Shown piece after piece: positions 1 through 62,932 of a stretch of 62,932 nt of DNA. How positions within the stretch are numbered: the stretch's first letter is position 1; every line of letters starts with the position of its first letter. Below the pieces are notes generated by a model. The model ran no database searches, had not been told where the DNA came from, and saw only the letters and a list, made by a program, of their open reading frames with translations. The stretch is from an uncultured Alistipes sp. (GTDB taxonomy: Bacteria; Bacteroidota; Bacteroidia; Bacteroidales; Rikenellaceae): contig CALUMM010000006.1 in assembly GCA_944321755.1 (NCBI GenBank), positions 1 to 62,932 of the forward strand. The letters run 5' to 3'. A program made the translations under genes and the position numbers.

Positions 1-1243
1 CGGCGAGCCGCACCAGGCGGTGCACCCACTCGGACCAGTGCTGCGAGGTGAACTGCACGAATCCGAACTTCACGCCCGCAATGCCCCACTCACGGAAAAC
101 GGGGAAGATCTCCTCGGCCTGCTTCTGGAGGGCGTGCTGGTTGACGTAGAGCCAGATGCCGACGCCTTTCTCCCTGCCGTAGGCCACCACGCGCGGCATG
201 TCGATCGGCGCCACGACCTTCCGGGCGTCGCTCGCAAAGTCGAACGCCGGGCCGTACCACAACCAGTCGAACAACAGGTACTGCATCTTGTGCCGGGCGC
301 AGAAGTCGATCACGGCCAGGGCGTTTTCGGTCGTCAGGCGCGTTTCGCGCATGATCTTGCCCGGGCGGATCCAGCTTTCGTCGGCGATCTGCGAGGCGTC
401 GTTCAGGTTCAGGAAGATGTCGTTGTGTTCGAGCAGTTCGCCGGGCCGGTTGGCGGCCATGATCACGCGCCAGGGCGTGGCGGCCGGGGTGACGAGGTCG
501 GTGGCGTTGTCGTTCAGGACCGTAACCAGCGTGTTGGGTTTCGTCTCCGAGAGCCGGAACTTCCCGCGCGGAAAATCCACCTGCGCGGCCTCCCCGAGGG
601 CAACCCACAAATCGTCGGCCACGCGCAACGTTACGGGACGTTCGCACGCATCTTCCCAGCCCTCCAAGGGGCGCAGTTCGTAGGAGCCTTGTGCCCATGG
701 CGTGTACCAGGCTTCGGTCCCTTCGGGAAGGGAGAACTCCGTATTTTCGGACAGCAGCCGGTGGTAGATGGCTTCGGGGTGCATCGGCAGCGCGTAACGG
801 AAAGCGATTCCTTCGTTGTAGGCCCGAACCTCGATGTCGAGCCGGTATTTCGAACCCTCCTGTTTGGCCAGATGGATCCGCAGGCCATTCCAGGCGTCGC
901 GGACCGTCGAGCGCTCTCCGTAGGCGTTGTGCCATACGGTATCGCGGCGGAGCGTGTCGCAGCCCGTATATTCGAGGTTGTCGAACCAGCGTTCGGTCTT
1001 CGCGAAATGCTTGCCGAGGGCCAGCTCCCAGGTGTGGTTGTCGAACGTGAGGTCGAGCGCCGAGGGGAGGATGACCGCACGCCCGTCGAACTGCGTGGCG
1101 TAGCCGATGCGGGTTGCGCCGTGCTCCTTGCGGATATCCAGGTCGATGCGTTGCCGTCCGTCGGGCGACTGCAGGGTGAAGGTTTGGGCCGCGCCCCGCC
1201 CGGCCAGGGTCAAAAGGGCGATGCTGAGGAGAAATCGTTTCAT
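1..1243 (-). CDS. GH97 family glycoside hydrolase, C-terminus beyond window
   Basis: About 414 residues are present and the C-terminal part lies off the left edge. The protein starts at the ATG complement at 1241-1243, with a signal peptide ending near AGRGAAQ, so it is exported to the periplasm. A GH97 N-terminal beta-sandwich is followed by the start of the TIM barrel (RPGKIMRET, then LLFDWLWYGP). At the barrel strand where retaining GH97 enzymes carry an aspartate nucleophile, this protein reads GVKFGFVQ. That resembles the SusB-like inverting branch, which attacks alpha-glucosidic links with glutamates; those glutamates would lie in the missing part. It follows the PUL1 operon but is separated from it by a strong terminator, so it probably has its own promoter in 1244-1349. 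Family assignment is firm; substrate is inferred. Confidence 0.85.
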   Translation of the reverse strand, partial: MKRFLLSIALLTLAGRGAAQTFTLQSPDGRQRIDLDIRKEHGATRIGYATQFDGRAVILPSALDLTFDNHTWELALGKHFAKTERWFDNLEYTGCDTLRRDTVWHNAYGERSTVRDAWNGLRIHLAKQEGSKYRLDIEVRAYNEGIAFRYALPMHPEAIYHRLLSENTEFSLPEGTEAWYTPWAQGSYELRPLEGWEDACERPVTLRVADDLWVALGEAAQVDFPRGKFRLSETKPNTLVTVLNDNATDLVTPAATPWRVIMAANRPGELLEHNDIFLNLNDASQIADESWIRPGKIMRETRLTTENALAVIDFCARHKMQYLLFDWLWYGPAFDFASDARKVVAPIDMPRVVAYGREKGVGIWLYVNQHALQKQAEEIFPVFREWGIAGVKFGFVQFTSQHWSEWVHRLVRLA

Positions 1244-1349
1244 AAATCGGGTTTCTGTTTTCTGAATATACGATTTATTCCGGTGATTTACTCAGTCCGT
1301 CGGCTCTTTTTCGCTTCAACGCCTCCGGACGACGCCTGCGCAGCGCACG

Positions 1350-1382
1350 AAAAAGCCCCGCGTACCGGCGGTACACGGGGCC
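1350..1382 (-). terminator. Intrinsic terminator of the PUL1 operon
   Basis: On the minus strand a 12-bp GC-rich stem (one mismatch) is formed by 1370-1381 and 1355-1366, and is followed directly by five T (A run at 1350-1354). It lies 23 bases after the GH115 stop and ends the long operon before the GH97 gene. Confidence 0.85.
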
Positions 1383-1404
1383 TGGGCGGTTGCGGCGGAC
1401 GCAG

Positions 1405-4371
1405 TTACTCCACCCGGGTGGGTTGCGGACCCTGGTAGGAGCGCTTCATGCCTCCGAAGTCCAGGACGACCTTCTGGAGCACCGTGCCGGCATCTCCGCA
1501 GAGGATCCGGAGCGTATGCTTGCCCGGCCGGGCGATGTGCAGCGTCGTCTTGTTCACCCGGCAGTTCTTCAGCACGCTTTCGTACCAGATCTGCGCGTAC
1601 TCGATCGAGGAGGTCGACGGATTCATCACCGGACCGTCGTCGATCGCCACACCGTACTGCGTTTCGAGGTTCGTCGCCTCATGCCCGGCATAGCCGCGGT
1701 CGGCGCTGATGACGAACGTCGGCAGAACATAGGTGTAGACGTCGACCGACCCCTGCTCGAAGGTGTAGAAGTCGTACTCCAGGGAGGGCACCCTGTCGCG
1801 GCGCGTGTTCTGTTTCGGGAGGGTCGGGTCGCCCATCTGGACGGCGGCGTTCTCCACCCCGAGGTTCGGAATCAGACGCATCTGGATGACGTCGTTCTCC
1901 CGTTTGCGGTGGAAGCCTGCGGCGTCGATCGAGATGCAGCCGTTGTGCTGCATGTAGAGCCCCTTTACCTCCTCACGGGTGGGCGATGCGGGGTTGAAGA
2001 CCGAGACGAGCACCTGCTTGCGGGCTCCGGCGGCATCCTCGATCGTCAGCGAACCCGAAACCTCCTCGCCGACGGGTACCTTCTCCCAGTCGATCGACAC
2101 TTCGACCCGATCCTCGGTGCGGGTGCGGCCCGCACGGCGGCTGGCGACGATCCACTCGTCGCTCGGCGTCAGACGCCACTCCAGCTCTCCGACACCCCGG
2201 TTGTAGATGTCGACGAAGTGCGTGCGGCGCAGGAAGGTGTCGAACGTCGGCAGGGTGTGGTAGCTTCCCATCCCCTTCATGACGGCCTCACCCTCGGCCT
2301 TGACGGCCAGTTCGGGCTGCGGGGCCAGCGATGCGCTCCGCAGTTCGGGCAGCTCGAAGTAGGCCGAAGCGAAGCCCTGCCGCATGGTCATGATATGGTC
2401 CCACTTGCCGCCGCAGAGGGCGTTGTAACCCTTCGTGATAACCTGCAGCGAGTCGTAGCAGCGGCGGCTCTCGGCGGCCAGCGAATCCGTTGCGGCGCGC
2501 TGCTGGGTGGCGTAGAGGCGGTTCTGCTGCCCGCTCAGCACCATGCGGTTCAGGAGCTCGCAGCCCTTCACCGGATAGTAGAGCACCTGGTAGAAGCAGG
2601 CGCGCTTCTCCTCGGGCATCTCGTCGAGCAGCGCCGAGACGCGATTGGCAATTCCTCGGTAGTCGGCCAGACGACGGTCGCCTTCGCGGTAGTTGACGAA
2701 CGAGAAGTCGGTGTCGGTGTTGCGCTCCCGGCCGTGCCGGTCCGTGGCCCACTGGTATCCCCAGCCCATGAATTCGGGCTTGCGGATGAAGGCCAGGTGG
2801 TAGAACGTGTCGCTGATGGTGCGGAATTCGTCGTAATACTCCGCTCCGAGCATCCCGCTCATCCACTCCGCACGGTAGTCGGCGGCGCGTTCGAAATCGA
2901 AGGCGTCGATGTCCCGGGCCATCGTGAGGAAGAAATCCACGGCGAATTCGCAGGACTTGATGTCCCCGGCATTGAGCAGCCAGATCCGGTCGGCCGTCGA
3001 ATCGTAGGCCTTGCGCAGCTCCTCGTACATGAGCGTCGGCGAGGTGGTGTTCATCCAGAGATAGTCGTGCGGACGCCCCAGGTAGGAAGAGTGGTAATAG
3101 ACGCCCGAACGCCCGGAGCGTTTCTGCTCGGCGGGGCTGCTCAGGCGCTTCATGTAGCCGTAGTTGTCGTCGGGCCAGATGATCGTCACGTCGTCCGGGA
3201 GCTGCAGCCCGCGGTCGTAGACATCCAGCACCTCCTTGTAGGGGGTGAAGGCCTGCGGAATGGTCTCGGCCGGGCGCCCCAGGACGTCGGCGAGGATCTG
3301 ACGCTGGGCCAGCAGCGCCTCCTGCATCGTGGCCTTGCGGGCATCCAGGTCGTCGTTGCCCGCCATCGCCTTGTCGTGCAGTCCGCGCAGCGCCAGCGTG
3401 TAGACATTCTCATACGGGGCGGCATCCCGGACCCGGGCCGTGAGCACGCTGTCCACACCCTTCTTGTTGCGGACGTAGTCCCACGGGCCGTACCTCTTCG
3501 CGTCCCATTCGCTGGCGGTGTTCAGCAGCAGGGGCTCGCAGTGCGACGACCCGATGGCAATGGCGTAGCGGTCGGCAATGACCTTGTTTTCGGGAATCCG
3601 GTAGAAGGCCGTCGTGGCGTCGTGCATCGCCGGGGCCAGGTAGTTGGCCTGGAGGCGCAGCAGCAGTTCGCAAACCTTCTCGTAGGTCTTCGGGCCGATG
3701 TTTCCCAGCTCCTTCTCGAAGTTGTTTTTCGCCCAGCGGTAGATACCCCAGTCCTCGTCGTTGATAAAGACGCCGCGGTACTTTACGGTCGGGGTCTTCG
3801 AGGTGAAGGCCTCGACGTGGAGCGTCAGCCGTTCGCGGGGCGTGACGGGCGCGTCGGCCCACCAGTACCAGGGGCTTACGCCGATGACGCGCGACAGGGA
3901 GATCAGTCCGTGTGCCGCACCCCGTCGGTCACTGCCCGCAATGACCAGCGCACGGCGCACGCCGTGTCCGGGCCGTTCGACAAGGCGCATCGTGTAGCGT
4001 TCCCAGGCGCCCGTCAGACCTGTGGTGTCGATTTTTTGTGCGGCAATGAGTTCGTCGATCCAGCGGCTTTGGCCGATCGTTCCGACGATCACGGCATAGC
4101 GGCTTTTGTCGGGGAGGTTGCCGTCGGCGGAGAGCGGAAGCGGACGTCCCGTCACCCGGGCGACGTCGGCCGAGAAGAGCTCCGCGGCGGTGGCCACGAC
4201 GGCGGCATCCGCGGCATCGTAGCAGAGAACGGCACACCCGGCGTCTGCGACCAGCGGAAGGTCGGAGGCTCCGGCCGCACGCTCCGTCAGCGTTGCCTGG
4301 GCCTGGGCCGACAGCAGCCACAGGCAGGCTCCGGCCAGTGTCAAGAATCTTTTTCGCAACATGCTTTTCAT
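1405..4371 (-). CDS. GH115 alpha-glucuronidase
   Basis: An exported 988-residue protein, starting at the ATG complement at 4369-4371 and followed by a hydrophobic leader ending around AQAQA. It matches the GH115 family, exo-acting enzymes that remove glucuronic or 4-O-methylglucuronic acid side chains from xylan or arabinogalactan. Visible family features are an N-terminal domain with GSDRRGAAHGL, a central barrel with YRGVFINDEDWG, WPDDNYGYM and YYHSSYLGRPHDYLW, and a C-terminal beta domain after about residue 650. It is the last gene of the PUL1 operon, 122 bases after a Big_2/discoidin lipoprotein gene with two hairpins in the gap, and it is followed by a terminator. It indicates a glycan with uronic acid branches. 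An alternative start three codons downstream is possible. Confidence 0.9.
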   Translation of the reverse strand: MKSMLRKRFLTLAGACLWLLSAQAQATLTERAAGASDLPLVADAGCAVLCYDAADAAVVATAAELFSADVARVTGRPLPLSADGNLPDKSRYAVIVGTIGQSRWIDELIAAQKIDTTGLTGAWERYTMRLVERPGHGVRRALVIAGSDRRGAAHGLISLSRVIGVSPWYWWADAPVTPRERLTLHVEAFTSKTPTVKYRGVFINDEDWGIYRWAKNNFEKELGNIGPKTYEKVCELLLRLQANYLAPAMHDATTAFYRIPENKVIADRYAIAIGSSHCEPLLLNTASEWDAKRYGPWDYVRNKKGVDSVLTARVRDAAPYENVYTLALRGLHDKAMAGNDDLDARKATMQEALLAQRQILADVLGRPAETIPQAFTPYKEVLDVYDRGLQLPDDVTIIWPDDNYGYMKRLSSPAEQKRSGRSGVYYHSSYLGRPHDYLWMNTTSPTLMYEELRKAYDSTADRIWLLNAGDIKSCEFAVDFFLTMARDIDAFDFERAADYRAEWMSGMLGAEYYDEFRTISDTFYHLAFIRKPEFMGWGYQWATDRHGRERNTDTDFSFVNYREGDRRLADYRGIANRVSALLDEMPEEKRACFYQVLYYPVKGCELLNRMVLSGQQNRLYATQQRAATDSLAAESRRCYDSLQVITKGYNALCGGKWDHIMTMRQGFASAYFELPELRSASLAPQPELAVKAEGEAVMKGMGSYHTLPTFDTFLRRTHFVDIYNRGVGELEWRLTPSDEWIVASRRAGRTRTEDRVEVSIDWEKVPVGEEVSGSLTIEDAAGARKQVLVSVFNPASPTREEVKGLYMQHNGCISIDAAGFHRKRENDVIQMRLIPNLGVENAAVQMGDPTLPKQNTRRDRVPSLEYDFYTFEQGSVDVYTYVLPTFVISADRGYAGHEATNLETQYGVAIDDGPVMNPSTSSIEYAQIWYESVLKNCRVNKTTLHIARPGKHTLRILCGDAGTVLQKVVLDFGGMKRSYQGPQPTRVE

Positions 4372-4390
4372 GAATTTGGGTTTTTCGAAA

Positions 4391-4426
4391 GGAAAGGGCC
4401 CAAAGCGCGATCTTTGAGCCCTTTCC
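4391..4426 (-). promoter_or_regulatory. Intergenic hairpin before GH115
   Basis: Arms 4391-4405 and 4412-4426 (GGAAAGGGC type) form a roughly 15-bp stem with one mismatch. On the minus strand it is followed by TTTCGAAAAA. It sits just ahead of the GH115 start inside the operon and could partly terminate transcription or protect the upstream message from decay. Confidence 0.6.
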
Positions 4427-4439
4427 GATGCTTGAAGAA

Positions 4440-4486
4440 CCGGGCATCGGTTTGCGGGCGCCATGGTCCGTGTGTCCGATGCCCGG
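4440..4486 (-). promoter_or_regulatory. Second intergenic hairpin before GH115
   Basis: Perfect 11-bp arms CCGGGCATCGG (4440-4450) and CCGATGCCCGG (4476-4486) begin 8 bases after the lipoprotein stop. With the hairpin at 4391-4426 they form a tandem pair. Confidence 0.55.
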
Positions 4487-4493
4487 TATCGGG

Positions 4494-5681
4494 TTACTCC
4501 TCGGTGATCTTGGTCTGCAGACCGAGGTAGAACTCGTTGATCTGGATCGTACTGCCGGGGCTGGGCGAGCAGTAGAAGCCCTTCGTGTCACCCTCGTAGT
4601 TGAAACCGACGAAACGCAGGTAACGGTACTCGGTCTCACTCGTAAATACGATGTTGTCCGTCAGGAGATTCTCGTAAACGCTCGGGTCGGGGGTCAGCGA
4701 TACGTTGGTGGCGATCACTTCGGCATTCGAGAAGTCGGCATTGTTGCTGCCCTCGATGCGGTTGAAGCCCCACCAGCGAACCAGGATGTTGTTGCTGCCG
4801 CCGCCTTCGGGACGGTGACGGATCCGCAGGTAGTTGACCTTTCCTGCATTCTCGCCGCGGTCGATCTGGAACCAGATTTCGTCTGTGGCGGCACCGCCGC
4901 TCACTCCACCATATGACCGGCCCGGGCGTACCATCGAGAGTGTCGTGTTCTCGTTGTTGTCGATGGCGGCCGTAGCCGAGCTGCCGATGGCCGTGTCGTT
5001 GTAGTATTCCCTTGAGAACGACATCGACCAGTTGGTACGGTCGGCATCTTCGAGCTCATAGCGGACGACCTGAATCTCGATGGAGGTCGTGAGGGCCTCG
5101 TTCTTGGCAGCCGTAGCCGTGACGACCGTCTTGCCGACCTTCAGGGCATGGAGCTTGCCTTCGGAATCCACCGTAGCCACGTCGGTTGCCGACGATTCGA
5201 AGATGACGCCTTCGTTCTGATCGACCGGCATGATGGAGAGCAGCGACATCAGATCGAGATCGGCATCTCCGAGCGTCACCTCCTTGCTTGTCGAGGAGAA
5301 GGCGATCGATTCGATGTCGACGGGGATCTGGTCGACGACCGTAACGGTGAAGTAGACTTCAAAGCCGCCCACATAGATCGAGATCATGGTGATACCCGCT
5401 TTCTGGGCCGTGACGACTCCTTTGGCGCTGACCGTAGCGACCTCGACATTCGATGAATAGAAGGTTTCGGCCAGGTCCGTTGCATTGTAGGGTTCGACAT
5501 TCACTTTCAGGGCCACGTCGAGCGTCTGGCCGACTTCGAGCGTAACGCCGCCGCTGAGTTCATCGTCGAGCGTGACACTCTGCACGGGAACGTCGAGCGT
5601 TCCGGGTTCGGGGACCTTGTCGTCGCAGCCGATGCCCAGCAGAGCGGCTGCGGCAAACAGACAGATACTTATTTTTTTCAT
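4494..5681 (-). CDS. Big_2 / discoidin-type surface lipoprotein (putative glycan-binding)
   Basis: A 395-residue lipoprotein starting with MKKISI at the ATG complement 5679-5681; the lipobox ends at LLGIGC and is followed by acidic DDK, compatible with surface export in Bacteroidota. Two bacterial Ig-like (Big_2) domains follow, roughly residues 30-115 and 120-205, recognised by the ATVS.KGVVTA..AG and ATVDSEGKLHALKVGKT patterns. The C-terminal part, about 215-390, resembles an F5/8 type C (discoidin) module (DEIWFQID, NYLRIRH, EYRYLRFV, INEFYLG). It follows SusC, SusD and a longer paralogue (5760-7427), which is the usual place for a surface glycan-binding protein. No catalytic motif is seen. 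Confidence 0.8.
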   Translation of the reverse strand: MKKISICLFAAAALLGIGCDDKVPEPGTLDVPVQSVTLDDELSGGVTLEVGQTLDVALKVNVEPYNATDLAETFYSSNVEVATVSAKGVVTAQKAGITMISIYVGGFEVYFTVTVVDQIPVDIESIAFSSTSKEVTLGDADLDLMSLLSIMPVDQNEGVIFESSATDVATVDSEGKLHALKVGKTVVTATAAKNEALTTSIEIQVVRYELEDADRTNWSMSFSREYYNDTAIGSSATAAIDNNENTTLSMVRPGRSYGGVSGGAATDEIWFQIDRGENAGKVNYLRIRHRPEGGGSNNILVRWWGFNRIEGSNNADFSNAEVIATNVSLTPDPSVYENLLTDNIVFTSETEYRYLRFVGFNYEGDTKGFYCSPSPGSTIQINEFYLGLQTKITEE

Positions 5682-5759
5682 ATTTTTCCTTTGATTTTGG
5701 ATTTCCCGCCTTCGCCTCGACAACCGAATGCCGATTGTCGAAGCAAAAGCGGAAACCGG

Positions 5760-7427
5760 TTATTCATCCGAGTTCGTTTTGCCGAGACCGAAATACAACT
5801 CATTAATTTGAGCCGTGTTACCGGTCGTGTCGAAACAATTCTTGTCGCTGACGAATTTCAGGTACCGATATTCCGAAAGCGGAATCTGGATATTTCCGGT
5901 CTCTTGGTTACTCAGTACACTCGATATGCTGTCGAAATCGAGATTGGTAACGATCGAGGTCCAACTGCCGTCTTCTCCCGTATTGCTGCCCAGAATCTCT
6001 ACGAACTTGTGCCAGCGGGTTCCGTAATCGGCCTGCTTTGTGGAGATATGGCGGATACGCAGATAATTTACTTTCAGGACTTTCGTTAAGTCGACTACGA
6101 ACCAGATCTGAATATCAGGTTCCGATCTCAGGTCTATACCTCCGGAGGATTTACCCGGACGGGTCAGACCGAAGTTCGAGGTGCCGTTGGCATCTCCGTC
6201 GAATGCTGCCGTAACGCTGTGTCCTAATGGAGTCGTTGGCAAATCATGGGAGGTTGCACTCATGGTCCAACCGGTCCGGTCATAGTCTCCGCAGACGGTG
6301 AGCGCCAGTTCGGCTTTGACATCCGCATGATCCTTGGCCGATACCGTAATGGTCGTTTCGCCGACGGCCTTGCTCGTGATCATACCCTTGTCGTCGATGG
6401 TTGCAATCTCCGGATTGGAGGAGGCATACGTTACCCCTTCGGTGTTGTCGGCCGGGGTAATCGTCAGCAGCGGAATCAGATCCAGTGTCTCACCGAGATC
6501 GATCTCCTTGCTCGTCACCGAAAGCGTGATCTCTTGAATCAGGGTAGCGGCAGCCTTTACCGTAAGCGTGAATTTCGCATCGACACCGTCCACCGTAACG
6601 GTAATCTCCGTCTCACCGGCTGCGAGTGCCTCGATTTCGCCGGTTTCGCTGATCGTAGCCACACTCTTGTCCGACGAGTTGTAGGTTTCGGTCTGGTAGG
6701 TGGCGTTTTCGGGGGCAATCGTGGCTTTCCCGGCGATATTCCGGGTCTCGCCGATGACCATCGTAATGCCGTTGGCCAGTTCGTCGGGCAGCGTGACCGT
6801 CTCGACGGCGATCTTCTCGACCGTCAGCGTGAACGATGCCGACTTGCCGTCGATGGTGATCGTGATCTCCGTCTCTCCGGGCTTGAGGGCCGTTACGATA
6901 CCCTCGGCGCTGACCGTAGCCACCTCCTCGTTCGACGAAGCGTAGCTTTCGGACGTGTGGGTGGCAGTCGACGGCGTATATGCAGCCTTGTTGGCGATAT
7001 CCATCGTCTCTTCGGCCTTCAGGGTAACTCCGTCTTTCCACTCGTCGGGCAGCGTCACCGTCTCCACGGGAATCTTCTTGGGCTCGACCTTCACCTCGAA
7101 GTGGGCATTCTTCCCGCCCACGGAGATCGTAATCATCGCCAGACCATCGGATACGGCTTTCACGTCACCGTTGGCATCGACCGTCACGATCGACGTGTCC
7201 GACGAATGATAGCTTTCGGGGAGTCCCGCAGCCTCTTCGGGCAGGACGGAGACTTTCCCGGCGATGTTGGTCGTTTCGCCGACTACCATCGTGATGCCGC
7301 CGCTGAGCGACGAGTCCAGCGCTATGGCCGAAACGGTGACGGCGTCGTCCGTGTCGGAACTGTTCTCGCAGCCGGCCCCCCATATCAGGGCCGCCGCTGC
7401 GAACAGAAATATACTGATCTTTTTCAT
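5760..7427 (-). CDS. Multi-Big_2 / discoidin-type surface lipoprotein (putative glycan-binding)
   Basis: A 555-residue lipoprotein with MKKISI at the start and lipobox IWGAGC followed by ENSSDTDD. It is a longer paralogue of the 4494-5681 product. Four Ig-like Big_2 repeats of about 85 residues run from about 25 to 370, each with a VTLPDE or IALDSSLSGGIT opening and an ATV...G.ITALKPGETEITI core. A discoidin-like module fills about 380-550 (IQIWFVVDL, NYLRIRH, EYRYLKFV, INELYFGLG). The repeats probably act as a stalk that lifts the sugar-binding tip from the outer membrane next to the SusC/SusD pair. It lies 30 bases after susD. Confidence 0.8.
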   Translation of the reverse strand: MKKISIFLFAAAALIWGAGCENSSDTDDAVTVSAIALDSSLSGGITMVVGETTNIAGKVSVLPEEAAGLPESYHSSDTSIVTVDANGDVKAVSDGLAMITISVGGKNAHFEVKVEPKKIPVETVTLPDEWKDGVTLKAEETMDIANKAAYTPSTATHTSESYASSNEEVATVSAEGIVTALKPGETEITITIDGKSASFTLTVEKIAVETVTLPDELANGITMVIGETRNIAGKATIAPENATYQTETYNSSDKSVATISETGEIEALAAGETEITVTVDGVDAKFTLTVKAAATLIQEITLSVTSKEIDLGETLDLIPLLTITPADNTEGVTYASSNPEIATIDDKGMITSKAVGETTITVSAKDHADVKAELALTVCGDYDRTGWTMSATSHDLPTTPLGHSVTAAFDGDANGTSNFGLTRPGKSSGGIDLRSEPDIQIWFVVDLTKVLKVNYLRIRHISTKQADYGTRWHKFVEILGSNTGEDGSWTSIVTNLDFDSISSVLSNQETGNIQIPLSEYRYLKFVSDKNCFDTTGNTAQINELYFGLGKTNSDE

Positions 7428-7457
7428 GTTTTTGATTTTAAGGGTTGTCTCTTGGAA

Positions 7458-9293
7458 CTACCATCCGGGGTTCTGGACGAGAACCTTGCTGCGCTGAATT
7501 TCGTCCAGCGGAATGGGGAAGAGATAGTTCTTGTTCTTGAAGACCCGGCTCTGCATCTTCGTGCGGGTGTAATACCCGGGCTCGGGCTGGTCGACGTTCA
7601 TGCCGGTGAAGGTGCCGCCCTGGCCGCCTTCTCCGACCTCCTTGTCGGCAATCATCCAGCGGCGCACGTCGAAGTAGCGCTGGCCTTCGGTCGCCAGCTC
7701 GACCCGGCTTTCGCGGCGGATGGCTTCGCGCTGCAGCTCCTGGTTGCCCTTGATGGCGGGGTTGAGCTCCTCAAGGTTGGGAAGTCCGGCACGCTGGCGC
7801 ACGAGATTCACGTATTTCAGCACGTCGTCGTTCTGCGGCTCCAGTTCGTTGAGCATCTCGGCGTAGAGCAGGTAGAACTCCGCCAGACGGAAGATGATCG
7901 ACGGACGGTACTTCGAGGTCACGGCGCCCGAAACGCCCGATCCGTGTACCGTGTGGTTCATGCGCTTGTAGAGCAGGTAGCCCGTCCGCGGGGCACCGTC
8001 GGCTACGGAGTTGTCGGAGTTGCCGCCCTTGTAGAACTGGATTTCGTTTTTGCTGATGTGCCACTTCATGCCCGAGAAGGTGACCGTATTGTAGAAACGC
8101 GGCTCGCGGTCGACGTACATGCGCGAAACCTCTACACCGTTGTAGGTTCCCATTTCAGCTTCGTTGTCCGGATAGAGATCCGATTTGGACAGGAACGAGG
8201 TCTCCTTGATGGGACGTCCGTCCTTCATGTAGAAGTCGTCGACGAGCTCCTGCAGGAGGTGGAGGCCGCCCTGTCCCTGAGGTTCGCAGCGCGGTGTGGC
8301 CATGGTGTCGAAGGCAATGTCGCCGAGTTTGCCCCACGAACTGGTCGACGTGGCCCAGATGATCTCCTTGCTGTACTCCTGGAACAGATTGTAGAGGTCC
8401 GAGGTCGGATTACCCGTATTGTAGAGCGAGTAGCGGTTGCCCTGTTCGGCGTAGTCGAGGAATTCGCGCAGGCGGTCTACAGCCGTCTGGATCTTGGTTG
8501 CGTCGTAGTCGGGGAAGAGCCGCTTCCCGTCGGTGTTCGTGAGGGCCAGGGCTTCGGGCCATCCGCCGTTGAAGAGCGGGCTGGCAGCATAAACCCAGAG
8601 TTTCGCACGCAGGGCCATGGCGGTGCCTTTGGTCGGTACGGCACGCATGTCCTCCTGATCATGGTACGGTTCCTGATACATCTCCTGCATACAGGCCACC
8701 AGTTCCGAGTCGATCCAGTTGATCACCTCGTCGAGCGAGTTGCGCGGAAGGTCGAGGTCGTCGTTGAGCGTCATCGAGTGGTCGACGATGGGAATCGGGC
8801 CGAACTGCTCCATCAGATAGTAGTGGTAGGCGGCACGCATGAAACGCACGTTGGCCTTGTAGAGTTTGACCTGATCCTCGGTCAGACGGTTTGCGTCGGG
8901 ACCTCCCTCGTCCACGATGGCATGGGCCTGCTCCAGGAAGATGTTGGCCTGACGGATGCTCTCGTAGAGCGTCGTCCAGCGGGAGCAGTTGGTGTTGGAG
9001 GAGTTCCATTCGACGTATTTGCCCGCCTTCTCCATCTCACGGGTATAGATCTCGTCGGCCATCGATGCCCAGGGGTTGCCCATCGGGCTCGACGATACGA
9101 AGACGGCCGAGTAGTCCGGGCGGTTGTTGAAGACTTGCCCATACCATCTTTTGGTCCGGTTGACATTGCTGAATACCTGCGAAATGTCGGAGAGTCCGCC
9201 GGCCAACTCGTCGGACACGTCAAGGAAACTGCACGACCAGGCCGTGCAGGCCAGCAATCCGACTGAAAGTATTTTTGCGATTTTCTGTTTCAT
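7458..9293 (-). CDS. SusD-family outer membrane glycan-binding lipoprotein
   Basis: A 611-residue SusD/RagB homologue with a lipoprotein signal (TAWSCSFLDVSDE). It shows typical family features: the N-terminal TPR-like helices (YESIRQANIFLEQA, RFMRAAYHYYLMEQFGPIPIVD), the RPSIIFRLAEFYLLYAEMLNEL helix and the C-terminal RRESRVELATEGQRYFDVRRW segment. It caps its SusC partner, encoded 17 bases upstream, and delivers oligosaccharide to the TonB-dependent channel. Length and order are ordinary for a SusCD pair. Confidence 0.95.
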   Translation of the reverse strand: MKQKIAKILSVGLLACTAWSCSFLDVSDELAGGLSDISQVFSNVNRTKRWYGQVFNNRPDYSAVFVSSSPMGNPWASMADEIYTREMEKAGKYVEWNSSNTNCSRWTTLYESIRQANIFLEQAHAIVDEGGPDANRLTEDQVKLYKANVRFMRAAYHYYLMEQFGPIPIVDHSMTLNDDLDLPRNSLDEVINWIDSELVACMQEMYQEPYHDQEDMRAVPTKGTAMALRAKLWVYAASPLFNGGWPEALALTNTDGKRLFPDYDATKIQTAVDRLREFLDYAEQGNRYSLYNTGNPTSDLYNLFQEYSKEIIWATSTSSWGKLGDIAFDTMATPRCEPQGQGGLHLLQELVDDFYMKDGRPIKETSFLSKSDLYPDNEAEMGTYNGVEVSRMYVDREPRFYNTVTFSGMKWHISKNEIQFYKGGNSDNSVADGAPRTGYLLYKRMNHTVHGSGVSGAVTSKYRPSIIFRLAEFYLLYAEMLNELEPQNDDVLKYVNLVRQRAGLPNLEELNPAIKGNQELQREAIRRESRVELATEGQRYFDVRRWMIADKEVGEGGQGGTFTGMNVDQPEPGYYTRTKMQSRVFKNKNYLFPIPLDEIQRSKVLVQNPGW

Positions 9294-9310
9294 GGTCTGT
9301 TTTCCTTAAA

Positions 9311-12300
9311 TTAGAAATTCACTTCGACACCCAGCGTGAAGGTCCGGGACATGGGGTAGCTCATACCCTTGTTGCGGTTGCCCTGTTCGGGATCCCAGTA
9401 CTTGATGTCGTCATAAAGAATACCGAGGTTGTTCCCCAGCAGGTAGACCCGGGCTGCGTCGAGGCGGAGCTTGCGCAGGACTGTCTTGGGCAGATTGTAT
9501 CCGATTTCGAGGTTTTTGAAGCGCAGGAAGTCGCCGCTGCGGAGCCACCAGGTGTTCGGCTCCTTGTTGACGTTGTGGCTGTAGTGGCTGTGCAGACGGG
9601 GCGACGTCACGTCCTGGCTCGGATTGTCGGGGGTCCAGCGGTCGAGGAAGAGCGTGCGGAAGTTGGCCTTGTCCTCGTACCAGTTGAAGGGCCAGAAGGT
9701 GCTGTTGCCCGAAGCCAGCAGAACCGACGAGTTGCCCGTACCCTGGAAGAAGACACTGACATAGAAGCCCTTGTACTCGACGTTGAATCCAAAACCGTAG
9801 TTGATCTCCGGATTGTAGGGGTGACCTACGCCGCGAACCTTGTCGTTGCTGTCGATGACGCCGTCGTGGTTCATGTCGACGAACTTGATGTCGCCGGGGC
9901 CGAGGGTTCCCGAAAGGGCGACGGACGGAAGTCCCGGCTTCAGTTCGTAGGAGTAGGTTCCGTTGGGGTTCTGCGTGCGGATGAAGTCATCCTCGGTGTA
10001 GAGCCGCTCGGCGATGTAGAGCTCGTTCTCGTTCACGCGCGTGCCGGTCACCTTTTGGTAGTCGTAGAGCCGGTTCAACTCGTCATACTCGATGATCTTG
10101 TTGCGGGCGAAGGTGAACGTACCGCGGGCGCTGACGCGGACCTGGCCGAAGTTGTGATGGGCGTTCAGGCTGGCATCGATACCCCAGTTGTCCACGATAC
10201 CGTAGTTCTGCCAGGGTTTGTCGTGGAAACCGGCCACACCCGGAATCGTGTTGCGCTGCAGCAGGATGTCCTTACGGCGGTTGTTGAAGTAGTCGGCTGT
10301 GATTTCGATCTGGTTGTCGAAGAATCCCAGGTCGAGACCGATGTTGCGTTTGGTTTCGATCTCCCAGTGGATGTCGTTGTTGGCGAAGAGCAGGTCGTAG
10401 ATACCGGTGTTTTCTCCCGTAATGATCGGGTTTGATGCCGAGGTTCCGATTCCCTGGTTGAATACGTGTCCGTTGGTTGCGAAGGTGGCACGGTAGAGGA
10501 AGCGGTCGGTACCCGTATCGTCGTTACCCGTGCGTCCGATCGAGAGGCGGACCTTCAGGTTGTTCATCACGCGCTTGAGGCTTTCGGGATAGAACTTCTC
10601 GTTGGAGATGAAGTAGCTGACACCCACGGCCGGGAAGAATCCGAACCGGTTGTTCTTGGCGAAGGTCTCGCTGCCGGTGTAACCGAAGTTACCCTCGATG
10701 AAGTAGCGGTTGTCGTACGAATAGGTGACACGACCTACGACGCTCTGCTTGCGGTAGGGGAGCACCGGATCGTTGTACTGCTCCTCCTTCTGCGTATAGA
10801 GGAGCATGGCGCCCACGTTGTGGACGTAGTTGAAGGTGCGCTGGTAGTTGACTGCCCCTTCGATATAGATCTTGCGCAGGTAGCTCGTCGAGGTGAACTC
10901 CGGGTCCTCGATCTCGGGCGATCCCGACGAGGTGGTCGTGAAGATCAGGTTGCCGTCGGCATCGCGGCCGCTGGCGTGGTAGAGGCTCGGCCAGTAGTCG
11001 CGCAGCGTGGCGGCGCTTCCGTCATAGTCGAAGCTGACGCTCGCACGGGCGCTCAGGCCCTGCGTGATGAACTTCAGATCCTGATCCAGGGTGACTTTCG
11101 ACTGGATCTTGGTTCCCCACTCCTGACGGTATCCCTGGTTGTAGAGCATGTTGTAGGGGTTTCGGTTGTTGGCATCGGCCTGCTTCTCGTAGGAGGCCAG
11201 CGTACCGTCGCTGTAGATTGCCGGGAAGAGGTACGACGGCGTGTGGAGGATGAACGAGAAGATATCGTCGGCCGAACGGTTGGCCGTGCGGCGGTGGGTG
11301 TACTGCCCCGAGAGGTCGACGCTCAGGTTGGTGCTCTTGCTCACCTTCAGGTCGATGTTGCTTCGCAGGTTGTAGCGCTCGAAACCGAAATTACTGTTAT
11401 AGAGTCCGTTGGGATTCTCCTTGAAGACGCCGTCGGTCTGGTAGTAGGCCATCGACACGAAATACTTGGCATTCTCGGCGCCGCCGCGGAAGTTCAGCGT
11501 GTAGCGCTGGCTGTGCACAGCCTTTCTGACCAGTTCGTCGATCCACTGCGTATTGGGATAGAGGTCGGGGTCCACGCCGTCCCGGTATTTCTGGATGAGC
11601 TCCTCGCTGAAACTCGGGGTCAGACCGTCGTTGAAACGGGCCTCGTTGGCCAGTTCGAGGTACTGCCACGAATCGACGAACTCCGGCAGGCGCTGCGGCG
11701 AGGCGATCGACTGCTCGATGCGGAAGGAGATCTTCGGCGCCGAGATCGTACCGCGCTTGGTGGTCACCAGGATAACGCCGTTGGCACCTTCGGCACCGTA
11801 GACGGCCGTTGCGGCAGCGTCCTTGAGGATGCTGAAGGTCTCGATTTCGTCGGCTTCGAGGTTGTTGATGTCACGGGGCACGCCGTCGACCAGCACCAGG
11901 GGTTCCGTACCGCCCTGGAAGGTGCTGATACCGCGGATCCAGAACTCGGCGTCGTCACGTCCGGGCTCGGCGCTGCGCTGGATGCTGATCAGACCGGCGA
12001 GCTGACCGGCGAGGTTGCTCGTCAGGTTGCTCGATGCCGACTGCATCAGGTCGCGGGATCCGACGGTTGCGATCGAGCTGACCATGGCCTGGCGTTTCTG
12101 CTTGCCGTAACCCACGACGACGACCTCTTCGATCTGGTCCGTGTCGTTTTTCAGCTGGACGTTGATCACGTTGCGGCCGTGGACTGCGATGGTCTGCGAC
12201 AGGTAGCCGATGTAGCTGATCGTGATGGCCTGCTGGTCGTTTACGTCAAGGACGAACAGACCGTCGGTATTGGTCGTGGTACCGATGCTGGTATTCTGGA

Positions 12301-12520
12301 TGTATACGGTGGCACCGACCAGCGGTGTTCCGTCGGTATCGGTGACGGTACCCGTGACACGGTGTTTTCCCGAGGTTGCGGATCCCTGGGCGGTCGAGCC
12401 TGTATTTTGAGCGTATGCGGCGCCGGCGTCCACTGCCAGGAACAACATAAGAAGCAGAGCGATACCCGCACGGCGCAATTGGCGGGCGCGTCCGAATCTT
12501 GTTTTATAAAAATTTTCCAT
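9311..12520 (-). CDS. SusC-family TonB-dependent outer membrane transporter
   Basis: A 1,069-residue SusC/RagA homologue. I choose MENFYKTRFGRARQLRR (ATG complement 12518-12520) because a basic region and a hydrophobic signal ending AYAQ follow; an in-frame extension upstream has no signal. A carboxypeptidase-regulatory-like domain (VTGTVTDTDGTPLVGATV) comes first, then the family motif VVVVGYGKQKR, a plug domain with GANGVILVTTKRG, and a 22-strand barrel ending VNF. It imports oligosaccharide with TonB energy. It lies in the middle of the operon, 136 bases after a GH105 gene, not at the head as is more common; I see no TAnnTTTG element in that gap. Confidence 0.95.
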   Translation of the reverse strand: MENFYKTRFGRARQLRRAGIALLLMLFLAVDAGAAYAQNTGSTAQGSATSGKHRVTGTVTDTDGTPLVGATVYIQNTSIGTTTNTDGLFVLDVNDQQAITISYIGYLSQTIAVHGRNVINVQLKNDTDQIEEVVVVGYGKQKRQAMVSSIATVGSRDLMQSASSNLTSNLAGQLAGLISIQRSAEPGRDDAEFWIRGISTFQGGTEPLVLVDGVPRDINNLEADEIETFSILKDAAATAVYGAEGANGVILVTTKRGTISAPKISFRIEQSIASPQRLPEFVDSWQYLELANEARFNDGLTPSFSEELIQKYRDGVDPDLYPNTQWIDELVRKAVHSQRYTLNFRGGAENAKYFVSMAYYQTDGVFKENPNGLYNSNFGFERYNLRSNIDLKVSKSTNLSVDLSGQYTHRRTANRSADDIFSFILHTPSYLFPAIYSDGTLASYEKQADANNRNPYNMLYNQGYRQEWGTKIQSKVTLDQDLKFITQGLSARASVSFDYDGSAATLRDYWPSLYHASGRDADGNLIFTTTSSGSPEIEDPEFTSTSYLRKIYIEGAVNYQRTFNYVHNVGAMLLYTQKEEQYNDPVLPYRKQSVVGRVTYSYDNRYFIEGNFGYTGSETFAKNNRFGFFPAVGVSYFISNEKFYPESLKRVMNNLKVRLSIGRTGNDDTGTDRFLYRATFATNGHVFNQGIGTSASNPIITGENTGIYDLLFANNDIHWEIETKRNIGLDLGFFDNQIEITADYFNNRRKDILLQRNTIPGVAGFHDKPWQNYGIVDNWGIDASLNAHHNFGQVRVSARGTFTFARNKIIEYDELNRLYDYQKVTGTRVNENELYIAERLYTEDDFIRTQNPNGTYSYELKPGLPSVALSGTLGPGDIKFVDMNHDGVIDSNDKVRGVGHPYNPEINYGFGFNVEYKGFYVSVFFQGTGNSSVLLASGNSTFWPFNWYEDKANFRTLFLDRWTPDNPSQDVTSPRLHSHYSHNVNKEPNTWWLRSGDFLRFKNLEIGYNLPKTVLRKLRLDAARVYLLGNNLGILYDDIKYWDPEQGNRNKGMSYPMSRTFTLGVEVNF

Positions 12521-12656
12521 ACGGTTCAGTGTGTTTGGATTTGATTTGAGTGATTGGGCAGAATGGGATTTCGGCCGGATTCCCCGGTCCGATCCGGATT
12601 TCATTCGATTTGCTTTCCGTGTTTCATAGGCTGTCAGATGGTTTTGGGTTATACGG

Positions 12657-13958
12657 TTATTGTTCGTTAGCCAGTTCGATCAGGGCGTAGGCGCACCACA
12701 TCATGGCAGCCTGACCGTGGAGGTCGCCCGTCAGCTTGTTGCGGTCGCGGTAGTATTCATAACTGCTCCCGGCTCCGGTTCCGCAGCAGACATTGCGGAT
12801 CTCGTAGTTGGTGTTCAGGTAGTTCATCAGTGCGAGCCAGCCTTTGCGGGCCACGGCGCCGTAGGTCTTTTCATCGAGCCAGCCGTTCTTGACTCCGAGG
12901 ATCATGGCGTAGGTGAACATGGCCGACCCGGAGGTCTCCTCCCACATGTCGCCCTTGTCGGGGGTGATGAGCTGGCCCCACATGCCGCTTTCGTACTGGT
13001 AGGCGCTCAGCGTGTTCATCATCTCCTTGTATTCGGTGAGGAGGCGGTTGCGGTAGTCGTCGTATTTCGACGTCTTGGGGAGCATCCGCAGCATTTCGGG
13101 CATTCCGACGGCCATCCAGCCGTTGCCCCGGGCCCAGAAGTATTTGGCCGTGGGGGCGTGGTAGAAAATGCCGTTCTCACCCGGCAGCTCGTCGAGGTAG
13201 AGCATCATCTCCTTGGCGGCGCGTTCGATGTACTTCTCGTCGCCCGTGGCCAGGTAGGCCTGGGACTGGAGCGCCGTGATCATGAACATGTCGTCGATCC
13301 ACAGCCGCGTCTGATAGGAGTAACCCAGGTTGTGATAATAGACCGGGTTCTTCATCTTTTCGAGGTATTTCTGCTCGGTGGGGAGCTCCCACTGCTGGTC
13401 GGCGTATTCGATGCCGAGGTCGAGATAGCGTTTGATCTCCGATTCGGGTTTGCCCTGCTCCTTGAGTTTGGCGTAGATGTGGAGCGGCACGGCGCCGAAG
13501 ATGTTGTAGTCCACGGCATTGTTCTCCGTGCGGGGGATCTTCGTCACGAGGCTCGTGTTGGGCTCGATGCTCTTGTCCTCGTTGTCGAAGAACAGGTCGA
13601 ACTTGTCGACCAGCCGGTTGAAGAGCTCCGTGTCACCGGCCGCCTCGGCATACCAGAAGGCTCCGAGCCAGGCGCAGACATCCGGGTAGGAGGTCAGCGA
13701 ACTTTTGGTTGAGGAGTGCATGTCGCCCCAGTTGGAGTTTCCCGAGCGGAGGAACAGCTCCACGATTCCGTCACCGATCGTGCGGGGGTCTTTTCCCGAG
13801 GGGAAGTTGATCAGGTCGTACTCTTCGACCTCGGGTTCCGGTTCGGGAGTGGGTTTCTGCCCCGATCCGAGCGTTGCTTTTTCCTCGCATCCGGCTTGCC
13901 ACAGACCGGCAAAGAGCAGGAAGGTGACGATTGTCATCTTCTGAAATATCCGTTTCAT
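12657..13958 (-). CDS. GH105-type unsaturated uronyl hydrolase, lipoprotein
   Basis: A 433-residue protein with an N-terminal lipoprotein-like signal (GLWQAGCEE) and an (alpha/alpha)6 fold of the GH88/GH105 type. Motifs include the DD pair at 222-223 in RLWIDDMFM, FWARGNGWMAVGM, and DLHGQAAMMWCAYAL near the end. Such enzymes remove the 4,5-unsaturated uronic acid left by polysaccharide lyases on rhamnogalacturonan or related glycans. It is 13 bases downstream of a close paralogue (13972-15156). The pair differ in signal type, which suggests outer-membrane versus periplasmic placement. No polysaccharide lyase is visible in the window, so the substrate link is inferred. Confidence 0.85.
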   Translation of the reverse strand: MKRIFQKMTIVTFLLFAGLWQAGCEEKATLGSGQKPTPEPEPEVEEYDLINFPSGKDPRTIGDGIVELFLRSGNSNWGDMHSSTKSSLTSYPDVCAWLGAFWYAEAAGDTELFNRLVDKFDLFFDNEDKSIEPNTSLVTKIPRTENNAVDYNIFGAVPLHIYAKLKEQGKPESEIKRYLDLGIEYADQQWELPTEQKYLEKMKNPVYYHNLGYSYQTRLWIDDMFMITALQSQAYLATGDEKYIERAAKEMMLYLDELPGENGIFYHAPTAKYFWARGNGWMAVGMPEMLRMLPKTSKYDDYRNRLLTEYKEMMNTLSAYQYESGMWGQLITPDKGDMWEETSGSAMFTYAMILGVKNGWLDEKTYGAVARKGWLALMNYLNTNYEIRNVCCGTGAGSSYEYYRDRNKLTGDLHGQAAMMWCAYALIELANEQ

Positions 13959-13971
13959 GGAGATTTTCGTG

Positions 13972-15156
13972 TTAAAGTTTATAGGGCTTTACGTCGCACG
14001 AGAGGGCGTAGGCGCACCAGAGCATGGCGGCCTGTCCGTGGAGGTCGCCGGTCAGGCGGCGGCGGTTCTGATACCAGTCGAAACTGTTCTTGGCGCCGGT
14101 CCCTTCGCAGACGTTGCGCAGGTTGTCGTTCTCGTCCAGGTAGGAGAGCAGCGAGAGCCATGCCTTGCGGGCCGCCGTTCCGTAGATCTTCTTGTCGAGC
14201 CATCCGTTCTTGACGCCGAGGATCATGGCATAGGTGAACATGGCTGTCGAGGAGGTCTCCTTCCAGGTGTTGGGGTTGTCGATGATCTGACGCCACATGC
14301 CGTCGTAGGCCTGGTAGCGCAGCAGCGTCGACATCATCAGCTCGTAGGCGGCGCGGATTCGCGGCAGGTCGGGGTTGTCCTTGGGCAGCATCCGCAGCAT
14401 CTCGGCCATTCCGACGGCCATCCACCCGTCTCCGCGGCCCCAGAAGTAGGGGGTTCCGGTGTGGTGGTAGAAGAGCCCGTTGGGGCGCTGGATGCGGTCG
14501 AGGTAGAGCACCATCTCACGCGCCGCACGGTCGATGTACTTGCGGTCGCCGGTGACCAGGTAGGCCTGGGCCTGGAGGTCGGTGATCATGAACATGTCGT
14601 CGACCCAGAGGCGGGTCTGCCACGAGTAGCCCTGGTCGGCATACTCCTTGGCTTCGGAGAGCTGCTTGTAGTGTTTCGGGTCTTCGGGCAGGATCCACTG
14701 GTTGTCGGCGTATTTCATGCCCAGTTCGAGGTAGCGGGCATCGCGGTTGTGCTTGTAGATCTCCAGGGGCACGGCGCCGAAGACGTAGAAGTCGACGACG
14801 TTGTGCGGTGTGGGATAGAGCTCCGGCTGGAGGTGCTTCTGGGTGGTGAAGAGCGGTTCGAAGCGCTCGACCAGGCGGGTGTAGAGCGAGTCGTTGCCGG
14901 TTCCGGTCGTAAACCACAGGGCTCCGAGCCAGGCGCAGACGTCGGGATAGGTGATGAGCGTCACCTTGTATTTCGAGTTGATGTCGCCCCAGTGGGAGTG
15001 CGGAGTCTGGAGATAGCGTTCGGTCAGCCGGATGCCGATCTCTTCGGGCTGGCAGCCTTTGGGGAAGTTTTTCAGGTCCCAGCTCTTCTGCGCCCGCACG
15101 GTCGTAACCGTGGCGAGCAGCAGCAGGGTCTGTGCGATGAAAATGAACTTTTTCAT
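13972..15156 (-). CDS. GH105-type unsaturated uronyl hydrolase, periplasmic
   Basis: A 394-residue protein. The start is the ATG complement at 15154-15156, giving MKKFIFIAQ and a standard signal ending TVRAQ. It shows the same (alpha/alpha)6 architecture as the neighbour at 12657-13958: DD at 186-187 in RLWVDDMFM, YFWGRGDGWMAVGMAEM, SSTAMFTYAMILGVKNGW and LTGDLHGQAAMLWCAYAL. Tandem duplication with divergence is the simplest origin. Expected role: hydrolysis of unsaturated uronyl residues from oligosaccharides in the periplasm. An in-frame extension upstream lies in the non-coding gap and the GH43 gene and is discarded because the signal peptide begins here. Confidence 0.85.
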   Translation of the reverse strand: MKKFIFIAQTLLLLATVTTVRAQKSWDLKNFPKGCQPEEIGIRLTERYLQTPHSHWGDINSKYKVTLITYPDVCAWLGALWFTTGTGNDSLYTRLVERFEPLFTTQKHLQPELYPTPHNVVDFYVFGAVPLEIYKHNRDARYLELGMKYADNQWILPEDPKHYKQLSEAKEYADQGYSWQTRLWVDDMFMITDLQAQAYLVTGDRKYIDRAAREMVLYLDRIQRPNGLFYHHTGTPYFWGRGDGWMAVGMAEMLRMLPKDNPDLPRIRAAYELMMSTLLRYQAYDGMWRQIIDNPNTWKETSSTAMFTYAMILGVKNGWLDKKIYGTAARKAWLSLLSYLDENDNLRNVCEGTGAKNSFDWYQNRRRLTGDLHGQAAMLWCAYALSCDVKPYKL

Positions 15157-15224
15157 GAGGTTTTCGATCTGTTTATTTCGGTGATTCGGTTTTCGGGTTT
15201 GGGAATGGCGCGGCCGCTGCGGGG

Positions 15225-16640
15225 TCAGAGGGTTTCGCCCGAGGGCAGCAGTTGGGTTTCGCCCCAGCCGACGGGCTCTCCGAAGTTGGGGGTTCCGTCG
15301 TCGTTCCAGGTGAACTTCTGGATGAAGGGATAGCGCACGCTCCAGCCGCCGCCGTAGTCGGGATGATACTTCATGGCGTGGTAGACGATCCAGTCTTCGG
15401 TTCCGTCGGGCGACTTGGTGAAGGTGCAGTGCCCTACGCCGTTTACGCCTGCGGTGGGCTCGTGGGAGTTGTCGCAGCGCCAGAAGACGTAGTTGTCGGA
15501 TTTTTTCCAGTCGGCGGGGTTCATCGGGTCGCCGGTCTCGATGTCGAGCATGAGCCAGCCCAGCCGGTAGTATTCGGTCCAGGAGCCGTTGCAGGAGTAG
15601 ACGATGAAGAGTTTGCCCTTCTCCTCGTTGATCAGGATGGCCGGGCCTTCGTTGACCTTTCCTTCGACCTTCTCCCAACTCTGTTCGGGCGAGGAGAGGA
15701 TCTTGAATCCCGAGCTGATGGTCCAGGGGTTCGACATTTTGGCGATGCGGATCTGCTGGGTGCTGTTGTCCTTGCGGTTTCCGGACCAGACGGCGTAGCG
15801 CTGTCCCTTGAGCTCGAAGGTCGTCATGTCGATGGCGTACTCGGTGTTGTCGACGGTGATCTCCGAGGGGATGTTGTCGCTTTCGCCCGTGTAGATCATG
15901 CCCATGTCTTCCCACTCACTGGTCAGCGGGTCGTCGGTCTTCGAACGGATGACACCCGTGCGCTGGTCGCCGTAGCTGTTGTTCGTGTAGCGGCCTGCGG
16001 CGTAATAGACATACCAGTGTCCGTCGATGTGGAAGAGTTCGGGAGCCCAGAGGTTCTTGATGTTCCAGGGTTCCGTGCTGTCGTCATAGGGGAGGTGCCA
16101 GACGGCCTTCGTGGCCTCGATGACCGAGAGGCGCGACGACATCGAGATAGCGATGCTGTTGTTGCTGCCGGCCTTGCAGGCGTAATACTTGTCGCCGTCC
16201 TTGACGATGTAGGGGTCGGGCATCGTGGCGATGTTGCCGCCCAGGGTGATGGGGTTGGTGAAGGTCAGGGCCGACTGCGTGACGACCACCTCCACGGGGT
16301 TGATATCTTCGGCCGTGAAGCGCACGACACCGGTGCGTTTCGGCGTGCCGGTCGGATCCTCGTTCTGGTCGTAGGAGATCCTGACGGAGAGGTTGCCCTT
16401 GCCGCTGGTGCGGTCGATGTGGAGCCACGAGGAGCGGGCTTCGGCCATCCAGGAGGTATTCGAGGTGACGTAGAGTTCGAGCGACCCGCTCGAATTGCCC
16501 ACCATCTTTTCACTGAAGCTGACGCGCAGATAGGCCTTCCCGGAGTCGTCTCCGTTCGAGCTGTCCTTGCTGCAGTTGCAGCAAAGCATCATCGTCAGGG
16601 TGATCAGAATGACGATCGGATAGGAGAATTTGTGTTTCAT
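15225..16640 (-). CDS. BACON-domain GH43 family glycosidase, lipoprotein
   Basis: A 471-residue lipoprotein (leader ending MLCCNCSKD). A BACON domain (about 45-122, ending VTQSA) precedes a five-bladed propeller of the GH43 family. The catalytic triad can be placed: base D142 in MPDPYIV, pKa-modulating D271 in YAIDMTT and acid E331 in NEGPAIL. GH43 enzymes are mostly alpha-L-arabinofuranosidases, beta-xylosidases or exo-beta-1,3-galactanases; the subfamily cannot be fixed by eye. BACON domains usually serve as surface spacers, so the enzyme may trim arabinose or galactose outside the cell. It is 18 bases from the FAD oxidoreductase gene and part of the PUL1 operon. Confidence 0.88.
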   Translation of the reverse strand: MKHKFSYPIVILITLTMMLCCNCSKDSSNGDDSGKAYLRVSFSEKMVGNSSGSLELYVTSNTSWMAEARSSWLHIDRTSGKGNLSVRISYDQNEDPTGTPKRTGVVRFTAEDINPVEVVVTQSALTFTNPITLGGNIATMPDPYIVKDGDKYYACKAGSNNSIAISMSSRLSVIEATKAVWHLPYDDSTEPWNIKNLWAPELFHIDGHWYVYYAAGRYTNNSYGDQRTGVIRSKTDDPLTSEWEDMGMIYTGESDNIPSEITVDNTEYAIDMTTFELKGQRYAVWSGNRKDNSTQQIRIAKMSNPWTISSGFKILSSPEQSWEKVEGKVNEGPAILINEEKGKLFIVYSCNGSWTEYYRLGWLMLDIETGDPMNPADWKKSDNYVFWRCDNSHEPTAGVNGVGHCTFTKSPDGTEDWIVYHAMKYHPDYGGGWSVRYPFIQKFTWNDDGTPNFGEPVGWGETQLLPSGETL

Positions 16641-16658
16641 ATACGCTTGTTTTTTTGG

Positions 16659-18530
16659 TTATTGTGCTTGTTCGGGATTCGGGTTCAGGCGCCGGAGCCA
16701 TTCGCGGCGCGTTGTTTTGCCGTCGGCGGTGATCTCCTGCCCGGAGAGCGAGCTCCACAGCCGGGCGTCGGCTTCGTCGAGCGGCTGGTCGAGACGGGCC
16801 TCCCACCCGGGGAAATAGCCCTTCAGGGCGAGGCGCTGAACGGCCCGGTAGTCGGGGTCGCCGGGCTGCAGGTCTCGCAGGTAGACCAGAACGGCACCGT
16901 TTTCGAGCAGCCGCTGCTGCAACTCCGGGATGTCGATTCCGCGGACATCCGTGCGGGCGTCGATGGCCAGGGCGGCAGCCTCTCCGGCGGCTTCGCCGAG
17001 GGCCATCCAGCAGGGCTCCATGCGCAGGGTCGAGAATCCGACGTGGCTGCCCGATACGGCGACCGGGAAGAGGAGGTTTTCGACCCGGCGGGGGACCATC
17101 ACACCGTAGGGTACCGTGTAGACGGCCGTGGGGTGGCTGAAGAATCCGTCGAGGTGGATGCGTCCCGCCTCGCGTTTGCGGACGGCGTGGGAGTCGAGGG
17201 CGTAGTGGCTGGCCGTGACCGAGGTGGCGTGGAGCGGCGGCCGGGCCCCGGCGGATTCGGGCAGGGCGTCGTGGGCCGTGAAGAAGTAGAGCCCCTCCAT
17301 GCGTCGTCCTTCGCGGACGTAGACCTGACGCGGGAATCCGCCGTTGTCGGGGTATTCGTCGGCGGCGAGGCCCCACTGCAGGCAGGCTTCGCGGAAGTGC
17401 TCCGGAAGCGCCTCGTCGTGCTGGGCGAACCACAGCAGCCCCAGCGTATAGTCGCGCAGCCGCTCGGCAAAACGGTCGCGCCACGCCCAGTCGGCCGTCG
17501 GCCAGGGATAATTCTCCTCGGGGAGATCGGTCGACAGGAGGGCCAGGTGCTGGTTGTTGGCGTCCATCTTGGCATTCGGCAGGCGGGTCATGCTCGTGAT
17601 CTTGGCCATGCCCCACACGTCGCCCGGGATGGCGGTCCGCTCTCCGGCGGCGATGCGCTGTCGGTTACGGGCGATGGCGGCCGAATCGGCCTGGCGGAAG
17701 CGGGCGTCCGTATTGCGTCCTTCGAAGACGTCGCCGACGAGCGACGCGAACTCCTCGCGGTCGTAACGCTCCGGTTTGGGGATCGGCAGGCGGTTCTGCG
17801 GGTCGTCGGTCAGACAGAGCCGGTAGTTGTAGGCCTGGATCGTGCTGTCGCCCTCGTAGGTCGAACCTTCGCCGTCGGGGCCGTGTTTCCACCAGCGGTA
17901 GATCTTTCCGGCGCACGGCTCGCCGTATTCGGCGGCGCCCTCGCGCCCGAGGCGGAACGACACTCCGGCCGCAGCGCTCAGGTCGCCCTCGTAGGTGGCG
18001 TCGATGAACATCTCACCGCGGTAACGCTCCGTGCGGCCGGTCGTGCGGTCGAGGATGCGGATCTCGCGGATGCGCTCGCCGCGCTTGACGACGTTGCTCG
18101 GGTCGGCGTCGAATTGCCGGAGGGTCCGGACCGTAATCTTCCCGGGACCCGCCTCGGCGAGCATCCGGGCGAAACTCTCCACGGCGACCTTCGGCTCGAA
18201 GTGGTATCCGTCGCTGCAGTCGCGCACCTGGCGCGAACCGGCTCCGTAATGCTCCGTGTAGTACGCCTTGTTCAGGGCCACGAACCGCGCGAAGAGCCCG
18301 GCCGTAGCGCCGCGTGTAGCGATGTCGGTGGCCCCGAGTCCGTTGACCGGCAGCCCGCCGATGTGCTCCGAACGCTCCAGCAGCACGCAGCTCTTCCCTT
18401 CGCGGGCGGCGGCCAGGGCGGCCGTGATTCCCGCGGGCGTGCCGCCCACGATCACCACGTCGTAATCGGATGACGTGGCCCGGCAGGCGGTCGCCAGCAG
18501 CAGCAACAGGGTATAGAGAGTGAGTTTCAT
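16659..18530 (-). CDS. Exported FAD-dependent oxidoreductase
   Basis: A 623-residue protein with a hydrophobic export signal and a Rossmann FAD-binding motif VIVGGTPAGITAA at about 27-38, followed by a ribose-binding glutamate at the end of strand 2 (CVLLERSEHIGG). It belongs to the FAD_oxidored group often found among exported Bacteroidota enzymes. Other conserved segments are EMFIDATYEGDLSAAAGV and VENLLFPVAVSGSHVGF. The signal ends in TAC, a weak lipobox, so lipidation is uncertain. Its position between GH2 and GH43 genes, with gaps of 24 and 18 bases, points to an oxidation or redox step on the glycan or on a released aglycone. The real substrate is unknown. Confidence 0.85.
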   Translation of the reverse strand: MKLTLYTLLLLLATACRATSSDYDVVIVGGTPAGITAALAAAREGKSCVLLERSEHIGGLPVNGLGATDIATRGATAGLFARFVALNKAYYTEHYGAGSRQVRDCSDGYHFEPKVAVESFARMLAEAGPGKITVRTLRQFDADPSNVVKRGERIREIRILDRTTGRTERYRGEMFIDATYEGDLSAAAGVSFRLGREGAAEYGEPCAGKIYRWWKHGPDGEGSTYEGDSTIQAYNYRLCLTDDPQNRLPIPKPERYDREEFASLVGDVFEGRNTDARFRQADSAAIARNRQRIAAGERTAIPGDVWGMAKITSMTRLPNAKMDANNQHLALLSTDLPEENYPWPTADWAWRDRFAERLRDYTLGLLWFAQHDEALPEHFREACLQWGLAADEYPDNGGFPRQVYVREGRRMEGLYFFTAHDALPESAGARPPLHATSVTASHYALDSHAVRKREAGRIHLDGFFSHPTAVYTVPYGVMVPRRVENLLFPVAVSGSHVGFSTLRMEPCWMALGEAAGEAAALAIDARTDVRGIDIPELQQRLLENGAVLVYLRDLQPGDPDYRAVQRLALKGYFPGWEARLDQPLDEADARLWSSLSGQEITADGKTTRREWLRRLNPNPEQAQ

Positions 18531-18554
18531 GCGGTTTTGTCGGTTTTCGGGGCG

Positions 18555-21281
18555 TCAGATGCGGGGAATGTCGATTCGGAATTCACGCGGGGCGGCGTTG
18601 TAGGCCCGCACAACCAGGGTGTATTCCGCGTCGGGAAGTTTTTCGAGGGCGGTTTCGATGCGGATCGAGCGGCTCTCGCCCGGCATCAGGCAGAAGAAGT
18701 TGTCGGTGTAGAACGACGGGCGGACGGGTTTGCCGTCGGCATCGAGCCACTTGAGCTGCGTGAAGAAGGCCACGGTGCGGCCCGTGTTGCGGACGCGCAG
18801 GTCGATGAAGTGGCGGCCTGCGTCGACCGACGTCCTGTACGTTGCGGCGAGTTTCGTGCTCTTCAGCCCTTCGAGCGCCTGGAATCCGGCCGTGGCCGGG
18901 CCCGTGAGGGTCGAAGCCCCCTTGTACTCGTTGTTCGAACGCCAGTAGAAGTTGCTGCCGACCTGCTGTCCGCGTCCGTCGAAGAGCTGCAGCCGGATGA
19001 ACTGCACCGGCGTCTTCGAGGCTGCGAAATCGAGTTGGAAAATGTCGTTTACGACGCCATCCTCCGGCAGGTCGACCGTTGCCGACTGCGCGTCGATGCG
19101 CCGCATGTCGAGGTCATAGACCTCGGCCGTGACGCGATAGCCGCTGAAACTGCGGTAGTAGTCGTTGACCACCGAGACCGTGTTCTTCAGGTAGTCGAAC
19201 TGCGGGTGGAGGGGTTCGCAGGCGTTCTGTGCGGCGTAGAGTGCGGCGGTGGGTTCGAGCGACCAGTCCCACATGCGGCCGGCAACCTGACGGATGGCCG
19301 AATTGTGGTACCAGTAGAGGAATCCCGAGGCGTAGCGGTCGCCGTACCCGAACTTGTTGTAGTTCCAGACCTCCCAGATGCTCTTGTAGTTCAGTGCCCC
19401 GAGGAACTGGGCCTTTTCGGCGAACTCCTCGATGCTCTCCGAGGGGCCGTATTCGTTGACCATGTCGGTGTAGAGGCTCGACATGAGGTGGAAGCCGTTT
19501 CCGTCGGAGTAGTCCCAGACCTCCTTGTTGATGGGCCAGAGGTCCTTCTCGTCCATCATCTCGCGCAGACACTCCACCGTCGGGAGACATGGCGCCCCGT
19601 ATTCGGGGTTGAAGCCGTTGACACGGCTGCCGCGCGGCGAGGCGGTATCCTCGTAGTGGCTCATGATGTTCACCTGCTTGTAGGGGCTTCCGTCGTGGAT
19701 GCCGCAGCACTCCGACTGCATCTGGTATCCGCGCGTGGGGTCGAGACGGGCGATCAGGGAGGCGGTTCCCGACATCTCGCTGCTTTCGTTCGAGGCGACG
19801 TAGTAGGCCAGCGAGGGGTGGTTGCGGATGCGCTTCACCGTGGAGGCGACGTTCGAGAAGTAGATCGACGGATCGACCGGATGGTTCGTGTCGCCGGTCA
19901 TCCAGAACTCCTGCCAGACGAGGATGCCCAGCGAGTCGCAGAGCTCGAAGAAGTAGTCCGATTCGCTGATGCCTCCGCCCCAGAAGCGGATCAGGTTGAC
20001 GCCCGACTGGGCCGTGTAGCGCAGTTCGGCTTCGGTGCGTTCGTCCGAGGTGCGGAGCATGGCTTCGGGGAGCCAGTTCGTGCCGCGGATGAAGAGCGGC
20101 TTGCCGTTGATGCGGAACTGCCGCGAGCGGTCGGGCGTGGCGGTCGAGGAGGTGATCTCCCGGATGCCGAAGCGCGTGGCGAGCGAGTCGCTCACCCGGC
20201 CGTCGAATTCGACCTTCAGCGTGAGGTCGTAGAGCTCCTGCGGTCCTTTGTGGATGGGCCACCACAGCCGCGGGTTGCGGATCACCAGCTGCGGGAACTC
20301 CTCGGGGGTGAAGACCACCTCCTTGACCTCGCCGCGGTAGAGATCGATCTCCTTCTCGAAGCGAATCCCTTCACCGGGGATCTCACCGATGACCTTCGCC
20401 CGGCGCGTGCGGCCCTGGGGGATGTAGTCGGGGTAGGTCACCTCGACCGAGACGGTCTGTCGCGCCACGTCGTAGTTCGGTTTTTCGAGCGCGGACTGTA
20501 CGAAGGGGTGCTGCAGCCGCACGCGGCCCGTTGCGAAGATCTTCAGGTCGCGCCAGATGCCCGTATTGCGGTCGCGGATGCCGTCGAGGTAGTAAAAATC
20601 CCACCCGACGGTCATCAGCTGCGTCACGTTGCGACCGATTTCTCCATTGCCGCCGTTCTGGAACTCGCCGTTGGCGCCGAACGACTTGCCTCCCTTGGGT
20701 TTGATGGTTCCCGGCATGTCCACGGGCAGAACCTTCACGGCCAGGACGTTCTCCCTGTCGAAGGAGACCTTGTCCGTGATGTCGATCACGCGCTGGAGGA
20801 ACATCCCGGCGGTCGACCCCACGAGGCTGCCGTTGAGCCAGATCTCCGCGCGGTAGTTCATGCCGTCGGCCTGGAGCCAGATCTTCTTTCCGGCGTAGGC
20901 TTCGCGGTCGAGGCGGAACTGGGTCCGGAACCAGTAGGTGTAGAAGTCGCGCCCGACGCGGTAGATGTCGGGAATGAGCTTCGATTCGAGCTTGTTGTTC
21001 AAACCGTAATAGGGCTCGGGGTAGACTTCGTTGTAGACCAGCGAATTGAGGACCGTTCCCGGCACGACGGCCGGCATCCAGTCGCGGGTGTCGATGCGCT
21101 CCGAGGCGATCTGCTCCGCCGGGGTCCGGAGCTCGTCGGCGCGTTTCATCTTCCAGACGAAGTCGCCGCCGTGGCCGTCCGTCGAGGTGAGGGTGCAGAT
21201 GAGTTCACGCTCCTGACGGGCCTGGCGGGCCGGGGCAACGAGCGGGAAGAGAAGCAGCAGAGAGAGTAGAATTCGTATCAT
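18555..21281 (-). CDS. GH2 family glycosidase (mannosidase / glucosaminidase type)
   Basis: A 908-residue exported protein (signal ending PLVAPARQ). Domain order is typical of GH2: a jelly-roll sugar-binding domain (about 40-220; YWFRTQF, WLQADGMNYRAEIWLNG), an Ig-like domain, a TIM barrel from about 380 (FIRGTNWLPEAML, NLIRFWGGGISESDYFFELCD) and C-terminal Ig-like domains. The proposed acid/base is E499 in YVASNESSE. The barrel resembles exo-beta-glucosaminidase and beta-mannosidase branches more than LacZ, but the catalytic segment differs from the canonical NGNE, so specificity is open. It acts in the periplasm on oligosaccharides brought in by SusCD. Confidence 0.85.
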   Translation of the reverse strand: MIRILLSLLLLFPLVAPARQARQERELICTLTSTDGHGGDFVWKMKRADELRTPAEQIASERIDTRDWMPAVVPGTVLNSLVYNEVYPEPYYGLNNKLESKLIPDIYRVGRDFYTYWFRTQFRLDREAYAGKKIWLQADGMNYRAEIWLNGSLVGSTAGMFLQRVIDITDKVSFDRENVLAVKVLPVDMPGTIKPKGGKSFGANGEFQNGGNGEIGRNVTQLMTVGWDFYYLDGIRDRNTGIWRDLKIFATGRVRLQHPFVQSALEKPNYDVARQTVSVEVTYPDYIPQGRTRRAKVIGEIPGEGIRFEKEIDLYRGEVKEVVFTPEEFPQLVIRNPRLWWPIHKGPQELYDLTLKVEFDGRVSDSLATRFGIREITSSTATPDRSRQFRINGKPLFIRGTNWLPEAMLRTSDERTEAELRYTAQSGVNLIRFWGGGISESDYFFELCDSLGILVWQEFWMTGDTNHPVDPSIYFSNVASTVKRIRNHPSLAYYVASNESSEMSGTASLIARLDPTRGYQMQSECCGIHDGSPYKQVNIMSHYEDTASPRGSRVNGFNPEYGAPCLPTVECLREMMDEKDLWPINKEVWDYSDGNGFHLMSSLYTDMVNEYGPSESIEEFAEKAQFLGALNYKSIWEVWNYNKFGYGDRYASGFLYWYHNSAIRQVAGRMWDWSLEPTAALYAAQNACEPLHPQFDYLKNTVSVVNDYYRSFSGYRVTAEVYDLDMRRIDAQSATVDLPEDGVVNDIFQLDFAASKTPVQFIRLQLFDGRGQQVGSNFYWRSNNEYKGASTLTGPATAGFQALEGLKSTKLAATYRTSVDAGRHFIDLRVRNTGRTVAFFTQLKWLDADGKPVRPSFYTDNFFCLMPGESRSIRIETALEKLPDAEYTLVVRAYNAAPREFRIDIPRI

Positions 21282-21314
21282 GGTCTTGTTTCGGTTTCGG
21301 GTGACGGGTTGTTT

Positions 21315-23325
21315 TTATCGGGCGAAGAAGTCGCTGACGCGCTCGGGGCTGAGCAGCTGCCACAGCGAGGCGACGGTCCAGCCCGGTGCGAAGATGTCGT
21401 TGTAGAATCCCTTTCCGTTCTTGCCGTAGTCCCAGGCGGTGTGCTGCACCACTTCGGGGTAGTATCCCGTGCGTCCGATGCAGAAATGCGACGCCTCGGT
21501 GGGCATGAGCTGCAACATCGAACTGCGGATCACGGCGCTCATGCGGGCAAAACGGGGCTCGCGGCACTCGTCGGCGAGCCAGTCGAGCACGGTGGCGAAC
21601 TCGAAGATGAAGACGTCGATGTGGTTGTTCTCCACGGAGACGTTGCCCCAGCCGCGCGAGTGGAATCCCACGTCGCCGAGCATCTGTCCCCGGGCGAAGG
21701 GTACGTCCCAGAGGTAGTACCACGAGAGGGCGAAATAGGCGGCTTCGCGGCACAGCTCGACATAGTGCTGTCGTTCGGCGCCCCGGGAGCTCATCGCCAG
21801 ATAGAACATCGCCGTTGCGGCGTAGAGCGACGCCTCCTTGTCCTCGCAGTTGGCATCGAGCGTCGAGGAGAAGTAGTCGGCCGGGTCGATGATGCTCTTT
21901 TCGAGATAGTCGGCCGTGCGTCGGGCGCTTTCGCCGTAGGCCCTGTCGCGGAAGTAGACGGCGGCCATTGTCAGCGGAAGCGTGGCCGAGGGGGTGCTGC
22001 CTCCCGAGGCGTCCACGATGCTCAGGTCGTCGCAGAACTTGCGCGGGAAACTGCCGTCGTCGTTCTGCAGCCGGAGGAACTGCCCCAGCAGGGTGCGGAT
22101 CCGCGCCTCCCACTGCGGGTGGCGGCGTCCCTGCCGTTTTTCGTAGGCCAGGTAGTTCAGTACGGCGTAGACACCCTCCGACTGGCGGCGGATGCTGTAT
22201 ACGTCGGTCTCGCGGTTGCGTCGGAAGTCCACGACCTCGCGGAACAGCCCGTTCGGCGTGAAGCCGTGTTCGAGGTAGCTGTCGAAGATCGAGCGGGCGT
22301 TGGCAACCAGCGTGTCGTTACGCGAGGCCTCGCCGTACTCCAGGGCGTTGAAGGCGTTCAGCAGTACGCGCCCGAGGAATCCCACTTCGGCGATTCCGTT
22401 GCTGGCGGGATCGGCCGTGCGGAGCTCCACGCCCGAGGTGTATTTCAGCGGGTAGTCGCCCACGTAGCTCTGGATGAAGTAGCGTGCCAGCAGCGCCTTG
22501 GCCTCTGCGGGCGTATGGCGCGGGGTGAGGGGCTGCGGGTCGAAAGCGTCGAAGGAGGTGTTCCAGACGTCGGCGACGAATGACGAATAGGAGTCGCTCC
22601 GGCCCCGGCGGATCACCCAGGTCAGTTGTCGGCTTTCGCCCTTTTCGAGCTTCTCGAAGGTCTGGACTTCGGGGGCGAGAGTGAGTTTGCGGATGTAGGA
22701 TTTCGGGGCTTCGCTCCAGGGGAATCCGAAGACCAGGGCGGCCTTTCCGTCGATGTTGCGGAAACCGGTAAATCCGAGCGAGGTGCGGCCGGAGAGGATC
22801 ACTTCGCCGCAGTTGTGGCATCCGAGGGCCTCCTCCCGGAGCGGGTCGGTGCGCAGCACCGTGCGGAACTCGCCCGAGCGTTCGTCGTAGATTCCCGTGA
22901 GCGGTGTGCTCAGACGGTCTTCGCGGACCTGCCAACTGTCGGAGGTGTGGAACGATGGAGCCGATTTCGGGGAGCGCAGATTCCGGTGGTACCAGAATCC
23001 CGGCATGTAGAAGAGGCACTCCTCGTGGGGCAGTGCCGTGCGGTAGATCTGCTCTATATTATAATAGATGCGGTCGGCGGCCGTCAGTGTGAGGACGATC
23101 CGGGTTTCATCGCCGTGTTGTGCAATCTCCCGGCGGACGGTTACCGGCAGCGCCCGGTCTGCCTCCAGAATTCCCCCCCCCCGTCTCGGAGGTGTGCAAT
23201 TCGTAGGTTACGGCATTGTTTCCGGGGGTTTTCAGCGTGAGCCGTCCCGCAAGGGGCTCTTCGGCGGCGCAGACGTTCCATCCGGCGGCACAGCAGACAA
23301 GGAGTATCGTGAGGCGTTTTTTCAT
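21315..23325 (-). CDS. Exported protein of unknown family, frameshifted at a G10 tract
   Basis: First gene of the PUL1 operon. The N-terminal signal (MKKRLTILLV, cleavage near CAA) is in one frame to about residue 49. The rest, about 610 residues, is in another frame, and they join at a run of ten G (C at 23173-23182). With nine G the frame reads through GGGILEADRALPVTV and gives one protein of 669 residues without a stop. This could be a sequencing or assembly error, a phase-variable tract or a true mutation. The C-terminal two thirds has the repeated helix pattern of an (alpha/alpha)6 or (alpha/alpha)7 barrel (SEGVYAVLNYLAYEKR, FLRLQNDDGSFPRK, GWGNVSVENNHIDVF). I do not recognise the family; a lyase or hydrolase is plausible from context only. 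Confidence 0.7.
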
Positions 23326-23384
23326 GTCAGGTTAGACGAACCGGTTTCGTTCGCGGGTTTCAGGTTTGACTTTTTTGGGCAATA

Positions 23385-23392
23385 CAAAGATA
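23385..23392 (-). promoter_or_regulatory. -7 element (TATCTTTG) of the PUL1 operon promoter
   Basis: On the minus strand TATCTTTG matches the Bacteroidota TAnnTTTG consensus, about 60 bases before the first ATG. No TTG is seen at the usual -33 distance, which fits an activator-dependent promoter. Confidence 0.6.
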
Positions 23393-23459
23393 GAAAAGGC
23401 CCCGACGGGGGTGAGAAAATATAGTCGCTATTAATGAAAAAATTATCTCAAAATGGGCC

Positions 23460-23477
23460 GTCTCCGACCCGTGAGAC
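23460..23477. promoter_or_regulatory. Inverted repeat GTCTC-N8-GAGAC, candidate HTCS site
   Basis: GTCTCCGACCCGTGAGAC carries exact 5-base arms. A second copy with a 4-base spacer lies at 23525-23538. They lie upstream of both divergent promoters. No binding data are available from sequence. Confidence 0.4.
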
Positions 23478-23524
23478 AATTCGGCTATTTGTTAATTGCA
23501 ATATTATCAGAAGATTGTATTTTT

Positions 23525-23538
23525 GTCTCGGCTGAGAC
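23525..23538. promoter_or_regulatory. Inverted repeat GTCTC-N4-GAGAC, candidate HTCS site
   Basis: GTCTCGGCTGAGAC has the same arms as the repeat at 23460-23477 and lies about 40 bases before the TATATTTA candidate of the regulator gene. Confidence 0.4.
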
Positions 23539-23677
23539 GGATTTGTCGGAACGCACGAAAATACCTATATTTACAGAGCATAGGATGCGGTTCGGCCGAG
23601 TCAAACTTGAAAACGCGGTTTTCGTTTGCCTCTGCGCACACCTTTCGCTATATTTATTTTGCTAACCCGAATTTGAT

Positions 23678-26600
23678 ATGAGAAAATTCATCCTGACCCT
23701 CTTCGTCATTTTCTGCGGTGCGGTTTCCGGCGTCGCGCAGTCGATCCATTTCGACCGCCTGGACATCAACGACGGATTGTCGCAAAATACCGTCACCGTG
23801 ATCCTGCAGGACGACCGGGGATTCATGTGGTTCGGGACGAAGGACGGACTGAACCGCTACGACGGGAAGACGTTCAAGGTCTTCAAGTACAACCCGGGTC
23901 AGAAATCCGGACTGGGGAACAGCCTGATCAAATGCCTGATAGAGGATCAGGATCACCAGCTCTGGGTAGGGACCGATTCGGGCCTCTACCGCTACGATCC
24001 CGAGACGGAGCGTTTCACCGACATGCCGCTCTACGATCCGGAGGGGAAACTCATCACCAAACCGATTGCGGGCCTGGAGTGCGATCCGCAGGGACGGGTC
24101 TGGATCTCCGTGGAGGCGAACGGCGTCTTTCGCTACGATCCCGGCACCGGGACGATCGAGAACTGCTACCGGGAGCGGCGTGCGCTGCGGACCCTGCGCA
24201 GCGACCGCAACGGGGTGATCTGGTTCTCGGGCTACGGAGGCGGGCTCTTCTATACGGAGGACGGCTTCCGGGAGGTGAAACCCTTCCTCGATGCCGAGGG
24301 CGGGCAGATCTATCCGAAGGACATCATCTCGTTCATCTGTTTCAGCGACTACAACAAGCTCTACCTCGGACTGGAGACCCACGGCGTGGTGGAGGTGAAC
24401 CTCGTGACGTCCCAGGTCACTCCGTTGCGCCTGACGGACGATCCCGGGACGCCGCTGTTCGTGCGCTATATCCTGCAGTACGCGCCCGACGAGCTCTGGA
24501 TCGGAACCGAGTCGGGAATCATCGTCTACAATACCCGGACCCGACACTACCTGCATCTTCGCAGCTCGTTCTACGACCCCTATTCATTGTCGGACAATGC
24601 CGTCTACTCGCTCTGCAAGGACCGCGAAGGCGGCTTGTGGATCGGGTCTTTTTTCGGCGGGATCAATTACCTGCCGCGTCGGAATCCCGATTTCGACAAG
24701 TATTACCAGACGGATGCCCCGCGCAGCCTGCAGGGACGTCGCGTGCGTGAAATCTGCCCCGACAACCGGGACGGACTCTGGGTCGGGACCGAGGATGCGG
24801 GGCTTTACCGTTTCGATCCCGCGGCCCGGACCTTCGACTTTTTCGCTCCGAGCCGGGAGTTTTCGAATGTCCACGGCCTGCTCATGGACGGCGACGACCT
24901 CTGGGTGAGCACCTTCTCGAAGGGAATTCGGGTGATCGACACCCGGACGGGGCGGATCCGCGCCTACGGCGACGACGGAAAACCGGGCCGGATCTTCAGC
25001 AACTACGTCTTTGCACTCTGCAAGACCGAGAGCGGGCGGATCTACGTGGGGACCATGCACGGGTTGCAGTATTACGATCCGCGGACGGACCGTTTCCCGC
25101 TCGTGCCGGAGATCAACGGCGGAAAGATGGTCAACGACATCCGCGAGGATTCGAACGGCCAGCTCTGGGTGGCGACCTTCTCGAACGGCCTCTACCGCTA
25201 CGATGCCCGGAACAACCGCTGGTCGCACTTCCTGCACAACCCCGACGACGGGACGTCGCTTCCGTGCGACAACATCACGAGTGTCTTCGAGGACGGCAAC
25301 GGGCAGATCTGGCTGACGACCGAAGGCTCGGGTTTTTGCCGTTTCGATCCCGAGCGTGAGACCTTCATCCGCTACAACTCCTGCGACGGGATGCCCAGCG
25401 ACGTGGTTTTCCAGATTGTCGAGGACGAGCAGGGGCTCTTCTGGATTACGACCAACCGGGGTCTGGTGCTGTTCGACCCCCGGACGGAGAGCGTCCGTCA
25501 GGTCTACACCGTGGCGGACCGGCTGCTGAGCAACCAGTTCAACTACAAGTCGAGTTACCGCTCCGAGCAGGGGATCATCTATTTCGGGTGTATCGAGGGC
25601 TTGATCTCCTTCGACCCGAAGCAGCTGGTCGAACGCCGCACGGATTACGACCCGCCGGTCTACATCACGGATTTCTCGCTGCTCGACGAGCCGGTCGTTG
25701 TCGGGGAACCCGGCTCGCCGCTGCGGAAGAGCATCATCTGCTCCGATTCGCTGAGCCTGAAATACGACCAGAACTCCTTCAGCCTGCAGCTGGCGGCCCT
25801 CGGCTACCGGGAGCCGCAGTCGAACCGCCTGCTTTACAAACTGGAGGGGCTGGACGACCATTGGCGGCAGTACACCTCCGAGTCCTCGACGATCACCTAT
25901 TCGAAACTTCCGCCGGGCCACTATCTTTTCCGGGTCCGGCTGGCGGATCGTCCCGAGAGCCCGGTTCACCGGCTCTTCATCGAGGTTTCGCCGCCGTTTT
26001 ACCTTTCGACGGCGGCTTATGTGGTCTATGCGTTGCTGGGGGCGGGGTTTCTGATCCTGGTTTTCGTCTACCACAACCGCCGCAACCGCCGCCGTCAGGA
26101 GCAGCACATCCAGGCTTTCGAACGCGAGAAGGAGCGGGAGCTCTACAACGCCAAGATCAGCTTCTTCACCAATATCGCGCATGAGATCCGCACGCCGCTG
26201 ACACTCATCAAGGGCCCCCTGGAGAATATCCTGGCCCGCAAGACGGTGAGCCGGGACCTGGTCGAGGATCTGAACATCATGGACCGCAATACCAACCGGC
26301 TGCTGGACCTCACGAACCAGCTGCTCGACTTCCGGAAGATCGAGAAGGAGCGGCCGTCGCTGAACCTGACACGTCAGAACGTGGCGGATGTCGTTTCGGA
26401 GACCTTCTACCGCTTCAGCTCTTCGGCCAAGCAGCAGCACAAGCGTTTCGAACTGGAGATCGCCGAGAAGGAGGTTTGGGCGGAGATCGACCGGGAGGCC
26501 TTCACGAAGATTCTGAGCAACCTGTTCAACAATGCGCTGAAGTATTCCGATACGGTGATCCGGGTGGTGTTGCGCCGTGAGGAGCCGGATCTGCGGCTGA

Positions 26601-27652
26601 CGGTCTCCAACGACGGGGAGCTCGTGCCTGCGGAGATGCGGGAGGCGATCTTTGCGCCCTTCTTCCGGCACACGCGCAAGAGCGAAGCCCCCGGAACGGG
26701 TATCGGACTGGCCTTGTCGCGGTCGCTGGCCGAACTCCATCACGGGACGCTGACGATGAGTTCGTCGTCGGAGCTCAACGAATTTGTTCTGACGGTTCCC
26801 CTCAGCCTGTCGGAGGCCTCCGCGGAGCCGTCATCCCCTCCGAGCGAGAGCCCCGAAGTTGTTGCGGAGCCCGTTCCGGAACCGGCGTGTGAGGCGTACA
26901 GCATTCTGGTTGTGGAGGACAATCCGGAGATGCAGGCCTTCATCCGGCGGCAGTTGTCCGAATCCTATTCGGTCGTGACGGCCGAGAACGGCGTCGAGGC
27001 GCTGGAGGTGCTGGAGAAAAGTTATATCAACCTGATTGTCAGTGATATCATGATGCCGAAGATGGATGGTATCGAGTTGTGCGAGCGGGTGAAGAACGAC
27101 CTTCGCTACAGTCACATTCCGCTGGTTCTGCTGACGGCGAAGACGACGCTTCAGTCGAAGATTTCAGGCATGGATGCCGGGGCCGACGCCTATGTGGAGA
27201 AGCCTTTTTCGTCGGATTACCTGCTGTCGGTGATCGCCAACCTCATCAAGAACCGGCAGAAGCTGTGCGAGGCCTTTACGAAGAATCCGCTGGTGCTGGC
27301 CAATACGATGGCCACGTCGTCGGCTGATACGGACTTCATCGTGCGGCTGCAGGAGATCATCCACGCGAACTTCAACAATCCGGAGTTCAAGATGAACGAC
27401 ATTGCGGAGATGATGCACATGAGCCGAGCAAGCTTTTACCGCAAGATCAAGGGGGTGCTGGACATGACTCCGAACGATTACCTGCGTCTCGAACGGCTCA
27501 AGACGGCGGCGCAGCTGCTCAAGGACAAGCGTTACCACATCAACGAGGTTTGCTACATGGTCGGGTTCAGTTCGACCTCCTACTTTTCGAAATGTTTCCA
27601 GAAGCAGTTCGGGGTTTTGCCGAAGAACTTCGTCTCCGATTCCGAGGAGTGA
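23678..27652 (+). CDS. Hybrid two-component system sensor/regulator (HTCS)
   Basis: A 1,324-residue single-chain regulator of the BT-type HTCS family that senses a breakdown product of the PUL1 glycan in the periplasm and activates the operon. Order: signal peptide (to about VSGVAQ), two seven-bladed Reg_prop propellers (about 22-700, repeated W.GT..GL.RYD motifs), a Y_Y_Y domain (about 700-770), one membrane segment (about 775-800), HisKA with phospho-acceptor H835 in NIAHEIRTPL, HATPase_c (N-box around 948, GTGIGLAL), a receiver domain with D1123 in VSDIMMPKMDG, and a C-terminal AraC-type HTH (ISRASFYRKIK-like, ending KNFVSDSEE). All catalytic residues are present. It is divergent from the operon and its gene ends at a bidirectional terminator. 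Confidence 0.95.
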   Translation: MRKFILTLFVIFCGAVSGVAQSIHFDRLDINDGLSQNTVTVILQDDRGFMWFGTKDGLNRYDGKTFKVFKYNPGQKSGLGNSLIKCLIEDQDHQLWVGTDSGLYRYDPETERFTDMPLYDPEGKLITKPIAGLECDPQGRVWISVEANGVFRYDPGTGTIENCYRERRALRTLRSDRNGVIWFSGYGGGLFYTEDGFREVKPFLDAEGGQIYPKDIISFICFSDYNKLYLGLETHGVVEVNLVTSQVTPLRLTDDPGTPLFVRYILQYAPDELWIGTESGIIVYNTRTRHYLHLRSSFYDPYSLSDNAVYSLCKDREGGLWIGSFFGGINYLPRRNPDFDKYYQTDAPRSLQGRRVREICPDNRDGLWVGTEDAGLYRFDPAARTFDFFAPSREFSNVHGLLMDGDDLWVSTFSKGIRVIDTRTGRIRAYGDDGKPGRIFSNYVFALCKTESGRIYVGTMHGLQYYDPRTDRFPLVPEINGGKMVNDIREDSNGQLWVATFSNGLYRYDARNNRWSHFLHNPDDGTSLPCDNITSVFEDGNGQIWLTTEGSGFCRFDPERETFIRYNSCDGMPSDVVFQIVEDEQGLFWITTNRGLVLFDPRTESVRQVYTVADRLLSNQFNYKSSYRSEQGIIYFGCIEGLISFDPKQLVERRTDYDPPVYITDFSLLDEPVVVGEPGSPLRKSIICSDSLSLKYDQNSFSLQLAALGYREPQSNRLLYKLEGLDDHWRQYTSESSTITYSKLPPGHYLFRVRLADRPESPVHRLFIEVSPPFYLSTAAYVVYALLGAGFLILVFVYHNRRNRRRQEQHIQAFEREKERELYNAKISFFTNIAHEIRTPLTLIKGPLENILARKTVSRDLVEDLNIMDRNTNRLLDLTNQLLDFRKIEKERPSLNLTRQNVADVVSETFYRFSSSAKQQHKRFELEIAEKEVWAEIDREAFTKILSNLFNNALKYSDTVIRVVLRREEPDLRLTVSNDGELVPAEMREAIFAPFFRHTRKSEAPGTGIGLALSRSLAELHHGTLTMSSSSELNEFVLTVPLSLSEASAEPSSPPSESPEVVAEPVPEPACEAYSILVVEDNPEMQAFIRRQLSESYSVVTAENGVEALEVLEKSYINLIVSDIMMPKMDGIELCERVKNDLRYSHIPLVLLTAKTTLQSKISGMDAGADAYVEKPFSSDYLLSVIANLIKNRQKLCEAFTKNPLVLANTMATSSADTDFIVRLQEIIHANFNNPEFKMNDIAEMMHMSRASFYRKIKGVLDMTPNDYLRLERLKTAAQLLKDKRYHINEVCYMVGFSSTSYFSKCFQKQFGVLPKNFVSDSEE

Positions 27653-27670
27653 TGTCGGACCGGTGGCATG

Positions 27671-27710
27671 AAAAAACTCCGGATCGCGGAAGGCGGTCCG
27701 GAGTTTTTTT
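27671..27710. terminator. Bidirectional terminator between HTCS and GntR genes
   Basis: The stem ACTCCGGATCGC (27676-27687) pairs with GCGGTCCGGAGT (27693-27704), one mismatch, flanked by an A run at 27671-27676 and a T run at 27704-27710. It serves the convergent genes on both sides. Confidence 0.85.
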
Positions 27711-27759
27711 CGAGGCTTCGTTTCGCTGTCGGGCGGCTGCTGACAGCTTTCGGGGGCGG

Positions 27760-28794
27760 TCAGAAGGTATTGCGGCGGATCATCTGGAAGTCGCATTTGA
27801 TCTTGGCCGGGGCCTTGTCGAGAATCATCCGCGCAACCAGGATGCCCATCTGCCGGAAATCGGTCGAGATGGTGGTCAGTCCGTTGAGGATGATTTCGTT
27901 GATCGGCGACTCGTTGTAGGAGATGATGCTGATGTCGCGTCCCACCTTGTAGTTCAGCTCCCGGGCGCGGCGCACGAGTTCGATCAGTCCGAGGTCGTAC
28001 TGGCTGTTGAGGATCAGGTACACCTCCTTTTCGCGGATGATCTCCGGGGTGATCTTCGTGTGGAACTCCACGGCGATATCGTTGTCACGGCAGAAGCGCT
28101 CCACGGCCTTGCTCACCGAGGAGTAGTAGAGGCTCGAAGGGAGCGTCACGACATTGAGTTTCGAATAGCTTTTGAGTTTTTTGAGTCCGTACCCCAGTCC
28201 TTCGTAGGCGTCGTTGTCGAAATCCTGATAGACGGCGCCGTAGTTTCCCGGGAGCGCCTTCATCCAATAGTCGACCATGATCAGCTTGCGGTTGGGGATG
28301 CGTGTGAGAATCTTCAGCACCCGTTTCTGCGTGACGGCATCGAGTGGGAAGTGGGGTGTGATGACGTAGTAGTCGAACAGGTCGAGATTCTCGTCGATGT
28401 AGTATTCCAGCAGGTCTACATTCTGGTTGTGGAGTCGGATGGTTACCTCGGCGGCATCTCCGATCTCTTCGGCGAAGGAGTTGAAGAGCACCTGCTTGTA
28501 GGTGCTCAGTTTGTCGAACAGCAGCAGAATGTTGAGTTTGTTCGACGTGCCGGTAGCGGCCACGTAGAAACCTTTACCCTGTTTTGCGTCGATGCAGCCC
28601 TTGTTCCGGAGTATGGAGTAAGCCTTTTTCACGGTCTCCTTCGAGATGTCGAGCAGGGCCGAGAGTTCGTTCATCGAGGGCAACAGATACCCTTCGGGGT
28701 ATTCTCCGCTGCGTACCAGTTGCTCGACCTGTCCGACGATCTGCTTGTAGACCGGAGTCTGGCTCTCCTGGTCGATTTTAATCTTTTCCGGCAT
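27760..28794 (-). CDS. GntR-family transcriptional regulator with sugar-binding domain
   Basis: A 344-residue regulator. A winged-helix GntR domain (about 8-75; PVYKQIVGQVEQLV, LPSMNELSALLDISKETVKKAY, KGCIDAKQGKGFYV) is joined to a LacI-like periplasmic-binding-fold effector domain (about 85-340; LNILLLFDKLS, ISIISYNESP, ILNGLTTISTDFRQMG). This GntR/LacI hybrid group controls sugar catabolism in Bacteroidota, usually as a repressor released by a sugar or sugar phosphate. It is divergent from the catabolic operon starting at 28954. Its likely operators are the near-identical 18-base boxes at 28855, 44323 and 44363, each placed where a bound protein would block transcription start. Confidence 0.9.
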   Translation of the reverse strand: MPEKIKIDQESQTPVYKQIVGQVEQLVRSGEYPEGYLLPSMNELSALLDISKETVKKAYSILRNKGCIDAKQGKGFYVAATGTSNKLNILLLFDKLSTYKQVLFNSFAEEIGDAAEVTIRLHNQNVDLLEYYIDENLDLFDYYVITPHFPLDAVTQKRVLKILTRIPNRKLIMVDYWMKALPGNYGAVYQDFDNDAYEGLGYGLKKLKSYSKLNVVTLPSSLYYSSVSKAVERFCRDNDIAVEFHTKITPEIIREKEVYLILNSQYDLGLIELVRRARELNYKVGRDISIISYNESPINEIILNGLTTISTDFRQMGILVARMILDKAPAKIKCDFQMIRRNTF

Positions 28795-28823
28795 ATCAGT
28801 CGTTTAAAAAAGTGAAATAAATC

Positions 28824-28853
28824 TTGGAATGTCTAAAAAAATGCCTATATTTG
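28824..28853 (+). promoter_or_regulatory. Promoter of the PUL2 catabolic operon (TTG-N19-TATATTTG)
   Basis: TTG at 28824-28826 and TATATTTG at 28846-28853 with exactly 19 bases between fit the Bacteroidota sigma consensus. The -33 region TTGGAATGTC is identical to that of the divergent SusC promoter near 44,410. Confidence 0.8.
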
Positions 28854-28854
28854 C

Positions 28855-28872
28855 ACCACACTACACAACACT
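28855..28872 (+). promoter_or_regulatory. Candidate GntR operator, copy 1
   Basis: ACCACACTACACAACACT begins one base after the -7 element, over the expected start of transcription. It differs at 2 of 18 positions from each of the copies at 44363-44380 (minus strand) and 44323-44340. Two imperfect ACCACACT half-sites are in direct orientation. Confidence 0.65.
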
Positions 28873-28924
28873 CCTCATGGAGAAGACCACACCTCACAAC
28901 TTTTATGTTGCGTGTTACAAAGAT

Positions 28925-28951
28925 ATGAAAAAAACTGTTAACCGACTTTGA
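28925..28951 (+). CDS. Eight-codon leader ORF before the PUL2 operon
   Basis: ATG to TGA encodes MKKTVNRL and stops two bases before the ATG of the glycosidase gene. Its first 12 bases (ATGAAAAAAACT) repeat exactly at the true gene start 29 bases later. It may arise from duplication of the start region, or may couple translation; protein existence is unproven. Confidence 0.3.
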   Translation: MKKTVNRL

Positions 28952-28953
28952 AA

Positions 28954-30426
28954 ATGAAAAAAACTTTCCTTGCCGTTCTTCTGGGAGCGAGTCTTCCTTC
29001 GGCCGTTTTGGCGCAGCATTGGTCGCTGACCTGGAAGCAGATGCAGTCCGTCACGCCGGGACTGGAACTTGTCGGGCGAGTCGAGACGCGCCCGTCGCGG
29101 GAGCTTGCGAATCCTCGCTGGTCGGTCGGGTGTGAATGCCTTGACCGGGAGTATGCCGATTTTTCGGCCTACAAGCCCTATGTGGGGGAACTGGGAGTTG
29201 GAGCCGCGCGGATCCAGAGCGGCTGGGCGCGTTGTGAGCAGAAGAAGGGCCGCTATGATTTCGGGTGGCTTGACGAAGCGGTCGACGGTCTTTGCGAAGA
29301 GGGGGTTCGTCCGTGGATGTGCCTGGCCTACGGGAATCCGGTCTATGGGGCGCAGAAGAGCCTGGGATCGCGGATCTTCACCGATGAGCCGACGCTGCAG
29401 GCCTGGGAGCGCTACGTGACGGCGGTTGCGAAGCGTTACAAGGACCGGGTGCACGAGTGGGAGGTCTGGAATGAACCCAACCTGCGGGGTGCGGACCAGT
29501 CGGCGGCCTATGCCGAGCTGCTGATCCGCACGGCGGAGGCGGTCCGCAAGGTGGACCCCGAGGCGGTCATCATCGGATTCGGGCTTTCGCGGATGCCGGT
29601 CGACTTTACGGGCAAGGTGCTGGATATCCTGCGTGAGCGGGGCAAACTCGGCTTGATCGACTATGTGAGCTTCCACCCCTATCATGAAAATCCCGATGAT
29701 GCGACGCCCGGGATCGAGGCGCTGGCCAAGTTCGTGGCCTCGTACGATCCGCGGATCCGCCTCTTCTCGGGCGAGAGCGGATGCCCTTCGGTGCTGGAGT
29801 GGGCCCACGCCCTGCGCTACCACGAGTGGAGCGAGTACAGCCAGGCCAAATGGGTGGCGCGCCGCCTGGCCAACGATTTCGCGCTGGGAATCCGTTCGTC
29901 GATCTTTGCCATCATCGACAACCAGTACCCCAACATGCTCCAGTCGTTCGGGCTGCTGCGGGCCAACCTGTTGAAGCAGGTGGTCTACAAGCGCCCCTCG
30001 TACCACGCCATGCAGCACATGGTCAACCTGCTGCACGCCGGGGTAAAGGCTGCCGGACACCCCGCCTTCTCGGCCAATACGGCGCGGGAGATCGCGCTTG
30101 TCGAACTGGCCGATACGGCCGATACGCCGATCGGCGTGATGTTCTGGTATGCCGACCGCATTCCGTCGGACGAACTCGCCTGGGACCGGGTCGAACTGAG
30201 CGTCGAGGGCCTTACGCTGAAGGATCCGGTGCTGGTGGAGCCCATTACGGGCCGCATCTTCGAACTGCCTCAGCCTCACGGAAACCGCGACGGCGGGCGG
30301 ATGAAATTCACCGGCTGTCCGGTCTGGGACTCCCCGATGCTGCTCATCGAACGCAGTGCCGTTCCGTTCCAGGGAGCGGCGGCGGAACGCCGGGCTGCCG
30401 GGTCGAGCGTAGACATGTTGTACTGA
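28954..30426 (+). CDS. Exported clan GH-A glycosidase, GH39-like
   Basis: A 490-residue exported enzyme; ATG at 28954 is preferred to the TTG two codons upstream because the signal peptide (MKKTFLAVLLGASLPSAVLA) begins there. The (beta/alpha)8 barrel has the acid/base E174 in VWNEPN and the nucleophile E274 in LFSGESG, 100 residues apart, as in clan GH-A retaining enzymes. Overall similarity is to GH39-type xylosidases or iduronidases, but the exact family is uncertain. First gene of a plus-strand operon with an MFS transporter, isomerase, ManA-like protein and kinase, so it probably releases the monosaccharide that the rest of the operon consumes. Confidence 0.75.
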   Translation: MKKTFLAVLLGASLPSAVLAQHWSLTWKQMQSVTPGLELVGRVETRPSRELANPRWSVGCECLDREYADFSAYKPYVGELGVGAARIQSGWARCEQKKGRYDFGWLDEAVDGLCEEGVRPWMCLAYGNPVYGAQKSLGSRIFTDEPTLQAWERYVTAVAKRYKDRVHEWEVWNEPNLRGADQSAAYAELLIRTAEAVRKVDPEAVIIGFGLSRMPVDFTGKVLDILRERGKLGLIDYVSFHPYHENPDDATPGIEALAKFVASYDPRIRLFSGESGCPSVLEWAHALRYHEWSEYSQAKWVARRLANDFALGIRSSIFAIIDNQYPNMLQSFGLLRANLLKQVVYKRPSYHAMQHMVNLLHAGVKAAGHPAFSANTAREIALVELADTADTPIGVMFWYADRIPSDELAWDRVELSVEGLTLKDPVLVEPITGRIFELPQPHGNRDGGRMKFTGCPVWDSPMLLIERSAVPFQGAAAERRAAGSSVDMLY

Positions 30427-30445
30427 TTCAATTTGTTGACAGACG

Positions 30446-31720
30446 ATGACGACTGCGTGTGAAGGGCGTAAAAAACGCTCGAACTACAAATGGGAAGTCC
30501 TGGCTTTGCTGTGGGTGGCCTACCTGCTCAATCAGGCGGACCGCCAGGTCTTCAACGTGGTGCTTCCGCTCATCCGCGAGGACCTGGGGCTGAGCGATGT
30601 GGCGATCGGCTCCATCGCCACGATCTTCAATCTGTTCTACGCCGTGCTGGTGCCGATCGGCGGGCTGGTGGGCGACCGTTTCAGCCGGAAATGGATCGTC
30701 ACGGGCAGCATCCTCTTCTGGAGCGTCGCCACGATGTTCACGGGTCTCTGCAACGGCTTTCTGATGCTCGTGCTGATGCGGAGCATCGCCACGGGGGGCG
30801 GTGAGGCCTTCTTCGGCCCGGCGAATTACTCGCTGCTGGCGCAGTACCACGACCGGACCCGGGCTTTCGCCATGTCGGTGCACCAGACGGCCTACTACAT
30901 CGGGATCATCATCAGCGGTTACGCCGCCGGATATATCGGCCAGTTGTGGGGTTGGCGCAGCGCCTTCTACGTCTTCGGCGCCATCGGCGTCATCCACGGC
31001 ATCGTGATGGCCGTGCGTCTGAAGGACAAGCGCGAGGAGCCCTCGACGGCTGCCGCGGCGGCGGATCCCGCAGCCCCCAAGCCGCGCATCATGGATGGCT
31101 TCCGGATGGTATTCACCACGCCGACGGCCCTGGTCCTTACGATCTGCTTCGCGGGTCTGATCTTCGTGCTGACGGGCTACCTGACCTGGATGCCGACCTA
31201 TCTTTTCGAGCGCTTCGACATGGACCTCTCGGGGGCCGGATTCCACTCGATGTTCTACACCCACCTGTTTGCCTTCTTCGGGGTTCTGCTGGCCGGGCGT
31301 CTTTCGGACAAACTCGGGCGGCGGCATCCCGCCTGGCGAATGGCCATGCAGGGCTTTGGACTGCTGGCGGCTGTTCCGTTCATCCTGCTGATGGGCAATT
31401 CGGCGACGCTGTGGGTAATTTACGTCGGGTTCGCAGGATTCGGGTTTGCCCGGGCCTTCTTCGACGCCAATACCTACACGGTGCTTTACGATGTCATTCC
31501 GCCCCGCTACCACTCGTCGGCTTCGAGCCTGATGATGATGATCGGATTCGGAATCGGGGCTCTGGCTCCCGTGGTGCTCGGAGCCGTGAAACAGGCTGCC
31601 GGACTGTCGTTCGGCATCTCGATGCTGGCCGTTGTCTGGCTCGTGTGCGGTGCGGGCATGGTCGTGAGCGCCAAACTCTTCTACCTGAAAGACTACAACA
31701 AAATAGAACATGAACAGTAA
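30446..31720 (+). CDS. MFS sugar transporter
   Basis: A 424-residue inner membrane protein with 12 predicted helices. Major facilitator signatures are visible: GGLVGDRFSRKW between helices 2 and 3, the repeat-related LAGRLSDKLGRRH between 8 and 9, and RSIATGGGEAFFGPANYSLLAQY in the helix 4-5 region. The N-terminal AYLLNQADRQVFNVVLPLI resembles spinster or hexuronate-type carriers. It most likely imports the monosaccharide released by the glycosidase encoded 19 bases upstream. Its last 11 bases overlap the next gene, a sign of tight co-translation. Confidence 0.88.
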   Translation: MTTACEGRKKRSNYKWEVLALLWVAYLLNQADRQVFNVVLPLIREDLGLSDVAIGSIATIFNLFYAVLVPIGGLVGDRFSRKWIVTGSILFWSVATMFTGLCNGFLMLVLMRSIATGGGEAFFGPANYSLLAQYHDRTRAFAMSVHQTAYYIGIIISGYAAGYIGQLWGWRSAFYVFGAIGVIHGIVMAVRLKDKREEPSTAAAAADPAAPKPRIMDGFRMVFTTPTALVLTICFAGLIFVLTGYLTWMPTYLFERFDMDLSGAGFHSMFYTHLFAFFGVLLAGRLSDKLGRRHPAWRMAMQGFGLLAAVPFILLMGNSATLWVIYVGFAGFGFARAFFDANTYTVLYDVIPPRYHSSASSLMMMIGFGIGALAPVVLGAVKQAAGLSFGISMLAVVWLVCGAGMVVSAKLFYLKDYNKIEHEQ

Positions 31721-33152
31721 CCTGAAAACCAGAAAAGCGAAGGCAGGATTGCTGCTGATCGCGTCGCCCCGCTTCAAGATGCTGGGCGAAGGATTGAAAC
31801 GCGGGACGTATGCCGAACGTAAGGATGCCGACGTGGCGAAGATTCTCGGGACGTTGGATTTCCTGGACGTAGTCTTCCCGGGGATCGTCTACGAGAAGGA
31901 GGAGGCCCAGGCGGCCATGGACCGCTTCTACATGGAGAAGGTCGACTTCGTGATTGCGGAGTTCCTCTCCTGGTCGGAGGATTTCGCCTGGATCCGTTTC
32001 CTGCGGGACATGCCCGAGGTGCCGATTCTCTTCGTGAATGTCGCCCGGGACCACGTGTCGTTCCGGGACACGCTCGACGAGGACGACTTCATCGATTACC
32101 TCTGCGCCGGGACGCTCGTGGGGTCGCTCGAAGCGTCGGGGTCGGTGCCCCGCACGGGCCGTCGGCACGTCCGGGTGGTGATGGGCTCGCGTGAGGAGGT
32201 GACCGCCGAGATCCGGCTCTTCGCCTCGGCGGCCCGGGCCCGAGCCATCCTCCGGCAGTCGAACCTGGGGCTGCTGGCCAACTACAACGAGGCCATGTGG
32301 TCGACCTACATCGACCCCTACGACCTCTTCACCAAACTGGGTCCCGAGATCCGTTTCCTGCCCTATTCGGTCTACGGCGAGGTGATCGACGCCGTGAGCG
32401 CGACGGAGCTCAAGGCCTACTGCGACGCCCTGACCTCGCGCTACCGGATGATGGACGACGTAGCGCGCGACAAGTTCGAGGCGTCGGTCCGCGCCTCGAT
32501 CGGGCTGGCGAAGATGGCCGAACGCTCGGATATCGACGTGATGGTCTTCAACGACATCGACCGTGCGATGTTCGAACTGGTGGGGCTGCGGGCCGGGTTC
32601 TACCACCCGTGGTTCAACGAGAACTGCTCGGTGCTGGTTCCCGAGGCCGACATCGGCGCGGGTCTGATCACCTACCTGCTGAAGCTGATCTCGGGCAAGC
32701 ACGTCAATTTCCTCGAACCGTTCCACATCGAGACCGACTACGGCACCTTTGCGGGCGGTCATGCGGGCCCGAACGACCACAACGACCCGGCCTGGCAGCA
32801 GAACGTGGTTATTGCCCGCGACGTGCGCTTCGCCAAGACGAGCTACAAGTATGCCGGGGCTCCGTTCGCCTGGTACCGCATCTCGCCGGGGCGCAAGACC
32901 ATGGCGCAGCTCGTGGAGTGCGACGGCCGCTACAAGCTGGTTGCCACGCTGGTCGACTCGCTCGAAGGGGATCACATCCTGGCGACCTATTCCCACAGTA
33001 TTTTCCGTCCGGTTGTCCCCGTGGAGCGGCTTTTCGAGCAGATCCTGAAGATCGGCACCACACAGCATTTCGCGCTGGTCGACGGCGACTATCTGCGCGA
33101 ACTGGAGATGCTCGCCGGAATCATGGACTTCGAATATCACGCAATTGTTTGA
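31710..33152 (+). CDS. L-arabinose/L-fucose isomerase-like protein
   Basis: A 480-residue cytoplasmic protein with the AraA/FucI fold. Four residues fit the metal and catalytic set of L-arabinose isomerase in order and spacing: E312 (VPEADIGAG), E336 (NFLEPFHIE), H351 (GGHAG) and H429 (TYSHSIF); in AraA they are near 306, 333, 350 and 450. The overall sequence is well away from true AraA or FucI, so it probably isomerises another aldose to a ketose. It overlaps the MFS gene by 11 bases and precedes the ManA-like gene, which suggests isomerase, then kinase, as the catabolic route. Confidence 0.8.
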   Translation: MNSNLKTRKAKAGLLLIASPRFKMLGEGLKRGTYAERKDADVAKILGTLDFLDVVFPGIVYEKEEAQAAMDRFYMEKVDFVIAEFLSWSEDFAWIRFLRDMPEVPILFVNVARDHVSFRDTLDEDDFIDYLCAGTLVGSLEASGSVPRTGRRHVRVVMGSREEVTAEIRLFASAARARAILRQSNLGLLANYNEAMWSTYIDPYDLFTKLGPEIRFLPYSVYGEVIDAVSATELKAYCDALTSRYRMMDDVARDKFEASVRASIGLAKMAERSDIDVMVFNDIDRAMFELVGLRAGFYHPWFNENCSVLVPEADIGAGLITYLLKLISGKHVNFLEPFHIETDYGTFAGGHAGPNDHNDPAWQQNVVIARDVRFAKTSYKYAGAPFAWYRISPGRKTMAQLVECDGRYKLVATLVDSLEGDHILATYSHSIFRPVVPVERLFEQILKIGTTQHFALVDGDYLRELEMLAGIMDFEYHAIV

Positions 33153-33175
33153 TTAACCTTTAAATACCATCAGTC

Positions 33176-35035
33176 ATGAGTTTCATGTACAATCCCTTTC
33201 CGTACGACGATCCCCGGGCCGTCAACCGCCCGCAACTTCCGGCCGAGGCCGTCGAAGCCGTCGTCGGCGGAACGCTCAAGGCCGCAACGGCACTGGCTGC
33301 GGAGTTTGCCGCACGCATGGATGCCGCGCCGGGCCGGAATCTCGTCGTTGCTTTCGACGGTTACGCCACGGCCGACTGGTCGCGGATGATCAACCTGCTG
33401 TCGCAGCAGTTGAAGCTCCGGAACATCGGACTGGAGGCGGTCGATTTCCGCGCGGCCTTCAAGTCGGAGCAGGAGATCCGCGATCTGATCGACCCGCAGC
33501 TGGAGTGGGATCGGGAGAAGGACCCGACGCTGCTCTACGGACGCATCTTCCGGGGCGGCTACGAGGCGCTGCTGGATGAGACCAACGCGGAGGATTTCCG
33601 CCTGCGGATCGCTGCGCTCCGGCCTTCGGACGACACGCGCCGTGTGGTGGTCGTCTATGGCAGCGGCTGTCTGATGCCGCGGATGCGGGATCTCTACGAC
33701 GTGCGGTGCTACTTCGACGTGACGCCCAAGGAGTCGATTCTCCGCATCCGCCGGGGCCAGTATGCCAACCTGGGCGACCGGACCGCACAACCGGCCAATC
33801 AGGTGATCCGCCGCTGCTATTACGCCGATTTCGAGATGGCGGTGCATCTGCGCGGAGAGCTGCTGCGGGAGGGTCTGCTCGACTATTACGTCGCTTCGGA
33901 CCGTCCGGACCACCTCCAGTTGATTCCCCGCAAGGCGCTGGAGCAGATTCTGGCAGCCCTGGCCACCTATCCGTTCCGTTGCAAGCCCGTCTATCTGGAG
34001 GGTGTCTGGGGCGGCACCTACGTCAAGAAACTGCGCAACCTGCCTGATACGATGCGCAACTGCGCCTGGGTCTTCGACCTGATCCCCATGGAGGTGAGCA
34101 TCGTGGTCGAGGCCGGAGCCGAGCAGGTGGAGTTCCCGTTCTTCTCCTTCGTGCAGCGGGAGGGTGAGGCGATCATGGGCGCCCGCTGTGTCGAGAAGTT
34201 CGGCGGTTACTTCCCGATCCGCTTCAACTACGACGACTCGTACCACAGCACGGGCAACATGTCGATTCAGGTCCACTCCGGCGCGCAGTACAACTACGAC
34301 AATTACGATGAGTTGGGGCGCCAGGACGAGAGCTACTACGTGGTCGTGGCGGGACACCATGCCAAGACCTTCATCGGATTCCGCGACGATGCCGACATCG
34401 ACGCCTTCATCCGCGACATCAAACTGGCCGACAAGGAGTACAAGCCGGTGGATTACCTGAAGTACGTGAGCTACGAGGATTCGAAGCCGGGACTTCAGGT
34501 GATGATCCCCGCGGGGACGGTCCACTCGTCGGGCCGCAACCAGGTGGTTCTGGAGATCGGCAGCCTCACGATCGGCTCCTATACCTACAAACTCTACGAC
34601 TACCTGCGTCCGGACTTTGACGGCAAACCGCGCCCGATCCACACGTGGCACGGCGAACGGAACCTGGTCCGCGAGCGCCGGACGAGCTGGGTACGCCAGA
34701 ATATCGTCCAGCAGCCGCGCCAGGTCCGCGGAGGGGACGGATGGGCCGAATACATTGTCGGCGAGCACGATCTGCTCTACTTTACGCTTCGCCGTCTGGA
34801 GTTCGAGAAGCGGATCGAGGATGACACCTGCGGACGCTTCCATGTGCTGACGCTTGTTGACGGCGAGCACATCCGGATTCGTTCCATCGACCATCCCGAG
34901 CGCTATTTCGATGCCGAATATATGGATATGGTGGTGGTTCCGGCCGACATGGGCCGCTACGTGATCGAGAATCTGCGTGCGGAACCGATCTGTGTCCACA
35001 AGACGATGCTCAAGGATGGATTCGACCGCGAATAA
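33176..35035 (+). CDS. ManA-like (type I phosphomannose isomerase-like) protein with extra N-terminal domain
   Basis: A 619-residue cytoplasmic protein. The C-terminal part, from about 260, carries cupin features of class I mannose-6-phosphate isomerase: EGVWGGTYVKKL, zinc ligands Q365 and H367 in IQVHSG, a glutamate (E385) in QDESYYVV and H450 in PAGTVHSSG. The first 250 residues are not part of ManA; they look like a uridine-kinase or P-loop-type alpha/beta domain (NLVVAFDGYATADWSRM, RRVVVVYGSGC) but lack a GxxGxGK[ST] loop. It lies between the isomerase and the kinase genes. It may act on the phosphorylated ketose or a related hexose phosphate; activity is not proven by sequence. Confidence 0.8.
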   Translation: MSFMYNPFPYDDPRAVNRPQLPAEAVEAVVGGTLKAATALAAEFAARMDAAPGRNLVVAFDGYATADWSRMINLLSQQLKLRNIGLEAVDFRAAFKSEQEIRDLIDPQLEWDREKDPTLLYGRIFRGGYEALLDETNAEDFRLRIAALRPSDDTRRVVVVYGSGCLMPRMRDLYDVRCYFDVTPKESILRIRRGQYANLGDRTAQPANQVIRRCYYADFEMAVHLRGELLREGLLDYYVASDRPDHLQLIPRKALEQILAALATYPFRCKPVYLEGVWGGTYVKKLRNLPDTMRNCAWVFDLIPMEVSIVVEAGAEQVEFPFFSFVQREGEAIMGARCVEKFGGYFPIRFNYDDSYHSTGNMSIQVHSGAQYNYDNYDELGRQDESYYVVVAGHHAKTFIGFRDDADIDAFIRDIKLADKEYKPVDYLKYVSYEDSKPGLQVMIPAGTVHSSGRNQVVLEIGSLTIGSYTYKLYDYLRPDFDGKPRPIHTWHGERNLVRERRTSWVRQNIVQQPRQVRGGDGWAEYIVGEHDLLYFTLRRLEFEKRIEDDTCGRFHVLTLVDGEHIRIRSIDHPERYFDAEYMDMVVVPADMGRYVIENLRAEPICVHKTMLKDGFDRE

Positions 35036-35954
35036 CTGCCGTCTGCTGTTCGACGTCGGCGGGACATTCCTCAAGGCCGTGGTGGCGGATGCCGCCGGGG
35101 AGTTGATCCCCGCCTCGGAGTTCTCCTGCCCGATGCCCTCGGACGGTACGCGGGAAGAGATTGTCGGTGCCTTGACCGCTTCGGTGGTTCGGGGCGCCGC
35201 CTTCGCTTCGGCGCACGGGCTCGTGCTGAACGGTATCGGGGTCGCCTTCCCGGGCCCGTTCGACTTTGCCCGGGGCATTCCCCTCATGGAGCACAAGTTC
35301 CGGAGCATCTACGGCTGTTCGCTCGCCGGGGTGCTGCGCGGACTTCCCGAAACGGGCCCCGACATGCCGGTTCGGTTCATGCACGATGTCAATGCGGCGC
35401 TGCTGGGCGAGATGACGCGCGGCAATGCCCGCACATTCGGGAATGCGGCCCTCGTGACGCTCGGAACCGGCCTGGGCTTCGCCTGCTGCCTCGACCGCGA
35501 GGTGCAGTATTCGCCCATGGGGTCCCCGCGGATTTCGATCTTCAAACGCCCGTGCCGGGACGGCATCCTGGAGGACTGGGTCTCGAAACGGGGTTTTCTG
35601 CGGATCCATACCGGTCTGACGGGGCTGTCGGACCCGAATCTTACGGTGGCCGATCTGGCCCGGATGGCCTTTGCCGGGGATCCGGCGGCCCGGGAGACCT
35701 TCGCCGAGGCGGGACGGATCCTGGCCGGGGCAATCGGCGGCGTGCTCTCCGAACTGCGGATCGAGTGCCTGTTGTTGGGCGGTCAGATCTCGCGTTCGTT
35801 CGCACTGTTGGAGCCGACCCTCGTCGAGGGGCTGCGGGACGTGGCTTGCCTGCAAAAGGTGGCCCCGGCGGCGCATATCGGCGAGGCGGCGTTCTACGGG
35901 CTGCTGGCCGGGCTGGATTTGCCGACGACGGCAGCGGCTTCAGCGGGTTGTTAG
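35016..35954 (+). CDS. ROK-family sugar kinase
   Basis: A 312-residue ROK kinase. The start is the ATG at 35016, inside the end of the upstream gene (20-base overlap). The ATP-binding motif LLFDVGGTFLKAV is at the N-terminus, followed by GIGVAFPGPFD, the catalytic-aspartate region FMHDVNAALLGEM, LVTLGTGLGFACC and LLLGGQISRSF. The usual ROK zinc-binding CXCGXXGC cluster is absent, as in several sugar-kinase subfamilies. It likely phosphorylates the sugar made by the upstream isomerase. Last gene of the operon, with a strong terminator 12 bases on. Confidence 0.85.
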   Translation: MDSTANNCRLLFDVGGTFLKAVVADAAGELIPASEFSCPMPSDGTREEIVGALTASVVRGAAFASAHGLVLNGIGVAFPGPFDFARGIPLMEHKFRSIYGCSLAGVLRGLPETGPDMPVRFMHDVNAALLGEMTRGNARTFGNAALVTLGTGLGFACCLDREVQYSPMGSPRISIFKRPCRDGILEDWVSKRGFLRIHTGLTGLSDPNLTVADLARMAFAGDPAARETFAEAGRILAGAIGGVLSELRIECLLLGGQISRSFALLEPTLVEGLRDVACLQKVAPAAHIGEAAFYGLLAGLDLPTTAAASAGC

Positions 35955-35966
35955 GGTATATTGCTG

Positions 35967-36015
35967 AAAAGAGATCGCCCCGGTGCAGGATGCTGCATCG
36001 GGGCGGTCTCTTTTT
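35967..36015. terminator. Bidirectional terminator between the two PUL2 operons
   Basis: AGATCGCCCCG and CGGGGCGGTCT form a long stem with GATGC/GCATC extensions, flanked by AAAA at 35967 and TTTTT at 36011-36015. It closes the plus-strand kinase operon and the convergent minus-strand operon. Confidence 0.85.
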
Positions 36016-36027
36016 GAGGGGCGGTGT

Positions 36028-36984
36028 TTAATCCAGCAACTCGTAATCGATCTGCCAGACCCCGGTCTCTCCGGGGAACACCTGGAACGAAGTGTAGGGC
36101 TCGATGCAGGCGACATTCGGACAGGCCCAAAGGACCATGTGGGAGAGGGATCCGCTGCCCGACACCCGGATTCCGGCTCCCGTGCGGAGGTTGCGGATCG
36201 AGAATCCGTACTTCCGGGTTGCAGGTTCCGGGCTGTGGAGGTCCCCCATGAAGACCACCTCTCCGCGCCGGAGTTCCCGGGTGAAGCGCACGCCGTCCTC
36301 CGTAAGGGCCACGCAGTCGTATTTCTCGCGCCAGGTCCCCGCGGGGCGGAACGGAAAACGGATCTCGGTTTCGGGTCCCGTGACCATCCGGTCGAGGGTG
36401 AAGAAGTTGTGGTTGTAGACGTACCCCGAGAGGATTGCGGGACCGAGGTTCTTGAGCGAATATTCGATCCGCAGCCCGGGGGCCGGAGTCAGGAGCACTC
36501 TTTTGCGGTAGTCGTATCCGTAGTTGTCGCTCAGCAGCCGGTGGCGGAATTCGATGCGGTCGCGTGCGGCAATCGTTTCCCGGACTCCGGGATTGACGAT
36601 TTCGTGGAGCCGGAAGCGGTCATAAGGGTCTTTCGTATATCGCCGCAAGGTCCCGACCCCGATTTTCAGGAACTCCTCGCCCGGGCGGGCCTGCTCATAG
36701 CCGATCGGGGAGAATTCATCCACGGGACCGGTCAGCCCGTCGTGGCGCAGGGGGTCGTGGCGTGTCTGCCAGGGTGCGATGTAGCGGTGCCCCCGGCAGC
36801 GGAGGTCGCGCACGACGCCGCTCCAGTCGAAGCGTGTGGCCCGGTAGTAGCCGCACGCGGCATCGGGCGGGCATACCACGGCCGAAATCGTGCGGTTTCC
36901 CAACCGCAGGATCGGAGCCTCCTCCGCTCCTGCAGCCTCCACGAGAAGAGAGGAGGAGTCCGTATCTCGGATCAGTGCATTCAT
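36028..36984 (-). CDS. Aldose 1-epimerase-like (galactose mutarotase fold) protein
   Basis: A 318-residue protein without a clear signal peptide, starting at the ATG complement 36982-36984, which overlaps the stop of the upstream DUF6259-like gene by four bases. Sequence features of the mutarotase fold are visible (YNHNFFTLDRMVTGPETEIRFPF, SHMVLWACPNVACIEPYTSFQVFPGE), including a histidine and a C-terminal glutamate that fit the catalytic pair. It probably interconverts anomers of the sugar before isomerisation. A longer reading upstream lies inside the previous gene and is discarded. Confidence 0.75.
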   Translation of the reverse strand: MNALIRDTDSSSLLVEAAGAEEAPILRLGNRTISAVVCPPDAACGYYRATRFDWSGVVRDLRCRGHRYIAPWQTRHDPLRHDGLTGPVDEFSPIGYEQARPGEEFLKIGVGTLRRYTKDPYDRFRLHEIVNPGVRETIAARDRIEFRHRLLSDNYGYDYRKRVLLTPAPGLRIEYSLKNLGPAILSGYVYNHNFFTLDRMVTGPETEIRFPFRPAGTWREKYDCVALTEDGVRFTRELRRGEVVFMGDLHSPEPATRKYGFSIRNLRTGAGIRVSGSGSLSHMVLWACPNVACIEPYTSFQVFPGETGVWQIDYELLD

Positions 36985-39152
36985 TTTTCCCTTTTGTAAA
37001 TCAGGACCGCCAGATCGTATTGCCCGAGGGTTACCTCTCCGCCGTCGGACGATACGCGGGCCTTGCCCAGCGTCGCGGATTCGACGAACCGATACCCCGG
37101 CACTTCGATCCCGCAACTCACGGGGTCTCCCGCTTCGGTTCGGGTCGCCACGATGGCCATGCCGTCGCCGTTCGTGTAGGCTCGGGCCTCGATCCCCGTC
37201 GCCGAGAGTGTGAAACCCTCCACGTCGCGGTACGTGCCGACCAGCAGCAGATCCTCGTACCGCTTCTTGATGTCGTTTACCTGTGCCAGATAGGCCTGGT
37301 AGTGCGGGGTCTTGTCGATCAGGTCGCGGCAGCGGTAGATCTCGATGTCGTTGCGCAGCCCCTTGAGCAGCGTGTTGTTTACCCGGCGTTCGATGTCCGT
37401 GTCGTCACGGATCTCGCGGTCGGAGATGATGATCTCGGGGAAGGTGTAGCGGAACCAGTCGATGAAACTGTACTTCCCGGCCGTCACCTGGTAGATGTGG
37501 ATGTAGTCGCAGTATTGGGCGGTCACGTCGGTGAGCCACTCGGTTCCGAGGGCGAACTCCGGATCGAAACTGACGTTGCGGTTGCGGATCATCTTCAGCA
37601 CCTCGGCCTTGTCGGCGATGACGCGGACGTTCGGAACCGGGAATTCACGGCTGAGGTCCCAGTTCGAGGCCCGTTCGCCGTATCCGAGCTGGTCGTAGAA
37701 GACGCTGTTGGCCCCGTATTCGCGGGCGCGGTCGGCCCATTCGAGGAGCATCTTGCGCCAGATGTCGGAACGGGTGTCGGCAATGACGAACGTCCGGGCG
37801 TTGTAGTCGCCGAGGAAGGTCCCCTGCCCGGTGAAGCGGTATTGCTCGGTAAACTCCGCACCCGTATTGTCGCGGTAGCAGATCTCCTTGCCGACGCCGC
37901 TTTTGTAGAATTCGCTCTCGCGGTCGATCAGTTTGCCGTTGAAGTAGAGGAGCACTTTTCCGCCGTCCTTCTTGAATTCGGCGATGGCCTTCCGCCACCC
38001 CTCGTCACCGCCCTGGGCCGGATCGGCGTTGTAGTGGGGATTGCCGTGGTCCATGCCCGTCTCCCACCATCCGAAGGTGAAGGCGGCATCGGCCCCGACG
38101 CTCTCCCCGACGCTCTTGATGCGTCCGGGCAGGTCGGTGTACTTGAAGAGCAGCTCCCCGTACTGGTGGCGGAAGATAATGCGCTGCCAGCTCCGCATCT
38201 TCTTCACCCACAGGGGGGCGTCGCGGTGATCCCACCAGGTGTCGGCCCAGCGGCGGTAGAGTCTCGAAGTCTGGTGCCACGTACCCGTGTAGGGGGCGAT
38301 GACGTTGGCGTCGCAGCTCCAGCGTTCCCCCGCAAAGCAGTGGGGGTATTTGTAGAATCCCGACTCCAGCCGGGTGAAGTTTCCCTCCCCGTCGGGATAG
38401 AGGCGCAGTCCGTGCCCCGTGTCCTGGAACAGCGGATCGTGGCTTCCGAAGTAGAGTCCTTCACGCTCGCCGACATAGGCGAAACAGTTCGAGGCCATGC
38501 AGCCTCCGGTCCCGCCCGTCACGGTCCGCATGGGGTATTTGGCGTCCATCTGTCGGAACTTCTGCGCCGGGGTCTTGTAGGGCGAGGAGTTGCTGTTGCG
38601 CAGGATGATGCCCTTCGGATCGTCGTAGAGCTGCCCGCCGGTGTGGGTAAGCAGCAGTTTGTGGCCCTCCGGGAGCGGCATGTTCCCCACGAGCGGGTAG
38701 TGGAATTCGCGGACGATCGTATGGGGCTCGTTGTTCTCGATCGTCGAGGCGCAGCGGATGAGATCCCCTTCGAGCGTGAGGTCGAGGCGGAGCCGCATGT
38801 GGAGCGTCACCTCCTCCCGGGTACTGAAATCCGTGGCCTTCAGTTCGTCGTAGGTGAGCGTGATCGTCTTGCCGTCGGAGGAGACGTGCGGGGTCTGGCG
38901 CTCCGGGAGGACTTCGATCTCCTTGGCCTTCCGGGTGTCGTAGTAGAGTCTCCAGAGGAAGTCGTTGCCGGCGTAGTCGCGCCCGGTCTCCAGATTCTTG
39001 AGGCTGACCAGGCGACCGTCCTTGTCGATCGAGATCTGCAGCTTGTCGTTGCGGAGGGTCTGGGGCTTCGGTGCCGCGAAGAGGCTCGTGGCACTCAGCA
39101 GCAGCAACGGAACCATCAGGAGGCGGAGAAGGGTGATCGGGTTGTTTTTCAT
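36981..39152 (-). CDS. DUF6259-like exported putative glycosidase
   Basis: A 723-residue exported protein (signal ending SLFAA). It resembles the DUF6259 group: an N-terminal beta-sandwich (about 30-270; NDKLQISIDKDGRL, ENNEPHTIVREFHYPL), then a barrel (about 300-600) with FTFGWWETGMDHGNPHY, KVLLYFNGKLIDRES and NSVFYDQLGYG, and a C-terminal beta domain. D in FYDQLG is a candidate nucleophile by analogy with alpha-glycosidase clans. No enzyme activity can be assigned from sequence. It is the first enzyme gene after SusD2, separated by a long hairpin, and overlaps the mutarotase-like gene by four bases. Confidence 0.65.
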   Translation of the reverse strand: MKNNPITLLRLLMVPLLLLSATSLFAAPKPQTLRNDKLQISIDKDGRLVSLKNLETGRDYAGNDFLWRLYYDTRKAKEIEVLPERQTPHVSSDGKTITLTYDELKATDFSTREEVTLHMRLRLDLTLEGDLIRCASTIENNEPHTIVREFHYPLVGNMPLPEGHKLLLTHTGGQLYDDPKGIILRNSNSSPYKTPAQKFRQMDAKYPMRTVTGGTGGCMASNCFAYVGEREGLYFGSHDPLFQDTGHGLRLYPDGEGNFTRLESGFYKYPHCFAGERWSCDANVIAPYTGTWHQTSRLYRRWADTWWDHRDAPLWVKKMRSWQRIIFRHQYGELLFKYTDLPGRIKSVGESVGADAAFTFGWWETGMDHGNPHYNADPAQGGDEGWRKAIAEFKKDGGKVLLYFNGKLIDRESEFYKSGVGKEICYRDNTGAEFTEQYRFTGQGTFLGDYNARTFVIADTRSDIWRKMLLEWADRAREYGANSVFYDQLGYGERASNWDLSREFPVPNVRVIADKAEVLKMIRNRNVSFDPEFALGTEWLTDVTAQYCDYIHIYQVTAGKYSFIDWFRYTFPEIIISDREIRDDTDIERRVNNTLLKGLRNDIEIYRCRDLIDKTPHYQAYLAQVNDIKKRYEDLLLVGTYRDVEGFTLSATGIEARAYTNGDGMAIVATRTEAGDPVSCGIEVPGYRFVESATLGKARVSSDGGEVTLGQYDLAVLIYKREK

Positions 39153-39188
39153 GGTCGTAGGTTATTGGGTTGGAGGTTGGTGTCGGAA

Positions 39189-39224
39189 AGGGCCGGGTCG
39201 ATTCATGCAAATCGGCCCGGCCCT
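39189..39224 (-). promoter_or_regulatory. Long intergenic hairpin after susD2
   Basis: Arms of 15 bases, AGGGCCGGGTCGATT (39189-39203) and AATCGGCCCGGCCCT (39210-39224), pair with one wobble around a 6-base loop. On the minus strand the stem is followed by only TTTCC, so it may be a partial terminator or an mRNA 3' stabiliser that lowers expression of the genes after SusCD. Confidence 0.65.
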
Positions 39225-39237
39225 GACTGGAAGCGGA

Positions 39238-41145
39238 TCAATATTCCGGATTGTTCTCCGTGATGTTCTTCATGACCTGCATGGTCGTGGTCGGAATGGG
39301 CCATAGGTAGCTCTTCGGGGCCTTGAACTTGCATTCGGCGAGCACTTGCGCATACATGTTGTTGCGGAAGAAGTTGGGGTCACCCTTGGCGACGTCGGCC
39401 ATGAAATCCACACATCCGTCCTCGTCGACCTGCGGTACGGCGCCGTGGAACCACATGCCGTCGTCGATGTAGGCGCGCTGGAGCTTCTCATCCTTCTTGG
39501 GGAGCCCGATCCAGGGGCGGTTGAGCACCTTCTCGGCGATGCGCCAGCGCCAGAGGTCGTAGAGGCGCAGGTTCTCGAAGGCGAACTCCATGCGGCGCTC
39601 GAAGCGGAGGATCGTCCGCAACCGGGCCTGATCGCGCTCGGTGATGGCCGGATAGTCGGAGGTGGCCGTCACGTCGACCTTGTAGGCCCGGGCACGGACC
39701 TGGTTCATGGCGTTGAGCACCGAATCGTCGATCTCGTTGAGCTCGATTTTCGCCTCGGCGTACATGAGCAGCACGTCGGCATAGCGCAGAATCAGCTTGT
39801 CGTTTTCGGCCTCGAAGGGCGAGAGCCAGTCTTCATCGACGTGTTTCTTGAGGACCAGACCGTTGTAGGAGGCGTACTGGTTCGAGCTGCCGGCGATTTT
39901 GTACGACCGCGAGTCGTTGTTGGTGACCATGCCCCCTTCGCGGGCGCTGTAGACCTCGGTCACATCGAAATGGGGATCGAAGACGACGCCCAGGTGCTGC
40001 GTTCCGTGCTCCACGATGGTGTAGGTGCAGCGGGGGTCGCGGTGCTCGAAGGGCTTGTGGGGGTCGTAAACCGTCGATTCGTCGATGGGTTTGCCCTGGT
40101 CGTCGAGGAAGGAGCAGAGCAGGTACCACGAGGGCAGGCAGGTCGTGCAGGTCGGAGCGCCCGACAGACGCGGCAGCTTGGCCGTGGTGGCTCCTCCGTA
40201 GAGATATTGGTACTTCGAGTTGTTCGAAAGGGCCTTCGAGCGCGGGATGACGAAGATCCCCTCGGGGGAGTGCTTCGTGGACATGCGGAAGAGCTCTCCG
40301 AAGTCCGAGTGAAGCGAGTAGGCGTTCAGGGAGATGCACATCGCTGCGGCATCGCGGGCCTGTTCGAAGAGCCGTTTGGCCTCGGCCTCATCGGCATCGC
40401 CGAATCCGTGTCCCCGTCCGTTCGCGTCCAGCTCGATGGTATCCCACTTGCGGATGGATGCGAAGTGCAGGGCGTAGCGGGCCTTCATGCCGTAGACGGC
40501 CCCTTGCGTGGCGCGCTCTACCTCGCCGCCGCCGTATGAGACGGGCAGCAGGGGCGCGATTTCGTCGAACTCCCGGAGCATGTCGTCGACCACCTCCCAC
40601 ATGTCCGTGCGGGTCAGCTCATAGGCAGCCTGGCGTCCGGCTTCGGAGTCCATGTCCATATCCTCGGGTACGACCACCGGATCGCCGAAATGCACCATGA
40701 TCCGGCAGTAGAAGCAGGCCCGGTAGAAGCGGGCACAGGCGATGATGCGGTTGTACCGCTCGGGATCCATCTCGCCTTCGAGTTTCTTGATCTCGGTGAT
40801 GATCTTGTTGCAGCGGTTGATGCCCGTGTAGGTGATGTCCCACATGCGGACGGCGAGCGGATAGGTGCCGTCCACGCCGTCGATGAGGAACCGGCCCGGA
40901 GCGCTTCGGTTCTGTCCGTCATCGGTCAGCATGTCGAGTTCGGTCTGTTCGTTGGAGGTCCATTCGTTCCGCTCCATGGGCCAGTAGCTGTGGTGGAGCA
41001 GGGCGTTGAGGTTCAGTTCGAACTGCTCGGGGGTTTGGAACCACGAACCGCTGGCTGCCGAATCCTTGGGTGAGAGATCCAGATCGCTGCACGAGAAGAG
41101 CAGACTTCCGGCCAGGGCGAAGATTGCGCATTTGAAGGTTTTCAT
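39238..41145 (-). CDS. SusD-family outer membrane lipoprotein (PUL2)
   Basis: A 635-residue SusD/RagB protein with lipoprotein signal LLFSCSDLDLSPKDSA. Family features: YTGINRCNKIITEIKKL, ARFYRACFYCRIMVHFGDPVVV, KLILRYADVLLMYAEAKIELNE and RFERRMEFAFENLRLYDLWRW. It pairs with the SusC encoded 24 bases upstream (41170-44289). It is only distantly like the PUL1 SusD, so the two loci handle different glycans. Confidence 0.95.
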   Translation of the reverse strand: MKTFKCAIFALAGSLLFSCSDLDLSPKDSAASGSWFQTPEQFELNLNALLHHSYWPMERNEWTSNEQTELDMLTDDGQNRSAPGRFLIDGVDGTYPLAVRMWDITYTGINRCNKIITEIKKLEGEMDPERYNRIIACARFYRACFYCRIMVHFGDPVVVPEDMDMDSEAGRQAAYELTRTDMWEVVDDMLREFDEIAPLLPVSYGGGEVERATQGAVYGMKARYALHFASIRKWDTIELDANGRGHGFGDADEAEAKRLFEQARDAAAMCISLNAYSLHSDFGELFRMSTKHSPEGIFVIPRSKALSNNSKYQYLYGGATTAKLPRLSGAPTCTTCLPSWYLLCSFLDDQGKPIDESTVYDPHKPFEHRDPRCTYTIVEHGTQHLGVVFDPHFDVTEVYSAREGGMVTNNDSRSYKIAGSSNQYASYNGLVLKKHVDEDWLSPFEAENDKLILRYADVLLMYAEAKIELNEIDDSVLNAMNQVRARAYKVDVTATSDYPAITERDQARLRTILRFERRMEFAFENLRLYDLWRWRIAEKVLNRPWIGLPKKDEKLQRAYIDDGMWFHGAVPQVDEDGCVDFMADVAKGDPNFFRNNMYAQVLAECKFKAPKSYLWPIPTTTMQVMKNITENNPEY

Positions 41146-41169
41146 ATCTTTTCGTTCTTTGATCCGATG

Positions 41170-44100
41170 TTAGAATTTGAGTTGTGCCGAGAAGAGCACC
41201 GATTTGGTAATCGGGTATCCGGTGGTTCCGACCTCGGGGTCCCAGCCTTCGGGGAAGTGGCTGTAGGTGAAGAAGTCGGTGAGCGTCACGGCAAAGCGCA
41301 GGCTCTTGACGTGCACCCGGTTCATCCATTTCTGGGGCAGGGTGTATCCCAGCGAGATGTTCTTGACGCGGAAGTAGGAACCGTCGAAGATCCAGAAGTC
41401 GGAGATCGCATAGTTGTTGTTGGCGCTGTTCCACGAATAGCGCGGGTATTTGGCGTGTTGGTTCTGCTCGATGGTGTTCTTGCGGCTCCAGGAGTTCCCC
41501 CCCCCGACGATCGTCGGGACGTTATACCACTGCGAGCGCAGCGGCTGCACCATCTCGTCCGTGAGGTAGGAGTTGCGCTTGCCGACACCCTGGAATGTCA
41601 GGTTGAAGTCGATGCCGCGCCAAGCCAGATCGATCGTGCCGCCGTAGTTGAAGTGCGGGAGCGAGGAGCCGAGGACCGTGCGGTCGTATTCGGCGTTGAT
41701 GAGCGGGCTGTTCGGGTCGGCATCCGCAAGGTTGCGGTAGTGCAGGTCGCCGGGGTAGACGGCTCCTGTGGTTGCCGAATTGTCGACTTCGGCCTGAGTC
41801 TGGTAGATCCCTTCGCAGACGTATCCGTACCACGACTGGTATTCGTCGCCTTCACGGATGATCTTGCCGCCGGAGATGACCTCCTTGTTCCCGATGTATC
41901 CCATGGTCGAGACGTCGTCCGAGAGGTTGAACGTAACCCCATAGCTGAAGTCGCCGATGTTGTCGCGCCAGCCGAGGGTTACCTCCCAGCCCTTGGTGTT
42001 CATGTCGCCGATGTTGTCATAGGGGTCGGAGAGACCCATGATCGGGGCGATGGGGACCTGCAGGAGCATGTCGCGGGTCTTTTTGTAGTACCAGTCGGCG
42101 GTGACGGAGAGCCGGTTGTTGAGCATCGTCAGGTCGAGACCCACGTCGACGGTCGAGGTGGTTTCCCAGGTGATGTCGGAGACGATGGCTGCGGCCTGCG
42201 CATAACCCGAGAGGGCCGTTACCGTGGAGCCGGTGTAACCGACGACGTTGTTGTTGGCCAGAACGGCCTGGTAGGGGTAGTAACCCTGGATGCGCTCGTT
42301 ACCCAGTTCTCCGTAGGAGAGGCGCAGCTTGCCGTGATCGAGCACCTTGCGGAGTCCCTCCATGAAGCGCTCCTGGGTGAAGACCCATCCTGCCGATGCC
42401 GAGAGGAACGTACCCCAGCGGCAGTCGGGTGCGAAACGCGAGGATCCGTCGCGGCGGATATTGCCCTGAATGTAGTATTTCGAACGGTAGTTGTACATCA
42501 GTCGGCCGAAGTAGGATCGGCGGGCCAGTTCGTTGACGTTCTGCGAGTTGGCCGTAACGTCTTCGCTGCCTCCGGCGCTCAGGTCGGGGATCAGCGAGTG
42601 TGCGAACGAGGATTTTTTGGCGACGATCGCCCCCTCCTGATACCAGTAGTTCTCGTAACCGATCATGGCGCTGAGGTTGTGGTTCTGGCCGAAGGTGTGC
42701 TGGTAGTTGGCATAGACCTGGGTGGTGTGCGAGAAGGTATCGCCGCGGGTCTCTTCGAGGGTGGTGGTTTTGGCGTCGGAGATGTACTTCGTACTGGTAA
42801 GGCTCTCCTCCTGGTAGCTGAAGTAGGAGGTCTGGCGCTGGAAATCCTTGATCTTCGTGTAGGAGAACTGCGGTGCGAAGATTCCGGTGACGGTCAGCCC
42901 CTTGACGGGCATGATGTCGATCTGGAACTTGGCATTGGCCAGATACTTGTCGGTCTCCTTCTCACCTCCGGACATCAGGGCGGCATACTTGTTCGTGCCG
43001 TCCTTGCCCGGGGCGTAGCGACCGTCGCTCCAGACGGCCTGGTAGATGGGCGGGATGTAGCGCATGATGCTCGACGGCGAGGTGTGGGGGTTGAGTTGGT
43101 CGACGTAGCGCAGCGACAGGTCGGCCGAGGCATTCATCCATTTGAAGACCTTGATGTCGTTGTTCAGCCGGGCGGTGTAGCGTTGCCAGTTGAGGTTCTT
43201 GCGGAAGAGCCCGTCGACGTCGTCGTAGCCCAGGCTCAGCACCGAACTGATCTTCTCACCGCCGGCCTGAATCGTCAGGCTGTGCGACTGTCGGACACCC
43301 TTGTCCTTGAGCATCAGGTCCATCCAGTCGACATTCGGGTAGAGGTCGGGATTCTCCCGGTTGAGGATCCAGTAGTTTTCGATCATCTCCCGCGAATACT
43401 CCTGATACCAGCCGCCCGAAGGAAGGTCGTTGTAACGGAGTTCGTTGACGGCGGCCATGTAGTCGGTGGCATTCATGTATTCGGGGGTCTGGGACTGGTA
43501 GTCGATGCCGAGCGTATAATTATAGGTAACGCTGGCTCCGGTTTTTCCGGCGCGCTTGGTGGTGATGAGGATGACGCCGGCGGCGGCCTGCGAACCGTAG
43601 ATCGAAGCCGAAGCCGCATCCTTCAGGACGGTGATATTCTCGATGTCGTTGGGGTTCACGTCGTCGATGGACCCGGCCACGCCGTCGATCAGCACATAGG
43701 GATCCGAGGCGCCTTCGGTCATGGAGGTGATACCGCGGATTCGGATCGTGGCCGAACCTCCGGGAGCGGAGTTCGTGCGGGTGACGGTCACGCCGGGCAT
43801 GGCGCCCTGGAGGGCCTGTGAGAGCGTCTGGGTCTGGCGGTTGAGGATGGTTTCGCCGCCCACGGAGGAGAGGGCTCCGGTGAGGTCCTTTTTACGGACT
43901 GTGCCGTATCCCACGACCACGACTTCATCCATGGCCGTACTCTCTTCTGACAGCACGATATCGAACGTCGTGCGGCTTCCGATAAGGATCGTCTGGCTCT
44001 TGTATCCGAGGTAGGAGACGAGCAGCGACGCATCGGCCGCGGGCTTTTGGGCCATGGCGAAGGAGAAATTGCCCTGGGCGTCGGAGGTTACGCCCCGCTG

Positions 44101-44289
44101 GGTTCCGGCAAGGATGATGGTTGCTCCCGGAATCGGTTCGCCCTTTTCGGTCTTGACGCTTCCCTGCAGGGTGAAGTTCTGGGCCGAAGCGTACGATGGT
44201 GCAAATACGATCGCTGCCAGAAGCGCGCAGAAAGCAGCGATTGTCCGAAAATCGCACTTTCTTTGAAATTCATCGTAACTTTTTTTCAT
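41170..44289 (-). CDS. SusC-family TonB-dependent transporter (PUL2)
   Basis: A 1,039-residue SusC/RagA protein. I start at MKKSYDEF (ATG complement 44287-44289); the signal region ends YASAQ. A carboxypeptidase-regulatory-like domain (LQGSVKTEKGEPIPGATI), the DEVVVVGYGTVRKKD box, a plug (QAAAGVILITTKRAGK) and a long barrel follow, ending in a typical AQLKF. It carries a run of nine G (C at 41497-41505) that reads in frame as IVGGGNSW. Transcription starts from a promoter at 44382-44411 with a candidate GntR operator across the start site. Confidence 0.95.
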   Translation of the reverse strand: MKKSYDEFQRKCDFRTIAAFCALLAAIVFAPSYASAQNFTLQGSVKTEKGEPIPGATIILAGTQRGVTSDAQGNFSFAMAQKPAADASLLVSYLGYKSQTILIGSRTTFDIVLSEESTAMDEVVVVGYGTVRKKDLTGALSSVGGETILNRQTQTLSQALQGAMPGVTVTRTNSAPGGSATIRIRGITSMTEGASDPYVLIDGVAGSIDDVNPNDIENITVLKDAASASIYGSQAAAGVILITTKRAGKTGASVTYNYTLGIDYQSQTPEYMNATDYMAAVNELRYNDLPSGGWYQEYSREMIENYWILNRENPDLYPNVDWMDLMLKDKGVRQSHSLTIQAGGEKISSVLSLGYDDVDGLFRKNLNWQRYTARLNNDIKVFKWMNASADLSLRYVDQLNPHTSPSSIMRYIPPIYQAVWSDGRYAPGKDGTNKYAALMSGGEKETDKYLANAKFQIDIMPVKGLTVTGIFAPQFSYTKIKDFQRQTSYFSYQEESLTSTKYISDAKTTTLEETRGDTFSHTTQVYANYQHTFGQNHNLSAMIGYENYWYQEGAIVAKKSSFAHSLIPDLSAGGSEDVTANSQNVNELARRSYFGRLMYNYRSKYYIQGNIRRDGSSRFAPDCRWGTFLSASAGWVFTQERFMEGLRKVLDHGKLRLSYGELGNERIQGYYPYQAVLANNNVVGYTGSTVTALSGYAQAAAIVSDITWETTSTVDVGLDLTMLNNRLSVTADWYYKKTRDMLLQVPIAPIMGLSDPYDNIGDMNTKGWEVTLGWRDNIGDFSYGVTFNLSDDVSTMGYIGNKEVISGGKIIREGDEYQSWYGYVCEGIYQTQAEVDNSATTGAVYPGDLHYRNLADADPNSPLINAEYDRTVLGSSLPHFNYGGTIDLAWRGIDFNLTFQGVGKRNSYLTDEMVQPLRSQWYNVPTIVGGGNSWSRKNTIEQNQHAKYPRYSWNSANNNYAISDFWIFDGSYFRVKNISLGYTLPQKWMNRVHVKSLRFAVTLTDFFTYSHFPEGWDPEVGTTGYPITKSVLFSAQLKF

Positions 44290-44306
44290 CTTTTTAGAAT
44301 TAGTAG

Positions 44307-44314
44307 TATATTTG
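44307..44314 (+). promoter_or_regulatory. -7 element TATATTTG of the DUF5689/EEP operon
   Basis: Same octamer as the promoter at 28846-28853. No TTG stands at the ideal distance upstream (TTT instead), so strength is uncertain. The predicted leader to the ATG at 44556 would be about 235 bases. Confidence 0.5.
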
Positions 44315-44322
44315 CATCGTAC

Positions 44323-44340
44323 ACCACACCACACAACACA
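44323..44340 (+). promoter_or_regulatory. Candidate GntR operator, copy 2
   Basis: ACCACACCACACAACACA, 16 of 18 bases identical to the copy at 28855-28872 and likewise just downstream of a TATATTTG element. Confidence 0.6.
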
Positions 44341-44362
44341 TAGGGCACGTATAAGATAGAAT

Positions 44363-44380
44363 AGTGTGGTTTAGTGTGGT
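44363..44380 (-). promoter_or_regulatory. Candidate GntR operator, copy 3
   Basis: On the minus strand ACCACACTAAACCACACT, a clean direct repeat of ACCACACT with a two-base spacer, begins one base after the -7 of the susC2 promoter. It is the most regular copy and may be closest to the consensus. Confidence 0.65.
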
Positions 44381-44381
44381 A

Positions 44382-44411
44382 CAAAAATAAAAGTAATATT
44401 TGACATTCCAA
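44382..44411 (-). promoter_or_regulatory. Promoter of the susC2 operon (TTG-N19-TATTTTTG)
   Basis: On the minus strand TTG (44409-44411) and TATTTTTG (44382-44389) are separated by 19 bases. The TTGGAATGTC stretch matches the promoter at 28824 exactly. Confidence 0.8.
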
Positions 44412-44555
44412 AGAAAAGCGGCTGTTTTTTGAAAAATTTCGGCGAATGTCATGCAAATGTAACGTTTTGGGGCGGTGTTTCGGAGCGGGCGAGCCATCGA
44501 GCCGGGATTCCGGGCCCGAATCGAGTAATTTCAAATGAACCTTTATTACGCACCT

Positions 44556-47500
44556 ATGAAAAAGCAATTATTCGGGATTTGGACGGCGGCGTTGCTGCTG
44601 GCGGGCGTTGCCGTCTCCTGCACGAGCGATCCGGAGGTCGACAGTGTCGGCCGGGTCGGGATCACCCAGGAGAGTCTGACCGCTTCGGGCGAGGGCGAGG
44701 AGCTGACCCTCGACGTGACCAGTAATTCCTACTGGCATATCGATTTTACGGACCCGGCGACGGGCGAGAGCGTCCGCTGGATTACGCCGAGCGAGACCTA
44801 CGGAATGGGTGATGCAGCGGTGAAGTTGGTCGTGTCCCGGAACCGTTCGACGAGTGCCCGAACGGCCTACATCCATGTCACGACCGATTCGGAGTCATCG
44901 ACGGTCTCGATTCTGCTGTCGCAGGGGGCCGGGACCGTTGGCGGTGGGGACGGGTACGGTTTCCCGATCTACCAGATGTTCTCGATCGACGCGAACCACA
45001 TGTTGAGCAATGCCTTCATCGAGGGCGGGACCTGCTATTTTGACGACGGCATGATCCTGAGCCGGACGGGCAGCCCGGCCGAGATGACGTTCAGCACCCA
45101 GACCCACACGAACCCCAAATCGGACTGGTATTTCCAGCGGGGCGTTGTGATCGGGTCGTGGGCGACGGGAGATGCGTTGCAGTTGCAGATTCCGCTGAAG
45201 GAGGCGCTCTCGGGCGACCTGCGTTACATATATGGCAGCCGCCGCGACGGTACGCAGAATGCAAGCCATGCCTGGCGATTCGAATGGAGCGCCGATGGTG
45301 AGAGCTGGACGGAGTTCGACAAGGCGTCGGTCGGCGGCGAGTCGGATGCGGTTTGGAAGATCGTGGACTTTACGATTCCCGCGGAGAAGCAGATCCCGGC
45401 GGGCGGCACGCTCTGGATCCGGCACTACTGCACGGACGGCTCGTCGGCCAGCACGTCGGCTTCGAATTCGACGGTTGCCTTCCAGACGGGCTTCTGCATC
45501 ACGAAGGCCACGGCCGATGCGTCGGAAGTCCCGGCCATGGACGACGAGACGATCGTCTTCTCGACGGGCTTCGATGACCTGCGTGATGCCGTGGCAGCCT
45601 ATATCGATCTGCCGCTCGACTTCATGTCGTCGTTCAATGCGGGGGCCTACTCCCTGCCCAAGGAGCACTCGGACATCGTTGCTTTCGATGAGTGCTACGC
45701 ACGTCCGGGCTTCCTGCAGGTCGGGCGCGGCGACGAGGCGATCGTTTCGCGCTATACACAGGGCTCCTATACGATCCAACTGGCTTCGCGCTTCGAGGCG
45801 ATGCGGATTCTGAAGAGCGACCTCAAACTGACGTTCCTGGCGACGGCGATGATCGACGCCTACGGCAAACCGACCGATCCCGGCGTGGTAGTGAAAGTCG
45901 ATGGTGCGAGCGGCGCCACGGTGGAGGGCGGTGAGCTCGAAGGAGTTGCGAACAACGAGTTCAAGCCGTTTACGGTCTACGTCCGCGGTGCGACTCCCCA
46001 GACCGAGATCACCATTACGTCGGCGGCGATGACCTCCAGTACGGATGATGTGCGGTTCTTCGTGGACGACATCGTGCTCGAAGTCGAGGGCGAGCCGCAG
46101 CGTCCGAGTGCCGACGATCCGGTGAAGAGTTCCATTTCGGAGCTTCGGGCACTGGCGGGGGCTTCGGAGGTGACGGTTTCCGACAATCTTTATATACAAG
46201 GTACGGTGGTTTCGGTGGACAATGTTCCGCAGGGGTATTTCGCGGTGCAGGATGACGGAGCAGGTATCTTTGTCAGCGTTCCGAATCACGGGCTTGCGGT
46301 CGGCGACCAGGCCGAGGTAGTTGTGAAGGGGGCCAAGCTGGCCAAGGATGCCGACGGGCTGCTGGTGGTGACTCCGACCGCAGCGACGCAGGTGACCAAG
46401 AGCGGAACGGCAACTGAACTGCCTGCCGAGCGTTCGATTTCGGTTGGGGACCTGACGGCAGGGACCTATGAGGCGATGCGTGTTTCGCTTCCGGAGTCTC
46501 AAGTGGTGGAGGCTGACTTGTCGAAGACGCTGAGCGGGGCGGTCACGCTCGAACTGGAGGATCGGGTAACGACCTATCCGATGAAGACCTATTCCCATGC
46601 GACGTTTGCCTCGACGGCGGTGCCGCAGAAGCGGGGTCCGGTGAAGGGTATTGCGGGAGCGGGCTTTTTACTGCCGGCTGCGGTATTGGATCTTTCGGCG
46701 ATGAACGGCACCCGTTTCGGCGAGGCGGTCTACGCCATTACGCCGATCGACGGACACCTCTACGCATTGGGCACCACGAAGAACTTTACAATCGGGAATG
46801 CGACATTCGATCAGGCGACCAAGACGGTTACCTACAACGACGGACACTCGATCTACAAGGTGGGCGATACGTCGACCGACTTTACCTGGGGTTGCTATGG
46901 TAGCAAGAAGTCGGCGGCTGCCAACATGTACGATTCGCGTCTTTACGTGACGGGATGGGGCGGTGCCGACTGGCAGGAGAACGGGTTGGTCTTCAAGATC
47001 AAGGCCACGTCCCGGATTGTGGGCAATCTGCGTTTCGGATTCGGCTGGTTCGGAGCTTCGGGCGACAACCTTCCCGCCAACTGGAAACTTCTGTGGAGTA
47101 ACGATAACACTACGTGGTATGATGGTGTAAAGGTCTTGAGCCTCACCACCAGCATGACTTCCATTCCGTCCGACGATCCGGGCAGCGAGGTGTTTGCCTT
47201 TGCGTCGAGCGCCAATGCGGGCGGCTACCGGATTGCTTATTTCAATGTTCCGGACAACAAGGCCGTACCCGAAGGCTCCTATTTCTATATGAAGATCGTG
47301 CAGGCGGACAATGAATGTCAGCGTTCGGGATCGGTCGATCCGGCCAAGGAGATGATCTTCATCAACGGTTTCTACCTCCAGACCCACGAACGGCGGGCAT
47401 ATCATACGTCGGTTCTTCCGTCGGGTGAAAATGTATTGTTGACCGAGGGCTTCGATGATAACCTGTGGGGTCCGGACCACTTTGCCTACGCCTGGCAGTC

Positions 47501-47966
47501 GTTTGCCGGATACAAGGCGGCTTACGATGTTCCGGAAGGGTGGACCGTTTCGGGCTCCGTTTTCGAACAGCCCGGTTATGTGCGGATCGGAGGCAGCGGA
47601 ACCGATGCAACCTCTTCGCTGACGACTCCGGCTCTGGAGGCATTGGGCGATACGCCGACCGATATTACCGTTCAATTCAAGGCTGCGACGCTGCTGGTCG
47701 GGGCTGCCGGTCTGGTGCCCGATGACCGGACGATCCGGGTCGAGGCTTCGGGAGCCGGGACGGTGGGCTCGGAGGTCTACTTCCCGTCGACGCTTTCGGA
47801 TACGGCTGCAACGGTCGATCAGGAGACCTCCGACCGCATGTGTGACGAGTACCTGCGCTGGTACGACTGTTCGGTGAAGGTGTCGGGAGCCACGAAGGAT
47901 ACGAAAATCACCTTTACGGGCGTCGGCCGTCACTTCTTCGACGACATCGTGATCACGAAAGATTGA
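44556..47966 (+). CDS. Large BACON/DUF5689-type surface lipoprotein
   Basis: A 1,136-residue lipoprotein. The ATG at 44556 (MKKQLFGIW) is chosen because the lipobox AVSCTSD follows at the expected distance. Domain order by eye: a BACON-like Ig domain (about 25-125, ending ILLSQGAG), a beta-rich region with discoidin-like features (about 130-320), a further beta-sandwich, an OB-fold DUF5689-type segment (about 520-720; NLYIQGTVVSVDN, GYFAVQDDGAGIFVSV), and two more jelly-roll-like regions to the end. It is likely surface exposed and carbohydrate- or polymer-binding. It sits 25 bases before an EEP-fold lipoprotein gene; DUF5689 proteins and such phosphoesterase-fold proteins often occur together. 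Confidence 0.75.
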   Translation: MKKQLFGIWTAALLLAGVAVSCTSDPEVDSVGRVGITQESLTASGEGEELTLDVTSNSYWHIDFTDPATGESVRWITPSETYGMGDAAVKLVVSRNRSTSARTAYIHVTTDSESSTVSILLSQGAGTVGGGDGYGFPIYQMFSIDANHMLSNAFIEGGTCYFDDGMILSRTGSPAEMTFSTQTHTNPKSDWYFQRGVVIGSWATGDALQLQIPLKEALSGDLRYIYGSRRDGTQNASHAWRFEWSADGESWTEFDKASVGGESDAVWKIVDFTIPAEKQIPAGGTLWIRHYCTDGSSASTSASNSTVAFQTGFCITKATADASEVPAMDDETIVFSTGFDDLRDAVAAYIDLPLDFMSSFNAGAYSLPKEHSDIVAFDECYARPGFLQVGRGDEAIVSRYTQGSYTIQLASRFEAMRILKSDLKLTFLATAMIDAYGKPTDPGVVVKVDGASGATVEGGELEGVANNEFKPFTVYVRGATPQTEITITSAAMTSSTDDVRFFVDDIVLEVEGEPQRPSADDPVKSSISELRALAGASEVTVSDNLYIQGTVVSVDNVPQGYFAVQDDGAGIFVSVPNHGLAVGDQAEVVVKGAKLAKDADGLLVVTPTAATQVTKSGTATELPAERSISVGDLTAGTYEAMRVSLPESQVVEADLSKTLSGAVTLELEDRVTTYPMKTYSHATFASTAVPQKRGPVKGIAGAGFLLPAAVLDLSAMNGTRFGEAVYAITPIDGHLYALGTTKNFTIGNATFDQATKTVTYNDGHSIYKVGDTSTDFTWGCYGSKKSAAANMYDSRLYVTGWGGADWQENGLVFKIKATSRIVGNLRFGFGWFGASGDNLPANWKLLWSNDNTTWYDGVKVLSLTTSMTSIPSDDPGSEVFAFASSANAGGYRIAYFNVPDNKAVPEGSYFYMKIVQADNECQRSGSVDPAKEMIFINGFYLQTHERRAYHTSVLPSGENVLLTEGFDDNLWGPDHFAYAWQSFAGYKAAYDVPEGWTVSGSVFEQPGYVRIGGSGTDATSSLTTPALEALGDTPTDITVQFKAATLLVGAAGLVPDDRTIRVEASGAGTVGSEVYFPSTLSDTAATVDQETSDRMCDEYLRWYDCSVKVSGATKDTKITFTGVGRHFFDDIVITKD

Positions 47967-47991
47967 ATCCAACACTTAAAACGATAAGAAC

Positions 47992-48882
47992 ATGGAAAAA
48001 CTGAAGTATTTGCTGTACGGAATCGTATTGTGCGCCCTGGGATGTTCGTCGAGCAGCGACGACAATCCGGGACCGGACGGAGACGGCGCCTCTGCGAACA
48101 CCTTGAAGGTGATGTCGTTCAACATCCGCTGCGTCACGTCGAGCGATACGGGCGACAAGGCCTGGGACGTGCGCAAGGCCCCGTGCGTGAAGATGATCAA
48201 CAGCGTCCAGCCCGACGTGATCGGGATGCAGGAGCCGCGGACCGCACAGCGCGACTATCTGAAGGATAATCTTCCCGATTACGAGATGCTCGAAGTCCCC
48301 AATACGGGTACGAGCAAGGGCGGCAACTCGGTGCTGCTGTACCGCAAGAGCCGTTTCACGCGCCTCGATTGGGGCTACTACTTCCTGAGCGATACGCCCG
48401 ACGTCCCCTCCGTGGCCTGGGAGGCCGCGCAGTGGCATACGACGGTTTGGGCGCATTTGAAGGATGTGGCGACCGGGAAGGATTTCTGGCTCTTCACGAC
48501 CCACATGCCGGCCTATGCCTCGAACATCTCGGCCCGGGAGAAGAGTGCGAAGCTCAACGTCTCGAAGATGAAGGAGCTGGCCGGGGAGAATGCCATGCTC
48601 TTCATTACGGGTGACATGAACTGCTCCTATGCGACGGACGACGCTTCGCGGGAGGCGCTGACGCCCTATTACCAGTGGATGTCGGCGGCCCGGGATATCG
48701 CACCGACGGGGGATGTGTACAGTTTCAACAACTACGGGAGCGGCACGGCCAACCCGAAGCGGAACCTGGACCATATCTTCTACCGGAATGCGGTTGCCAA
48801 GTCGTTCCGCACGATTACGGACAACTACGGGGTTCCCTATATTTCCGACCACTATCCGATCCTGTTGACGACGAGCTTCTGA
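47992..48882 (+). CDS. Endonuclease/exonuclease/phosphatase (EEP) family lipoprotein
   Basis: A 296-residue lipoprotein (LCALGCSSSSDDN, an acidic tail consistent with surface export). The EEP fold is seen from KVMSFNIRC (metal-binding Asn), through IGMQEP (catalytic Glu), FTTHMPA, FITGDMNCS (Asp, Asn) to the C-terminal SDHYPI (Asp-His). All core metal and catalytic residues are present, so it is probably an active phosphodiesterase or phosphatase. What it cleaves is unknown; in a glycan locus it could remove phosphate or act on a phosphodiester-linked glycan. Second gene of the operon starting at 44556. Confidence 0.85.
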   Translation: MEKLKYLLYGIVLCALGCSSSSDDNPGPDGDGASANTLKVMSFNIRCVTSSDTGDKAWDVRKAPCVKMINSVQPDVIGMQEPRTAQRDYLKDNLPDYEMLEVPNTGTSKGGNSVLLYRKSRFTRLDWGYYFLSDTPDVPSVAWEAAQWHTTVWAHLKDVATGKDFWLFTTHMPAYASNISAREKSAKLNVSKMKELAGENAMLFITGDMNCSYATDDASREALTPYYQWMSAARDIAPTGDVYSFNNYGSGTANPKRNLDHIFYRNAVAKSFRTITDNYGVPYISDHYPILLTTSF

Positions 48883-48904
48883 TTCGTCGGACGGATTGAA
48901 GCGA

Positions 48905-48937
48905 AGGCCCGGACTCCACATGAGTCCGGGCCTTTTT
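48905..48937 (+). terminator. Terminator after the EEP gene
   Basis: AGGCCCGGACT (48905-48915) pairs perfectly with AGTCCGGGCCT (48923-48933), followed by five T. The stop codon of the EEP gene is 22 bases upstream. Confidence 0.88.
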
Positions 48938-49051
48938 CGGTTTTCGCACACGGGCCGCACACGGGCCGCGCGGGTGACGGATGGGCCGCACCCGGGCTGC
49001 ATCCGGGCATTATTCGGGTGATACGCGGCAGCGGGGCGCAGGCGGCGCGGG

Positions 49052-49777
49052 TCAGTTGACCACTACCACCGGGAAATACGCCCGCAACAGTGCGGCGGCA
49101 CGGTCGATCTGTTCGGGCGTGTTCTCCCGCACGTCGCGCAGCTTGTATTCCAGCCCCATCGCCTCGTACTTGTGGACGCCGAGCGTGTGGTAGGGGAGCA
49201 GTTCGACCCGCTCGATCGAGCGGTAGCCGCCGAGCCGTTCGCCTAGCAGCCGGATATCGGCTTCGGCGTCGCTGTACCCCGGGACGAGGACGTAGCGCAG
49301 CCAGAACGGTTTGCCGTGGGATTCGAGCCAGGCCGCCGTGCGGAGCGTCTGGATGTTTTCGCGTCCCGTGAGCCCCTTGTGGCGTTCGGGGTTGGCCTGC
49401 TTTACGTCGAGCAGCACCAGATCCACCAGCCCCAGCAGCTCCTCGACGGCCGGATTCCACACCCCGCCGTTCGAGTCGAGGCAGACGTGAATCCCCGCCT
49501 CCTTCAATGCCCGGATCAGCGGGACGAGCTCCGCAGCCTGAAAGGTCGGTTCGCCGCCCGAGAAGGTCACGCCGCCGCGCCGTCCGTAGAAGGGTTTCTG
49601 GTCGACGGCCATGCGGAGGATTTCCGACGCCTCGGTGGGGGTTCCGCCGCAGGCCTCGATCGTGTCGGGATTGGCGCAGTAGAGGCAGCGGAAGTTGCAG
49701 CCCTGCAGGAAAACGACGAGCCGGAGTCCCGGCCCGTCGAAAGTTCCCATCGATTCGTAGGAGTGTACGCGAATCAT
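49052..49777 (-). CDS. pflA: Pyruvate formate-lyase activating enzyme
   Basis: A 241-residue radical SAM protein that installs the glycyl radical on PflB using S-adenosylmethionine. The iron-sulfur cluster cysteines C27, C31 and C34 lie in GCNFRCLYC; GGEPTFQ and LDSNGG follow as in the family. The ATG complement at 49775-49777 (MIRVHSYESMGTFDGPG) is the right start by alignment with known PflA; an in-frame upstream GTG adds an unlikely tail. It lies 120 bases after pflB, with a nine-C run in the gap. Confidence 0.95.
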   Translation of the reverse strand: MIRVHSYESMGTFDGPGLRLVVFLQGCNFRCLYCANPDTIEACGGTPTEASEILRMAVDQKPFYGRRGGVTFSGGEPTFQAAELVPLIRALKEAGIHVCLDSNGGVWNPAVEELLGLVDLVLLDVKQANPERHKGLTGRENIQTLRTAAWLESHGKPFWLRYVLVPGYSDAEADIRLLGERLGGYRSIERVELLPYHTLGVHKYEAMGLEYKLRDVRENTPEQIDRAAALLRAYFPVVVVN

Positions 49778-49897
49778 ATCGTTTGATTGTTTGGAATCAC
49801 CTGTCAATAATCGGGAGCGGAGCCGGATGGAGGCTGTTTTGCAGCTTTGGACCTGCGCCACTACCCCCCCCCGTTCCTAAGAGCGGCTTTTAAGCTG

Positions 49898-52126
49898 CTA
49901 CATGCGCTCATGAAAACTGCGGCTGATGACCTCCAACTGGTGTTCGCGACTCAGTTTGGTGAAGTTCACGGCGTAGCCCGAGACGCGGATCGTCAACTGC
50001 GGATACTTCTCGGGGTGCTCCATGGCATCTTCGAGCATTTCGCGGTTCAGGACGTTGACGTTCAGGTGGTGGGCACCCTTCGTGAAGTAGCCGTCGAGCA
50101 TCGTCACGAGGTTCTCGACCCGCTCCTCGGGCGTGGGCCCGAGCGATTTCGGAACGATCGAGAAGGTGTTCGAGATGCCGTCCTGCGAGTCGCGGTAGCG
50201 CAGTTTGGCCACCGACGAGAGCGAAGCGATGGCACCGCTCTTGTCGCGTCCGTGCATGGGGTTGGCGCCCGGAGCGAAGGCAACGCCCTTGGCGCGGCCG
50301 TCGGGCGTGGCACCGGTCTTCTTGCCGTACATCACGTTCGAGGTGATCGTCAGCAGCGACAGCGTCGGACGGGCGTTCTTGTAGACGGGCAGCTTCTTCA
50401 ACTCCTCGCTGAAGTAGTAGACCAGGTCGACGCCGAGGTGGTCGACGCGGTCGTCGTTGTTGCCGAAGCAGGGGAATTCGCCCTGGATGTCGAAGCTCTC
50501 GGTGAGGCCCATTTCGTTGCGGCGGGGCGTCACCTTGGCGTACTTGATGGCCGAGAGGGAGTCGAGGGCGATCGAGAGTCCGGCCACGCCGTAGGCGAGG
50601 TTGATGCGCGGATCGGTGTCGACGAATGCCATCTGGGCCTTCTCGTAGTAGTATTTGTCGTGCATGTAGTGGATGATGTTCATCGCCTCGTTGTAGACGC
50701 GGGCGATCTCATGCAGCACCTTCTTGTAGTTCTGCATCACCTCCTCGAAGCGCAGCGGGCCTTCCGAGAGGGCCGGGATGCCCTTGACCATCACCGTGCC
50801 GGTGTTCTCGCAGCGGCCCTCGTTGATGGCCAGCAGCAGGGCTTTGGCCAGGTTGCAGCGGGCCCCGAAGAACTGGATCTGGCGTCCGATGTCCTGGTAG
50901 GAGACGCAGCAGGCGATTCCGTAATCGTCCGAGTGGCGCACTTCGCGCATCAGCTCGTCGTTCTCGTACTGGATCGAGCTGGTGTCGGACGATACCTTGG
51001 CGCAGAACTCCTTGAAGCCCTCCGGCAGGTCGGGGCTCCAGAGGATCGTGAGGTTGGGTTCGGGCGAGGGGCCGAGGTTGTAGAGCGTCTGCAGGAAGCG
51101 GAACGAGGTCTTCGTGACCTTCGTGCGGCCGTCGTTGAAGCGGCCTCCGATGGCCTCGGTGACCCAGGTGGGGTCTCCGGCGAAGATGTCGTTGTAGGAC
51201 TGCATCCGCAGGTGGCGCACCATGCGGAGCTTGATGACGAACTGGTCGATGAGCTCCTGGGCGAAGGTTTCGTCGATGAGGCCGTGGGCGAGATCGTACT
51301 CGATGAAGATGTCGAGGAACGACGAGACGTTGCCCAGCGACATGGCGGCACCGTCCTGCTCCTTGACCGCAGCCAGATAGGCCATGTAGACCCACTGTAC
51401 GGCCTCCTGAGCCGAGTGAGCCGGGCGGCTGAGGTCCAGACCGTAGTATTCGCCCATGGTGCGGATATCCTTCAGGGCCTTGATCTGCTCGGCGACCTCC
51501 TCGCGCAGGCGGATGCGGGCCTCGGTCATCGGGCCGGTGAGGTTGCGCAGGTCCTGCTGCTTGGCCTCGATCAGGCGGTCGGTTCCGTAGAGTGCCAGAC
51601 GGCGGTAGTCGCCGATGATGCGGCCGCGGGCGTAGTTGTCCGGCAGTCCGGTGAGGAATCCGAGCGAGCGGAACGAGCGGATCTCCTCGGTGTAGACGTC
51701 GAAGACGCCGTCGTTGTGGGTTTTGCGGTAGTGGGTGAAGATGTCGCGCACCTTTTCGTCGACATCCACGCCGTTCTCCCGGCAGGCGCGCGATACGACG
51801 TTGATGCCGCCGAAGGGTTTGATGGCGCGCTTGAGGAGCTCGTCGGTCTGGAGGCCCACGATCAGCTCGTTCTCACGGTCGATGTAACCGGCCTTGTGGG
51901 AGGTGATCGTCGAGACGGTCTTGTTGTCCAGCGAGCGGATGCCGTTGTTCTGACGCTCCTCTTCGATGGCCTTGAGGCAGAGGTTCCAGATGTGTCGGGT
52001 GCGTTCGGTGGGTCCCTGCAGGAACGAGGCGTCGCCCAGATAGGGGGTGATGTTCGTCTGCACGAAACTCGTGACGTTGATCTCCTTGCTCCAAAGCCCG
52101 TCGATGAAGGTTTTGTTCAGTTCCAT
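49898..52126 (-). CDS. pflB: Formate C-acetyltransferase (pyruvate formate-lyase)
   Basis: A 742-residue glycyl radical enzyme converting pyruvate and CoA to acetyl-CoA and formate in anaerobic fermentation. The catalytic cysteine pair C406-C407 is in GIACCVSY, and the radical glycine G717 is in RVSGYAV near the C-terminus. Full length and all key residues are present. The promoter lies at 52178-52185 on the minus strand. It is followed by pflA, the standard pair. Confidence 0.97.
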
Positions 52127-52177
52127 AAGATGCGTTTATTGTTCGTTTTGGGATTAAGATTGTCTCCTTTCGGCGCA

Positions 52178-52185
52178 CAAAGATA
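52178..52185 (-). promoter_or_regulatory. -7 element TATCTTTG of pflB
   Basis: The minus strand reads TATCTTTG about 52 bases before the pflB start, matching TAnnTTTG. No clear TTG at -33. Confidence 0.6.
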
Positions 52186-52468
52186 GGTTATTTTTCGCAT
52201 ACTGCCGAATTTTGCTTACAGATTTGTATGAAAAACAGGGGAAATACCTACAATCGGGTATTCCGGGGCGGAGCCGGTCCTGAACTCCCGAAGGCTCCCG
52301 GAAGAGCCCGGAAAACTTCCCGAATGGTTCTCGGAGCGGTTCGGGAAAAATTCCGGAAGGGCCCGGGAAATGCCCGAAAAGGTTCGGGAAAGGTCCGAAA
52401 CAGGGCTCGAAGAGATCCCGGCAGCGGATGTGCGATGTTCCCGGTTTTCGGGAATCCGGGAAATTGTA

Positions 52469-52476
52469 TACCTTTG
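52469..52476 (+). promoter_or_regulatory. -7 element TACCTTTG of the DUF2721 gene
   Basis: TACCTTTG matches TAnnTTTG and is 33 bases before the ATG at 52509. Confidence 0.55.
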
Positions 52477-52508
52477 CGGCATGAAGAACGCTTAATTGAC
52501 AGACTGAT

Positions 52509-52901
52509 ATGGAAGAACTTACGCTGACGACTCCGGCCCTGTTGTTTTCGGCCGTCTCGCTGATCCTGCTGGCCTACACGAATCGTTTTCTCTCCTATGC
52601 GCAACTGGTCCGTACACTTAAGGAGCAGTACCACCAGCACCCTTCGAAAGTGACCCAGGCGCAGATCGACAACCTCCGCCGCCGTCTCCACCTCACGCGC
52701 ACGATGCAGGCGCTCGGGGTGTCGAGCCTGTTTCTCTGCGTGGTGACGATGTTCCTGATCTACGTCGATTTCTTCACGCTTTCGGCCTGGGTGTTCGGGG
52801 TTGCGCTGCTGCTGCTGATCGCCTCGCTGGGGGTCTCGATCTGGGAGATCCAGATCTCGGTCCGGGCGCTGGAGCTCCATTTGAAAGATATGGAGAAATA
52901 A
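52509..52901 (+). CDS. DUF2721 family membrane protein
   Basis: A 130-residue protein with three hydrophobic segments (about 8-25, 68-90 and 93-112) separated by a basic helix (RRRLHLTRTMQALGV). The pattern, ending EIQISVRALELHLKDMEK, matches the DUF2721 family of small inner membrane proteins found widely in bacteria. No biochemical role is known. It is monocistronic, between pflB and the phosphate transporter. Confidence 0.8.
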   Translation: MEELTLTTPALLFSAVSLILLAYTNRFLSYAQLVRTLKEQYHQHPSKVTQAQIDNLRRRLHLTRTMQALGVSSLFLCVVTMFLIYVDFFTLSAWVFGVALLLLIASLGVSIWEIQISVRALELHLKDMEK

Positions 52902-53181
52902 TCCGGGACGTACGGATCCGAATCGTCGGGAAGAGATCCGGGAGTGTTGGGAAAATCTCTTGCGGGCGGCTCCGATTGCGGGCGCATGGCCCGGAATGTG
53001 GCTCCTTTCCACAAACGATGAAGATGCCGCGACGTCGCGTCGCTGCATCTCCCACTAACCTGCTTATGTAACCTAAAACCAACTTGTGAAAGCCTCTTCC
53101 GGTTTTCACACGACAAAGATACGGGGCCGTCGTTTCAAGAAAATGACGGCCCCGTTACATTCGCGTGAAGCGTGACGGCTG
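52902..53181. other. Intergenic region with a terminator-like hairpin
   Basis: 280 bases between convergent genes. Apart from the hairpin at 53121-53155 I see nothing coding or RNA-like. Confidence 0.5.
53121..53155. terminator. Perfect 11-bp hairpin between convergent genes
   Basis: ACGGGGCCGTC (53121-53131) and GACGGCCCCGT (53145-53155) flank a 13-base loop. T runs on either side are short, so it may be a weak bidirectional terminator for the DUF2721 and phosphate transporter genes. Confidence 0.55.
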
Positions 53182-55428
53182 TTATTGCCTCGACGGAGCG
53201 ATTTCGTGCTGCGATTCCAGAAAATAGTGCTGCGACTTGAGCAGGTTCCGCGACTGAAGCACCATGGTCTTGGTCTCGTTGAGGATCGTCAGGTAGAGCA
53301 CGCTGGCGCGGGTCGAGGTCGCGGGGTTGCCGTTGATGCGCCGCAGCTGGCTCTTGACGGCCTCGACGATCGTGTCGAAGAGGCGGTCGCGCATGTCGAG
53401 CACGCGGTCGAGATCCGTGAAGTCCTTCGAGGCGAGCATCTCGTTGATCTTGTCGAAGATCGCCTCCACCTGGTCGTTCACGCGCATCAGGTCGACGATC
53501 TGCTCCTTCGACATGCCCTCGTGGTTGTTGTCGATGTGTTCGAACGAGGGGCGCGTGATGTGGATCAGGGCCTTGGTCACCTCCGAGAGGTAGTCGACCA
53601 CCTGGACGTAGAAGTGCCCGGTGTCGATGTCGCACTGCTGCAGGCGCCGCAGCGTGGGCATGATGTTGTACTTGCGCTCGCGGGCCTCCGAGAAGAGGCG
53701 TTCCGAGTCGCGGACCATCTCCTTGAGGACCTTGCGGTTCTCCTTGAAGACGGCCACGAGCGTGCGGTTGTAGATGCGCGTGACCTCCTGCATGGTGTTG
53801 CAGACCTCGCCGATGCAGGCGCAGAGCACCTCGTCGGGGGTTTCGGCCTTTTCGAGGGGCAGGAGGGCCTTTTCGGCCTCGGCCTTCAACGCGGGGGTCT
53901 TGCGGTGGCTGCGGACGAGCAGCCAGGCGCAGAGGGCCGTGAGTGCCGCGACGGCGATCCAGCCGCCCCAGAGCAGCAGGGCCGTGACGGCCAGTGCGAT
54001 GAGGAACCCGCCCAGTGCGGTGATGAACCACCCCGAGATGACGGCCATGACGCCGGTGATGCGGTATACGGCGCTTTCACGCCCCCAGGTGCGGTCGGCG
54101 AGCGACGAACCCATGGCGACCATGAAGACGACATAGGTGGTCGAGAGCGGGAGTTTGTAGGAGGTTCCGATGGCGATCAGGACCGAGGCGGCGGTGAGGT
54201 TCACCACGGCGCGGATCATGTCGTACTGCGCCGAGGTGCGCTCCTCGACGGGCAGGGGTTCGAAGCGCCGGTCGATGGCCTTCTGCATCCGTTTGGGGAC
54301 GATGCCGGTCCAGAGGTGGTTGGCCATCAGCGTCAGGCGCACCAGACCGCGCGAAATGAACGTCGATCCGAATCGCTCTTCCTCTTCGTGCTGCGAGGCG
54401 AGCGAGAGTTCGGTTTCGGCTACGTGCTGGGACTTTTTCGAGAAGAAGAGCGTCAGCACCATGATCAGTCCCGAGGCGAGCAGGATCAGGAAGTTCGCGC
54501 GGGCCGGGGCTTCGAGTGCCCCCATCATGAGGGTTTCGCTGCCGGCCTCGCGGGCGATCTGCCAGGCGTCGAAGCTGGCCAGGGGTACGCCGATGAAGTT
54601 CACGAGGTCGTTTCCTGCGAAGGCCAGGGCCAGGGCGAAGGTGCCGGAGAGGATCGTGATGCGCATGATGTTGAGCCGCATCCGCTGGAAGAGCCACAGC
54701 ACGACGGATGCCGCGGCCCAGAAGGCGAGGAGTGTGAGCAGCACGTGGTCGGTGACGTATTCCGAGACCGACGTGGGGATGAGCCCCGAGCTCTTGAGCC
54801 CCTTGAAGAGGGCGAAGTAGAGGATTCCGGAGAGGGAGATCCCGCACCATACGGCGCCCCAGCGGCGGAAGACGGGGGCGTAGCGGAACGAGAAGATCAG
54901 GCGCGAGACGTACATGTAGAAGAGCCCCGCGACGAAGGCGAAGGCCACGGAGAGGAGGATGGCGGCGATGATGACCATGGCCTTTCCGGTGTTGATGAAC
55001 TGCGAGAGGTCCTGGAGCGAGAAGGCGGGGTCGGCGGCGATGCGGAAGAGAGCCGTAGCGACGGCGGCACCCAACAGCCCGAATACCATCGAGACGGTGG
55101 TTGAAGTGGGGAGCCCGAGGGTGTTGTAGAGGTCGAGCAGCAGGACGTTTCCGAGCATCATGCCGAGGAAGAGCATCATGATCTCCTGAAAGGAGAACTG
55201 CGCCGGGTAGAAGACGCCGCTGCGGGCGACCTCCATCATGCCGCTGGAGGTGAGCGTTCCGACGAGGATTCCGGCTGCGGCGATCCAGAGGATCGTGCGG
55301 CGGGGTGCGACTTTCGAGCCGATGGCCGAGTTGAGGAAGTTGATGGCGTCGTTGGCGACACCCACGACAATGCCCATCACGGCCAGGATGGCCAGGATGA
55401 TGACGATGGCGGTAAACAAGGGCGACAT
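53182..55428 (-). CDS. PiT-family inorganic phosphate transporter with C-terminal PhoU-like domain
   Basis: A 748-residue inner membrane protein. Both PiT signature repeats are visible: GVANDAINFLNSAIGSKVAP with LGLPTSTTVSMVFGLLGAA near the N-terminus, and AFAGNDLVNFIGVPLA with YKLPLSTTYVVFMVAMGSSLADR in the second half. Residues from about 520 to 730 form a soluble helical region resembling the PhoU/DUF47 fold, fused where many bacteria have a separate protein. It imports phosphate by proton or sodium coupling. It is adjacent to and codirectional with a PhoB/PhoR-type system, and a candidate Pho box lies upstream at 55600-55616. Confidence 0.92.
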   Translation of the reverse strand: MSPLFTAIVIILAILAVMGIVVGVANDAINFLNSAIGSKVAPRRTILWIAAAGILVGTLTSSGMMEVARSGVFYPAQFSFQEIMMLFLGMMLGNVLLLDLYNTLGLPTSTTVSMVFGLLGAAVATALFRIAADPAFSLQDLSQFINTGKAMVIIAAILLSVAFAFVAGLFYMYVSRLIFSFRYAPVFRRWGAVWCGISLSGILYFALFKGLKSSGLIPTSVSEYVTDHVLLTLLAFWAAASVVLWLFQRMRLNIMRITILSGTFALALAFAGNDLVNFIGVPLASFDAWQIAREAGSETLMMGALEAPARANFLILLASGLIMVLTLFFSKKSQHVAETELSLASQHEEEERFGSTFISRGLVRLTLMANHLWTGIVPKRMQKAIDRRFEPLPVEERTSAQYDMIRAVVNLTAASVLIAIGTSYKLPLSTTYVVFMVAMGSSLADRTWGRESAVYRITGVMAVISGWFITALGGFLIALAVTALLLWGGWIAVAALTALCAWLLVRSHRKTPALKAEAEKALLPLEKAETPDEVLCACIGEVCNTMQEVTRIYNRTLVAVFKENRKVLKEMVRDSERLFSEARERKYNIMPTLRRLQQCDIDTGHFYVQVVDYLSEVTKALIHITRPSFEHIDNNHEGMSKEQIVDLMRVNDQVEAIFDKINEMLASKDFTDLDRVLDMRDRLFDTIVEAVKSQLRRINGNPATSTRASVLYLTILNETKTMVLQSRNLLKSQHYFLESQHEIAPSRQ

Positions 55429-55599
55429 GGTGAAATATCTGTTCCGTTTTTGAAAGTTTCCCGTTCGGGGCGGGCCGTCTTCGGGGAGGTCGACGCGAGG
55501 CTGCCGTTGCGTGTTCCGCCGCGGGGCGGGGCTTCGGCGCCGTGCCGGGGACTTCCGGGAGAGATTCGGCTTACCGGGAGCAAAGGTCCGAAACAGATA

Positions 55600-55616
55600 T
55601 TACAGAGTGGTTACAG
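55600..55616 (-). promoter_or_regulatory. Candidate Pho box of the phosphate transporter
   Basis: The minus strand carries CTGTAACCACTCTGTAA, two exact CTGTAA words with 11-base periodicity, as in the enteric PhoB consensus CTGTCAT. A weak -7 (GACCTTTG) lies 11 bases further on. The leader to the start codon would be about 145 bases. Confidence 0.55.
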
Positions 55617-55646
55617 CGGTGTTTCGACGTTGTGAAACGTTGCTTT

Positions 55647-57095
55647 TCAACCTCTTTTCCGGAGCGTGAAGCGGAATTCGAGACCTCCGCGTTCGCGGTT
55701 GCGGGCCGTGATCGTCCCTCCGTGGATCATCACGGCGTTCTTGACGATCGAAAGCCCGAGCCCCGTTCCCCCGAGTTTGCGCGAACGCCCCTTGTCGACG
55801 CGGTAGAAGCGTTCGAAGAGGTGGGGCAGATGCTCCTCGGCAACGCCGATTCCGTTGTCGGCGAAGAGGATCGTGCACGCCTCGGGCGAATTTTCCAACA
55901 GCCGGATGTAGATGTCGCGCCCGCCGGAGTAGGCGGCGGCGTTGTCCGCGAGGTTGCGGAAGATCGAACTCAGCAGGGCGGGATTCCCTACGACCTCGAC
56001 CCGCTCCGGGAAGTCGACGTTCACGCGCAGCCGCTGTTCGGCGGGTTTCAACGCCATCTCTTCGGCCACCTCGGCGATCAGGTCGTTCACGACGACGGGC
56101 TCCTTGCGGATCACCTGGCTCGCTTCGTCCATGCGGGTGATGGTCGCCACGTCGGAGAGCAGTCGGCGCAGGCGTTCGATCTGCGCGCAGCTCTTTTCGA
56201 GGAACTCCGTGCGTCTGCCCGCGTCGAGCGAAGGGTTGGCCAGCAGCGTCTCCAGATAGCCCTGAATGGCCGCTACGGGGGTTTTCAACTCGTGGTTGAT
56301 ATTGTTCGTGAGCTGTTTCTTGATGCGGATCTTCTCCTGCTCCTCGTGCAGGGCCAGGGCGTGTTCGCGGTCGCGGTCGGCCGTTGTCTTCTGCAGGCGG
56401 GCGTAGAGCCGGATGATGTGGTTCGAGATTTCGCCCAGTTCATCGCGGGGGAAGGGCTCCGGTTCGTCGATCCGTTCGCCGCGTTCGGCGCGCTGGGCGA
56501 AGTCGTTCAGCCGCGAGATGTTGTGCCCCAGCCGCCGTGTGGCGAAGTACCCCGCGATGCTCATCAGCAGCGTGACCCCGAGCATGAACCAGAGGAATCC
56601 GCGGTCGGCGGCCAGGACCGTGCTCAGCGGGACGGAGTAGGGCACGGCCGACCGGACGATATAGCGGCCGCCGAGCATCGCCGAGTAGAAGTAGTTGCGG
56701 TGGGTGCTCTCCGAGTGTCGGCGGATGGTGTATCCGGTGCCGTGGGCCAGGGCCTCGACGACCTCCGGGCGGTCGAGGTGGTTGGCTGCGGGGAGTGTGT
56801 CGAGCGAGTTGTCGAAGAGGACGTTTCCCTGGCGGTCGATGATCGTCACGCGCAGCTCCTCGAAGGGTTTGTCATGGGTGGCGATGCAGGCTGCGGGTCC
56901 GGCGCCCTCGTCCAGGGCGTCGAGCATCCGCAGGTTGAGGAGTTGCAGCCGGGCGTTGAGGCGTTCGGCCTTGAAGTGCTTCTCGCGCCCGTACTGGAAC
57001 ACGACGAAGCAGGCCACGAGCACCCACGAGAAGGCCAGCAGCAGCAGGAAGAGCCGCCGATGGTAGGAGAGTCTACTCTTCGAAACCGTAGCCAT
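55647..57095 (-). CDS. phoR: PhoR-type sensor histidine kinase
   Basis: A 482-residue membrane kinase: first membrane segment about 14-34, extracytoplasmic domain about 35-162, second segment about 165-187, a HAMP-like linker, HisKA with H268 in NNINHELKTPVAAIQGYLE, and HATPase_c with NLADNAAAYS, DNGIGV and LGGTGLGLSIVKN. It overlaps the response regulator gene by 23 bases. The phosphate-starvation role is inferred from the adjacent transporter and the Pho-box-like repeats; similar kinases serve other signals. Confidence 0.85.
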   Translation of the reverse strand: MATVSKSRLSYHRRLFLLLLAFSWVLVACFVVFQYGREKHFKAERLNARLQLLNLRMLDALDEGAGPAACIATHDKPFEELRVTIIDRQGNVLFDNSLDTLPAANHLDRPEVVEALAHGTGYTIRRHSESTHRNYFYSAMLGGRYIVRSAVPYSVPLSTVLAADRGFLWFMLGVTLLMSIAGYFATRRLGHNISRLNDFAQRAERGERIDEPEPFPRDELGEISNHIIRLYARLQKTTADRDREHALALHEEQEKIRIKKQLTNNINHELKTPVAAIQGYLETLLANPSLDAGRRTEFLEKSCAQIERLRRLLSDVATITRMDEASQVIRKEPVVVNDLIAEVAEEMALKPAEQRLRVNVDFPERVEVVGNPALLSSIFRNLADNAAAYSGGRDIYIRLLENSPEACTILFADNGIGVAEEHLPHLFERFYRVDKGRSRKLGGTGLGLSIVKNAVMIHGGTITARNRERGGLEFRFTLRKRG

Positions 57096-57753
57096 ATCCC
57101 AGCCGGGTTACGATATGTTTTCCGTAGGGTCCGATCTTGCGGCGCAGACGGGTGATGTTGACATCGATGGTGCGGTCGAGGACGATGACCTCGTCGCTCC
57201 AGATGCGGTGGAGAATCTCCTCGCGGGAGAAGATCACGCCGCGGTGGGCGAGGAGCAGGGCGAGGATTTCGAACTCCTTCTTGGTGAGGGGGAGTTCGGC
57301 GCCGTCGAGGGTGCAGACCTTGCGCCGGAGGTCCATTTCGAGGCCTTCGAAAGCGATGTTTTCGGGTTCGGAGCCGGAGGCTGCGGTTCGGCGCAGGACG
57401 CTGCGGACGCGGGCGAGGACTTCGCGGATGGAGAAGGGTTTGGCGATGTAGTCGTCGGCGCCGAGGTTCAGTCCGGCGACGGTATCGTCTTCGGAGTCGC
57501 GGGCGGTGCAGAAGATCACGGGGACCTGTGCCGTTTCGGGATTCTCCTTGAGGATGCGGGCCATGCGGAAGCCGCTCATTTCGCCCATCATGACGTCGAG
57601 CAGGATGAGCGAATAGCGTTCGGGATGCATTCCGAGGGCCTGTTCGGCGCTGTAGGCGACCTCGACGTCATAGCCTTCGACTTCGAGGTTGAACTGGAGG
57701 ATTTCGCACAGCGACTCTTCGTCGTCGACCACGAGGATTTTGTGTTTTGCCAT
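57073..57753 (-). CDS. phoB: PhoB-type response regulator (OmpR/PhoB family)
   Basis: A 226-residue regulator. The receiver has D10/D11, the phospho-acceptor D53 in LILLDVMMGEMSG, and K in AKPFSIREVLARV. A winged-helix DNA-binding domain follows (about 130-224; LPLTKKEFEILALL, VLDRTIDVNITRLRRKIG). I start at the ATG complement 57751-57753 (MAKHKILVVDDEE). The gene is preceded by a TAAATTTG element and 11-base repeats, which suggests autoregulation. Confidence 0.88.
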   Translation of the reverse strand: MAKHKILVVDDEESLCEILQFNLEVEGYDVEVAYSAEQALGMHPERYSLILLDVMMGEMSGFRMARILKENPETAQVPVIFCTARDSEDDTVAGLNLGADDYIAKPFSIREVLARVRSVLRRTAASGSEPENIAFEGLEMDLRRKVCTLDGAELPLTKKEFEILALLLAHRGVIFSREEILHRIWSDEVIVLDRTIDVNITRLRRKIGPYGKHIVTRLGYGYGFEE

Positions 57754-57776
57754 AGCTTCGGGGTTTGAATCCGGGC

Positions 57777-57784
57777 CAAATTTA
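57777..57784 (-). promoter_or_regulatory. -7 element TAAATTTG of phoB
   Basis: On the minus strand TAAATTTG fits TAnnTTTG, 23 bases before the ATG. The usual -33 position is taken up by the repeats at 57785-57842. Confidence 0.65.
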
Positions 57785-57842
57785 CACAACATTCACGGAT
57801 GTTACACGCCCGGCCTCCGACATTTCACGGAAATGTAACAGA
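57785..57842 (-). promoter_or_regulatory. Candidate Pho boxes upstream of phoB
   Basis: Minus-strand words TGTTACA, CGTGAAA, then GTGTAAC and GTGAATG recur at 11-base spacing in two pairs that abut the -7 element. Each pair also forms a near palindrome (ACATTTCCGTGAAATGT). The layout fits a response-regulator dimer array replacing the -33 element. Confidence 0.55.
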
Positions 57843-57895
57843 TGCCGTTGTCCGCTCCACCCTTTCGTGCTGTTTTTCGGAGAGCGGGTCGTATG

Positions 57896-57927
57896 AAAAA
57901 GAGGCGGTTCCTGCCAAGGAACCGCCT
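57896..57927 (-). terminator. Terminator after the DAHP synthase/chorismate mutase gene
   Basis: On the minus strand AGGCGGTTCC and GGAACCGCCT form a perfect 10-bp stem followed by CTTTTT (A run at 57896-57900). Confidence 0.85.
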
Positions 57928-58006
57928 GTGGAGAGATCCGGAGCTGCCCGGCCGCCGTCCTGTTTCCGGGACGATGGGGCCGAGGCTTTGCAAGCTGCGG
58001 GGGGGG

Positions 58007-59071
58007 TTATTTTCCGAGGACCTCCATCTGCTGGCGGACCGACTCTTCGTGAATGGCCTGCAGCACCGTGCGCATGAACTCGCGGTCCATACCCAGCTCC
58101 ACGGCCTGGGCGGCCCGGCGAGCCAGCAGCTCCTCGTAACGCTGTGCCTGGAGGATCGGCATGTCGTGCTCCTTCTTGTACTGCCCGATGTCGCGCGAAA
58201 CGCGCATCCGGCGGACCAGAACCTCCAGCAGCTGGTCGTCGAGTTTGTCGATCTGGGCGCGCAGTTCGTTGAGGCTTTCGGTGGTGATGGTCTGTTCGCG
58301 GATCACCAAGTTGCGGAGGATGTAGGCCAGGGCGTCGGGTGTCACCTGCTGGGCCTTGTCGCTCCAGGCGGAGTCGGGCGAGCAGTGCGCCTCGATGATC
58401 AGGCCGTCGAATCCGAGATCCATGGCCTGCTGCGAGAGCGGGGCGATCAGTTCGCGTTTGCCGCCGATGTGGCTTGGGTCGCAGAAGATCGGCAGCGACG
58501 GCAGGCGGCGGCGCAGCTCGATGGGAATGGCCCACATGGGGTGGTTGCGGTAGATGCTCTTGTCGATGGAGGTGAATCCGCGGTGAATGGCCGCCAGGCG
58601 TCGGATTCCGGCATTGTGGATGCGTTCGATGGCTCCGATCCAGAGTTCGAGGTCGGGGCTGACGGGATTCTTCACCAGGACCGGCACGTCCGCACCGCGC
58701 AGGGCATCGGCAATCTCCTGCATGGCGAAGGGATTGGCGGCCGTGCGGGCTCCGATCCAGAGGATGTCGACACCGCCCTTGAGGGCCGTGATGACGTGCT
58801 GCCGGGTTGCGACTTCCGTAGCGGTGTACATGCCTGTTTCGCGTTTCACGCGCTGGAGCCAGGCGATGCCCTTTTCGCCGACGCCTTCGAAGCCTCCGGG
58901 TTTGGTGCGGGGTTTCCAGAGTCCGGCACGATAGATACGAATGCCTTCGGCGGCCAGTGTGCGGGCGGTCTGGATGACCTGTTCTTCGGTTTCGGCGCTG
59001 CAGGGGCCGGCAATGACTAACGGACGCCGGGGATCGACCCCGGGGAGTACGATGGGTTGGAGATCGTTCAT
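58007..59071 (-). CDS. Bifunctional DAHP synthase / chorismate mutase
   Basis: A 354-residue cytoplasmic fusion. Residues 1-255 form a KDO8P-synthase-like DAHP synthase (VIAGPCSAE, RAGLWKPRTKPGGFEG, IFCDPSHIGGKRE, IEAHCSPDSAWSD), which condenses phosphoenolpyruvate and erythrose 4-phosphate. About 262-350 is an AroQ-type chorismate mutase (LNELRAQIDKLDDQLLEVLVRRM). The fusion allows feedback through the mutase part. It lies 60 bases after pheA, with which it probably shares the attenuator-controlled transcript, so both the first step of the shikimate pathway and the branch to phenylalanine are controlled together. The stop is followed by a run of eight G (57999-58006). Confidence 0.92.
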   Translation of the reverse strand: MNDLQPIVLPGVDPRRPLVIAGPCSAETEEQVIQTARTLAAEGIRIYRAGLWKPRTKPGGFEGVGEKGIAWLQRVKRETGMYTATEVATRQHVITALKGGVDILWIGARTAANPFAMQEIADALRGADVPVLVKNPVSPDLELWIGAIERIHNAGIRRLAAIHRGFTSIDKSIYRNHPMWAIPIELRRRLPSLPIFCDPSHIGGKRELIAPLSQQAMDLGFDGLIIEAHCSPDSAWSDKAQQVTPDALAYILRNLVIREQTITTESLNELRAQIDKLDDQLLEVLVRRMRVSRDIGQYKKEHDMPILQAQRYEELLARRAAQAVELGMDREFMRTVLQAIHEESVRQQMEVLGK

Positions 59072-59131
59072 GATGGTTGTTATTTTTGACTGTTCAACTG
59101 CTATGGATTGTAAAGCGGGGGTTTTCGGGTT

Positions 59132-59977
59132 TCAGACCTCCGGATTGGGACATTCGGCATATTCGCCCAGGACGCGGAAGTCGCTGGTCAGCGGTCGGGC
59201 GGCATCGACGGCCTGTCGGTATCGCACGGGGTCGTCGAAGGTGACATCGACGTAGAACTGATACTCCCATTCGCGGCCGATGATCGGCAGGGACTGGATT
59301 TTCGTGAGGTTGATGTCATAGAACGAAAGCACGGTGAGGACCTTCGAGAGGCTTCCCTGGGTGTGACGGAGTGTAAAGACGAGCGAGGCCTTGTTGGTTC
59401 GTGCGGGATCGTGGAATTCCGCGGCGCGGCTCACGTCGGCGAGGATCAGGAAGCGGGTAAAGTTGTGCTTGTTGGTTTCGATGCCGCGCTGGAGGATTTC
59501 GAGACCGTAGAGTTCCGCGGCGTCGGCTCCGCAGATGGCGGCTGTTCCGACGAGGTGCTCTTCGGCGATTTCGCGGGCGCTGCCTGCGGTATCGTCGCGT
59601 TCGACGACCTTCATTCCGGGCTGGCTTTTGAGGAATTCGCCGCACTGCATCAGGGCGATGGGATGGGAGTGTACCTCGTGGATTTCGTCGAGCTTCTGTC
59701 CGGGGAGTGCGGCGATGACGTGCGAGATGCGGAGTTTCTGTTCACCGACGATGCGGGCTCGGCTGCGCTGGAGGAGTTCGTGGTTGGGGAGCAGGCTTCC
59801 GGCGATGGTGTTTTCGATGGCGGCGATTCCGAGCAGGGCGGGATCTTCGGACATGCGGCTGAAGAGGATGTCGAAGTTCGAACAGGGGAGTACGCCGATC
59901 TGTCGGTCGGAGAAGTAGCGCCGGGCGGCGGTTTCGTGATAGCATCCTGCGATGCCCTGTATGGCGATTTGCTCCAT
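59132..59977 (-). CDS. pheA: Prephenate dehydratase with ACT domain
   Basis: A 281-residue cytoplasmic enzyme converting prephenate to phenylpyruvate, the committed step to phenylalanine. The catalytic domain (1-185) has QGIAGCYHETAA, AAIENTIAGSL and the NFTRFLIL threonine-arginine motif. The ACT domain (about 200-275) starts at SLVFTLRHTQGSLSKVL; its effector motif reads QSLP in place of ESRP. I start at MEQIAIQG (ATG complement 59975-59977). It is monofunctional, with the mutase supplied by the fused enzyme downstream. Transcription is probably governed by the leader peptide and terminator at 60003-60151. Confidence 0.93.
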   Translation of the reverse strand: MEQIAIQGIAGCYHETAARRYFSDRQIGVLPCSNFDILFSRMSEDPALLGIAAIENTIAGSLLPNHELLQRSRARIVGEQKLRISHVIAALPGQKLDEIHEVHSHPIALMQCGEFLKSQPGMKVVERDDTAGSAREIAEEHLVGTAAICGADAAELYGLEILQRGIETNKHNFTRFLILADVSRAAEFHDPARTNKASLVFTLRHTQGSLSKVLTVLSFYDINLTKIQSLPIIGREWEYQFYVDVTFDDPVRYRQAVDAARPLTSDFRVLGEYAECPNPEV

Positions 59978-60002
59978 GTTTTTAGGATTGTTTTTTTGTA
60001 AG

Positions 60003-60034
60003 AAAAAATCCCGCACGTGGTGTCGTGCGGGATT
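60003..60034 (-). terminator. Attenuator terminator of pheA
   Basis: On the minus strand AATCCCGCACG (60024-60034) and CGTGCGGGATT (60007-60017) form a perfect 11-bp stem with a 6-base loop, followed by TTTTTT. It ends 26 bases before the pheA start and 25 bases after the leader stop. Its TCCCGC arm can instead pair with GCGGGA at 60085-60090 in the leader. Confidence 0.85.
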
Positions 60035-60058
60035 TTCGTGAATTTATGGTTGCTTGCT

Positions 60059-60151
60059 TCAATTCAGGGTATTGATGCATACCGTCCCGCTTCTTCTCCT
60101 GGTAAAAAAGAAAAAGTAATAAAAGAAGTATGCAAAACCGTAGAGTCTCAT
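60059..60151 (-). CDS. Phe/Tyr-rich leader peptide of the phenylalanine attenuator
   Basis: A 30-codon ORF from the ATG complement at 60149-60151 to TGA at 60059-60061. It reads MRLYGFAYFFYYFFFF and then TRRRSGTVCINTLN. Residues 4-16 hold seven phenylalanines and four tyrosines in 13 positions. A ribosome stalled at residues 13-16 would leave the GCGGGA segment (60085-60090) free to pair with the terminator arm, preventing termination. A ribosome reaching the stop would cover it and let the terminator form. A GGTAT/ATACC hairpin (60068-60083) lies within the same stretch. The gene product itself has no other function. Confidence 0.85.
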   Translation of the reverse strand: MRLYGFAYFFYYFFFFTRRRSGTVCINTLN

Positions 60152-60174
60152 GATTTCATGACCTTAACTGGCTA

Positions 60175-60205
60175 CAAAAATAGTTAAAAATTTTGAAAAA
60201 CCAAA
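60175..60205 (-). promoter_or_regulatory. Promoter of the leader-pheA operon (TTTG-N19-TATTTTTG)
   Basis: On the minus strand TTTG (60202-60205) and TATTTTTG (60175-60182) are separated by 19 bases, a full match to the Bacteroidota consensus. Transcription would start about 17 bases before the leader ATG. Confidence 0.8.
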
Positions 60206-60281
60206 TCCGGAGCGTGTTTTTTTGAACGGGATAAGCGGAATTTCGGGTTCTGGTTGCTTCGGGGCCGACCGGGATTGCACG

Positions 60282-60312
60282 AAAAAGGCGGTTGCAAGGG
60301 TTTGCAGCCGCC
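60282..60312 (-). terminator. Terminator of the GLUG protein gene
   Basis: On the minus strand GGCGGCTGCAA and TTGCAACCGCC form an 11-bp stem with one mismatch, followed by TTTTT (A run 60282-60286). Confidence 0.8.
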
Positions 60313-60470
60313 TGATCGGGAGGGTGTTGGCGAGGTTTTGTCCTGCTGCGTCGATCCCTTGTATATCCCTTTGTCGCAACCTCTTCACGATGAGGCGGGT
60401 TACGGGTTTGTCGGGCCGATATTACGTTGTAATCCGTACCCGGGCAGCAACTCTTCCTGGTGCCGGTTGC

Positions 60471-60492
60471 GGGCGGGAGCGGAATCCCGCCC
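60471..60492 (-). promoter_or_regulatory. Hairpin just after the GLUG gene stop
   Basis: GGGCGGGA (60471-60478) and TCCCGCCC (60485-60492) make a perfect 8-bp stem with a 6-base loop, six bases after the stop codon. No T run follows, so it is more likely an mRNA 3' stabiliser than a terminator. Confidence 0.45.
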
Positions 60493-60498
60493 GTCGGT

Positions 60499-62538
60499 TT
60501 ATTGTCCCTTCTTCAATACGGGCAGGCTGTTTTCGTCGGGGAGTTCGTACTGCCAGCTTGAGCCTGCATTCTGCAATGCGGTGTTCATGGCGGCGACGGC
60601 ATCCACCCAGGTAACGGCCGTGCCGTCCACCTTGGCGGTTCCGTCGGTGGAAGCGCGATTGTAGCCGATACCTGTATCGAGGTTGTTGCTCCAGTAACAG
60701 GTGGTCAGGATGCCGCTTTGGTTTTCTCCCACCACGCCGCCGACAAAGTTGCCCGTTCCCGTGACCTCGCCCGCAGCATGGTAGCAGGCAGTCATGGAGC
60801 CATTTACTCCCATCACGCCGCCGACATAGCTGTTGCCGGAGACATTGCCCGTGGCGTAGCAGGCAATCACGATGCTTTCGTTTCCCACCACGCCGCCGAC
60901 ATAGTTGTTGCCGGAGACGTTACCCGAGAAGCTGCAGCCGGTCACGGGGCAGGTATCGTCAATGATGATGAGATCGTTTCCGGTTACGATGTCGGTCTCG
61001 ACGTGGGAAGTCATACCTTGGTGTTCTCCCTCCACACCGCCGACATAGTCGCCCGTTCCCGTGACATCGCCCGAGACGCTGCAATCGGTCAGGGGGCTGT
61101 AGATGCTGCATCCCGCCACGCCGCCGACGTTGCTGTTGCCCTTGACATTGCCCGAGACGCTGCAGTCGGTCAGGGTGCCCTCCCAGCTGTATCCCACCAC
61201 GCCGCCTACGCTGCTTTCACTACCGCTAACGCTGACGCTGCCCGACACCGAGCAGTTGACAATGTTGACGCTAAAGCTGTATCCTGCCACACCGCCTACG
61301 CAGCTACTACTACCGCTGCCGCTGACGCTGCCCAACACCGAGCAGTTTACAATGCTGACGCCAAAGATGTATCCCGCCACGCCGCCGGTGTACGTGCCAC
61401 CTGTTACGTTCACTTCTGTCAGCGTCACGTTCTGCACCTTGCCGCCATCGCCGATGTAGCCGAACAGGCCCGCATAATCTTGATCCGGGAGGTAGATGGT
61501 CAGCCCCGTGATGGTATGGCTGCCGCCGTCGAAGGTGCCGATGTACCCGTCGCAGTTATCATCAGTATAATAATAGCCTACGGGTGTCCAGTTGCTCTCC
61601 TTCTCGGCCACCTCGGGCAGGGTGATGTCGGCGGTGAGGGTGCAGTTCAGCGAGAGGTCCTTCCGCGCGGCCTCTCCCCACGCCAGCAGTCCGTTGGCGT
61701 TGTAGACAATATAGGTATGGGTGGCTTCGTCGTAGGTGTAGCCCGGGTCGGCCGCGGCGAGGGAGACGGTGTAGGTATATTCCTCGCCCGCTTTCCATTC
61801 GGCATCGTTCTTCATCTTATAGACGAAGCTCTTGCCGCTGGTGAAGGTGCAGGTAATGAAGGCCGTGCCTGCGGCCACCGTCTGCGGGGCGACGAGGGCC
61901 GACCAGGTGTCGCCACCCTTGTTATACGGGGTGATTACAGCCGGGTTTCCGTTCCCGGTGGAGAGGCCCGTCAGCCGCACGTTCATCGACTCCTCGGTGT
62001 AGTCCGTCAGGGCGACGGTCACCCGCGCCGTGCGGTGGGTGAAGCGGAGCGTGGGGTTGGCGTAGCTCACCGCCTGCTCCTCGGCGGCGATGAAGTCACT
62101 GCCCTCGTAGCCGTCCCGTGTGCTCTGGTCGGCACGGACCTTGACGGCGGGCAGGTTCTCCTCGCCGTTGTAGGGCCACCATGCCGTGACGCGGAGGTCG
62201 TTGCGATCGGTCCAGTAGTGCGGGTCGTCGGAGGTCAGCGTGGCGCTCGTGTTGTCGGCGGTGGTGGGCGTCACGTCGTACGCCTTCACCTTGCCGCCAA
62301 TCATAACTGCCACGGAGGTGACGCCCTCCCAGTTGCCGTCCACGGGGGCGCGCGTGGCGGCATCCGCGGCCGCGTCGGTCGGGGAGGCTGTTGCCGCGGG
62401 GTTCAGCCCCGTGGCGGTGAAGACCATGGGCGAGCCTTCCGCCCCTTCGGGCAGGAAGCCCGCGTCGTCCCGCGAGCAGGCCGCAAGGCCCAGCAGCAGG
62501 GCGAGGGCGGCGGATATATGGATGGTTGTTCGTTTCAT
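60499..62538 (-). CDS. Fimbrillin-like lipoprotein with GLUG repeats
   Basis: A 679-residue lipoprotein (LGLAACSRDDAG). Residues 30-270 resemble a fimbrillin / Mfa-like beta domain (VAVMIGGKVKAYDV, LRFTHRTARVTVAL). A linker (YIVYNANGLLAWGEAARKDL) precedes about nine GLUG motifs between 360 and 625, each near GSVSGSSCVGGVAGYSF-like VGGV.G...  followed by I.NCS.SG.V. The end (DGTAVTWVDAVAAMNTAL, LPVLKKGQ) is shared in pattern with the next gene. Such proteins are surface adhesins or pilus-related structures. The repeats are rich in small and polar residues and could vary by recombination. Confidence 0.85.
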   Translation of the reverse strand: MKRTTIHISAALALLLGLAACSRDDAGFLPEGAEGSPMVFTATGLNPAATASPTDAAADAATRAPVDGNWEGVTSVAVMIGGKVKAYDVTPTTADNTSATLTSDDPHYWTDRNDLRVTAWWPYNGEENLPAVKVRADQSTRDGYEGSDFIAAEEQAVSYANPTLRFTHRTARVTVALTDYTEESMNVRLTGLSTGNGNPAVITPYNKGGDTWSALVAPQTVAAGTAFITCTFTSGKSFVYKMKNDAEWKAGEEYTYTVSLAAADPGYTYDEATHTYIVYNANGLLAWGEAARKDLSLNCTLTADITLPEVAEKESNWTPVGYYYTDDNCDGYIGTFDGGSHTITGLTIYLPDQDYAGLFGYIGDGGKVQNVTLTEVNVTGGTYTGGVAGYIFGVSIVNCSVLGSVSGSGSSSCVGGVAGYSFSVNIVNCSVSGSVSVSGSESSVGGVVGYSWEGTLTDCSVSGNVKGNSNVGGVAGCSIYSPLTDCSVSGDVTGTGDYVGGVEGEHQGMTSHVETDIVTGNDLIIIDDTCPVTGCSFSGNVSGNNYVGGVVGNESIVIACYATGNVSGNSYVGGVMGVNGSMTACYHAAGEVTGTGNFVGGVVGENQSGILTTCYWSNNLDTGIGYNRASTDGTAKVDGTAVTWVDAVAAMNTALQNAGSSWQYELPDENSLPVLKKGQ

Positions 62539-62550
62539 GATGCTTGCTGT

Positions 62551-62932
62551 TTAGGGTTGTTGTTCGGTCAGGACCGGCGGGGTCTCCGCGTCGGTTTCGT
62601 CGTAGCGCCAGTCACACGGCGTGTCGGGGTTATTCGTATTCCACGTGTCGATGGCGATGTTCATGCCGTCTTGGGCAGTCTGCCAGGTAACGTCCGTGCC
62701 GTCCACCTTCGTGACGTCGATGCTGCCGGTGCTGCCTTCGCCACAGCTGCTGCCGTCGTAATTGCTCCAGTAGCAGCCGATCAGGGTGCCGTAGTCTATG
62801 TACCCCGCCACGCCGCCGACATTGCTGTTGCCCGAGACGCCGCCCGAGGCGTAGCAGGCGGTCAGGGAGCCGTAGGAGTTGTTGTATCCCGCCACGCCGC
62901 CGACATAGCTGTTGCCCGAGACGCCGCCCGAG
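62551..62932 (-). CDS. GLUG-repeat surface protein, N-terminus beyond window
   Basis: The last 126 residues of a protein that enters from the right edge. At least three GLUG units are visible (SYVGGVAGYNN, SNVGGVAGYID), then the tail DGTDVTWQTAQDGMNIAID and PPVLTEQQP, parallel to the neighbouring 679-residue protein. The two genes are 12 bases apart and probably co-transcribed. The rest of the gene, including any lipoprotein signal, is outside the window. Confidence 0.8.
   Translation of the reverse strand, partial: SGGVSGNSYVGGVAGYNNSYGSLTACYASGGVSGNSNVGGVAGYIDYGTLIGCYWSNYDGSSCGEGSTGSIDVTKVDGTDVTWQTAQDGMNIAIDTWNTNNPDTPCDWRYDETDAETPPVLTEQQP

Follow-up and report, generated by a model that had tools for sequence, protein, structure and literature searches.

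What controls the operon that begins with pheA in an uncultured Alistipes sp. is the question raised by a short region of the window, that is, the whole 62,932-nt stretch of DNA analysed here, which comes from a 2.88-Mb assembly (87% complete, 168 contigs). The initial annotation had proposed a ribosome-mediated attenuator immediately upstream of pheA. The comparison reported below makes it highly probable that this region acts as a ribosome-mediated transcription attenuator, which would sense charged tRNA-Phe and tRNA-Tyr and control the pheA/DAHP synthase–chorismate mutase operon.

Layout of the pheA leader region

All of the features lie on the minus strand and are given in window coordinates. 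The first gene of the operon, pheA (59977–59132), encodes a prephenate dehydratase of 281 aa (Pfam PF00800, 2.6e-50); its start was taken as the ATG at 59977, the mechanical ORF list beginning upstream at a GTG. After a gap of 60 nt follows the second gene (59071–58007), a DAHP synthase–chorismate mutase fusion of 354 aa (PF00793, 2.7e-38; PF01817, 2.5e-23), and then response regulator and histidine kinase genes. On the other side of the region, an ORF at 62538–60499 has a lipoprotein-like start, as judged by eye, and repeated GNxYVGGV-type units, which are presumably GLUG-like repeats; a second ORF of this repeat type (62931–62551) runs off the window end.

The ORF list and the sequence gave a leader peptide ORF of 30 codons, MRLYGFAYFFYYFFFFTRRRSGTVCINTLN, at 60151–60059, with its ATG at 60151. 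Codons 4–16 (60142–60104), which make up segment 1, include seven Phe and four Tyr codons, just as first annotated. Six consecutive in-frame Phe/Tyr codons were found at a single place in the assembly, this leader (in four overlapping registers), though such uniqueness is descriptive, because a reversed-pattern control gave five matches and T-rich tracts can score. Segment 2, the putative antiterminator strand AGCGGGAC, lies at 60091–60084, 12 nt downstream of the last Phe codon, and its GCGGGA (60090–60085) is able to pair with TCCCGC of the terminator, a complementarity already noted in the initial annotation and confirmed in the sequence. Folds, a duplex calculation and position placed segment 3, which is both the 5′ arm of the terminator and the partner of segment 2, at 60036–60024, and folds and position placed segment 4, the 3′ arm, which enters the T tract, at 60017–60005. 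The intrinsic terminator as a whole spans 60036–60003 and ends in six T (60008–60003). An 11-bp stem had been described for it; the six T stood, but the stem has 12 pairs in the automatic call (60035–60006, −19.6 kcal/mol) and 14 in the full fold. It lies approximately 25 nt before pheA, and the leader stop codon lies approximately 80 nt upstream of pheA, with the terminator in between. The minimum free energy (MFE) of the 193-nt leader RNA was −50.7 kcal/mol (z = −5.17), and none of 200 shuffled sequences folded as well, so the fold is not a matter of chance. This fold comprises the terminator and a predicted 1:2 hairpin (60133–60077), in which the Phe/Tyr codons pair with the purine-rich segment that follows them and whose outer helix joins GCATAC (60133–60128) to GTATGC (60082–60077).

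Sequence inspection placed a promoter at 60205–60175, with TTTG (60205–60202) at −33, a 19-nt spacer and TATTTTTG (60182–60175) at −7. TTTG-N19-TANNTTTG is the Bacteroidota promoter consensus, and the description of this promoter as a consensus one thus holds in the Bacteroidota sense but not in that of sigma-70; a sigma-70 promoter and terminator scan of the window listed neither the leader promoter nor the terminator. Across the loci compared, 180 of 194 had TANNTTTG no more than 110 nt upstream of the leader ATG, as did 346 of 3,880 shuffled sequences, and the full two-box form TTTG-N18–22-TANNTTTG was found in 83 of the 194. Bacteroidota are thought to start translation largely without Shine–Dalgarno pairing. 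The median distance from the end of the −7 box to the leader ATG was 26 nt and a Shine–Dalgarno-like 5-mer preceded only 5 of 197 leaders, which together predict a 5′ untranslated region (UTR) of approximately 20 nt and an initiation independent of Shine–Dalgarno pairing.

Distribution of the leader and selection on its codons

The comparison covered 250 regions upstream of pheA, made up of the 30 nearest loci, a further 60 of the family, 60 of the order, 20 of the class or phylum and 80 of named GTDB genomes. The 90 loci of the family (30 from the search, including this genome, and 60 fetched) were drawn where 129 of 200 genomes matched, the 60 of the order were taken from 71 matching of 158 genomes, and the 20 of the phylum were taken from 102 matching of 118 genomes, mostly as the best-scoring picks, so that the most distant loci are under-sampled. 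The named GTDB loci were the best 80 of at least 592 candidate stretches, and 18 of them were identical to other loci over the final 180 nt. Removal of exact duplicates left 231 distinct loci, among which 229 had at least 150 nt of upstream sequence; one locus (L017) was excluded from alignment A1 and another without a segment 2 (L139) from the spacing test. Because the wide set contains relatives, the locus counts are not counts of independent events.

An ATG-initiated ORF in which 14 codons hold six or more Phe/Tyr was present in 199 of the 229 loci; the dinucleotide shuffles reached this in 89 of 2,290 cases and the reverse complements in 22 of 229. For eight or more Phe/Tyr, the counts were 174 of 229, 2 of 2,290 and 1 of 229, respectively. 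The leader and the terminator occurred together in 197 of the 231 distinct loci, namely 29/29 of those among the 30 nearest loci, 48/60 in the family, 52/60 in the order, 17/20 in the class or phylum and 51/62 of the named genomes, whose holders include Bacteroides sp. 224, Phocaeicola barnesiae, Barnesiella sp. An22 and Parabacteroides sp. PH5-46. The check on relatives suggested by the initial annotation, conservation of the Phe/Tyr codons and the terminator, thus came out in favour of an attenuator before pheA, and the putative attenuator is, as far as comparison of sequences tells, a widespread feature of Bacteroidota rather than one specific to Alistipes. A Phe/Tyr-rich leader was absent from 30 of the 229 testable loci; the distinct loci without a leader number 32, including two (L041 and L116) with too little upstream sequence. 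Four loci (L097, L202, L205 and L217) carry in its place a similar non-aromatic upstream ORF with a GTG start (...TPIC...RPFFTQYGAF...), possibly another gene or element before pheA.

The leader peptides vary widely among loci apart from their richness in Phe and Tyr. Averaged over the 197 leaders, a block of up to 14 codons contained 5.4 Phe and 3.9 Tyr, and 191 of the leaders had at least two Tyr within the 14-codon block. In 192 close pairs from 98 loci, which share ancestry and thus do not give independent events, the single-base differences at Phe/Tyr codons numbered 373, of which 157 were synonymous, 100 exchanged Phe and Tyr and 116 were other replacements; 127 multi-base differences (61 Phe–Tyr and 66 other) were set aside. 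Mutation alone from TTT or TAT would be expected to give approximately one synonymous to one Phe–Tyr to seven other changes, and the observed 157:100:116 indicates that the leader positions are held aromatic, with Phe and Tyr mutually substitutable. The pattern of changes in the aligned codons implies that Phe/Tyr is kept, that Phe–Tyr swaps are tolerated and that selection acts in one frame. Trp was also considered as a sensed amino acid and dropped, because it accounted for 16 of the 2,754 residues in the Phe/Tyr blocks (with some Trp anywhere in 30 of 197 leaders), and because PF00425 (TrpE and kin) and hisG (PF01634) were not found in the 87%-complete assembly. Taken as an observation in its own right, this absence suggests that the source organism may be a His and Trp auxotroph.

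The gene for DAHP synthase–chorismate mutase was the next match after pheA, 15–276 nt further on, in each of L001–L030. An order relative (L257) has the operon pheA–aminotransferase–DAHP synthase–chorismate mutase–prephenate dehydrogenase and a family member (L258) has pheA–tyrA–DAHP synthase–chorismate mutase; in the lineage of the window, the aminotransferase gene is missing at the operon position. A linked tyrA as the reason for the Tyr codons fails in this genome, where tyrA is on another contig and shows no aromatic-rich ORF among those listed in the 450 nt upstream of it. The retention of Tyr codons without a linked tyrA fits the role of DAHP synthase in Tyr synthesis as well.

These data bear on the best of the competing explanations, an attenuator that senses Phe only, with the Tyr codons as filler, given that TAT/TAC resemble TTT/TTC. 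The classical enterobacterial pheL is a Phe-only leader and speaks for it, as does the position of tyrA outside the operon in this genome. Against it stand the number of Tyr codons in the leader blocks, the 100 Phe–Tyr swaps beside 116 single-base replacements of all other kinds, though the swap is one of eight possible replacements, the synthesis by the operon of a precursor shared with Tyr, and the presence of tyrA in the operon of the two relatives. We thus regard a Phe-only attenuator as unlikely, and the initial proposal that the mixed codons sense both amino acids gained support from the frequency of Tyr and of Phe–Tyr exchange.

Predicted competing helices and ribosome position

A terminator of −10 kcal/mol or better followed 214 of 218 leaders (not deduplicated), compared with 25 of 436 shuffled sequences, and one of −8 kcal/mol or better followed 197 of 199 distinct leaders; an earlier, stricter detector, which gave 134 of 218, was replaced since it missed visible hairpins. 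Among 28 distinct sequences of the genus, 99.2% of the cells in the terminator helix were paired and five of nine pairs had changed on both sides, a result reached by none of 500 shuffles. Two marks of such an attenuator are thus present, namely a short ORF that can be translated and has its codons for the products of the pathway in a cluster, and an intrinsic terminator before pheA.

In the window, the duplex of segments 2 and 3 has a predicted energy of −12.3 kcal/mol. Covariation in the antiterminator was weak at the level of the genus (both sides had changed in two of nine pairs, and 42 of 500 shuffles scored as high), and since it was too weak alone, swap tests across loci were used. The median energy of segment 2 with the terminator 5′ arm was −14.4 kcal/mol for the cognate arm, −9.6 kcal/mol for the arms of other loci and −7.0 kcal/mol for shuffled segment 2. 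A 2:3 helix of at least 7 bp was found in 141 of 197 loci, compared with 22% of 5,910 swaps between arms sharing no 6-mer, and the helices had 84 different sequences across loci; the longest 2:3 helix was shorter than 6 bp in 20 of the 197. This co-variation of the two strands points to an antiterminator and a terminator that exclude each other across the phylum, with one strand common to both.

In 162 of 196 loci, segment 2, chosen as the best duplex before the masking and spacing tests, began 7–14 nt past the last Phe/Tyr codon, compared with 13% under the null. Given the size of its footprint, a ribosome that holds this last codon in its A site should have its leading edge approximately at the start of segment 2. 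By this geometry, a ribosome stalled at the regulatory codons would leave the antiterminator strand free.

Based on these features, the course of events may be pictured as follows. RNA polymerase would start approximately 20 nt upstream of the leader ATG, and a ribosome would begin the leader without a Shine–Dalgarno sequence and trail RNA polymerase closely. When Phe- or Tyr-tRNA is scarce, this ribosome would stall in codons 4–16 and cover segment 1, with segment 2 exposed just ahead of it and able to pair with the emerging segment 3, and the operon would be transcribed because no terminator forms. When Phe and Tyr are both plentiful, the ribosome would run on and segment 2 would be hidden by the ribosome, by the 1:2 hairpin or by both, so that segments 3 and 4 would form the terminator and transcription would end approximately 25 nt before pheA.

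The non-starved step, in which antitermination is prevented and termination follows, is the least settled and least supported part of this scheme. The 1:2 hairpin, expected to sequester segment 2 whenever no ribosome occupies the Phe codons, belongs to the MFE structure of the full leader but not to that of the leader with the terminator left off, and across loci 0.62 of segment 2 was engaged in 1:2 pairing, a moderate excess over 0.45 in the control. In equilibrium folds of the RNA as it stands before the emergence of segment 4, the probability of the 2:3 helix, P(2:3), was at least 0.5 in 189 of 197 loci with segment 1 masked and still in 138 of 197 with segment 1 free; masking raised it by at least 0.3 in only 62 of the 197 and lowered it as much in 3. 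For the window leader, P(2:3) rose from 0.62 with segment 1 free to 0.97 with it masked. Since the 2:3 helix is predicted to form with segment 1 free in those 138 loci, the predicted 1:2 hairpin alone does not explain termination, and termination in the fed state may need the ribosome itself over segment 2. Once at the stop codon, the ribosome would have half or more of segment 2 beneath it in 143 of 196 loci, as against 46% under the null; in the window leader, the ORF continues past segment 2 and a ribosome at the stop codon would not cover half of it.

Two further explanations can be weighed against the competing helices. The first is a constitutive terminator with a translated upstream ORF that merely lowers or boosts basal expression, for example through reinitiation. 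One study proposes a role in reinitiation for short leader genes near the next gene, Bacteroidetes included, with an effect that peaks at 11–14 bp in Bacteroidetes (PMC4833913). Compared with this peak, the leader stop codon is far from pheA, at some 80 nt, and is separated from it by the terminator; moreover, the antiterminator co-varies with the terminator across loci. We therefore consider a constitutive arrangement of this kind very unlikely. The second is a switch that binds a metabolite or a tRNA (a riboswitch or a T-box) or a protein-binding leader, with the ORF incidental. A terminator with a competing helix would be common to such switches, but selection on the codons in one frame and a spacing tied to the last Phe/Tyr codon argue against it. 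Furthermore, a search of the 62,932 bases at the Rfam gathering score gave no match, leader, T-box and riboswitch families included, and the sub-threshold matches listed in 59900–60300, such as Thr_leader (25.4 bits against 55) and Leu_leader (21.9 against 50), were weak, which leaves this explanation with scarcely any probability.

Match to the pathway, precedents and biological meaning

The same genome offers an internal control at ilvD, where leader codon identity again follows the pathway of the gene, as deduced from the sequence. An Ile/Leu/Val-rich leader, MIASNHSNNVVINVLLVVLEKITGER, lies approximately 86–167 nt upstream of the first ilvD start codon (L261, contig C47), with a terminator and a matching upstream antiterminator strand recognized by eye. 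All 14 ilvD loci found in 31 genomes, this one included, had Ile/Leu/Val-rich ATG leaders (raw counts), the best 12 residues of which held 8–11 Ile/Leu/Val, suggesting that attenuation is in general use in this group. That the aromatic run arrests the ribosome through the nascent chain or slow codons regardless of supply, with some other inducer, draws on the unusual six-codon run at its one place in the genome, but it is made exceedingly improbable by the divergence of the leader peptides beyond their Phe/Tyr richness and by residue identities that match the pathway, as they do at ilvD.

The proposed attenuator resembles the enterobacterial pheA and pheST leaders, which likewise have a short ORF with clustered codons before the gene, a 1:2/2:3/3:4 logic and an intrinsic terminator. 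Unlike these, the present leaders mix Phe and Tyr codons, have a Bacteroidota promoter and almost no Shine–Dalgarno-like 5-mers, precede an operon with DAHP synthase–chorismate mutase and have no Rfam match; the enterobacterial pheL corresponds to the Rfam family Phe_leader (RF01859). Comparative attenuator predictions across bacteria by Vitreschak in 2004 reportedly included Bacteroidetes, and those by Lopatovskaya in 2010 are likewise said to have covered Bacteroidetes/Chlorobi. Bacteroid-trp, the Trp-codon attenuator of the trp operon, also belongs to Bacteroidetes and was not matched by the window. In a published list of motifs, the Bacteroid-trp RNA motif (RF01692) of Bacteroidetes is classed as a probable cis-regulatory element rather than a switch, and a pheA motif of actinobacteria is listed as well (PMC2864571). 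Short ORFs reminiscent of leader peptides have been mentioned in B. thetaiotaomicron (PMC7366714). The closest precedent is a conserved 5′ element of pheA without an Rfam match in Flavobacterium psychrophilum and other Flavobacteriaceae, reported in a section of a study that also gives clues to leader-peptide attenuation before amino acid operons (PMC9723704). The gene and the phylum are the same, but that section gives no leader sequence, codon identity or Bacteroidales member, unlike the leader set analysed here. Searches of the open-access literature turned up, among the matches listed, no account of such a Phe/Tyr leader preceding pheA in Bacteroidales. The attenuation mechanism is thus classical and a pheA 5′ element has a precedent in the phylum, and the interest lies in the probable dual specificity and the wide distribution.

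The pheA of the window shares 97% identity with its counterpart in L171, an uncultured Alistipes, and its other nearest named matches were also from Alistipes. Across genomes of the same genus, identity to it was either 66–97% or 35–44%, with one at 53%, which divides them into two pheA lineages. In the tree, the window-type pheA clusters with relatives from Barnesiella, Muribaculaceae and Bacteroides and is separated with 100/100 support from one same-genus and one same-family sequence, which are the sole representatives of the other type included. Judging from these sequences, displacement of the pheA operon by transfer, leader included, is possible.

A fuller reading joins these elements into an ancient, Bacteroidota-wide dual Phe/Tyr sensor with interchangeable stall codons, an approximately 20-nt 5′ UTR lacking a Shine–Dalgarno sequence, tight coupling and a contrasting pheA lineage; as a joint claim, we hold it to be only somewhat probable. 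According to this reading, the Phe and Tyr codons would form one stall zone, the switch would read whichever tRNA has the lower charge, and the leader would stay with the operon in a pheA lineage sharply unlike the pheA of other members of the genus. The coupling of ribosome and RNA polymerase would have to be tight because of the short 5′ UTR and the start without a Shine–Dalgarno sequence.

The leader points to a switch, without an Rfam family of its own, that is conserved in a dominant gut phylum and would control the synthesis of aromatic amino acids. Since attenuation needs a ribosome close behind RNA polymerase, it offers a direct test of transcription–translation coupling in Bacteroidota, and its mixture of Phe and Tyr codons makes dual amino acid sensing a clean, testable question. 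The switch very probably lets the bacterium make aromatic amino acids only when Phe or Tyr is short.
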